Part shown: piece after piece, positions 1 through 37,689 of the stretch
How positions within the stretch are numbered: position 1 is the first letter of the stretch
Layout of the letters: each line of letters starts with the position of its first letter
Source of the DNA: Candidatus Avelusimicrobium bubulum
GTDB taxonomy: Bacteria; Elusimicrobiota; Elusimicrobia; Elusimicrobiales; Elusimicrobiaceae
Reading direction: 5' to 3'
NCBI GenBank assembly: GCA_902798835.1
Contig: CADBYN010000008.1
Coordinates: 1 to 37,689 of the forward strand
Length of the DNA stretch: 37,689 nt
Program-made: the position numbers and the translations under genes
The notes under the pieces: model-generated
Database searches by the model: none
What the model saw: the letters and a program-made list of their open reading frames with translations, nothing else
Told to the model about the DNA's origin: nothing

Positions 1-1
1 T

Positions 2-238
2 CTTTCCGGCGGCATGAAGAGAAGGGTCGCTCTGGCGAGAGCCCTGGCCTTTGACTGCGGCATGCTCCTTTTAGACGAGCCCTTCAAGGGCATGGATGCA
101 GCGCTGAGAGACCGCGTCCTGCGCGTCACGGCGGACGCTCTGGGGGATGCGGCGCTCCTGCTCATCACCCACAACGAGCGGGAGGCCCTTGCCCTCGGCT
201 GTCGCGTCCTGCGCTACGTGGACGGACGATTTATATAA
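2..238 (+). CDS. ABC transporter ATP-binding subunit, C-terminal part (5' truncated by window edge)
   Basis: The reading frame is open from the window edge and begins with the ABC signature LSGGMKRRVALARAL. The Walker B segment GMLLLDEPFKGMD follows, then the H-loop LLITHNERE. These are the hallmark motifs of the nucleotide-binding subunit that powers an ABC importer at the inner membrane. The sub-type is not certain; the LSGGM(K/R)xRVALARAL and DEPF wording is typical of the nitrate/sulfonate/taurine/thiamine-precursor importer group. The Walker A half lies outside the window. The first 180 bases are about 64% G+C by count, well above the following dap genes, which suggests a different history. 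A strong terminator follows directly. Confidence 0.85.
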   Translation, partial: LSGGMKRRVALARALAFDCGMLLLDEPFKGMDAALRDRVLRVTADALGDAALLLITHNEREALALGCRVLRYVDGRFI

Positions 239-241
239 CGG

Positions 242-290
242 AAATACCGCACAAAGCAATCTATGAAGACTGCTTGTGCGGTATTTTTTC
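242..290 (+). terminator. Intrinsic terminator after the ABC gene
   Basis: A 13-bp perfect stem joins 242-254 with 274-286. It is extended by GCA/TGC (256-258 with 271-273) across a one-base bulge, and a T run follows to 289. It starts 3 bases after the ABC stop codon. On the minus strand the same hairpin has only a weak T run, so termination in that direction is less certain. Confidence 0.9.
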
Positions 291-467
291 ACACTTCATC
301 CCGGGTTTTACGGTTAAATAAATTCCGCACACCGAGGAAATTAAAAATAACACAAGCAAACATCCGTGCCAAAAATTCGGACCAAATTCCATTTTACGGG
401 AATTCATATCGGTTGTAGGTTGCGTTGGAAGGACTGAATTTTGCATAGTATCGTTTTGTTCTGGCAT
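261..467 (-). CDS. Small single-pass membrane protein, unknown function (68 aa)
   Basis: This short reading frame is divergent from dapA. Upstream of its ATG there is a good ribosome binding site (AGAGGA, 5 bases before the start), and about 28 bases upstream an extended -10 TGCTATAAT. The protein has a polar, Asn/Gln/Thr-rich N-terminal half of about 30 residues. One hydrophobic stretch follows at about residues 33-53 (CLLVLFLISSVCGIYL), then a short basic tail (KCEKIPHKQSS). The last codons run into the terminator hairpin of the converging ABC gene, which is a point against it. I recognise no family. It rests on its translation signals and membrane segment rather than on homology, so it could be spurious. 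Confidence 0.45.
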   Translation of the reverse strand: MPEQNDTMQNSVLPTQPTTDMNSRKMEFGPNFWHGCLLVLFLISSVCGIYLTVKPGMKCEKIPHKQSS

Positions 468-494
468 AAAATTCCTCTAAAAATAAGTTACTTT

Positions 495-503
495 ATTATA
501 GCA
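495..503 (-). promoter_or_regulatory. Extended -10 promoter for the small membrane protein
   Basis: The minus strand reads TGCTATAAT (TATAAT at 500-495, TGC at 503-501), a perfect extended -10. No convincing -35 is seen. The predicted start is near 488, giving a leader of about 20 bases before the ATG at 467. The divergent dapA transcript must start nearby; TACAAT at 513-518 (+) is a possible but poorly supported -10. Confidence 0.5.
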
Positions 504-537
504 ATTAAATTGTACAATATGGAAAACTGGAGGATCT

Positions 538-1422
538 ATGCTAACAGGTATTTTTACTGCGTTACCCACCCCTTTTTTAAAGGACGGCTCTTTAGATGCT
601 GCCCACCTTACCAAATTGGTTGAAGCCCAGCTTGTGGCCGGCGTGCATGGTGTAGTGCTGCTGGGAACTACCGCCGAAACACCCACACTTACCGATAAAG
701 AAAAGAAACAAATTTTAGATATTTGTGTTCCTCTGCTAAAAGGAAAAGTGCAAATTATCATTGGCGCCGGAACTAACGATACCGTTTCTACGGTAGCCAA
801 CGTAAAAGAAATTTCCCGTTACAAACCCGATGCGGCATTGGTAGTTACTCCGTATTACAACAAACCAAATCCGTCGGGATTAATTGCACACTACAAAGCA
901 GCGGCCAAAGTGGGTATTCCTTTAGTAATGTACCATATCCCCGGCCGAACAGGGCTCAAAGTATCTTCCCAAGTGCTGGCCGATTTACTTGAACAAGTCC
1001 CGCAACTGGTTGGCATTAAAGAATGTAATTACGACATGAGCCAAGTTACCGATACCGCTGTAAAATACTCCAGCAAATTAAGTTATTTCTGCGGAAACGA
1101 CGAGCTTTTACCACAATTTTTGTCGATAGGAGCCTGTGGGGCGGTTAGCGCGGCGGCCAGCGTTTTAGCTCCCGGTTTTGTAAAACTTTACAACCTCTTT
1201 AACGCGGGTAAAACACACGAAGCGTTTGCCTTGTTTACCCAAATTTACCCGCTTATCAAAGCGTGTTATTTTGAAACGAACCCTACGTGCATTAAATACA
1301 TGCTCTACAAATTAGGCTTTGGCACACAAACGGTGCGTGCGCCTTTGGGGGAAATCTCTAAAGAAAACAAGGCCAAAATTGATGAACTGCTTGCAAATAT
1401 AAACAAGGAATTTTTAATTTAA
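538..1422 (+). CDS. dapA: 4-hydroxy-tetrahydrodipicolinate synthase
   Basis: DapA condenses pyruvate with aspartate semialdehyde in the first committed step of the diaminopimelate/lysine branch, in the cytoplasm. The 294-residue length matches the family. The Schiff-base lysine is K161 in GIKECN. The catalytic threonines lie in LLGTTAE (43-44 region), and the tyrosine is Y132 in MYHIPGRTG, where many homologues have YNVPGRT. The start has a good GGAGG site 4 bases upstream. It heads a compact set in which asd starts 1 base after its stop and dapB and the MurC-like gene overlap in turn, so precursor synthesis and its use in peptidoglycan appear co-expressed. Confidence 0.96.
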   Translation: MLTGIFTALPTPFLKDGSLDAAHLTKLVEAQLVAGVHGVVLLGTTAETPTLTDKEKKQILDICVPLLKGKVQIIIGAGTNDTVSTVANVKEISRYKPDAALVVTPYYNKPNPSGLIAHYKAAAKVGIPLVMYHIPGRTGLKVSSQVLADLLEQVPQLVGIKECNYDMSQVTDTAVKYSSKLSYFCGNDELLPQFLSIGACGAVSAAASVLAPGFVKLYNLFNAGKTHEAFALFTQIYPLIKACYFETNPTCIKYMLYKLGFGTQTVRAPLGEISKENKAKIDELLANINKEFLI

Positions 1423-1423
1423 T

Positions 1424-2305
1424 ATGACAACAGTCGGCATTATTGGAATTAACGGCATGGTTGGGCAAAAAATGTTAGCCCAATTACAAAAAATCAAAAC
1501 TCCTTTCGAACTTAAAACGTTCGGACGTCAGGATGAAATCCCCACGCTGGATATTGCCGTGTTATGCACGGATAATCCGGTGAGTGCACAACTTGTTCCC
1601 GCGCTTAAAAACCGTGTGAAATTTATGGTGGATATGTCCTCCGAGTTTCGCATGAGCGAAGGCGTCCCGCTGGTCATTCCGGAAATTAATCCGCAGGCCA
1701 TCACTCAAAACACACAACTAATCGCCAGCCCCAATTGCACAACGACAGGACTGGTAATGAGTTTGGCCCCACTGCGCAATTTTTATCATATTACCGAAGC
1801 CTTTTTTTGCTCGTACCAAGCCATTAGCGGCGGCGGGAAAAAACTATTAGATGATTTCCACACGCCAGGCTCTCTATACGAAAAAAATTGCGTGCCGCTT
1901 ATCGGCAGCATCCAACCCAATGGCCACACGAGCGAAGAATTAAAAGGATTGTATGAAACGCGCAAAATTATGGATTGGCCGCACATCAAAGTGTATTGTC
2001 ACACCGTGCGTGTGGGCGTGGAAAATTCTCACTCCTTAGGCGTTACTATTAAGGCAAAAGAAAATTTTGATTTGGAACAAGTTAAAAACGTGTGGAGCAA
2101 ATTTCCTAATTTAGTTTATAGCGAAAAAGTAGTCACACCTAAAGAAGTCAGCGGCAAAGAAGAAACCTTTATTTGCCGCTTGCGTGCTGACGTAGAAGAC
2201 CCAAAAATTATTCACTACTTTGTAACCTTTGACAACTTGCTTAAAGGGGCTGCCATGAACGGACGGCAAATTGTAGAATTGTTATTGGAGCGATTTTTTA
2301 AATGA
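1424..2305 (+). CDS. asd: Aspartate-semialdehyde dehydrogenase
   Basis: Asd reduces aspartyl phosphate with NADPH to aspartate semialdehyde, the substrate of DapA. The N-terminal Rossmann motif GIIGINGMVGQ (residues 5-15) is present. The catalytic cysteine is C105 in SPNCTTTG, and SYQAISGGGKK (130-140) matches the family's conserved YQAxSGxG block. A histidine-containing segment, CHTVRVGVENSHS, follows. At 293 residues it is shorter than the usual 330-370, so it belongs to a compact version of the family. It starts 1 base after dapA and its end overlaps the dapB start by 4 bases, consistent with translational coupling. Confidence 0.9.
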   Translation: MTTVGIIGINGMVGQKMLAQLQKIKTPFELKTFGRQDEIPTLDIAVLCTDNPVSAQLVPALKNRVKFMVDMSSEFRMSEGVPLVIPEINPQAITQNTQLIASPNCTTTGLVMSLAPLRNFYHITEAFFCSYQAISGGGKKLLDDFHTPGSLYEKNCVPLIGSIQPNGHTSEELKGLYETRKIMDWPHIKVYCHTVRVGVENSHSLGVTIKAKENFDLEQVKNVWSKFPNLVYSEKVVTPKEVSGKEETFICRLRADVEDPKIIHYFVTFDNLLKGAAMNGRQIVELLLERFFK

Positions 2306-2994
2306 AAAAATTAACAACAGTACGCGTACTATTAAACGGCGCAAACGGCAAAATGGGCCAAGCTATTGCACGGCTAATAAACGAAAACCCGCAAAAAAAT
2401 TTAGTCGTGTCAGCCAAACGTGAAGCCGGACAAACCGAGGTAAAAGAGCCCTTTGATATCGTCGTGGATTTTTCTACCCCACAAGGCGCGCAAGAAGCAT
2501 TTTTGCTCGCAAAAAAATATAAAAAACCGTTTTTAACCGGCACAACTAATTTGCCGGAACCGTTTTTGTTTAAGTTACAATCGGAAGAAAAAATCCCGGT
2601 ATTTTTTGCACCCAACGTAAGTTTGAGCGTGTATTTTTTCACCGAACTAGTCAAACAAGCGTGCAAGATGTATAAGGGATACGAAAAAGCCCTGCACGAA
2701 ATTCACCACGTGCACAAAAAAGATGCCCCTAGCGGCACCGCTAAACGTATCGCCGCGGAAATGGACCTGCCCGCAAGCCAAGTAACGTACGAGCGTATCG
2801 GCGAAACTGTCGGCACGCATAGCGCTACATTATCTAGCACGCTCGATGAAATTACGCTTACGCACAAAGCTATTAACCGCGATTTATTTGCCGCGTCGGT
2901 GCTCGACATTGCCGCGTGGCTCGTCAAACGGGCAGGTGGATTTTACACCATGAGCGATTTTGCAAAATTTAAATTAAAGGAAGCGAAAAAATGA
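2302..2994 (+). CDS. dapB: 4-hydroxy-tetrahydrodipicolinate reductase, short form
   Basis: DapB reduces the DapA product with NAD(P)H. The nucleotide-binding motif NGANGKMGQ is at residues 12-20. FTGTTN-like sequence (LTGTTN, 78-83) and the catalytic block EIHHVHKKDAPSGTA (133-147) are intact, with the H135-H136 pair and K140. It has 230 residues against about 270 in Escherichia coli. The missing part is the segment between the first Rossmann strand and the DFSTP motif, as in other compact DapB proteins. It overlaps asd by 4 bases and the next gene by 4 bases. Confidence 0.93.
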   Translation: MKKLTTVRVLLNGANGKMGQAIARLINENPQKNLVVSAKREAGQTEVKEPFDIVVDFSTPQGAQEAFLLAKKYKKPFLTGTTNLPEPFLFKLQSEEKIPVFFAPNVSLSVYFFTELVKQACKMYKGYEKALHEIHHVHKKDAPSGTAKRIAAEMDLPASQVTYERIGETVGTHSATLSSTLDEITLTHKAINRDLFAASVLDIAAWLVKRAGGFYTMSDFAKFKLKEAKK

Positions 2995-4406
2995 AAATTC
3001 ACTTTATAGGTATTGGCGGCGTAGGGATGAGTGCCCTCGCGCAACTTCATGCAATGAGCGGTGATGAAGTCACCGGATCAGACCGCTTAATCAGCAAAGG
3101 CTATACAGATATGGCCTTGTGGGATTATCTTAAGAAATTAAACATTAAACTTTTCCCGCAAGACGGAAGCGGTATTGATGAAACGACGCAGCTTGTCATT
3201 TTATCTTCCGCTATTGAAGAAGATAACCCTGAACTCGTCAAAGCCAAACAACTAAACATCCCCACCATGCACCGCAGCGAACTACTCGCCAAACACGTGG
3301 CCGAGCACCGCACGATTGCCGTCTCGGGCACCAGCGGCAAAAGCACCACCACCGCCATGGTCTATGATATTTTAGCCTTTGCGGGGATGAGCCCATCTGT
3401 CATTACGGGCGCGGCCATTTTGTCCTTGCAAAAAGAGCAAGGCGTCTTTGGTAACGTCTACAAAGGCAATAGCGATATTTTAGTCATTGAGGCCGACGAG
3501 AGCGACGGCTCTATCGTGAAATATCAACCGCATTTGGGCCTATGCCTCAACTTGCAAAAAGACCACAAAGAAATTGATATTTTGCAGGGATATTTCAAAC
3601 AGTTTATTTCACACTGCAAAACCGCCATCATTAACGCGGAAGAAGAAAATTTACGCACGCTTGGCGCGGAAAAATCGTTCGGCCTTTCATTGGGCGACGT
3701 GCATCCCACCAATATTACTGTGGACGGCTTTGGCTCAGATTTTACCATCCAAGGACAATCCTTCCGCTTGCAAATTCCCGGCGTACATAACGTGGCCAAT
3801 GCCACCGCCGCCGTGGCCGCCGCATTGCATATGGGCGTAGATTTGCAAACATGCGCCCAGGCCCTTAGCAAATTTACAGGGATTGCCCGCCGCTTTGCCT
3901 CCATCGGCAGTTACAACAAAATTGAAGTGGTGGATGATTTTGCCCACAATCCGCATAAACTGGCTGCCACCATTGCCGCGGCACATTTGCGCGGCAAACG
4001 CGTTTTGGCGTTTTATCAGCCGCACGCATTTGCTTCTATTAAACTTTTGACGCACGAATTTGTGGAAAGTTTTGCTAAAAGTATCGGCGAGAACGACCAC
4101 TTGTGGCTGACCGAAGTGTATTACCCGGGCGGAACTATCCCCGACGGAATTACCTGCAAAACGGTGTACGAAGGTCTTAAAAAACGCGGCGTAAATGTGT
4201 CTTACGAAGCGTGCCGCGAGCGCATTTTAGCGCAAATGGCGGCCGCCGCCCAGCCGGGGGATATTTTACTAGTGCTCGGCGCGCGCGACCCCACCTTAAC
4301 GGACTTTGCCCGCAAGTTACTGGCGGGGCTGCGCATCGCACAAAGTTTATGCAACTGCTCTAAATGTATGCTGGGCAACTGTTGCATGGCCTTTGAGAAA
4401 AAATAA
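2991..4406 (+). CDS. MurC/Mpl-family Mur ligase, divergent, with Cys-rich C-terminal tail
   Basis: The fold is that of a UDP-N-acetylmuramate-alanine ligase, which adds the first amino acid of the peptidoglycan stem peptide with ATP. The UDP-binding start HFIGIGGVGMSALAQ (4-18) and SSAIEEDNPE (72-81) are present, as are the ATP-binding loop GTSGKST (113-119), EADESDGS (168-174), and the C-terminal-domain segment VVDDFAHNP. Two features are unusual. The loop is GTSGKST where MurC and Mpl normally have GTHGKTT. The last 18 residues carry five cysteines (454, 456, 459, 464 and 465: CNCSKCMLGNCC), a possible metal site. It overlaps dapB by 4 bases. It may be the cell's MurC or a paralogue with another muropeptide substrate; the window cannot tell. 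Confidence 0.8.
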   Translation: MKIHFIGIGGVGMSALAQLHAMSGDEVTGSDRLISKGYTDMALWDYLKKLNIKLFPQDGSGIDETTQLVILSSAIEEDNPELVKAKQLNIPTMHRSELLAKHVAEHRTIAVSGTSGKSTTTAMVYDILAFAGMSPSVITGAAILSLQKEQGVFGNVYKGNSDILVIEADESDGSIVKYQPHLGLCLNLQKDHKEIDILQGYFKQFISHCKTAIINAEEENLRTLGAEKSFGLSLGDVHPTNITVDGFGSDFTIQGQSFRLQIPGVHNVANATAAVAAALHMGVDLQTCAQALSKFTGIARRFASIGSYNKIEVVDDFAHNPHKLAATIAAAHLRGKRVLAFYQPHAFASIKLLTHEFVESFAKSIGENDHLWLTEVYYPGGTIPDGITCKTVYEGLKKRGVNVSYEACRERILAQMAAAAQPGDILLVLGARDPTLTDFARKLLAGLRIAQSLCNCSKCMLGNCCMAFEKK

Positions 4407-4410
4407 TTCT

Positions 4411-5010
4411 ATGGGAAGAGCGTTCTTATTCTTTGTTGGGCTTATTCTTACTATCTGCATCTTTACGGCAAGTCCTATACCGGCTTGGCTCATTTGGGTA
4501 GTATTATTTAGTGTATTCTTTTCTTTTTTGTCCATCAAAAAGAAAACGCCGGAACAACCCAATTTTCAAAGCCAAGTACATAAAAAAGACGAATACGAAA
4601 CCCTTTGCGACTTATATCGGGAGGCATTTGCACATAACGATTTTGAGGCGTTGCAAGCGTTAGCCAAGGAATTTGCCTGCGGGGGAGCCGCTGACTATTG
4701 GCAAAATAATACGGATGCCAAGCAGAAAATAGCACAAGGCGTAAAGAAATTGGCGGAGGTTGTAGAATCCGACAACGCCCCACGAGAACCCGAACTAGAA
4801 GACTTTTGGTATGCGGGGCTTATGTACGAATTTGGTTTTGAATGCGAGCCCGACTTGAACAAAGCCATAGAATATTTTGAAAAAGCCCTCACCACCAAAA
4901 CTTGTTGGAGCCATTTAGGAGATGAAAATAAATCTTTGCGCATCAAAGTAGAAAAAGAATTACGGCAAATTAATTCGTTACTGGCTGACATACAATTTAA
5001 GCAAAAATAA
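4411..5010 (+). CDS. Membrane-anchored protein with a Sel1-like repeat, unknown function
   Basis: The start is set at 4411, just after the MurC-like stop; an upstream in-frame ATG at 4306 lies inside that gene. The ribosome binding site is weak. The 199-residue protein begins with a hydrophobic hairpin (about residues 5-38, two short segments around PIPAW), followed by a basic KKK stretch. A soluble helical region then follows, rich in acidic and aromatic residues. Residues around FWYAGLMYEFGFECE and DLNKAIEYFEKAL fit one Sel1-like repeat, a TPR-related protein-binding unit. It probably faces the cytoplasm from the inner membrane. The role is unknown, and it may share a transcript with the dap genes. 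Confidence 0.75.
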   Translation: MGRAFLFFVGLILTICIFTASPIPAWLIWVVLFSVFFSFLSIKKKTPEQPNFQSQVHKKDEYETLCDLYREAFAHNDFEALQALAKEFACGGAADYWQNNTDAKQKIAQGVKKLAEVVESDNAPREPELEDFWYAGLMYEFGFECEPDLNKAIEYFEKALTTKTCWSHLGDENKSLRIKVEKELRQINSLLADIQFKQK

Positions 5011-5028
5011 ACTTCACACAAAACTTTT

Positions 5029-5442
5029 ATGAAAGAAAATTCTAAAAACCCACAAACTGCAAAGCAAGAACCTATATCGTCTTTTGGATGTTTGATGTTT
5101 GTGTTGTTGGGTCTTTTAATCCTTCTTGTTTTCTTTGGAACTATGCACGCATACGGGGCAATGGGCCTATTAGGCACGGCAACCGTCCTATTATGTGTGA
5201 TAAAAGGTATTGAATTTTGTCTTAGCCGTTTCAAATTGCGTATTATTTCACCAAACAGATTTGCTTTATGGCTCGTCTTATCCTTCTTTTTGGGATTGGC
5301 TATCGGAGCGTTAATATATGGTTTCTGCGTAAAAAAAGAATACCTATATTGTTTAGCAGGAGTTAGTACCGTAGCGGCCGCATTCCCTTATTGGAAAGCA
5401 CTATCCAAAATTACTTTTGAAAAGAAAGATAAACCTAATTAA
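5029..5442 (+). CDS. Small polytopic membrane protein, unknown function (137 aa)
   Basis: After a polar N-terminus of about 17 residues there are four hydrophobic segments. They lie roughly at residues 18-38, 42-58, 80-103 and 105-120, and end in a charged tail (KKDKPN). No family is recognised. It lies 18 bases after the Sel1-like gene in the same direction, so the two probably form the tail of the dap transcript. Its last 8 bases overlap the 3' end of the oppositely oriented pth gene, and no terminator is visible between the converging operons. The ribosome binding site is weak. Confidence 0.65.
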   Translation: MKENSKNPQTAKQEPISSFGCLMFVLLGLLILLVFFGTMHAYGAMGLLGTATVLLCVIKGIEFCLSRFKLRIISPNRFALWLVLSFFLGLAIGALIYGFCVKKEYLYCLAGVSTVAAAFPYWKALSKITFEKKDKPN

Positions 5443-5995
5443 ACTGATTCATGGCCTTTTGCAGGCCGTCTTTGAAATAAGTTTCCAGCGCACAGACCGC
5501 GCGCTCGAGGGCAGGCTCCAACAATTTTTCTTCGTCCCGGGAGAATTTTCCCAGTACAAAATTTACTAAATCAAATTTTTCGGGTTTAGGGCCAATGCCT
5601 AAACGCAAGCGGGCAATTTTGTCCGTACCCAACTGCTCAATGATGTGTTTCATGCCTTTTTGGCCGCCGGCCGAGCCGTTGCCGCGCAGACGCAACTTAC
5701 CTACGTCCAAAGATACATCATCAAAACACACAATCACGCGCTCGGGCGTAATTTTATAAAACCGGGCCAGGCTGCTAACAGCCTGACCCGATAAATTCAT
5801 ATACGTGTGGGGTTTTAACAAAAACACCTCATGCCCCGCCACGGATACTTTGGCATATTCTCCCAGCTTTTGCCAGGGTTTCCACTGTGCTTCCCATTCA
5901 CGAGCTGCCGCATCCACAATGCGAAAACCTGCATTGTGCCGCGTGCGCTCGTATTCAGGGCCCGGGTTACCCAAGCCAGCCAGGAGATATTGCAT
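5435..5995 (-). CDS. pth: Peptidyl-tRNA hydrolase
   Basis: Pth releases tRNA from peptidyl-tRNA that drops off ribosomes. Family motifs are clear: GLGNPGPEYERTRHN at residues 7-21 with N10 and the catalytic H20, then HTYMNLSGQAV, and the Asp-containing CFDDVSLDVG. GSAGGQKGMKHI and RLRLGIGPKP follow. The 186-residue length is normal. It starts 3 bases after the rplY stop, so it is probably translated by coupling; the upstream site is poor. It is the last gene of glmU-prs-rplY-pth. Confidence 0.96.
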   Translation of the reverse strand: MQYLLAGLGNPGPEYERTRHNAGFRIVDAAAREWEAQWKPWQKLGEYAKVSVAGHEVFLLKPHTYMNLSGQAVSSLARFYKITPERVIVCFDDVSLDVGKLRLRGNGSAGGQKGMKHIIEQLGTDKIARLRLGIGPKPEKFDLVNFVLGKFSRDEEKLLEPALERAVCALETYFKDGLQKAMNQFN

Positions 5996-5998
5996 AAA

Positions 5999-6682
5999 CT
6001 ATTTCTTAGCGGCTTCCGTACCTTTGGTAAGGTTCCCTTCTTCGTCTTTCTTACCTTTGGTAGAAGAGCTTTCCGGTTGAGCAGCGGCGGCGTCAGCAGC
6101 AGCGGCAGCAGGAGCGGGAGTTTCTTCATCTTTCGGAATAGCCAAGTGCACCACAGGCGCTTCTTTGTCGGTAATGAGTTCTACGCCTTCGGGCAATTTG
6201 ATGTCACCCGCCACGATACCTTTGTTGATGGTCATGGGGGTAATATCTACCACAATTTCGTGTGGGATGGCACTTACTAAAGCGCGTACTTCAATTTCGC
6301 GCATAATGTGTTCCACGATAGCACCGTATTGGGCAATATCAGCAGAAGTTCCTTCCAAACGGATCGGCACGACCACATCCATTTTGTCTTTCATGCTTAC
6401 GCGTTGAAAGTCGGCATGGATCGGGCGGTCGGTTACGGCGTGATATTGAACTTCTTTCACGAGCGCGAGTTCGGCCTTCCCGTTTAAGGTGATTTCTACT
6501 AACGTATTCTTACCGGCTTTAATGATTTTATCCAAATCTTTTACGCTTACGGTTACGCTAACAGGTTCTTTATGCCCGCCGTATACTACGGCCGGGATGT
6601 TTTTTTCCGCTCTAATTTTGGATAGAGCGCCTTTGACGCCAATGCCTTCACGAGTGGCGGCAGAGATAGTTACTTTTTCCAT
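5999..6682 (-). CDS. rplY: 50S ribosomal protein L25 (Ctc/TL5 long form)
   Basis: L25 binds 5S rRNA in the large subunit. The N-terminal domain (about residues 1-90) has the family pattern KIRAEKNIPAVVYGG and VQYHAVTDRPIHADFQRV. It is followed by the second beta domain of the long TL5/Ctc form (about 95-180, ending in PEGVELITDKEAPVVHLA). Residues about 187-227 form an Ala/Pro-rich then charged low-complexity tail. The start has a perfect GGAGG 7 bases upstream. The gene order glmU-prs-ctc-pth matches that of Bacillus subtilis, where ctc is stress induced; whether that holds here is unknown. Confidence 0.95.
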   Translation of the reverse strand: MEKVTISAATREGIGVKGALSKIRAEKNIPAVVYGGHKEPVSVTVSVKDLDKIIKAGKNTLVEITLNGKAELALVKEVQYHAVTDRPIHADFQRVSMKDKMDVVVPIRLEGTSADIAQYGAIVEHIMREIEVRALVSAIPHEIVVDITPMTINKGIVAGDIKLPEGVELITDKEAPVVHLAIPKDEETPAPAAAAADAAAAQPESSSTKGKKDEEGNLTKGTEAAKK

Positions 6683-6710
6683 CTTGTATTTCCTCCAAGT
6701 ATTTTAGAAA

Positions 6711-7655
6711 TTACATAAACATACCACTAATGGATTGACCATTGTGGTTGCGTTGGATAGCGTCTGCTAAAATATGTGACACAGACAGCGTTTCCACTTT
6801 TGGTCCCAAATCACGCATCGGCAAAGAATCGGTAATCACCAGCTTTTTAATGCTGCTGGCGTTGATCTTTTCTATAGCATTTCGTGATAAAAGGCCATGG
6901 GCACATGCGGCATACACTTCGCGTGCACCCTGTTCTTTAATTTTATTGGCTACGGTAGTAAGGGTTCCTGCCGTATCTACAATATCATCAAAAATAATAC
7001 ATATTTTGTCTTTCACGTCCCCGATGACGTTATAGACTACTGCTTCGTTTGGTTTGGGGCGACGTTTATCAATAATAACTAACCCCGCATCCATTTTGGC
7101 AGCAAATTTGCGGGCACGTTCCACACCCCCCACATCCGGGGAAATTACGACTAAATCTTCACGTTTAAAAGCATCAAAATATTCTAAAAACACTTTGCGC
7201 GCACGCAAGTGATCCACGGGAATATCAAAAAATCCCTGAATTTGACCAGCGTGTAAATCAATTGCCATCACGCGGTCCGCACCGGCTTGGGTAATTAAAT
7301 TACAAGCCAATTTGGCAGTGATAGGTACACGTGGGGAAGCCTTGCGATCGGCACGTGCGTAGCCAAAATACGGAATAACAGCCGTAATCTTCCCTGCGCT
7401 GGCACGCTTGAACGTGTCAATCATAATCAAAAGTTCCATCAAGTTTTCATTGACGGGCGGACACGTCGGCTGGATGAGATAGCAATCATGTGCGCGAACG
7501 GATTCCAAAAGCTGCACATCAACTTCCCCATCGGCAAAACGCTCCACGCGTAATTTGCCAAGTTCCATACCTAAGTGTTCGCAGATTTTTTGAGCCAAAG
7601 GCAAGTTGGCATTGCCGGAAAAAATGCGTAAATCGCCGTTTACACTTTTAGTCAT
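6711..7655 (-). CDS. prs: Ribose-phosphate pyrophosphokinase
   Basis: Prs makes PRPP from ribose 5-phosphate and ATP for nucleotide, His and Trp synthesis. Class I motifs are present in order: FSGNANLPLAQKI near the N-terminus, then FADGEVDVQL and IQPTCPPVNENLMELL. Next come IPYFGYARADRK and MAIDLHAGQIQGFF, and the PRPP loop IFDDIVDTAGTL. Its 314 residues fit the family. The start overlaps the end of glmU by 8 bases. The known order glmU-prs places UDP-GlcNAc and PRPP synthesis on one transcript. Confidence 0.97.
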   Translation of the reverse strand: MTKSVNGDLRIFSGNANLPLAQKICEHLGMELGKLRVERFADGEVDVQLLESVRAHDCYLIQPTCPPVNENLMELLIMIDTFKRASAGKITAVIPYFGYARADRKASPRVPITAKLACNLITQAGADRVMAIDLHAGQIQGFFDIPVDHLRARKVFLEYFDAFKREDLVVISPDVGGVERARKFAAKMDAGLVIIDKRRPKPNEAVVYNVIGDVKDKICIIFDDIVDTAGTLTTVANKIKEQGAREVYAACAHGLLSRNAIEKINASSIKKLVITDSLPMRDLGPKVETLSVSHILADAIQRNHNGQSISGMFM

Positions 7656-9048
7656 GTTCTTTTTTCACACCTTTGTTTTCTAAAACGACCTGACGCGAGC
7701 GGGCAATAGCCAAACCTTGAGCCGCTACCTCTTTGGTAATGGTTGACCCTGCGCCGATTTTTGCATACTCATGCACCGTTACCGGTGCTACAAAATTCAC
7801 GTTAGACCCTACAAACACATGATCTTCAATAATCGTTTGATGTTTGTTTTTTCCGTCGTAGTTACAGGTAATTGTCCCGGCGCCTACATTTACCCCGGCG
7901 CCCATTTGCGTATCCCCAATGTAACTTAAATGATTTACTTTGGACCCTTCTCCAATAACGGCTTTTTTAATCTCTGAAAAATTCCCTACTTTGGCGCCCT
8001 TTTTCAATATGGATTTCGGGCGTAAATGCGCATACGGCCCCAACTGGCAGGTTTCTGCTACTTCGGATTCTTCAATATACGTGCCTAATTTAAGCGTAAC
8101 ATCGTTATGAATAATAGAATTGTTGATATATACGCTACTTTCCAGCGTACAATTTTGACCAATTTTAGTGTTGCCCAACAGGTAACAACCTGAGGCGATA
8201 TTTGTATCCGCGCCAATTTGTACGCCCGCATCAATGTAGGTATCTTGCGGGTTAATCAGCGTAACGCCATTATCCATATGAAACTGATTAATACGCGCAC
8301 GCATAATTTGCGCTGCTTCGGCTAATTGCGCACGGCTATTGATGCCCAATGCCTGGGTATAATCTTGCGTGGTAAATACCATCGCAGGCAGCCCGGCTTG
8401 TTTAATAAGGGCCAATGTATCGGTTAAATAGTATTCGTGTTTGGGACCTTGCGGTTTTAATTGCGTAAGGGCATTTTGGAGCGCTTTGCTGTTAAAAACA
8501 TACATGCCGCTGTTAATTTCGCGGATTTGCTTCGTTTTTTCATCCGCATCGGTCTGTTCTACAATCTTTTCAAATTGATTTTGCGCGTCACGCACAATGC
8601 GTCCATAGCCAAACGGATTGGGAACCTCTACCGCCAGTACCAGCGTCCCCGCGTTCGCCTTTTCAAATGCGGTTTGCATGGATTGCAGTGTATCGGCCTG
8701 CAATAGAGGGGTATCCCCGTTTAAAATCATCACATTATCGTGCTTTTGCAAGAAAGGCAAGGCGGCTTTAACGGCAGAGCCGGAGCCGGAAAGATCTTCC
8801 TGCACAAAAAATTCCACCGGAGCGGTAATGCCCCATGTGGAAAGATTATCCAAAACGGTTTGTTTTACTTGGTCGGCCCCATGCCCAATAACAACGCCAA
8901 TACCCGCAGGGTTTAAGGCCTGCGCTGCTTTTAAAATATGGGCTACAATTGGGTACCCACACACCGCGTGAAGCGGTTTGGGAAGGGAAGATTTCATCCG
9001 CGTGCCTTTGCCGGCCGCGAGAATTAAAACGCTATTTTTGGCTACCAT
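7648..9048 (-). CDS. glmU: Bifunctional GlcNAc-1-phosphate uridyltransferase / GlcN-1-phosphate acetyltransferase
   Basis: GlmU acetylates glucosamine 1-phosphate and couples it to UTP, giving UDP-GlcNAc for peptidoglycan and LPS. The N-terminal pyrophosphorylase domain shows LILAAGKGTRMKS (8-20) and MILNGDTPLL. The C-terminal half is a left-handed beta helix of hexapeptide repeats, with HLSYIGDTQMGAGVNVGAG and TCNYDGKNKH, the acetyl-CoA site motifs. At 466 residues it is full length. A good promoter lies about 45 bases upstream. It feeds UDP-GlcNAc to the same wall pathway as the dap/mur genes on the other strand. Confidence 0.97.
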   Translation of the reverse strand: MVAKNSVLILAAGKGTRMKSSLPKPLHAVCGYPIVAHILKAAQALNPAGIGVVIGHGADQVKQTVLDNLSTWGITAPVEFFVQEDLSGSGSAVKAALPFLQKHDNVMILNGDTPLLQADTLQSMQTAFEKANAGTLVLAVEVPNPFGYGRIVRDAQNQFEKIVEQTDADEKTKQIREINSGMYVFNSKALQNALTQLKPQGPKHEYYLTDTLALIKQAGLPAMVFTTQDYTQALGINSRAQLAEAAQIMRARINQFHMDNGVTLINPQDTYIDAGVQIGADTNIASGCYLLGNTKIGQNCTLESSVYINNSIIHNDVTLKLGTYIEESEVAETCQLGPYAHLRPKSILKKGAKVGNFSEIKKAVIGEGSKVNHLSYIGDTQMGAGVNVGAGTITCNYDGKNKHQTIIEDHVFVGSNVNFVAPVTVHEYAKIGAGSTITKEVAAQGLAIARSRQVVLENKGVKKEHD

Positions 9049-9092
9049 TTTGTTTAACTCTTGCCTAAAAATAAAATTGATTTGACAGATAT

Positions 9093-9121
9093 ATTATACA
9101 AAACTACGCTTTTGGACGCAA
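9093..9121 (-). promoter_or_regulatory. Sigma-70-type promoter for glmU-prs-rplY-pth
   Basis: On the minus strand TTGCGT (9121-9116) and TATAAT (9098-9093) are separated by exactly 17 bases. It lies in the 80-base gap between atpC and glmU, about 45 bases before the glmU ATG. No terminator separates it from atpC, so read-through from the ATP synthase operon is also possible. Confidence 0.75.
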
Positions 9122-9128
9122 CTTAACG

Positions 9129-9541
9129 TCACAGATGCTTTTTCTTGACTTTCATGCGGGCAATAGCTTGTTTGATTTCTAACTCCGCCAATTCAAAATC
9201 AATATCCGCATCTTTATTGGATAGCGATTCTTTAAGTGCTTTTATGCGCTGTTTTTCTTTTTCTTCGTCAATTTCACCGGCCAAAGCAGCACTTTCGGCA
9301 AAAACATTTACCTCATCATGCAACACCTCGGCAAATCCACCCAGCGCGGCAAATTCTTCGTCCTTTCCGTCCACTTTATAACGCAATGATCCCATCCCCA
9401 ACTGTACCACGGTTTTCACGTGACCGGGCAAAATACCCATCTCACCCAATAAGGCCGGCAAGATAACCATATCTACCGGTTTATCCTTAATCAGTTGTTT
9501 TTCGGGCGTGATCAAATTAAGCATTAATTTTTTATCGGACA

Positions 9542-9542
<1 letters not shown>
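9129..9542 (-). CDS. atpC: F1 ATP synthase epsilon subunit
   Basis: Epsilon sits in the central stalk and regulates ATP hydrolysis. The N-terminal beta-sandwich domain has LNLITPEKQLIKDKPVDMV and the family pattern LPALLGEMGILPGH (27-40). An E-K-rich helical C-terminal domain follows from about residue 85 (AGEIDEEKEKQRIKALKE), ending in a basic tail. Its 137 residues are normal. Its ATG overlaps the atpD stop region by 1 base, the usual coupling. It is the last gene of the atp operon. Confidence 0.95.
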
Positions 9543-10972
<1,430 letters not shown>

Positions 10973-11878
10973 TTAACTGTTAAGAGCTTCTGCCCCGTTG
11001 ACAATATCCAAAATTTCGTTGGTAATACTGGCCTGGCGTACTTTGTTTAATTTCACGCCTAACGCTGTTACCAATTCCCCTGCATTTTTACTGGCCGCAT
11101 CCATCGCGTTCATCGTAGCCGCCAAATTGGCCGCTTGTGATTCCAATAATATCCGATATAAGTTCGCTTTTAATAAACGCGGTACTAAAAGTTTAAAAAT
11201 ATCCAACATGCCGGGCTCAAATTCAAAATCACTTTCTTCTTTTTCTTGCACAATTTGTTCAAAATCAAACGGTAGCCATTGCGTTTGCCGCAGGGTTTGG
11301 CTAGCCAGCGATTTGAAATCGTTATAGATAAGCGTAACCGAGGCCAATTTTTCTTCTAAAAATGTTTTAAGTACTGCATCCCCTAACAAATCGGCATGCA
11401 CGTAAGAAATCTTGGGGAAAACCCCCACGCTTTCATAAACCATGTGCAAGTTTTTCATTTTAAGACGGTTTAAAAAGTCTCGCCCTTTTTTGCCAATAGC
11501 AAAAAGAAACACTTCTTTTTCTTGGTGTTCGCGCAAAAAAGCAATGGCACTGCGCAAAATAACCGCATTAAATGAACCTGTGAGTCCTTTGTCGCCGGTG
11601 ATTACGATAAGCCCTATTTTGTTGGGATCCGCGGTTTTGTTAATAAAAATTCGCCCGGCCCAACTTTCACTTCCATCTTCCGGCTGCGGCATAGACAAAA
11701 TATCTTGCTTTAAATCGTCTACCATACGCATCATTTTTTGCGCAAAAGGACGTGCATTCTGCATGGCCTCTTGCGCTTTGCGGATGCGCGCATTAGAGAT
11801 CATCTTCATCGTTTGCATGATCTGCTGGGTAGATTTAATGGCTTTGATATTTTGCCGTATGTCGCGTAAGGATTCCAT
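10973..11878 (-). CDS. atpG: F1 ATP synthase gamma subunit
   Basis: Gamma is the rotating shaft inside the alpha-beta ring. The N-terminal helix LRDIRQNIKAIKSTQQIMQT and the C-terminal helix with LNKVRQASITNEILDIVNG are both family hallmarks. ITGDKGLTGSFNA matches the central domain. It is 301 residues long. It starts directly after the hldD stop codon with no gap and only a weak ribosome site, so its translation may depend on ribosomes finishing hldD. That would be an unusual dependence, because atpG normally follows atpA. Confidence 0.96.
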   Translation of the reverse strand: MESLRDIRQNIKAIKSTQQIMQTMKMISNARIRKAQEAMQNARPFAQKMMRMVDDLKQDILSMPQPEDGSESWAGRIFINKTADPNKIGLIVITGDKGLTGSFNAVILRSAIAFLREHQEKEVFLFAIGKKGRDFLNRLKMKNLHMVYESVGVFPKISYVHADLLGDAVLKTFLEEKLASVTLIYNDFKSLASQTLRQTQWLPFDFEQIVQEKEESDFEFEPGMLDIFKLLVPRLLKANLYRILLESQAANLAATMNAMDAASKNAGELVTALGVKLNKVRQASITNEILDIVNGAEALNS

Positions 11879-12817
11879 TTATCTGTTTTCCGCTTTTAAG
11901 ATTTTCACGTAATCGGCAATCCCGGTTTCCAAGGTATAATCGGGCGTATACCCTAATTTTTCTTTGGATTTAGTGATATCGGCCTGCGTTTTTACTTGGA
12001 AGAAGGCCGCATACGGATTGTCGATGTATTCGGGTTCCAAATTGGTTCCCATTTCTTTGTTGAGGCACGCAATCATGGCATTATAATCACGCGGCACACC
12101 GGTAGCGGCATTATACACGCCGGACTCTTTGCCATTGTTCAGCGCGCACAAATTAATTTTAACAATATCTTTGACGTACACAAAATCACGTTGTTGTTCG
12201 CCAAATTTAAATACACGCGGACGTTTCCCTTCTTTCATCTGCAAGTAAAGCTGGTAGACCATGCTGGCCATTTTGCCTTTGTAATATTCGCCCGGTCCAT
12301 ACACGTTGAAATAGCGCAAACCTATTACCGTCATATCGTGGTTTTCTTCCACAAATTGGCGCGCCACATTGTCCATAATTACTTTGGAAAACCCGTATAC
12401 ATTTTCCGGATGAGTGGGCTGCGTCTCCACATTAGGCACGGGCCCGTTTCCATATGTGGCTGCCGAAGAAGCATAAATTACTTTTTTGATACCGTTCTCA
12501 GCGGCAAAATGTAAAAGACGCTTAAAGGCTTCCACATTTTGTTCCATCATGGCGCGTTGATCCATTACCGTGGTGTCGGTAATGGCGCCCTCGTGGAAAA
12601 TAGCATCAAAATAATCTTCCGGAAAATTATAAGTAAGCAAATCCGCGGCGACTACATCCCCTTTAAAACCAATGAGATTTTTAAAGTGTCCGTTTTTAGC
12701 AAAATCATCAATAACGGTTACTTCATGCCCTTGTGCTTCCAAGGTTTTGGCAATGTTACTGCCGATAAAACCGGCCCCACCCGTTACGAGATATTTTTTT
12801 CTGTTTTTAGCGTCCAT
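11879..12817 (-). CDS. hldD: ADP-L-glycero-D-manno-heptose 6-epimerase, embedded in the atp operon
   Basis: HldD converts ADP-D- to ADP-L-glycero-manno-heptose, the precursor of the LPS inner core. The NAD(P)-binding GGAGFIG is at 13-19. The family-specific segments FHEGAITDTT, YASSAATYGNG, YGFSK (catalytic Tyr-Lys pair), LRYFNVYGPGEYYKGKMAS and RDFVYVKDI, plus a final FFQVKTQADITKSK, distinguish it from GalE-type epimerases. It is 312 residues long. A strong AAGGAG precedes the start. It sits 9 bases after atpA and abuts atpG, so it is a full member of the ATP synthase transcript. A general NAD-dependent sugar epimerase role is the alternative. Confidence 0.85.
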   Translation of the reverse strand: MDAKNRKKYLVTGGAGFIGSNIAKTLEAQGHEVTVIDDFAKNGHFKNLIGFKGDVVAADLLTYNFPEDYFDAIFHEGAITDTTVMDQRAMMEQNVEAFKRLLHFAAENGIKKVIYASSAATYGNGPVPNVETQPTHPENVYGFSKVIMDNVARQFVEENHDMTVIGLRYFNVYGPGEYYKGKMASMVYQLYLQMKEGKRPRVFKFGEQQRDFVYVKDIVKINLCALNNGKESGVYNAATGVPRDYNAMIACLNKEMGTNLEPEYIDNPYAAFFQVKTQADITKSKEKLGYTPDYTLETGIADYVKILKAENR

Positions 12818-12826
12818 AATTTCTCC

Positions 12827-14878
<2,052 letters not shown>

Positions 14879-14882
<4 letters not shown>

Positions 14883-15373
14883 TTCTTTTGTACTTCCTCT
14901 AAGACTTGCGCCACAATTTTATCGGCGTTGTCTGCTTGTAAATCTTGCTCGACCACGCGTGACGCCGCTAACATACTAATGGACGCAATTTCGCTGCGCA
15001 CATCGGCAAGTGCTTTGTTTTTCTCGGCCTCGATTTGCTGCGTGGCTTGCGAAAGCAATCTTTCCGCTTGTTCTTTGGCTTGCGCTAAAAGTTGTTCCTT
15101 TTGCGTCTCTCCCGCTTTCACGGCAGCTGCCATTTTTTGTGCGGCCTCATTTGAAATTTGAGCCAGGCGTTCGTCGAGTTCTTTCTTCAATTCTTCAGCA
15201 GATTTGCGCGCATCGGCTGCGGTTTGTTTGTCGCTTTCTATTTGTGCTTCGCGTTTTTCAAGGGCACCAAGTATCGGCCCCCAGGCAAATTTCTTTAGCA
15301 GAAACACTAAAAGCAGAAAGTTACAAACCGTCAGCAGGAGTACGCCAAAATCCGGCTTGAGTAAATTTTCCAT
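14879..15373 (-). CDS. atpF: F0 ATP synthase subunit b
   Basis: Subunit b is the peripheral stalk. One N-terminal membrane segment (about residues 9-27, VLLLTVCNFLLLVFLLKKF) is followed by the typical WGPILGALEKRE. A long Ala/Glu/Lys/Gln helix then runs to the end and should form a coiled-coil dimer. It is 164 residues long. Only one b gene is present, so a homodimer is expected. Confidence 0.95.
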
Positions 15374-15391
15374 GCTACTTTCCTAACTAAG

Positions 15392-15622
15392 TTATTTCAT
15401 TACCATGGTCAGCAAGCAAATTACTAGACCCAACATGGCGGCCCCTTCCAGCAAGGCGGCAATGATGATCATCGTGGTGCGCAAATCACTGGCGGCTTCA
15501 GGTTGGCGGGCAGATCCTTCCAAGGCGGCTGTACCAATTTTCCCAAGCCCTAACCCGGCTCCAAATACTACAATGCCGGCACCAATACCGGCGGCAATAT
15601 ATTTAAGTGCTACTAGTTCCAT
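15392..15622 (-). CDS. atpE: F0 ATP synthase subunit c (rotor ring)
   Basis: The start at 15622 is chosen because GGAG lies 8 bases upstream; a longer upstream extension reads through the atpB end region and has no family likeness. The 76-residue protein has two membrane helices around the loop ARQPEA (38-43). The ion-carrying acid is E59 in ALLEGAAM. The Na+-type residues are missing: there is no Gln in the first-helix position, and Gly rather than Ser follows the Glu. The ring therefore probably uses protons. That is an inference from the motif alone. Confidence 0.96.
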   Translation of the reverse strand: MELVALKYIAAGIGAGIVVFGAGLGLGKIGTAALEGSARQPEAASDLRTTMIIIAALLEGAAMLGLVICLLTMVMK

Positions 15623-15656
15623 ACGTTTTCTCCTTCGGGCAAATTGCCCTGTTAAA

Positions 15657-16418
15657 TTAATGCGTGTGAATAACCGAGCCCGCAAAAATAGCGGTAAGCA
15701 GAGTAAACACATACGCTTGTAAAAATGCGACTAACAACTCCAAACACGTCATAAAAATTTCTAACGCCATAGCGGGCACCAATGCACCTACGCCGGCGGC
15801 TTTACTCATTTCCCCAACGATAAAAATAATGAGCAACAAACAAATCAGCACCATGTGCCCCGATAGCATATTGGCAAACAAACGAATAGCCAACACGCAT
15901 ACTTTGATTACTAAACTGATTACTTCTAAGGGGAAAAGAAGCGGCACCAGCCACGCGGGAGTGCCCGACGGAACAAATCCTTTTAAAAAGCCGACAAACC
16001 CGTGATACTTAAGTCCGCTAAAAACAATCAACGCACCCGAACAAAGTGCCAGGGCTGCCGTGACGGAAATGTTAGAGGTAGCGGTTTTCATTTCGGGGAT
16101 CATCCCCGCTAAATTGACAGATAAAATGAACAAGAAAAGCGTGCAGAAGTACGGTAACATTCCGTATCCTTCCTTCCCCATGTTGGGAATTACAATTCCG
16201 CCACGGATGAAAGAGACGTATTCTTCCACTAATACAGAAACAAGCTTCCCTCCGCGGCTGGTATGCTTGCGGGCCGCCCAAGACAACGTCAACAGAAGCA
16301 AAATACTCACCGCAAAAATCGTCACGGAGTGGGTAGTAACCGGGATACGAAATCCGCCCAATGTTACGCCCCAATCGTGGTCCAAAATATGGTGAGATAT
16401 AGTTTCAGCTACGTCCAT
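15657..16418 (-). CDS. atpB: F0 ATP synthase subunit a
   Basis: Subunit a forms the half channels beside the c ring. The start at 16418 (MDVAETISHHILDHDW) gives 253 residues and overlaps the preceding small gene by 14 bases; an earlier in-frame start would lie wholly in that gene. Five to six membrane segments are visible. The essential arginine is in LAIRLFANMLSGHM, the family signature. NLAGMIPE and the C-terminal LQAYVFTLLTAIF also match. Confidence 0.95.
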   Translation of the reverse strand: MDVAETISHHILDHDWGVTLGGFRIPVTTHSVTIFAVSILLLLTLSWAARKHTSRGGKLVSVLVEEYVSFIRGGIVIPNMGKEGYGMLPYFCTLFLFILSVNLAGMIPEMKTATSNISVTAALALCSGALIVFSGLKYHGFVGFLKGFVPSGTPAWLVPLLFPLEVISLVIKVCVLAIRLFANMLSGHMVLICLLLIIFIVGEMSKAAGVGALVPAMALEIFMTCLELLVAFLQAYVFTLLTAIFAGSVIHTH

Positions 16419-16641
16419 CTTCTTTTCCCTTTTTACCAGCTTGCCGGGCCGCCTGCACAATACGCGCAAGTCCGAGCGCAAACCCAAGTATTACTCCCCC
16501 TACTAAACACCACGGCAATGTGCCCAGTTTTGTGTCCAGCCAATAACCCACGGCAGCGCCCACAATTTCACAAAGCGCGAACTCCGTTCCCAAAGAGGTA
16601 ATTTCCAAATGATCTTTTGCGGAAAACGGACCAAGCGCCAT
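16405..16641 (-). CDS. atpZ: AtpZ/AtpI-like F0 accessory protein
   Basis: This is the small membrane protein that usually heads an atp operon and helps assemble the c ring or transports Mg2+/Ca2+. Two membrane segments separated by a short loop carry the family pattern, with G-x3-G-x2-LD in VGAAVGYWLDTKLG and the second helix GGVILGFALGLARIV. A basic tail follows. Two starts are possible. The ATG at 16647 is only 3 bases from the AGGAG, while the ATG at 16641 has a 9-base spacing and is preferred here. It is 78 residues long. Confidence 0.75.
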   Translation of the reverse strand: MALGPFSAKDHLEITSLGTEFALCEIVGAAVGYWLDTKLGTLPWCLVGGVILGFALGLARIVQAARQAGKKGKEDGRS

Positions 16642-16674
16642 GGGCATTTTCTCCTCTGTTGGGGGGATACTTAC

Positions 16675-16680
16675 ATTATA
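16675..16680 (-). promoter_or_regulatory. -10 element of the ATP synthase operon
   Basis: TATAAT on the minus strand lies about 30 bases before the first atp start codon, in a T-rich context. The -35 region is poor. No clear terminator of the upstream glycosidase gene lies between it and that gene's stop at 16747; only a 5-bp stem (ATTGC/GCAAT) is seen. Confidence 0.5.
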
Positions 16681-16746
16681 AGAAAAATGAATGTAAAATG
16701 CAGCGGAAATTCTATTGCAAGTAAGCAATTTTTGCAAGGTCGTTAA

Positions 16747-18204
16747 TTAGATGCTAAACGTAAATACTTTGCACTCGAAGGGTTTTAACACCAGTTCCCA
16801 CCCTTGTGCACGTAATTCGGGGGTAAGCGTAAGTTCTTTTTCTTCCAATTCTTCACGTGCTTTATCGCCGGAAACATTTTTAAACGTCACGCGGCATTGA
16901 GCAGGATTGTTGCTATAGTTGATAAACACCATTTTGCCGGTGTGGCGTTGGCGCCACATCCAGCACAAAATGCTTTGGCAGGAATTTTCCCCCGCATAAA
17001 CAGGGATACTTTCTTGCAAGGACCATTGTCCCCCGTGGAAAGCCGGGTCGGAAGCAATTTTTAAAAGTTTTGCGTAATACCTCTCTACGCCTCTGTCTAT
17101 AACAAAATCGTCATTGATATACTGCAACGGCATGCGCTCCGGGCGGCCTAAAAGTTGGAACAAGTGAAATAAACGCGCCCCGGGCAGGGTAGCAATAATC
17201 GTAGCGGCAGCAAGTGATTTTTCACGCCCAAACGCTTTTAATGGTTCTTCCTCATCGTGATTGGCAATAAAACGCAGGGAACGCATTTGGAACAAGTGCT
17301 CCGCGCGCAAGTGCCCGCGGATGCTATCGGCATTGGCAAAGCGTAAGCGGTCGTAGAGCACTTTATCGTAGGTATAATCAAAGCCAAGCTCCTGAATATC
17401 CCACTCAAGCCCCCAATATACTTCGGCAATAAACACAAATTCCGGATGTTCGGCGCGAACGGCATTTAAAGCTTGCGTCCAAAATTCCTCTTTAGGCAAT
17501 TCCCCGCCGATAAATTCCCACCACGTATCGCGCTGCACTTTATTCAAAGAGAGCATGGCCATATCGCAACGCACCCCATCGCACATACGCGAAACTTCCA
17601 AGAGTTTTTTCGTCATGAAATCACGCGTTTTTGGGTTGAAATAATTGAGCTGTGCGGTATCGGTCCACGGGGCAAAATAGGGGTCGCGTCCATGAGCGAT
17701 GTAATGTCCTTTTTTGTTTTGGAAAAACCAATCTTCATGGACATGCGGAGCTTTTGTTCCCGTCGTAACAAATAGTTCGGGATGCTCTTCTACTACCGGG
17801 GCATCAATAGCGGTATGATTGCCTACAAAATCTAAAAAGAGTTGGATTCCGCGGTCATTTAAGTTTTTGCGAAACGCGGCCAACGCTTCGTTCCCGCCAA
17901 AAAATTCATCTACCGTGTAATCATACACCGCATAAGGAGATGCGGCAATATCTTCCGTCTTAAAATTGGGTTTACTGGTGCGAACTTGATTTAAAATTTC
18001 TTCATTTTCACGCGCAATTTTTTCAGCGACAGTACTAAGCTTCCATACACCCATAAGCCACACGGCATCGAACCCCGCCTCTTGGATTTTTTCCCAAAAA
18101 GCAGCGGGCACGTCGGCCAACGTAAATTTGCGGCCTTGTTCCCGCTCGTAGCGAGCAAGCCACGAGCGCGCATTAATTTCTAAAATGTGTGGATTATTGC
18201 GCAT
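16747..18204 (-). CDS. GH13 alpha-amylase-family glycosidase, cytoplasmic
   Basis: The catalytic barrel of glycoside hydrolase family 13 is clear. Region I is DFVGNHT, region II DGVRCDMA with the nucleophile Asp, region III FIAEVYW with the acid/base Glu, and region IV FIANHDEEEP with the stabilising Asp. The C-terminal ~90 residues form a beta domain. It is 485 residues long. There is no signal peptide, so it acts inside the cell, for example on glycogen, maltodextrin or trehalose-type substrates; the exact specificity cannot be read. It stands alone between the atp operon and the divergent pilin leader, with its own promoter. Confidence 0.88.
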   Translation of the reverse strand: MRNNPHILEINARSWLARYEREQGRKFTLADVPAAFWEKIQEAGFDAVWLMGVWKLSTVAEKIARENEEILNQVRTSKPNFKTEDIAASPYAVYDYTVDEFFGGNEALAAFRKNLNDRGIQLFLDFVGNHTAIDAPVVEEHPELFVTTGTKAPHVHEDWFFQNKKGHYIAHGRDPYFAPWTDTAQLNYFNPKTRDFMTKKLLEVSRMCDGVRCDMAMLSLNKVQRDTWWEFIGGELPKEEFWTQALNAVRAEHPEFVFIAEVYWGLEWDIQELGFDYTYDKVLYDRLRFANADSIRGHLRAEHLFQMRSLRFIANHDEEEPLKAFGREKSLAAATIIATLPGARLFHLFQLLGRPERMPLQYINDDFVIDRGVERYYAKLLKIASDPAFHGGQWSLQESIPVYAGENSCQSILCWMWRQRHTGKMVFINYSNNPAQCRVTFKNVSGDKAREELEEKELTLTPELRAQGWELVLKPFECKVFTFSI

Positions 18205-18222
18205 GATTTCATCCCTATAACT

Positions 18223-18252
18223 TTTATAGCAATTTTCCTCGCTGTTTGTAAA
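18223..18252 (-). promoter_or_regulatory. Promoter of the GH13 gene
   Basis: On the minus strand TTTACA (18252-18247) and TATAAA (18228-18223) are 18 bases apart, and TGC before the -10 makes it extended. It lies 19 bases from the start codon at 18204, so the leader would be short. Confidence 0.6.
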
Positions 18253-18289
18253 GTTGTTTCAAACAAGTGTTTTAGTGATTAAATTTTGT

Positions 18290-18306
18290 TACAATGTACG
18301 TACAAT
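18290..18306 (+). promoter_or_regulatory. Possible -10 elements for the pilin leader RNA
   Basis: TACAAT occurs at 18290-18295 and again at 18301-18306. The second would start transcription near 18312-18314, which is exactly where the structured leader begins. Neither has a convincing -35 box, so the start is inferred. Confidence 0.35.
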
Positions 18307-18311
18307 TTATT

Positions 18312-18507
18312 CTGTTTTTGGAACCGTATGTAGAATACGGATGGCTTTGAATAAAAGCGATGAGGTACTCCAAAAACAGCTGTTAAGGTGCAAGAAAGCG
18401 GGCTTCGAAACCTAGCCCTTGCACTTAGTGTCTATCACTTTTCGTGATCGGCCGCGGCTGTTTTTGTTTGAACATGTACCTCATCTTCAGACAAAGCGGC
18501 CGTTTTT
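18312..18507 (+). ncRNA. Structured leader RNA with switch-like alternative pairing (candidate riboswitch/attenuator)
   Basis: This 338-base gap is the second longest non-coding stretch here and is packed with helices. P1 pairs 18312-18322 with 18369-18379 (11 bp) and encloses two hairpins, 18324-18329/18335-18340 and 18344-18348/18354-18358. Then come a 9-bp stem (18386-18394/18418-18426, including one GU) and a 5-bp hairpin (18434-18438/18444-18448). A two-part terminator follows at 18449-18507. The segment 18371-18380 is also perfectly complementary to 18457-18466, extendable to 13 pairs with GU, and that strand overlaps the terminator. P1, this long-range helix and the terminator therefore exclude one another. 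I matched it to none of the riboswitch consensus sequences I know, nor to 6S, SRP, tmRNA or RNase P RNA. Confidence 0.6.
18449..18507 (+). terminator. Terminator of the pilin leader RNA
   Basis: The lower stem pairs 18449-18455 with 18496-18502 (7 bp, all GC). After a 7-base bulge the upper stem pairs 18463-18470 with 18488-18495 (8 bp, one GU). Five T residues follow at 18503-18507. It ends 35 bases before the pilin start codon, so it would stop transcription before the gene unless it is prevented from folding. Confidence 0.65.
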
Positions 18508-18542
18508 GTATGCGTTTTCCAAAACAATTTAAGGAGAACGCT

Positions 18543-19148
18543 ATGCAAGAAAAAATAAATGCAAAAACCAATAAAGTCATCCTGAACTCGATTCAGGATC
18601 TTCAACGCTTGTTGTGGTCGTTACGTAACAGCGTGCGTGGAAGATTCCAGATCAAGTCTGGAATGACACTCTTGTTAAATAAAAGCGCCTTTACGCTCAT
18701 TGAGCTATTAGTTGTAGTTCTCATCATCGGCATTTTGGCCGCCATTGCGTTGCCACAATATCAAAAAGCCATAGACAAAACAAAGTATAACCAACTGAAG
18801 ATTCTTATGGTACAAGCTGTGCGCGAACAACACCTCTTCTTTTTGGAACACGGACAATATACACAACTACTATCGGATCTTGAAACGTTCAAAGGATGGA
18901 ACTCCGTTACCAACAATACGGAACATTTCCGCTCTCCCAACAACAAATTGAATTGTGGAATACATACCTACAATGGGGGTTTTCATTGCAATATTCTCGG
19001 TAACTCAATGTGGTTAGAACTTAATTATCGAGGACTATCAAAAAACGGCTCTTGTTTTGCATATCAAGAAAAAAACAAAAAAATATGTGAATCAATTGGT
19101 GCGATATGTCCTGAAAATAGTTTAATTTGCTCTCTTGCTTTTTGGTAA
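18543..19148 (+). CDS. Type IV pilin / pseudopilin with abnormally long leader
   Basis: The mature N-terminus FTLIELLVVVLIIGILAAIALPQYQKA is the class III prepilin helix that inserts in the inner membrane and assembles into a pilus or type II secretion pseudopilus (motif starts at residue 50, Glu at +5). Residue -1 is Ala (KSA|FTL) rather than Gly. A short globular part with several cysteines follows; total 201 residues. The start at 18543 is chosen because AAGGAG lies 6 bases upstream. It gives a 49-residue leader, far above the usual 5-25, because a repeat (18576-18667) is inserted in frame. An internal ATG at 18663 would give a 9-residue leader but has no ribosome site. Confidence 0.85.
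   Translation: MQEKINAKTNKVILNSIQDLQRLLWSLRNSVRGRFQIKSGMTLLLNKSAFTLIELLVVVLIIGILAAIALPQYQKAIDKTKYNQLKILMVQAVREQHLFFLEHGQYTQLLSDLETFKGWNSVTNNTEHFRSPNNKLNCGIHTYNGGFHCNILGNSMWLELNYRGLSKNGSCFAYQEKNKKICESIGAICPENSLICSLAFW
18576..18667. repeat. Double-hairpin palindromic repeat inserted in the pilin leader
   Basis: The unit begins GTCAT and ends ATGAC. It holds two perfect 8-bp hairpins with 5-base loops: 18579-18586/18592-18599 and 18644-18651/18657-18664. The sequence style (GTCATCCTGAA... ...TCTGGAATGAC) resembles dispersed palindromic elements of several bacterial groups, including the Rickettsia elements that insert in frame into genes; this likeness is from memory. It encodes residues 12-42 of the pilin precursor. 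No second copy is visible in the window. Confidence 0.7.
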
Positions 19149-19171
19149 GTAAGAATCTCTTTCATCAAAAA

Positions 19172-19201
19172 ACCCGCCCCTAGCTAATTCCAGGGGCGGG
19201 T
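19172..19201. terminator. Bidirectional terminator between pilin and gyrA
   Basis: A perfect 10-bp GC-rich stem pairs 19172-19181 with 19192-19201, with a 10-base loop. An A run precedes it (a T run for the minus strand) and T-rich sequence follows, so it can serve both converging genes. Confidence 0.9.
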
Positions 19202-19226
19202 AAAGTTTTTCTTTCAGACGAGTCGA

Positions 19227-21755
19227 TTATTTGGCTTCTGCCGTTTCCTCTTCTTCGTCTTCATCCTTCACAACCGGCGCGATACGGGCGATTTTATCGC
19301 CGTCTTCCATACGCGCGAGCGTGACGCCTTGGGCGTTGCGGCCAACGGAACGGATGTCTGCACAGCGCAAGCGGATGGTCATACCCTTTTCGGTAATGAT
19401 CATGAGGTCTTTGCTCTCGTCGACAAGTTTAATACCTACGACCTTGCCGTTGCGCGCTGAGGTCTTAATGGTAATGACCCCTACGCCGCCGCGGTGTTGG
19501 CGTTTGTATTCGCTAAACTCGGTACGTTTCCCGAATCCGTTTTCGCACACAGAAAGCACGTCAGGTTGAGCGCCGTCGTTAGGTGCTTGTTCCATCCCCA
19601 CTACGATGTCGCCTTCTTCCAAGCTAATGGCGCGTACGCCGCGGGCTTGGCGGCCCATGGAGCGCACTTCGTTTTCGTCAAAGCGGATGGATTTACCGTT
19701 TTGGGTAGCCACAATGATATCGCTCTTACCGTGTGTCATTTGCGCGCTGATAAGCACGTCGCCTTCGTCTAAGCCAATAGCAATAATGCCACTGCGGCGG
19801 ATGTGTTCAAACTCGCTAAGTTCTACACGTTTGATGGTACCCAAGCGGGTGCACAGCGTGAGGTATGCTTTTTCGCTATTGTCTTTGGTAGAGCTGTTAA
19901 AGTCCTCAATGGCCAGCGTGGAAGTTACTTTTTCCTCGCCGGTAAGTTGCAAGAGATTCACGAGCGCCTTGCCCTTAGACATGCGGTTTCCCTCGGGGAT
20001 TTCAAAGGCACGCAGCGGGAACGCACGCCCGCGGTTGGTGAACATCAAGATGGTAGCGTGCGAAGAAGTAATGAACAAGTTCTCCATAAAATCTTCTTCT
20101 TTGGTTTTGCTGCCGATGATACCTTTGCCGCCGCGGTTTTGGCTGCGGTACGTGGAAAGCGGAATACGTTTGGCATAACCGTCGTTAGAGATGGTAATCA
20201 CCACATCTTCCTTCTCGATGAAATCTTCCATGGAGAAGTCTTCCATGTCCGGGCCGATTTTCGTGCGGCGCGGGTCATCAAAATCTTTTTTGAGCTGTTT
20301 TAATTCGTCCACAATGATGTCTAAAATCTTTTGCGGATTGGCCAAGATAGACTGCAGGTCCGCAATTAACTTTAAGAGGTCTTTGCGCTCGTTTTCAATA
20401 GCCAACGCGGAAAGTTGCGTGAGCTGATGTAAACGCATATCCAAGATGGCTTGTGCTTGCACTTCGGTAAGCGTAAAGCGTTTCATCAAAGTAAACTTGG
20501 CCTCGGTGGGGTCTTTGGCACCGCGGATAATGGCCACTACTTCGTCCATATTCGCAATGGCAACGAGCAACCCGTTCAAAATGTGTTCGCGTTTCTGCGC
20601 TTTGTTGAGGTCAAATTTCGTGCGGTTGGTGACAATTTCTTGACGGTGTTTTACGTACGCCTTCATCACTTCTTTCAAAGAAAGCACACGGGGGCGTCCG
20701 TCGACAATCGCGAGCATATTGACCGGGAAGGACGTTTGCAATTGCGTATGTTTAAAAAGGTGATTGAGCACTACTTGGGCGTTGCCGTCGCGTTTTACTT
20801 CAATGACCAAACGCATACCACGGCGGTCCGACTCATCGCGGATATCGGCAATATCGGTCACTTTTTTATCGCGCACGAGGCCGACAATACTTTCAATCAA
20901 AGAGGTTTTGTTTACTTGATACGGAATAGCCGTTACCACAATGGCTTGGCGGCCGCCTTTGCGTTCTTCGATTTCGGTATCGGCTTGCACTTTTACGCTG
21001 CCGTGACCGGTTTCAAAATACTCGTAAATGGCTTTGGTACCGCGGATCGTAGCCCCTGTGGGGAAGTCCGGCCCTTTGATGATTTTCATCATCTCTTTGG
21101 TGGTAATATCGGGGTTTTTAATGTAGGCAATAATTCCGTCGCACACTTCGCCCAAATTATGGGTCGGGATGTTCGTGGCCATACCTACTGCGATACCCGC
21201 TGAACCGTTGACTAATAAAGCCGGAAGTTTACCCGGCAATACGGACGGTTCTAACAAAGAGCCGTCGTAATTGGGAATCATTTTGACGGTATCTTTATCC
21301 AGGTCATCAAGCATGGTATCGGAAACTTTGGCCAAGCGACACTCCGTATAACGCATAGCCGCGGCGGAGTCTCCGTCAATAGAACCGAAGTTTCCCTGTC
21401 CGTCCACTAACGGCGCGCGGATGGAAAAATCTTGCGCCATACGCACTAGCGTATCGTATACGGCCGTATCTCCGTGCGGGTGATATTTACCGAGTACGTC
21501 CCCTACTACACGGGCCGATTTCTTGTACGGACGGTTGTATTTTAAGCCCATTTCGTTCATGGAATACAACACACGGCGGTGCACCGGTTTTAGACCGTCG
21601 CGCACGTCGGGCAAAGCACGCCCTACAATGACGCTCATGGCGTAGTCAATGTAGTACGAACGCATTTCCGTAGCTACGTCACGTTGTTCAATATTTCCAA
21701 ATAAATCTACGTTTACATTTACGTTTTGTGTCGAGTTATTTAGTTCTTCACTCAT
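19227..21755 (-). CDS. gyrA: DNA gyrase subunit A
   Basis: GyrA cuts and rejoins DNA during negative supercoiling. The active tyrosine is Y136 in [10 protein letters not shown]. The quinolone-determining segment is [17 protein letters not shown]: Thr (T97) stands at the position of E. coli Ser83, and the Asp of Asp87 is kept (D101). The C-terminal beta-pinwheel repeats contain the GyrA box QNRGGKG (QRGGKG-type), which marks it as gyrase rather than ParC. It has 842 residues and an acidic Glu-rich tail. It follows gyrB by 21 bases. Confidence 0.98.
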
Positions 21756-21776
21756 ACTTCAAATCTCCTAAAACGA

Positions 21777-24251
<2,475 letters not shown>

Positions 24252-24272
24252 CTAGAACTCCTTTATCTCCAA

Positions 24273-24569
24273 CTAAATAATCTCAATATGTTTAATCCAC
24301 GGTGTTTCAAAATGTTTATTTAATTCCCGTATAAGTTCTCGTCTTTTTCCGGTAAGTTCATTTTTTGCCACCGAGACTTTTACTTGTACATATAAGGTGT
24401 CTTTCTTTACGGCATGTAACACCCAAAAACGACCTTTATTGCCAACTAGTTTTCCCCATGCGTAATCTAAAATCATCAACCTGTTTAACGTCTTAGAGAG
24501 AGGATTAAACTGGTTGCTTAAGTCTTTACTTGTATACCATTGTTTTTTAGGGGACTGACCAAATTTCAT
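24273..24569 (-). CDS. DciA-like protein (DUF721), putative helicase-loading factor
   Basis: The 98-residue protein fits the small DUF721/DciA family in size and position, between dnaN and gyrB. A helical N-terminal half (about residues 20-45, with LNRLMILDYAWGKLVG) precedes a beta-rich part, DTLYVQVKVSVAKNELT. That part corresponds to the family's G-x-L-x-V-x(2)-S-x(2)-W/A-x2-EL pattern. DciA assists loading of the replicative helicase DnaB in many bacteria. Its ATG overlaps the dnaN stop by 1 base. The recF gene usual at this place is absent. The assignment rests on size, pattern and neighbours. Confidence 0.7.
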   Translation of the reverse strand: MKFGQSPKKQWYTSKDLSNQFNPLSKTLNRLMILDYAWGKLVGNKGRFWVLHAVKKDTLYVQVKVSVAKNELTGKRRELIRELNKHFETPWIKHIEII

Positions 24570-25678
24570 TAGGCTCTCATTGGCATAATGACATACTTAA
24601 AATTCTTTTCCCCTACTGGTTCAATAAGTACCGGCTGAGAAGCATTTACAAATGCAAACGATACTTTATCGGTTTGCACATTTTTAAGTACGTCAATAAT
24701 ATATTGCGGTTTAAAATTAGCTTCAAAAGCCTCCCCCTTGTATTCCACGGGAAGTTCGTCGGTAAAGTCCATATTTTGTGAATTGGAAGATACTGTAAGT
24801 ACATTATTTTCTACTTTGTATTTTACAATGCTGCCAAATTCCCCGGCACACAGAGCAGCCCGACGAGTAGAAGCTAATAATTCTTTTACAAAAGACTCAA
24901 ATTGAATAGCAGTTTTAGTAGGAATAACCTGTTTATAGTTGGGAAAATTTCCCTCAATTAAACGTGAAATAAAGGTGGTATCTTTCATAATAAAACTTAC
25001 TTGATTGGCCGCCACATTTACCTGAATTTTATCTTCCTTGCCTGGTTTAGCAATTGAAATAAACCGACATACTTCATTTAAAATTTTAGTAGGAATAATA
25101 ATTTTAAATTCCTGGCTGCCCGGTAAAGCTTCTTGGGTGGCTACTGCCAAGCGTCCACCATCGGTAGCTACGACTTCAAAACTTTCAGCTGAATTATTCC
25201 ACAACAGACCATTTAAAATATAACGCGTTTCCTGTGTGGAAGCCGAAAAAGCTGTTTTTTCGACCATTTTTTGTAAAAGAAGAGGATCTAATTCTAAACT
25301 GCCGGCACGCTCAATTTCCGGAATAGCTGGGTATTCCGATTTAGGGGTTCCCATCACCCAAAATTTACTTTTACCCGATTTAACATGAAATTTATTATTT
25401 TCATCACTTTGTAAATGAATTTCTTTATCGTCTGCTAAATTTTTAATAATGTCCGAAAATTCTTTCAAAGGAACCGTAATACTTCCCTCTTCTTCAATTT
25501 CGGCCGGTACATAGTGCACAGTTGCCATCTCCATATCCGTACGTACCAGTTTTAACTTCCCTTTGTGTGTTTCTAATAAAAAGTTATGCAAAATAGGTAA
25601 TGTCGTGCGGGCAGACACTCCCGAAGAAACAATTTGTATTCCTTCCAACAAAGTGGCTTTAGTAATATTTATTTTCAT
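24569..25678 (-). CDS. dnaN: DNA polymerase III beta sliding clamp
   Basis: The clamp encircles DNA and tethers polymerase. Three repeated domains of about 120 residues are seen. Family motifs are near-canonical, for example LPILHNFLLET near residue 27, SASTQETRYILNGLLW and ATDGGRLAVA in domain two, and VIMPMRA at the C-terminus (canonical end VxMPMR(L)). The start is moved to 25678, because the AAGGA is 5 bases from that ATG but abuts the earlier ATG at 25684; this gives 369 residues. It is followed directly by the DciA-like gene. Confidence 0.97.
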   Translation of the reverse strand: MKINITKATLLEGIQIVSSGVSARTTLPILHNFLLETHKGKLKLVRTDMEMATVHYVPAEIEEEGSITVPLKEFSDIIKNLADDKEIHLQSDENNKFHVKSGKSKFWVMGTPKSEYPAIPEIERAGSLELDPLLLQKMVEKTAFSASTQETRYILNGLLWNNSAESFEVVATDGGRLAVATQEALPGSQEFKIIIPTKILNEVCRFISIAKPGKEDKIQVNVAANQVSFIMKDTTFISRLIEGNFPNYKQVIPTKTAIQFESFVKELLASTRRAALCAGEFGSIVKYKVENNVLTVSSNSQNMDFTDELPVEYKGEAFEANFKPQYIIDVLKNVQTDKVSFAFVNASQPVLIEPVGEKNFKYVIMPMRA

Positions 25679-25718
25679 ACTCATCCTTAATAATATGTTC
25701 TGTTAATTATGTTACTTT

Positions 25719-25862
25719 TGTGGATTACACAATACAACTTTATTTATCAATTTGTGCATAACTGCTACAAATTACACACATTATTCACTTTTACAAATCT
25801 TATCAGCAACGCTTCAGTACTTATATACTACCTTTTCACAATTTATTCACTACTTATCCACA
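25719..25862. other. Candidate oriC: DnaA-box cluster between dnaN and dnaA
   Basis: This AT-rich spacer holds a perfect box TTATCCACA at 25854-25862 and a TTATGCACA box on the minus strand at 25761-25753. A near match TAATCCACA lies on the minus strand at 25727-25719. TTATTCACT occurs at 25781-25789 and 25843-25851, and TTACACACA at 25772-25780. Boxes spaced in an AT-rich gap beside dnaA are the usual mark of a bacterial origin. Transcription switches direction near here. The dnaN promoter must also lie in this stretch but is not clear. Confidence 0.55.
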
Positions 25863-27220
25863 CCCTTAATATCTGCAATAATTTGGTTAATTTCTGCGGT
25901 AAAAAAGGGATCAGTAGTTATTTTTTCTTTTACCAAATCGCGTGCATGGACCACTGTACTGTGGTCGCGGTTAAATTCGCGGCCAATTTCCGGCAGGGAT
26001 AAATCCGTTAATTCTGTAGTTAAGAACATAGCAATTTGTCGGGGCCATGCAATCGATTGTGTTTTACGTTTAGCATTAAAATCTTCCATATGAATATTAA
26101 AGTGTTTTCCCACAACTTTTTTAATCATATTCACGGAAACTGTATTTTCTTTTTCAGTAGTTAAATAATCCACTAATAATTCTTTAGCTATAGGAATCGT
26201 GGGAGTTATTCCATGTGTATTGCAATAGGTACGCAAAGTAGTTAAAGCACCTTCCAAACGTCTAACATTTGTTTGCATTCCTTCTGCCAAAAACGTAATT
26301 ACATCATCCCCTACAATAAAATTCATGGAATCGCGTTTTTGACGTAAAATAGCAATACGCGCTTCTACATTAGGATATTTAATTTCCGTACTAATACCCG
26401 ACAACAACCTTGACGATAAACGTTCATCCCACTCTAGTTGTTGCGGGGACCTGTCTGAAGAGAGAACAATTTGTTTTCCGCTTTCAAATAAAGCGTTAAA
26501 TGTGTAAAAAAAGGCGTCAGAACTGGATTGCTTATTGGATACAAATTGTATATCATCGACTAAAAAACAGTCCAAAAAACGATATTTTTTACGGAAGGCA
26601 TCCGCTGTTTTTTGAGTGATGGACTCTATATATTCGTTCACAAATTCTTCACCGGTCATATACATTACTTTCGCGGTTGGTTTTTCGCGCAAAATTTGAT
26701 TACCGATCGCTTGCAATAAGTGTGTTTTCCCTAAACCAGAATCGGAATAAATGACCAGCGGATTATTTTCTCTTGCGCCTAGTTTTGCAACAACGGCTTG
26801 AGCTGCTTTATAAGCAAAACGGTTCGACGGAGTTTCAATGAAATTATCAAAGGTATAACCGGGATTAAAATGCGATAAAAAAGGGTTGATTGTTTGCGTA
26901 GTAGCAGGGGTCGGTTCCACGGCAGGAATAACATCCTTCTCATTGGAGATAGACGGCCTGGGAGTTTCCACAACAGCAATATTGTATGTTACTGTAATCT
27001 GTGTTCCGGTATGTTTTAAAAAAGCATCCTTTAAAATAGATTCATAACGGTCGTGAATTACTTTTTCCCAAGCAGCATTCGGGATCGTAACCGTTAGCAA
27101 ATTATTATCAAAGGAAAAACCAGCTGATTTAAACCACAAATCGTATGTTTCTTTACCGATAATTTGTTCTACTTCTTGAAAAATAGATACTAATACGGGG
27201 TTATTTTGAAAGTTATCCAC
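25850..27220 (-). CDS. dnaA: Chromosomal replication initiator DnaA
   Basis: DnaA binds origin boxes and opens the duplex. Domain I is at residues 1-80, and a Pro/Thr-rich linker precedes [17 protein letters not shown]. The AAA+ domain has the Walker [12 protein letters not shown], where the first Gly of the usual GGxGLGKT is Ser, and the Walker [10 protein letters not shown]. The C-terminal box-binding signature is [21 protein letters not shown]. It has 456 residues. The start codon is GTG, with AAGGA 8 bases upstream, and a perfect DnaA box overlaps it. Confidence 0.98.
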
Positions 27221-27221
27221 A
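27213..27221 (+). promoter_or_regulatory. DnaA box overlapping the dnaA start codon
   Basis: TTATCCACA (perfect consensus) covers the GTG start codon of dnaA, 29 bases downstream of its -10. DnaA bound here could block its own expression, as known for dnaA autoregulation elsewhere. Confidence 0.65.
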
Positions 27222-27249
27222 AGTGACTTCCTTAAAAAGACTTTTATTT

Positions 27250-27278
27250 ATATTACCACTTATTGAGCATTTGGTCAA
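27250..27278 (-). promoter_or_regulatory. dnaA promoter
   Basis: On the minus strand TTGACC (27278-27273) and TAATAT (27255-27250) are 17 bases apart, with a leader of about 20-25 bases to the GTG at 27220. Confidence 0.7.
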
Positions 27279-27307
27279 TGGTCAAAAATATCAAAAAGGC
27301 TCATAAA

Positions 27308-27338
27308 GGCCTAAAAACGGGGATTTAGGCCATTTTTT
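27308..27338. repeat. Terminator-like palindrome between dnaA and the superoxide reductase gene
   Basis: A perfect 8-bp stem GGCCTAAA/TTTAGGCC (27308-27315 with 27324-27331) is followed by a run of six T (27333-27338) on the plus strand. No plus-strand gene lies upstream that it could terminate: dnaA is divergent. It may stop antisense transcripts leaving the dnaA gene, or act in origin function. Confidence 0.6.
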
Positions 27339-27440
27339 CAAAAAATAGCACCCGGGGTATTAAAAAAATGAAAAATGGGTTTATGTGGCGTTTTTTGGCA
27401 AACTAATTATTTTTTGGCCTATGCGAATGTTTACAACCTA

Positions 27441-27449
27441 TGATATAAT
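27441..27449 (+). promoter_or_regulatory. Extended -10 promoter for the superoxide reductase operon
   Basis: TGATATAAT is a perfect extended -10. No good -35 is seen. It leaves a leader of about 37 bases to the start codon at 27493. Confidence 0.55.
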
Positions 27450-27492
27450 AAAAAGGCAAAAAGTAGGAAAATTTCTTAAAAAGAGGGCCAAA

Positions 27493-27879
27493 ATGACTAA
27501 CTTACATGAAATTTATAAATGCAGTGTATGCGGAAATATGGTAGAAGTAGTCCACGCCGCTGCGGGAGAACTTGTTTGTTGCGGCAAACCGATGCATAAA
27601 ATGGTAGCGGGCGAAACGGATGGCGCGGCCGAGAAACACGTACCGGTTTTAGAAAAGATCGACGGTGGATACCTTGTCAAAGTAGGCTCTGTGCCTCACC
27701 CGGCTACGCCCGAACATCACATCGAGTGGATCGAAGTAATTTGCAATCAGTGCCACCAGGTACAACGCGCCTACATTAAACCCGGCGACCCGGCGCAGGC
27801 AACTTTCAAAACCTGCTCGGACGATGTAACCGCACGCGAATATTGCAATTTACACGGGCTTTGGCAAAGCAAAAAATAA
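27493..27879 (+). CDS. dfx: Desulfoferrodoxin (two-iron superoxide reductase)
   Basis: It reduces superoxide to peroxide without making O2, a defence of anaerobes, in the cytoplasm. The N-terminal desulforedoxin-type iron site has C10, C13, C29 and C30. The catalytic site has the His4-Cys set H49, H69, H75, C118 and H121 and the E47-K48 pair, nearly identical in numbering to the characterised Desulfarculus baarsii enzyme. It has 128 residues. The start at 27493 is chosen for the GAGGG 5 bases upstream; earlier in-frame starts add an unrelated hydrophobic stretch. It heads a set of four genes for O2/NO defence. Confidence 0.95.
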   Translation: MTNLHEIYKCSVCGNMVEVVHAAAGELVCCGKPMHKMVAGETDGAAEKHVPVLEKIDGGYLVKVGSVPHPATPEHHIEWIEVICNQCHQVQRAYIKPGDPAQATFKTCSDDVTAREYCNLHGLWQSKK

Positions 27880-27927
27880 TATAATGTAAAAAATCCCCGC
27901 GCGTTCGGCGAGGGCAAGGAGAAATAC

Positions 27928-29121
27928 ATGAAAGCTTTGCAGATTTCCCCCCACGTTTATTGGGTGGGAGCGATTGATTGGAACTTGCGCGATTTCCATG
28001 GCTATGCCACTACGCGCGGCACGACGTATAATGCCTATTTAGTTTTGGGCAAAAAACCCACACTTATTGACACGGTAAAAAAGGCGTTTTACCCCGAGAT
28101 GCTCTCTCGTATTAAAAGCGTGATTGATCCCAAGCAAATTGAAATAATTGTTTCCAATCACGCGGAGATGGACCACTCCGGCGCGCTTGAGCAGGCTGTG
28201 GCTGATTTTGAGCCGTCCGCTGTGTACGCATCGGCGATGGGTGTGAAAAATCTCATCGCGCAGCTCCATCCTTCTTTTGAAATCAAAGCCGTCAAAACCG
28301 GCGATAAAATCGACCTGGGAGACGACACGTTATCTTTCGTCGAAGCACGCATGCTGCATTGGCCGGATAGTATGCTGGCGTATTTAGAAAAAGAAAATGT
28401 TCTTTTTACTAACGACGTTTTTGGGATGCACTTGGCTACATCGAAACTTTTTGATGATGAGAACGACGAAAATATTTGGATGCAAGAGGCGCGCAAATAT
28501 TACGCAAACATTATTTTGCCGTATAGCGATATTGTCATGCGCTTTTTAGCACAAGTACAACAAATGGGTCTTTCTCCCAAGATCATTGCGCCGGATCACG
28601 GGTTTGTGTGGCGCAAAGATCCGTCCAGCATTGTCAAACTCTACGGAGAATTTGCGGCTCAAAAACCGACGAATAAAGCCGTCATCGTATATGATACGAT
28701 GTGGGGCAGCACCGAGAAAATGGCCCAAGCCATCGCCGACGGACTACGTCAAAATGGTACGACGGTGCAGCTGATGTCCATGCACGCGTGTCACCGCAGC
28801 GACGTGATTACCGAGCTGTTAGACGCGGGGGCAATTCTCGTCGGTACGCCGGTATTAAATAGCAATATATATCCGGCCATGGCCGATGTACTTTGCTACT
28901 TAAAAGGACTCAAAAAGAAAAATTTAATCGGTGCGGCGTTTGGCTCGTACGGATGGAACGGCGCTCCTATCGACGGTGTAACAAAAATGCTCGAAGAAAT
29001 GGGCGTGGAGATTGTTTCCCAGGCGCTGAAATGTTGTTTTGTGCCCGACGAAAACATGCTCACCCAATGCGAAGAGCTGGGCAAGTTAGTCAGCCAAAAA
29101 TTAGCGGAGAAACTAAACTAA
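27928..29121 (+). CDS. Flavodiiron protein (rubredoxin:oxygen/NO oxidoreductase)
   Basis: FprA-type enzymes reduce O2 to water or NO to N2O with electrons from rubredoxin. The N-terminal metallo-beta-lactamase-like domain (1-250) holds the di-iron ligands H78, E80, D82 and H83 (SNHAEMDHSG), H144 (MLHWPD), D163 (NDVFGMH) and H224 (APDHGF). The C-terminal flavodoxin domain begins near residue 252 with YDTMWGSTEKMA for FMN binding. It has 397 residues. A strong AAGGAG precedes the start. Rubredoxin and a flavin reductase follow, which gives a complete electron route. Confidence 0.96.
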   Translation: MKALQISPHVYWVGAIDWNLRDFHGYATTRGTTYNAYLVLGKKPTLIDTVKKAFYPEMLSRIKSVIDPKQIEIIVSNHAEMDHSGALEQAVADFEPSAVYASAMGVKNLIAQLHPSFEIKAVKTGDKIDLGDDTLSFVEARMLHWPDSMLAYLEKENVLFTNDVFGMHLATSKLFDDENDENIWMQEARKYYANIILPYSDIVMRFLAQVQQMGLSPKIIAPDHGFVWRKDPSSIVKLYGEFAAQKPTNKAVIVYDTMWGSTEKMAQAIADGLRQNGTTVQLMSMHACHRSDVITELLDAGAILVGTPVLNSNIYPAMADVLCYLKGLKKKNLIGAAFGSYGWNGAPIDGVTKMLEEMGVEIVSQALKCCFVPDENMLTQCEELGKLVSQKLAEKLN

Positions 29122-29630
29122 TGGACGCGTGCATTTGCCAAAGTTTAAATGAATTTTCCTACGGGTTATATATTGTTACATCTTCCGACGGGGAAACGAA
29201 GAACGGACTGATTGTAAACACAGCTTTTCAAGTGTCGGCCGATCCAGCTAAAATAGCCGTGTGTGTTTGCAAAAACAGTTTTACGCACGACGTAATTTTG
29301 AAAAGTAATGTCTTTGCTGTGATGCCTTTGGAGCAAGAAACGCCGATGGTGTTTATCGGCAATTTTGGGTTTCGCACGGGGCGCAATTTTGATAAATTTG
29401 CTAAAGTAGCTTGTACCCGCGGAGAAACGGGTTCTCCTGTCGTGCAAGAGCATGCTCTTTCGTGCGTAGAAGCGCGCGTGGAACAAACCGTCGACGTAGG
29501 AACGCACACGCTCTTTATTGGCAAGGTTGTAGCCGGACAAATTTTTAAGACGCAAGGCACCCCTTTAACGTATGAATATTATCATACGGTGATTAAGGGA
29601 AAAACCCCCGCTGGGGCAACTCATTTATAG
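29121..29630 (+). CDS. Flavin reductase-like FMN-binding protein
   Basis: The start at 29121 overlaps the flavodiiron stop by 1 base, so translation is coupled; longer upstream reading lies inside that gene. The 169-residue split-barrel domain shows GLYIVTSSDGETKNGLIVNTAFQVSADP near the N-terminus, in the style of the flavin reductase domain family. VCVCKNSFTH and FAVMPLEQETP follow. In Moorella-type high-molecular-weight rubredoxin this domain is fused to rubredoxin and passes electrons from NAD(P)H to the flavodiiron protein. Here the two parts are adjacent separate genes. Confidence 0.85.
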   Translation: MDACICQSLNEFSYGLYIVTSSDGETKNGLIVNTAFQVSADPAKIAVCVCKNSFTHDVILKSNVFAVMPLEQETPMVFIGNFGFRTGRNFDKFAKVACTRGETGSPVVQEHALSCVEARVEQTVDVGTHTLFIGKVVAGQIFKTQGTPLTYEYYHTVIKGKTPAGATHL

Positions 29631-29639
29631 GAGAAAATT

Positions 29640-29798
29640 ATGGTGAAATATGTATGCGAAATATGTGGTTATGTGTATGATCCCGCCGTCGGGGATCCGG
29701 CCAACGGAGTGGAACCCGGAACGGCGTGGGAAAACGTGCCGGAAGGCTGGATGTGCCCGGTTTGCGGTGTAGGCAAGGACCAATTTAAAGCTGCCTAA
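29640..29798 (+). CDS. Rubredoxin (52 aa)
   Basis: This small gene encodes a one-iron electron carrier. The four iron ligands are C6, C9, C39 and C42 ([11 protein letters not shown] and [13 protein letters not shown]). The conserved [14 protein letters not shown] segment matches classical rubredoxin. TAGGAG lies 7 bases upstream of the ATG. It lies 9 bases after the flavin reductase gene, and a terminator follows at once. It should deliver electrons to the flavodiiron protein and to superoxide reductase. Confidence 0.98.
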
Positions 29799-29819
29799 TT
29801 TTTTCAACGCAAACAATAA

Positions 29820-29847
29820 ATCCCCCGATAATACCGGGGGATTTTTT
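29820..29847 (+). terminator. Terminator of the oxidative-defence operon
   Basis: An 8-bp stem pairs 29820-29827 with 29835-29842, with a 7-base loop and T residues to 29847. It lies 22 bases after the rubredoxin stop. Confidence 0.9.
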
Positions 29848-29868
29848 AATTTTTATTTGACAAATAAA

Positions 29869-29961
29869 AACCCTAGTGGGTGGCCGCCCCGTCCCACCAT
29901 ATGCAAGATACAAGGTATCAAGCGCATTCGAGGGCGATAATTTCTGACTTTCACTAGGGTT
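29869..29961. repeat. 93-base structured element with 10-bp terminal inverted repeat (mobile repeat or small RNA)
   Basis: The ends AACCCTAGTG (29869-29878) and CACTAGGGTT (29952-29961) are a perfect inverted repeat. Inside, CGCCC (29885-29889) can pair with GGGCG (29932-29936). GATAC/GTATC (29907-29911/29915-29919) form a hairpin framed by ATGC/GCAT (29901-29904 region with 29924-29927). GGTGG/CCACC (29879-29883/29894-29898) is a further option. It is more GC-rich than its AT-rich flanks. Read on the minus strand, the closing stem is followed by TTTTTATTT, as in a small RNA with a terminator. I cannot name a family. Confidence 0.55.
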
Positions 29962-30178
29962 AAATCTTAAAGGATATTAAAGGAAATTAGAAAGATGTTT
30001 GATTTATCTAATTTGACAGGCAGAAACGCTAATTCTTCTACCTAACCTTCAATGCTCCTACTAACAGTATTGAATAAAGCTAAAAATTTCAAGATCTAGT
30101 TTAAATTCAAATTTAATTCTTCAAAGAATTTGCGTCGAGAGAGAATTGTTTATAGCATACAGATTTCTATTCAAAACT
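29962..30178. other. AT-rich non-coding stretch
   Basis: No gene is evident. A 16-codon frame at 29995-30045 has a mediocre ribosome site and no neighbour to control. TTGACA at 30014-30019 has no partner -10 at the right distance. Small inverted repeats (AATTCTT/AAGAATT near 30115-30130) are within what AT-rich sequence gives by chance. Confidence 0.5.
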
Positions 30179-30187
30179 TGCTATAAT
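30179..30187 (+). promoter_or_regulatory. Extended -10 next to the glycosyltransferase start codon
   Basis: TGCTATAAT is a perfect extended -10. Transcription should begin 6-8 bases later, at 30193-30195, which is the ATG itself (30194), so the mRNA may be leaderless. Confidence 0.55.
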
Positions 30188-30193
30188 ACTTCT

Positions 30194-31288
30194 ATGAAAG
30201 TTTTGTATGTTATCACCTCCACCGACGTGGGCGGCGCGGAAAAATCGCTTGTTGAATTGGTTAAAACAATCTCCCCCCTTCACACCGTACGCGTAGTCAG
30301 TTTGAAACACGCAGGCCCGTTGGCGGAAGAACTAAAATCCGTCGGGGCGTCGGTCGTTTCGTTGGAGATGACAGGCGCCGGCCTGGGGTGCGTTTCTAAA
30401 TTATCGACGGAAATAAAAGCATTTCAGCCAGATATCGTGCATGCGATGCTCTTTCGCGCGATTGAATTTGCACGTTTGGCTTGCGCGGGCCGAAACATAA
30501 AACTGATTACTACCCCCCATTTTGATTTATCCCAAAAACCGCTTTGGATGCGCTGGCTGGACCGCGCGCTTAAAAGCATTGATACCGTAAGCACAGCCGA
30601 ATCACTAAGCACCTATAACTATTTGCGGGATATCCAACGTTATCCCCCCCAAAAAACGTTGTTTGTAGGCAATTCTGTAAAAAAGTCTTTATTTTTTAAG
30701 GATAATTCTATGAGACAATCCATGCGCAAAAAAAATGACTTTGCGGATGAGGATGTTGTCTTTATCAGCGTGGCGCGCTTGGCTGCGGTTAAGAACCCAC
30801 AAGGGCTGCTAAACGCATTTTCCAAAATTTTACCTGCTTGTCCGCGTGCTAAATTAATTTATGTAGGGGATGGGCAGCAATATTCTGTGTTGGAAAAACA
30901 AATTCAGGAAAGGAATTTATCCACCCACGTCTTGCTGGCCGGAGAACAAAAAAATATCAATGAGTGGCTTAATATGGCAGATGCTTTTGTGCTTTTCTCA
31001 AAAGAAGAATCTTTGCCTTTGGCGCTCTTGGAAGCACAGCAAGTCGGCCTTCCATGTATTGTGAGCAAGGTGGGGGATATGCCCAAACAAATTGAACATG
31101 GAAAGGACGGATTTGTCTGCAAGTCCGGTGATGAAATGTTGCTGTCTTGTCTGCTTACAGAACTATACGGAAATAGTACTTTGCGGGAAAAAATGAGCTC
31201 GTATTCTTTGCAAAAAAATGCTACAATAATAGACAGTTCTCAACAATATCAACAGCTTTATCAACAAATAATTGAGAATAAGGCCTAA
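30194..31288 (+). CDS. GT4-family glycosyltransferase
   Basis: The 364-residue protein has the two-domain GT-B layout. The N-terminal domain starts MKVLYVITSTDVGGAEKSL, a typical GT4 opening with the glycine-rich loop. The C-terminal domain has ISVARLAAVKNPQGLL and IYVGDGQQ. The nucleotide-sugar motif E-x7-E is at EESLPLALLEAQ, followed by GLPCIVSKVGDMP. It probably adds a sugar to LPS, a glycolipid or a surface polysaccharide; the substrate is unknown. The start at 30194 is chosen because the family motif begins there; an earlier in-frame ATG at 30146 would lie upstream of the visible -10. No ribosome site is present. Confidence 0.88.
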   Translation: MKVLYVITSTDVGGAEKSLVELVKTISPLHTVRVVSLKHAGPLAEELKSVGASVVSLEMTGAGLGCVSKLSTEIKAFQPDIVHAMLFRAIEFARLACAGRNIKLITTPHFDLSQKPLWMRWLDRALKSIDTVSTAESLSTYNYLRDIQRYPPQKTLFVGNSVKKSLFFKDNSMRQSMRKKNDFADEDVVFISVARLAAVKNPQGLLNAFSKILPACPRAKLIYVGDGQQYSVLEKQIQERNLSTHVLLAGEQKNINEWLNMADAFVLFSKEESLPLALLEAQQVGLPCIVSKVGDMPKQIEHGKDGFVCKSGDEMLLSCLLTELYGNSTLREKMSSYSLQKNATIIDSSQQYQQLYQQIIENKA

Positions 31289-31312
31289 AAAGTTTTCACG
31301 TGAAAACTTTTT
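31287..31312. promoter_or_regulatory. parS-like site 1
   Basis: A 26-base perfect palindrome centred on CACGTG, with core GTTTTCACGTGAAAAC, overlaps the glycosyltransferase stop codon. It resembles the ParB site TGTTTCACGTGAAACA, with both arms altered symmetrically. The T run on its 3' side may also help terminate transcription. Confidence 0.85.
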
Positions 31313-31334
31313 AGTGAGAGCCAAAATTTATAAA

Positions 31335-31360
31335 CAAAAGTTTTCACGTGAAAACTTTTG
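31335..31360. promoter_or_regulatory. parS-like site 2
   Basis: A second 26-base perfect palindrome with the same 24-base centre as site 1 and changed end bases. Its centre is 48 bases from that of site 1. It ends just before the ribosome site of lepB. Confidence 0.85.
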
Positions 31361-31372
31361 AAAGGAGAAAGT

Positions 31373-32344
31373 ATGGAAGCAAGACTGTTTTTAGCAGCCT
31401 GTATTATGTATACTTTTACGCTGAGTACAAGGTGGTTGCAGAAGAAAAACAAATTGACTTTGCCGTCGGTATTTAACAAGTGGCATGCTATCTTTTTATT
31501 CTTAATTTTAACTTGTGCGCTATACGTATTTTTATTTGTGATGAACGGGGGGACAGGAGATCCTTACCCGGTCAAAAAGTTCCTGTTAGGAGAAATAGTA
31601 GTATTAGGAATTTCTGCCTACGGGTTTTTCTCGGCTAAAAAAGCAGACAAAGAAAAACAGGAAAAAATTATTAAATCAGATTTAGATTGGAGTAACACAG
31701 TCTACTTTGCTGGTTTTGTAGCGTCTATTGTAATGTTCTTTTTTATTCAAGCTTTCAAAATACCCTCCGCTTCCATGCGCTATACGCTAGTGGAGGGGGA
31801 CCATTTGTTTGTCAATAAGGCAGTATATGGGTTTCGCGTGCCGTTTACAAACATCCGGTTTGGCCAATTCAAAGATATACAGAGGGGGGATATTATCATT
31901 TTTGAATTTCCGGCCAAAGACCGAACCCAAGTAAATTGTGGAGACCAGTCTCAATATGGGCGCGATTTTGTAAAACGTGTAATAGGTTTGCCTGGGGAAA
32001 CAGTGGAAGTTAAAAATGGTCGCCCTTGGGTTAATGGCAAAGAGCTTCCGGCCCAAGATTACGAAGTATACGAGAATCTTCCCCGTGTTTCGGATGATGG
32101 AAATGATGACCCCGAACTATACCAGGAAATTTGGCAGGAACACCTGTTAGATAATTATTTAGGTATAGAACTTCGTGATAAATTCGGCCCGGTGGTAGTG
32201 CCTGAAAACACCTATTTTGTTATGGGGGATAATCGGGACAATTCATGCGATTCGCGCTTTTGGGGCCCCGTTCCGCGGGAAAATATCAAAGGGAAAGCCT
32301 GGTTTATTTATTGGCCGCTTCAGAAAATTAGTCTCATTAAATAG
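31373..32344 (+). CDS. lepB: Signal peptidase I
   Basis: LepB cleaves signal peptides at the outer face of the inner membrane. The catalytic serine is S134 in KIPSASMRYTL and the general-base lysine K201 in DFVKRVIGLPGET. The box E motif MGDNRDNSCDSRFWG and the final GKAWFIYWP are intact. Membrane segments lie at about residues 3-20, 38-57, 69-87 and 110-128, an extended N-terminus. AAAGGAG lies 6 bases upstream of the start at 31373. It has 323 residues. It is wedged between parS sites and should process the secreted proteins of this region. Confidence 0.95.
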   Translation: MEARLFLAACIMYTFTLSTRWLQKKNKLTLPSVFNKWHAIFLFLILTCALYVFLFVMNGGTGDPYPVKKFLLGEIVVLGISAYGFFSAKKADKEKQEKIIKSDLDWSNTVYFAGFVASIVMFFFIQAFKIPSASMRYTLVEGDHLFVNKAVYGFRVPFTNIRFGQFKDIQRGDIIIFEFPAKDRTQVNCGDQSQYGRDFVKRVIGLPGETVEVKNGRPWVNGKELPAQDYEVYENLPRVSDDGNDDPELYQEIWQEHLLDNYLGIELRDKFGPVVVPENTYFVMGDNRDNSCDSRFWGPVPRENIKGKAWFIYWPLQKISLIK

Positions 32345-32360
32345 GTTTTCACGTGAAAAC
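32345..32360. promoter_or_regulatory. parS-like site 3
   Basis: A 16-base perfect palindrome, GTTTTCACGTGAAAAC, directly follows the lepB stop codon and lies 4 bases before the -35 of parA. ParB bound here could influence parAB expression. Confidence 0.85.
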
Positions 32361-32364
32361 TGCC

Positions 32365-32393
32365 TTGCGGCAGCGGTCCAATTATGATTTAAT
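32365..32393 (+). promoter_or_regulatory. Possible parAB promoter
   Basis: TTGCGG (32365-32370) and TTTAAT (32388-32393) are 17 bases apart, each matching four of six consensus bases. It lies between parS site 3 and the strong AGGAGG of parA. Confidence 0.45.
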
Positions 32394-32409
32394 ATAGGTA
32401 GGAGGAATT

Positions 32410-33243
32410 ATGGCAGAAATTGTAGTAGTTGCAAATCAAAAGGGGGGCGTTGGCAAAACGACTACCGCTATTAATTTAGCGTATGCGCTCTCCTGCTTAA
32501 ATCAAGAAGTTTTATTAGTAGACTTCGATCCGCAGGGAAATGCCGGGTCTGGCTTGGGGGTAACGGTAGAAGATGGCCAAAAATCGGTCTATCATCTGCT
32601 TACCAAAGTGGCTCCTTTTGATCAGGTAGTGCGGCAAACATCCAGTGAGTTTTTAGATGTGCTCCCTGCTTGTAAAGATTTGGCTGGAGCGGAAGTGGAA
32701 CTAGTTAATGTCCGCGGGCGCGAAAATATGCTCAAAGATGCCTTGGCGCCAATTCGCGATATGTACAAGTTTATCATTATTGATTGTCCTCCTTCTTTAG
32801 GTCTTCTTACCTTAAATGCCATGATGGCTGCCGATAGCGTCATTACTCCTGTACAGTGCGAATATTACGCCATGGAAGGGTTGGCGCATTTTATGGGTAC
32901 TGTAAACAAAATAAAACAATTTCTGCATCCTAACCTCAAAATGGATGGGGGAGTGCTTACGATGTACGATTCCCATCTCAATCTTGCCAAACAAGTGCGC
33001 GAAGAAGTCAGCCGTTTCTTCGGGGATAAAATTTATAAAACCCCTATCCCTCGCAATATCCGCCTGGCCGAGGCTCCCAGTTTTGGGCAATCCATTTTTG
33101 ATTATGAGCCTGCCTGCCGCGGAGCGGAAGCCTATATTAAATTGGCGGTGGAGTTTTTAACCCGCCGCGGTGCAAAAACAGAAGATTTTAATGAATTTAA
33201 ACTCGCCGGAGAACGTGCGATTAATTACGATTTTGGAGGATAA
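32410..33243 (+). CDS. parA: Chromosome partition ATPase ParA (Soj)
   Basis: ParA is the Walker-type ATPase that moves ParB-parS complexes on the nucleoid. The deviant Walker A KGGVGKTTTA is at 11-20 with the signature lysine. DFDPQGNAGSGLG, IIDCPPSLGLLTLNAM and NLAKQVREEV (switch/DNA-facing region) match Soj. The 277 residues have no N-terminal extension, as in chromosomal ParA. It has a strong AGGAGG. parB follows after 3 bases. Confidence 0.97.
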   Translation: MAEIVVVANQKGGVGKTTTAINLAYALSCLNQEVLLVDFDPQGNAGSGLGVTVEDGQKSVYHLLTKVAPFDQVVRQTSSEFLDVLPACKDLAGAEVELVNVRGRENMLKDALAPIRDMYKFIIIDCPPSLGLLTLNAMMAADSVITPVQCEYYAMEGLAHFMGTVNKIKQFLHPNLKMDGGVLTMYDSHLNLAKQVREEVSRFFGDKIYKTPIPRNIRLAEAPSFGQSIFDYEPACRGAEAYIKLAVEFLTRRGAKTEDFNEFKLAGERAINYDFGG

Positions 33244-33246
33244 CCC

Positions 33247-34158
33247 ATGGCCAGACAAGCATTAGGAAAAGGCCTCGATGCCTTGATTAAACAGACCCAA
33301 GAAGTTAGCAATTTACCGACGGAGCAAGCGGCGCAAGTTGTCCAAGAAACGCCCGGCATGAGCGTGCAGGCCATTGAAGTAAGCAAGATTGTTCCCAACC
33401 GTTTTCAACCCCGTCGAGTCTTCGACGAGGAAAAACTGCAAGAATTGGCAGCTTCTATTAAGGAGCACGGTCTTACACAACCAATCGTCGTTGTGTATGA
33501 TACCGGGCTGGATAAATATGAAATCGTCGTCGGGGAACGGCGTTTTCGCGCTACGCAACTGGCCGGTCTTACGACGATAGATGCCATTGTACATAAACAT
33601 TTAACCGACCAGGAACTGTGTGCTTTGGCGCTTATTGAAAACATCCAGCGCGAGGACTTAAACCCCATCGAAACCGCCCTAGGGTACCGCAACTTGATGA
33701 ATAAATTTTACGTTAAGCAGGTAGATTTAGCGGCGTATTGCGGCAAGTCCAAAGCGACGATTTCCAACACACTTCGCCTGTTAGAATTAGAGCCGGAAAT
33801 TCAACAAGCCCTTCAAGACCGCACCATTACCGAAGGGCACGCGCGTGCGTTGTTGATGGTCCCGGCCGGCTCGGCCCGCGTAGACGCTTTTACCAAGATC
33901 GTTAAAGCAAAAATGTCGGTGCGTCAAGCCGAACAGTTAGCCGACCGCTTATTAAAAGATACCCAACGCAAAGAGAGGAAATCCCGCCCGGGAACGCCGG
34001 ATGTGCTTTACTTTGAGCAAGAATTACAAGAAGTGTTAGGCACGAAAGTAGAAGTGAAATGCGGCAAAAACCCGGCCAAAGGGTCCTTGGTAATTCATTA
34101 CCATACCCTTGAGCAGTTAAACAACATTGCCGACCGCTTAAAACACAAAATGCTGTAA
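33247..34158 (+). CDS. parB: Chromosome partition protein ParB (Spo0J)
   Basis: ParB binds parS, spreads as a CTP-dependent clamp and stimulates ParA. The N-terminus GKGLDALI (7-14) is the ParA-contact helix. GERRFRA (96-102) lies in the CTP-binding domain, and ALIENIQREDLNPIETA is family-typical. A helix-turn-helix with YCGKSKATISNTLRLLELE follows, then the C-terminal dimer domain. It has 303 residues. GGAGG is 7 bases upstream, inside parA. The nearby sites at 31287-31360 and 32345-32360 are its likely targets. Confidence 0.97.
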   Translation: MARQALGKGLDALIKQTQEVSNLPTEQAAQVVQETPGMSVQAIEVSKIVPNRFQPRRVFDEEKLQELAASIKEHGLTQPIVVVYDTGLDKYEIVVGERRFRATQLAGLTTIDAIVHKHLTDQELCALALIENIQREDLNPIETALGYRNLMNKFYVKQVDLAAYCGKSKATISNTLRLLELEPEIQQALQDRTITEGHARALLMVPAGSARVDAFTKIVKAKMSVRQAEQLADRLLKDTQRKERKSRPGTPDVLYFEQELQEVLGTKVEVKCGKNPAKGSLVIHYHTLEQLNNIADRLKHKML

Positions 34159-34168
34159 AGTTCTTTCT

Positions 34169-34762
34169 ATGAAGGAAAAAGGGTTCACGTTGATAGAAAT
34201 GTTGGTTGTAGTTCTTATTATTGCCATTTTGGCAACGATAGGGATTCCGTGGTATCAGCGTGCCATTATAAGATCCGAAGGAATGGAGGTGTTAGAGTTA
34301 CTCAAAATGGTCACCGTTTCTTATCAGCATTATGTGCTGATGAACGGAGGATATCCCACACGTCCCTCTCAGCTGGATGTTCGTTTGCCGGGCTTTACCG
34401 GCAATACTTGTTGGAGCGGCTATGGGCATAATACCACAAATTGTTCCTCTAACGGTAAATGGGGATATCAAATGAGTAATTGGGGAGGATCAAGCGGCAA
34501 GCGACGCGGAGTAATGATGGGGTTTCTTACCGGGCCTTATCGGGGATGTGGATTTTATATTCCTTCTTATAGCGACAAACCTATAAAATCCATTTATTGC
34601 TTAGAAATTTCAACAAATTCGGTCACCTTTACCAAGGATAAAGGGGATTGTTGTATGAAAATATTTCATGCAAAACCCGTACGAAATACGTCGAACGTTG
34701 TTGTATCGAATACAACGAATCACAATTTTGCAATACCCTTCAATTGGTATTTAATGCCGTAG
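34169..34762 (+). CDS. Type IV pilin / pseudopilin
   Basis: A 5-residue leader ending in Gly (MKEKG|FTLIEM) has the ideal prepilin peptidase site with Glu at +5. The hydrophobic helix VVVLIIAILATIGIPWYQRAI follows. The remaining globular part is Gly-, Tyr- and Asn-rich, with six cysteines that could form disulfides; total 197 residues. It starts only 10 bases after parB with a poor ribosome site, so it may be co-transcribed with parAB. It should belong to a pilus or type II secretion-type machine not present in the window. It differs strongly from the other pilin (18543-19148) outside the N-terminal helix. Confidence 0.88.
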   Translation: MKEKGFTLIEMLVVVLIIAILATIGIPWYQRAIIRSEGMEVLELLKMVTVSYQHYVLMNGGYPTRPSQLDVRLPGFTGNTCWSGYGHNTTNCSSNGKWGYQMSNWGGSSGKRRGVMMGFLTGPYRGCGFYIPSYSDKPIKSIYCLEISTNSVTFTKDKGDCCMKIFHAKPVRNTSNVVVSNTTNHNFAIPFNWYLMP

Positions 34763-34777
34763 AAAATCCACATAAAA

Positions 34778-34804
34778 ACCCCCGGTTTATCTCCGGGGGT
34801 TTTC
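34778..34804. terminator. Terminator between pilin and mgtC-like gene
   Basis: A perfect 8-bp GC-rich stem (34778-34785/34793-34800) has a 7-base loop, T residues after it and an A run before it, so it can serve both converging genes. Confidence 0.9.
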
Positions 34805-34818
34805 TCTGCTCAATTCGT

Positions 34819-35451
34819 CTATTGATATAAACTGTGTACTTCGGGCATTTCTAACAGCTCGCGCGTGACTTTTTGAAATTCGTGCGCGGTAAACGTAGCC
34901 ACCAGCGACACGTGAAATAAATTATCTTGCTTGATTACTTCTCTTTTAAGCAGTTTGATATTTTGCTTTTCAATATGCTCAGTAATTTTTTCCACTATAG
35001 TCCATTTCGGGTCACATATGACACGTACCGTGTCATAATGGCGCATTTTTTCAACTAAAGAAAGCGTACGGCGCAGCACCAGTTGCACCACTAAAATCCC
35101 CGCGGCACAGGCGGTTGCCCACACATATTCACCATACCCTACGGCCATCCCCAACGCAGCGACTAACCACACATTGGCCGCTGTGGTAATACCCGAGACC
35201 TTGTTCCCGTCGCGCATAATGGCACCCGCACCGATAAAACCCACACCGGTTACAATTTGTGCGGCAATGCGGCCCGGATCTCCGCCGGCAAGGCCCATAA
35301 TTTCAGATAAGACGGTAAATAACATAGCCCCTAGACAGATAAGGCAGTTAGTGGCAAACCCGGCGGGTTTGTCGTGATATTGGCGTTCCATACCCAGCGC
35401 ACCGCCGAGTATCAACGCCAGAAAAATTTTAATAATCATGTCTGTAGTCAT
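34819..35451 (-). CDS. MgtC/SapB-family membrane protein
   Basis: The N-terminal membrane domain carries the MgtC family features. These are the motif LGGALGMERQ with the conserved Glu-Arg after the first helix, then GGDPGRIAAQIVTGVGFIGAGAIMRDG. GITTAANVWLVAALGMAVGYG follows. About four to five helices end near residue 125, and a soluble C-terminal domain of about 80 residues follows. The family is linked to growth at low Mg2+ and in some pathogens to survival in host cells; the transport role is disputed. The start at 35451 (MTTDMIIK) is preferred to 35466 on family likeness, but neither has a good ribosome site. Confidence 0.88.
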   Translation of the reverse strand: MTTDMIIKIFLALILGGALGMERQYHDKPAGFATNCLICLGAMLFTVLSEIMGLAGGDPGRIAAQIVTGVGFIGAGAIMRDGNKVSGITTAANVWLVAALGMAVGYGEYVWATACAAGILVVQLVLRRTLSLVEKMRHYDTVRVICDPKWTIVEKITEHIEKQNIKLLKREVIKQDNLFHVSLVATFTAHEFQKVTRELLEMPEVHSLYQ

Positions 35452-35488
35452 ATTCTTATCATACAAATACCGACGAAAAAAAGCAAGA

Positions 35489-35517
35489 AAAACACCCGCT
35501 CTCGTAGCGGGTGTTTT
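35489..35517 (-). terminator. Terminator of the beta-barrel protein gene
   Basis: A perfect 12-bp stem (35489-35500/35506-35517) with a 5-base loop is followed on the minus strand by T-rich sequence. It lies 17 bases after the stop codon of the barrel gene. Confidence 0.9.
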
Positions 35518-35533
35518 GAACTCTAAGAAATTC

Positions 35534-36172
35534 TTAGAAATAGAAACGACCGGTTAAAGCAGCCCCAAAACCGGAGCGGTCAGATAAGACACCTCCGTCT
35601 TTTTTCGCTTTAGCTGCAATGTTGTAGCGGGCATCTAAACCCAAAGCAAATACTTTGGTGAAACGATATTCGCCGCCGAGTACGATGTGCGGGAATACTT
35701 TGGTTTTGCTTTCGTCACCGTCCACATCAACCGTGTTGATATAACCGCTACCTTCCACTTTGGTGCGGATAATGGTGAAACCTGCACCGCCGAACCAAGA
35801 GAAGGCTTTAACGCCGTTGTCGCGTTTGTAATAAACGGTGAAAGGGAAAGAATAGGTGGTTTCTTTCAAGTTCCCATTGCTAAGCCCGCCATGAGCTTTT
35901 ACTTTGTTTTCACCATACATATCCCAACCAATTTTAGCACCGATTTTGTTGGCTTCATCATTTAAAGCCCATTCATGTAAAACTTCCAGGCTGAAATATC
36001 CAGGATTTTTGTCCAGTTCACGACTAAAGGATGTTCCCTCATCGAAAAGTTTTTTCATATCTTTAGGATCATTTTCACCAGCACCCAATTTTACACCCAC
36101 ACCCCATCCTTCCGCCATAGCGGCCGGGGCGACTAACAAAACTGCGAGCACTGCTAATACTAATTTTTTCAT
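35534..36172 (-). CDS. Small outer-membrane beta-barrel protein, unknown function
   Basis: A signal peptide of 20 residues ends in AAMA. The mature part has alternating hydrophobic strands with Gly/aromatic turns (GYFSLEVLHEW, TYSFPFTVYYK, FPHIVLGGEYRF). The final residue is Phe in RFYF, a typical barrel-insertion signal. At 212 residues it fits an eight-stranded OmpX/OmpA-barrel type protein. AAGGAG precedes the start, and the gene has its own terminator. The function cannot be told. Its presence supports a diderm cell envelope. Confidence 0.82.
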   Translation of the reverse strand: MKKLVLAVLAVLLVAPAAMAEGWGVGVKLGAGENDPKDMKKLFDEGTSFSRELDKNPGYFSLEVLHEWALNDEANKIGAKIGWDMYGENKVKAHGGLSNGNLKETTYSFPFTVYYKRDNGVKAFSWFGGAGFTIIRTKVEGSGYINTVDVDGDESKTKVFPHIVLGGEYRFTKVFALGLDARYNIAAKAKKDGGVLSDRSGFGAALTGRFYF

Positions 36173-36257
36173 GGCATCTCCTTGTTGTAAGAATTAATTA
36201 CTCCCATACTCTAACAAAAGAGGCATACAAAAAGCAAGAGAAATTATGACAGGTAGT

Positions 36258-37450
36258 TTATAATGGGGGCAAAGGCCCTATCCCTTCGGCGGGGACCACG
36301 TAAGGTTTTTTCAAAAGGCTTTTGGCTAAGTCGTCAAAACCCCATTTATCTTTGAAAGTAAGCACGTACTTATACTGTGCTTTGGCTTGTTCGCGCTCGC
36401 CCAACACGTCGTAGACTTGGCCTAATCGCAGTTCGTTCCATACGCCCCAGCGGCTGGGTTGTTGTGCTTTTATTTTTTGTCTGCCTTCTTCAAAAAGCTG
36501 CTTGGCGGCTTGAAAATTTCCTTGTGCCATTTGGGTTGTTCCCAACGCAGTATAAGCACGAGGAATGTAAATATCTTTGTAGAATTTATTCGTGCCGATA
36601 AGCGCTAAAAATTGATTAGCTTGGGCAGTAACTTCGTCATAATTTTTTGTTTCGTACAGACAAATAATTTCTACATAACGCATCAGCGGATTGTTGGGAA
36701 ATTTAGCGCGTAAGTAACGAATATATTGCAAAGAAGTAGACGGATCATAGAATTTGCTGGCGCGTGTATTTTGCACTTCTATTAAAATCAGCTTGGCAGA
36801 ATCCGACGTAAAATGCGCTTTTTGTCGTGCGAGATTCAAAAAACGCACGCCTTTTTCGGGGTTTCCTTTAATAGCCACAATTTTTGCCAATACTTTGATT
36901 ACAGTAGGGAGAGTTCCTGCAAAATATTCATAAATTCCCAAGCCGAAATAAGCGTCGTAATATGTGGGATCTAGTTTGAGGGCTTTTTCCAAATTACTAA
37001 TAGCTTTACGCCCGGCGAAATAGGACGTTATCCAATTGCGGTTGCGCATGTTAAACATGGCGCGCAACCCATACAGGGCCCCAATACCCATATATCCGTT
37101 AGAATCATCTGGATATTTTTTAATCCAGCGTTTAATGCCGGCGATGGAATTATCTAAAATTTTTTCGAACACTTTGCGCTGCTGATCGTCGCTGGTTTCA
37201 AATTCGTACTCGTAACGGCTCCATGCAATCATCGCATTGCCGAAATGCGCAAACGGATGATCGGGGTATAACGCAAAAACTTTTTGGATGTTTTCCTGTG
37301 CGGCATCAAAATCCAGGCTATACACGCCATTGATCCCTTTGGTGGCGTACTCCATTGCATCGGGCGGGAGCGTCAGTTCCGCGTGTGCCGGGGTTATCAG
37401 AGAAGCAAAAATAAGGCAGGCTGCCGCCACTACGTGCAACAAATTACGCA

Positions 37451-37451
<1 letters not shown>
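36258..37451 (-). CDS. Secreted TPR-repeat protein, unknown function
   Basis: A signal peptide of about 24 residues ends in PAHA, so the protein is exported, probably to the periplasm. The mature 373 residues are helical with TPR-like units: SLDFDAAQENIQKVFALYPDHPFAHFG near residue 45, ALKLDPTYYDAYFGLGIYEY near 160, and AYTALGTTQMAQGNFQAAKQLFEEG near 310. Another unit is LRLGQVYDVLGEREQAKAQY. Such proteins scaffold envelope complexes; the specific role is unknown. Its ATG overlaps the serS stop by 1 base, so it is probably coupled to serS. Confidence 0.85.

Positions 37452-37689
<238 letters not shown>

Follow-up and report, generated by a model that had tools for sequence, protein, structure and literature searches.

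A family of leader RNAs with locus-private antiterminators upstream of pilin-like genes in Elusimicrobiota, predicted to act as cis-acting transcription attenuators

A structured leader precedes a type IV pilin-like gene

The window analyzed here is a stretch of 37,689 nucleotides from Candidatus Avelusimicrobium bubulum, whose genome assembly comprises 1.35 Mb in 65 contigs. The open reading frame beginning at position 18543 encodes the N-terminal methylation motif of type IV pilins (PF07963), and the neighboring genes include an alpha-amylase-like gene, gyrA, gyrB, dnaN and ATP synthase genes. Upstream of this pilin-like gene lies an element that spans positions 18300–18508, corresponding to a leader RNA of ~210 nt and representing one member of a dispersed family. 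The gene at 18543–19148 is presumably the one under leader control. Features of the locus are as follows, where SD denotes the Shine-Dalgarno sequence and both-side changes are those affecting both partners of a base pair.

18290–18295, plus strand: probable −10 box, TACAAT; the transcript start would be near 18300–18303 at the conserved ACAATTT
18312–18322, plus strand: strand s1, the 5′ half of helix P1, CUGUUUUUGGA; P1 is 98.8% paired in 102 copies
18324–18340, plus strand: hairpin H1; both-side changes at 6 of 6 pairs, 99.5% paired
18344–18358, plus strand: hairpin H2; both-side changes at 7 of 7 pairs
18359–18368, plus strand: private strand PKa, GAUGAGGUAC, partner of 18476–18485; helix 94.1% paired, at least 8 Watson-Crick pairs in 96.8% of 220 copies
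18369–18382, plus strand: switching strand s2, the 3′ half of P1 plus CUG, predicted to pair with s1 (OFF) or s3 (ON); P1 98.8% and s2:s3 98.3% paired
18386–18426, plus strand: hairpin H3, with a 4-nt palindrome (here UCGA) in its apical loop; both-side changes at 14 of 14 pairs
18430–18452, plus strand: hairpin H4; both-side changes at 11 of 11 pairs, family-wide
18454–18466, plus strand: strand s3, the 5′ half of the terminator or, with 18371–18383, part of the antiterminator, from folds of truncated and full transcripts
18476–18485, plus strand: private strand PKb, GUACCUCAUC, inside the terminator loop, from covariation, Watson-Crick pair counts and folds
18486–18507, plus strand: 3′ half of the terminator (s4, 18486–18503) and U-tract (18503–18507), from the fold; terminator base 99.7% paired
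18504–18550, plus strand: predicted SD/AUG-masking hairpin, 18504–18511/18543–18550 plus 18512–18520/18533–18541, with the SD at 18531–18536
18543–19148, plus strand: type IV pilin-like gene, 201 aa, with its own SD (Pfam N_methyl, PF07963, E = 4.7e-6)

The order of elements in the RNA is s1, H1, H2, PKa, s2, H3, H4, s3, PKb and s4. Given this order, PKa:PKb would form a pseudoknot only with P1 and the terminator closed at the same time; combined with s2:s3, it forms the outer part of one long antiterminator. In the predicted fold the terminator pairs 18454–18464 with 18493–18503 and 18466–18472 with 18486–18492. The folding energy of a 217-nt stretch was −77.3 kcal/mol compared with a mean of −53.2 kcal/mol for shuffled sequences (z = −5.95), and none of the 200 shuffles was as stable.

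The first-pass annotation of this DNA had described an 11-bp P1 (18312–18322/18369–18379) enclosing two small hairpins, an alternative helix between 18371–18380 and 18457–18466, and a two-part terminator. We located each of these at the stated positions, with the two hairpins at 18324–18340 and 18344–18358 and the U-tract at 18503–18507; the alternative helix is perfect over 10 bp and reaches 13 bp as 18371–18383/18454–18466. That helix had nevertheless been drawn too short, because a 10-bp helix (18359–18368/18476–18485) extends the antiterminator outward. Also absent from the annotation was the hairpin formed by 18504–18520 and 18533–18550 over the SD and start codon.

TATAAT-like hexamers and the conserved ACAATTT occur 5′ of P1 in many copies of the element, with variable spacing. 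The −10 box of the window was not listed by a consensus promoter scan; judging from its sequence, a promoter at 18290–18295 with a start near 18300–18303 is probable. In many copies (e.g., L108, L112, L145 and L032), the region from the −10 box to the start of the element also contains an AGGAG-like motif and a further small hairpin, formed by AAGCCTTAAACGYGGCTT or by another GC-rich stem.

Two further features were noted around the pilin-like gene. Ahead of the methylation motif, an in-frame palindromic stretch at 18576–18665 (gtcatcctgaactcgattcaggatcttc...ggaagattccagatcaagtctggaatgac) lengthens the leader peptide of the pilin to ~46 aa. The stretch is reminiscent of coding palindromic repeats, its core is present in only two copies in this genome, and similar long inserts occur in several other leader-preceded pilins (L127, L128, L140 and L147). 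On the minus strand between the pilin and gyrA, a strong terminator-like hairpin of 12 bp with a T-run is found at 19172–19201.

The leader belongs to a multicopy family found so far in Elusimicrobiota

When the element was compared with 100 related genomes by plain BLASTN, each genome returned many partial matches, which share one architecture. In a survey of 341 genomes of the phylum, a covariance model built from 25 copies detected the element in 94: 62 of the 66 from the same genus, 18 of 18 from the sister genus, and 14 from a second, distant family of Elusimicrobiota. Four other genera of the same bacterial family yielded no match in this survey. Genomes with the element carried 1 to 129 copies, with full counts of 129, 92, 47 and 45 in four of them; the genome with 129 copies (G060) is only 1.7 Mb, and that of the window has five. 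An exact-motif scan of ~85,000 species genomes recovered 59 stretches, every one titled Elusimicrobia, Elusimicrobium or similar, or 'uncultured bacterium', and several of these came from ruminant, horse, reindeer and roe-deer samples. Viral contigs contained 67 exact 15-mer matches, none of which was the element, and the best partial match had an E value of 0.018.

Rfam 15, including the GEMM-I, GEMM-II and T-box models, gave no match in the window at the gathering threshold and nothing credible at E values up to 10. Over the element at 18 other loci, no family matched either; the first-pass annotation had recognized no known riboswitch consensus. Our search of the literature on leader RNAs and riboswitches in Elusimicrobia found nothing describing this RNA.

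All 220 parsed copies are followed closely by an open reading frame on the same strand, and 215 of these frames have an SD and an ATG start, at a median distance of 38 nt from the U-tract. The product is pilin-like in 175 cases, and the remaining genes are mostly surface, glycosyltransferase and restriction genes. Beta-barrel outer-membrane proteins and lipoproteins are among them, as are glycosyltransferases (families 2, 8 and 9), RgpF, polysaccharide pyruvyl transferase and enzymes of the sulfatase type. EcoRI-type DNA methylases also occur, as does a PLD-helicase protein that resembles defence helicases. The methylase lies directly behind the leader at L126, L159 and L240, in two bacterial families. 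In the genome of the window most pilins lack the leader, as it has 67 N_methyl genes but only five leaders. Near-identical elements also precede unrelated genes at unrelated loci, which suggests that the element spreads or recombines.

Covariation supports the nested structure and a private helix

We examined covariation in 102 aligned copies, with 500 column shuffles and slid registers as controls. The nested structure together with the private helix had 96.4% standard pairs, compared with 77.6% after column shuffling and 36–47% in slid registers, and there were 1305 both-side changes compared with 326 in the shuffled alignments. All five covariation measures exceeded those of all 500 shuffles. 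Because both pair retention and both-side changes surpassed the controls, the structure is not due to chance, and the pairings described from the single copy in the window are retained in its relatives. Every base pair of the four hairpins (H1–H4) and of the private helix showed both-side changes. P1 and the base of the terminator hardly vary, and the U-tract columns are 91–99% T.

The helix s2:s3 is conserved as 8 bp, with 98.3% of cells paired, and the full alternative helix of 10–13 bp is particular to the window copy and a few others. Both-side changes in s2:s3 were few (5 cells), with compensating changes in a few copies. Two s2 positions outside P1 are pyrimidines opposite GG in nearly all sequences. 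P1 of the second family starts with AUG, which leaves part of s2 (CAGYCG) unpaired in P1; this sequence is mostly retained despite the loss of its P1 partner, as would be expected if s3 is the partner of s2. H1 of the second family is a plain GAAA hairpin.

The strongest covarying element was PKa:PKb, with 413 both-side changes compared with 122 in shuffled alignments. Its two strands fit in register only, as slid registers were 33.7–48.5% paired. The helix was 94.1% paired in the alignment, and its pairing was kept in 98% of copies while the sequence was almost completely replaced. At least 8 contiguous Watson-Crick pairs were found in 96.8% of the 220 copies, whereas only 0.8% retained such a helix when partners were swapped between copies. 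Among same-genome paralogues at least 75% identical elsewhere, identity in the private helix was 0.37, close to the baseline of about 0.34, whereas H2, H3 and H4 of the same pairs stayed at 0.69–0.79. Two copies in genome G044 are 91% identical elsewhere and 33% identical in the private helix.

Among the 2380 same-genome pairs with at least 70% identity elsewhere, 2 shared a private helix, compared with 41 of the 5085 such between-genome pairs (odds ratio 0.10, Fisher p = 2e-5), where the pairs are non-independent and the between-genome set includes orthologues sharing a helix by descent. PKa and PKb strands compatible in trans made up 0.20% of pairs within genomes and 0.60% between them. As comparisons of sequence, these counts indicate that the helix is private within a genome, not yet that privacy is selected. 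We also asked about a correspondence between private-helix identity and orthology of the downstream gene and rejected it, as for the most part none was seen and near-identical elements often precede unrelated genes. One copy (L039:249–468) has PKa as in L145 and PKb as in L112, such that its private strands are mismatched; it is apparently a recombinant between paralogues, with the two private strands coming from different parents.

Folding predictions support a two-state switch

When transcripts were truncated just after PKb, the minimum-energy fold of 212 of the 216 copies contained the antiterminator, and that of one copy contained P1. With the complete element, P1 and the terminator were predicted in 200 of 216 copies. 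Constrained energies favored the antiterminator by 12.6 ± 2.8 kcal/mol before s4 (−12.6) and disfavored it by 8.1 ± 3.6 kcal/mol after s4 (+8.1), the sign being the same in 216 of 216 copies at both stages. The distant family showed the same flip, in 23 of 23 truncated and 22 of 23 complete transcripts, with 23 distinct private helices. These energies come from minimum-energy folding, which ignores kinetics and tertiary structure, and nested programs do not score pseudoknots.

For the window copy, we moved the 3′ end stepwise. P1 was predicted up to 18458, invasion by s3 began at 18458–18462, the antiterminator including PKa:PKb was the best structure for 3′ ends at 18481–18501, and the terminator won from 18502. 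When PKb was replaced by a non-cognate strand, s2:s3 still formed in 151 of 213 folds, suggesting on energy grounds that the private helix helps s2:s3 but is not strictly needed. The leader has a GC-rich hairpin and U-tract before the gene and is predicted to prefer the antiterminator before the 3′ half of the terminator is made. Conservation, covariation and clean two-state folding in 216 copies support the antiterminator/terminator logic that had been proposed upstream of the pilin gene.

Conserved unpaired bases cluster around H3 and H4

The hairpins enclosed by P1 had been suggested as a possible sensor. This domain shows little resemblance to a ligand aptamer: its hairpins covary freely, and hardly any of its unpaired bases is conserved. 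Conservation of unpaired positions is instead highest at the A preceding H3, the A separating H3 from H4, and one U of the H3 loop. In 211 of 220 copies that loop carries a palindrome of 4 nt, represented by ten different palindromes, compared with 41% of shuffled loops; such sequences could mediate dimerization by kissing loops or serve as a binding site. Because unpaired positions are best conserved in the H3 loop and at the s2:s3/H3/H4 junction, our best guess is that a candidate factor binds there and favors the ON state.

A hairpin following the terminator may add a translational layer

In the window, a near-continuous 17-bp hairpin (18504–18520/18533–18550) covers the SD and the start codon. 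Across copies, the SD-masking pairing averaged −10.7 kcal/mol with true partners and −7.6 kcal/mol with swapped partners (p = 2e-13). The 5′ strand of this hairpin (s5) is also complementary to s1, with energies below −9 kcal/mol in 62% of copies compared with 4% of shuffles, and three or more sequence types of it are seen (UUUUCCAAARACAG, GGUUUCAUAAACAG and GCCCGAAAACAG). The s1:s5 pairing appeared in 38 of 88 constrained folds with little change in SD pairing, and constrained folds of the ON state gave no clear unmasking of the SD. Translational unmasking by s1:s5 is therefore offered as a weak suggestion for a second layer of control. By eye, several post-terminator strands of the second family (L229–L258) read TTTTGCCTAACAAAA, which is complementary to H2 rather than to s1.

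Proposed mechanism and alternatives

We propose, with a probability of roughly 85%, that the element is a cis-acting transcription attenuator, and that the leaders constitute an RNA family, so far found only in Elusimicrobiota, with locus-private antiterminators. In this model s1 would pair first with s2 during transcription, forming P1. Once s3 and PKb emerged, PKb would pair with PKa, which would serve as a single-stranded toehold beside s2, and s3 would then displace s1 from s2 to form the long antiterminator. If the antiterminator persisted, RNA polymerase would pass the U-tract and transcribe the pilin gene. If s4 captured s3 first, P1 would re-form, the terminator would close and transcription would stop at about 18507. 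In the readthrough mRNA the SD and start codon would be masked by the hairpin, and freed s1 may pair with its 5′ arm and unmask them. With PKa:PKb distinct in nearly all same-genome copies, each leader would recognize only itself.

What sets the choice between the two folds is a separate matter, and several readings were weighed. Up to 129 leaders of one genome share almost the same s1–s4 strands, and one tentative extension of the attenuator model is a switch array: selection would keep the private helices of these leaders distinct, and terminated leader RNAs, perhaps dimerized through H3 loops, or dedicated small RNAs would target surface or defence genes individually, so that the choice among pilins could be independent, heritable or stochastic. 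We give similar, limited credence to a stochastic switch that needs no regulator, in which a race between folds sets a fixed chance of readthrough and random subsets of pilin and surface genes are expressed, as in phase variation. The nature of the targets (pilins, outer-membrane proteins, glycosyltransferases and DNA methylases), the lack of a conserved sensor pocket in P1, and the attenuation-based pilus heterogeneity known in Streptococcus gallolyticus (PMC3894217) are consistent with such a switch, whereas the conserved unpaired bases near H3/H4 and the palindromic H3 loops suggest a factor or dimer, and a leader ORF like that of S. gallolyticus was not found. Somewhat less plausible is an orphan riboswitch in which P1, H1 and H2 make up an aptamer and a small molecule, such as a second messenger, stabilizes P1 and causes termination. 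The layout does recall known riboswitches, where a strand-exchange platform follows a P1-closed domain (PMC10907184), and pilin genes are known riboswitch targets (PMC6366702); however, no Rfam family matches up to E 10, conserved loops are missing from the covarying hairpins H1 and H2, H1 of the second family is the plain GAAA hairpin, and the conserved unpaired bases surround H3/H4 instead.

The remaining alternatives concern the role of the RNA or of its parts. PKa:PKb might not be part of an antiterminator but an OFF-state pseudoknot that holds P1 and the terminator together, a doubtful arrangement in our estimation: it lies directly against P1, could stack on it and would be invisible to nested folding programs, but the nested extension of s2:s3 was reached in 212 of 216 truncated transcripts, and a 10-bp helix within a hairpin loop of 12–13 nt would be strained. 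The first-pass annotation had also raised a free-standing small RNA, which would act on other transcripts. The element has its own promoter-like sequence and terminator, and terminated RNAs should accumulate, but with all 220 parsed copies adjoining a downstream same-strand ORF, 215 with an SD-led ATG, and with the post-terminator strand co-adapted to the SD region, we regard this option as improbable. Leader-peptide attenuation, where ribosomes would choose between the folds, was rejected and has the least claim of all. AGGAG-like sequences do occur 20–80 nt upstream in 44 of 116 copies; however, no conserved short ORF or reading frame over the switching region was found across copies, and the s1–s2 distance is spread evenly over the three frames (83/71/66).

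Relation to known systems

Strand-exchange attenuation is already known from transcriptional riboswitches of the purine and ZMP/pfl types, which have a P1-closed domain, a switching strand and toehold-like invasion (PMC10907184). The pilin leader is predicted to share these features and the competition between an antiterminator and an intrinsic terminator. It differs in having no evident conserved aptamer pocket and no Rfam match, in its abundance of up to 129 copies per genome, in the locus-private helix within the antiterminator and in the additional predicted SD-masking hairpin. Pilin leaders under terminator control are likewise known (PMC6366702, PMC3894217). The c-di-GMP riboswitch Cdi-2-4 precedes pilA1 (PMC6366702), and terminator control of type IV pilin genes is a feature of c-di-GMP riboswitches (GEMM-I, RF01051; GEMM-II, RF01786) and, by prediction, of the leader described here, although the GEMM models do not match it, the architecture differs and genomes here contain dozens of paralogous leaders. 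In the pilus phase variation of S. gallolyticus, which is also attenuation-based, a leader peptide with GCAGA repeats sets readthrough (PMC3894217); a premature terminator before the pilus locus is shared, whereas such a leader ORF was not found in the Elusimicrobia leader. What is new is the RNA family itself, its copy number and the locus-private antiterminator.

In plasmid copy-control systems such as ColE1 and pT181, diverged-loop antisense RNAs recognize a second RNA molecule in trans. Self-only recognition, with pairing kept while the sequence diverges, would be common to those RNAs and the pilin leaders, but PKa and PKb sit within one leader. As far as we know, 129 copies in 1.7 Mb is a very high number for one leader family. 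The private helices make it testable how cells stop many near-identical RNA switches from interfering with one another, and they constitute ready-made orthogonal antiterminator parts.

This structured RNA family lies outside Rfam and ranks with the principal kinds of leader upstream of surface genes in some gut Elusimicrobia, hosts that have dozens of pilin genes and whose biology is little known. Counts of N_methyl pilin-like genes ranged from 18 to at least 150 per 1.3–1.8-Mb genome (G000, G040, G060, G044, G055 and G127).
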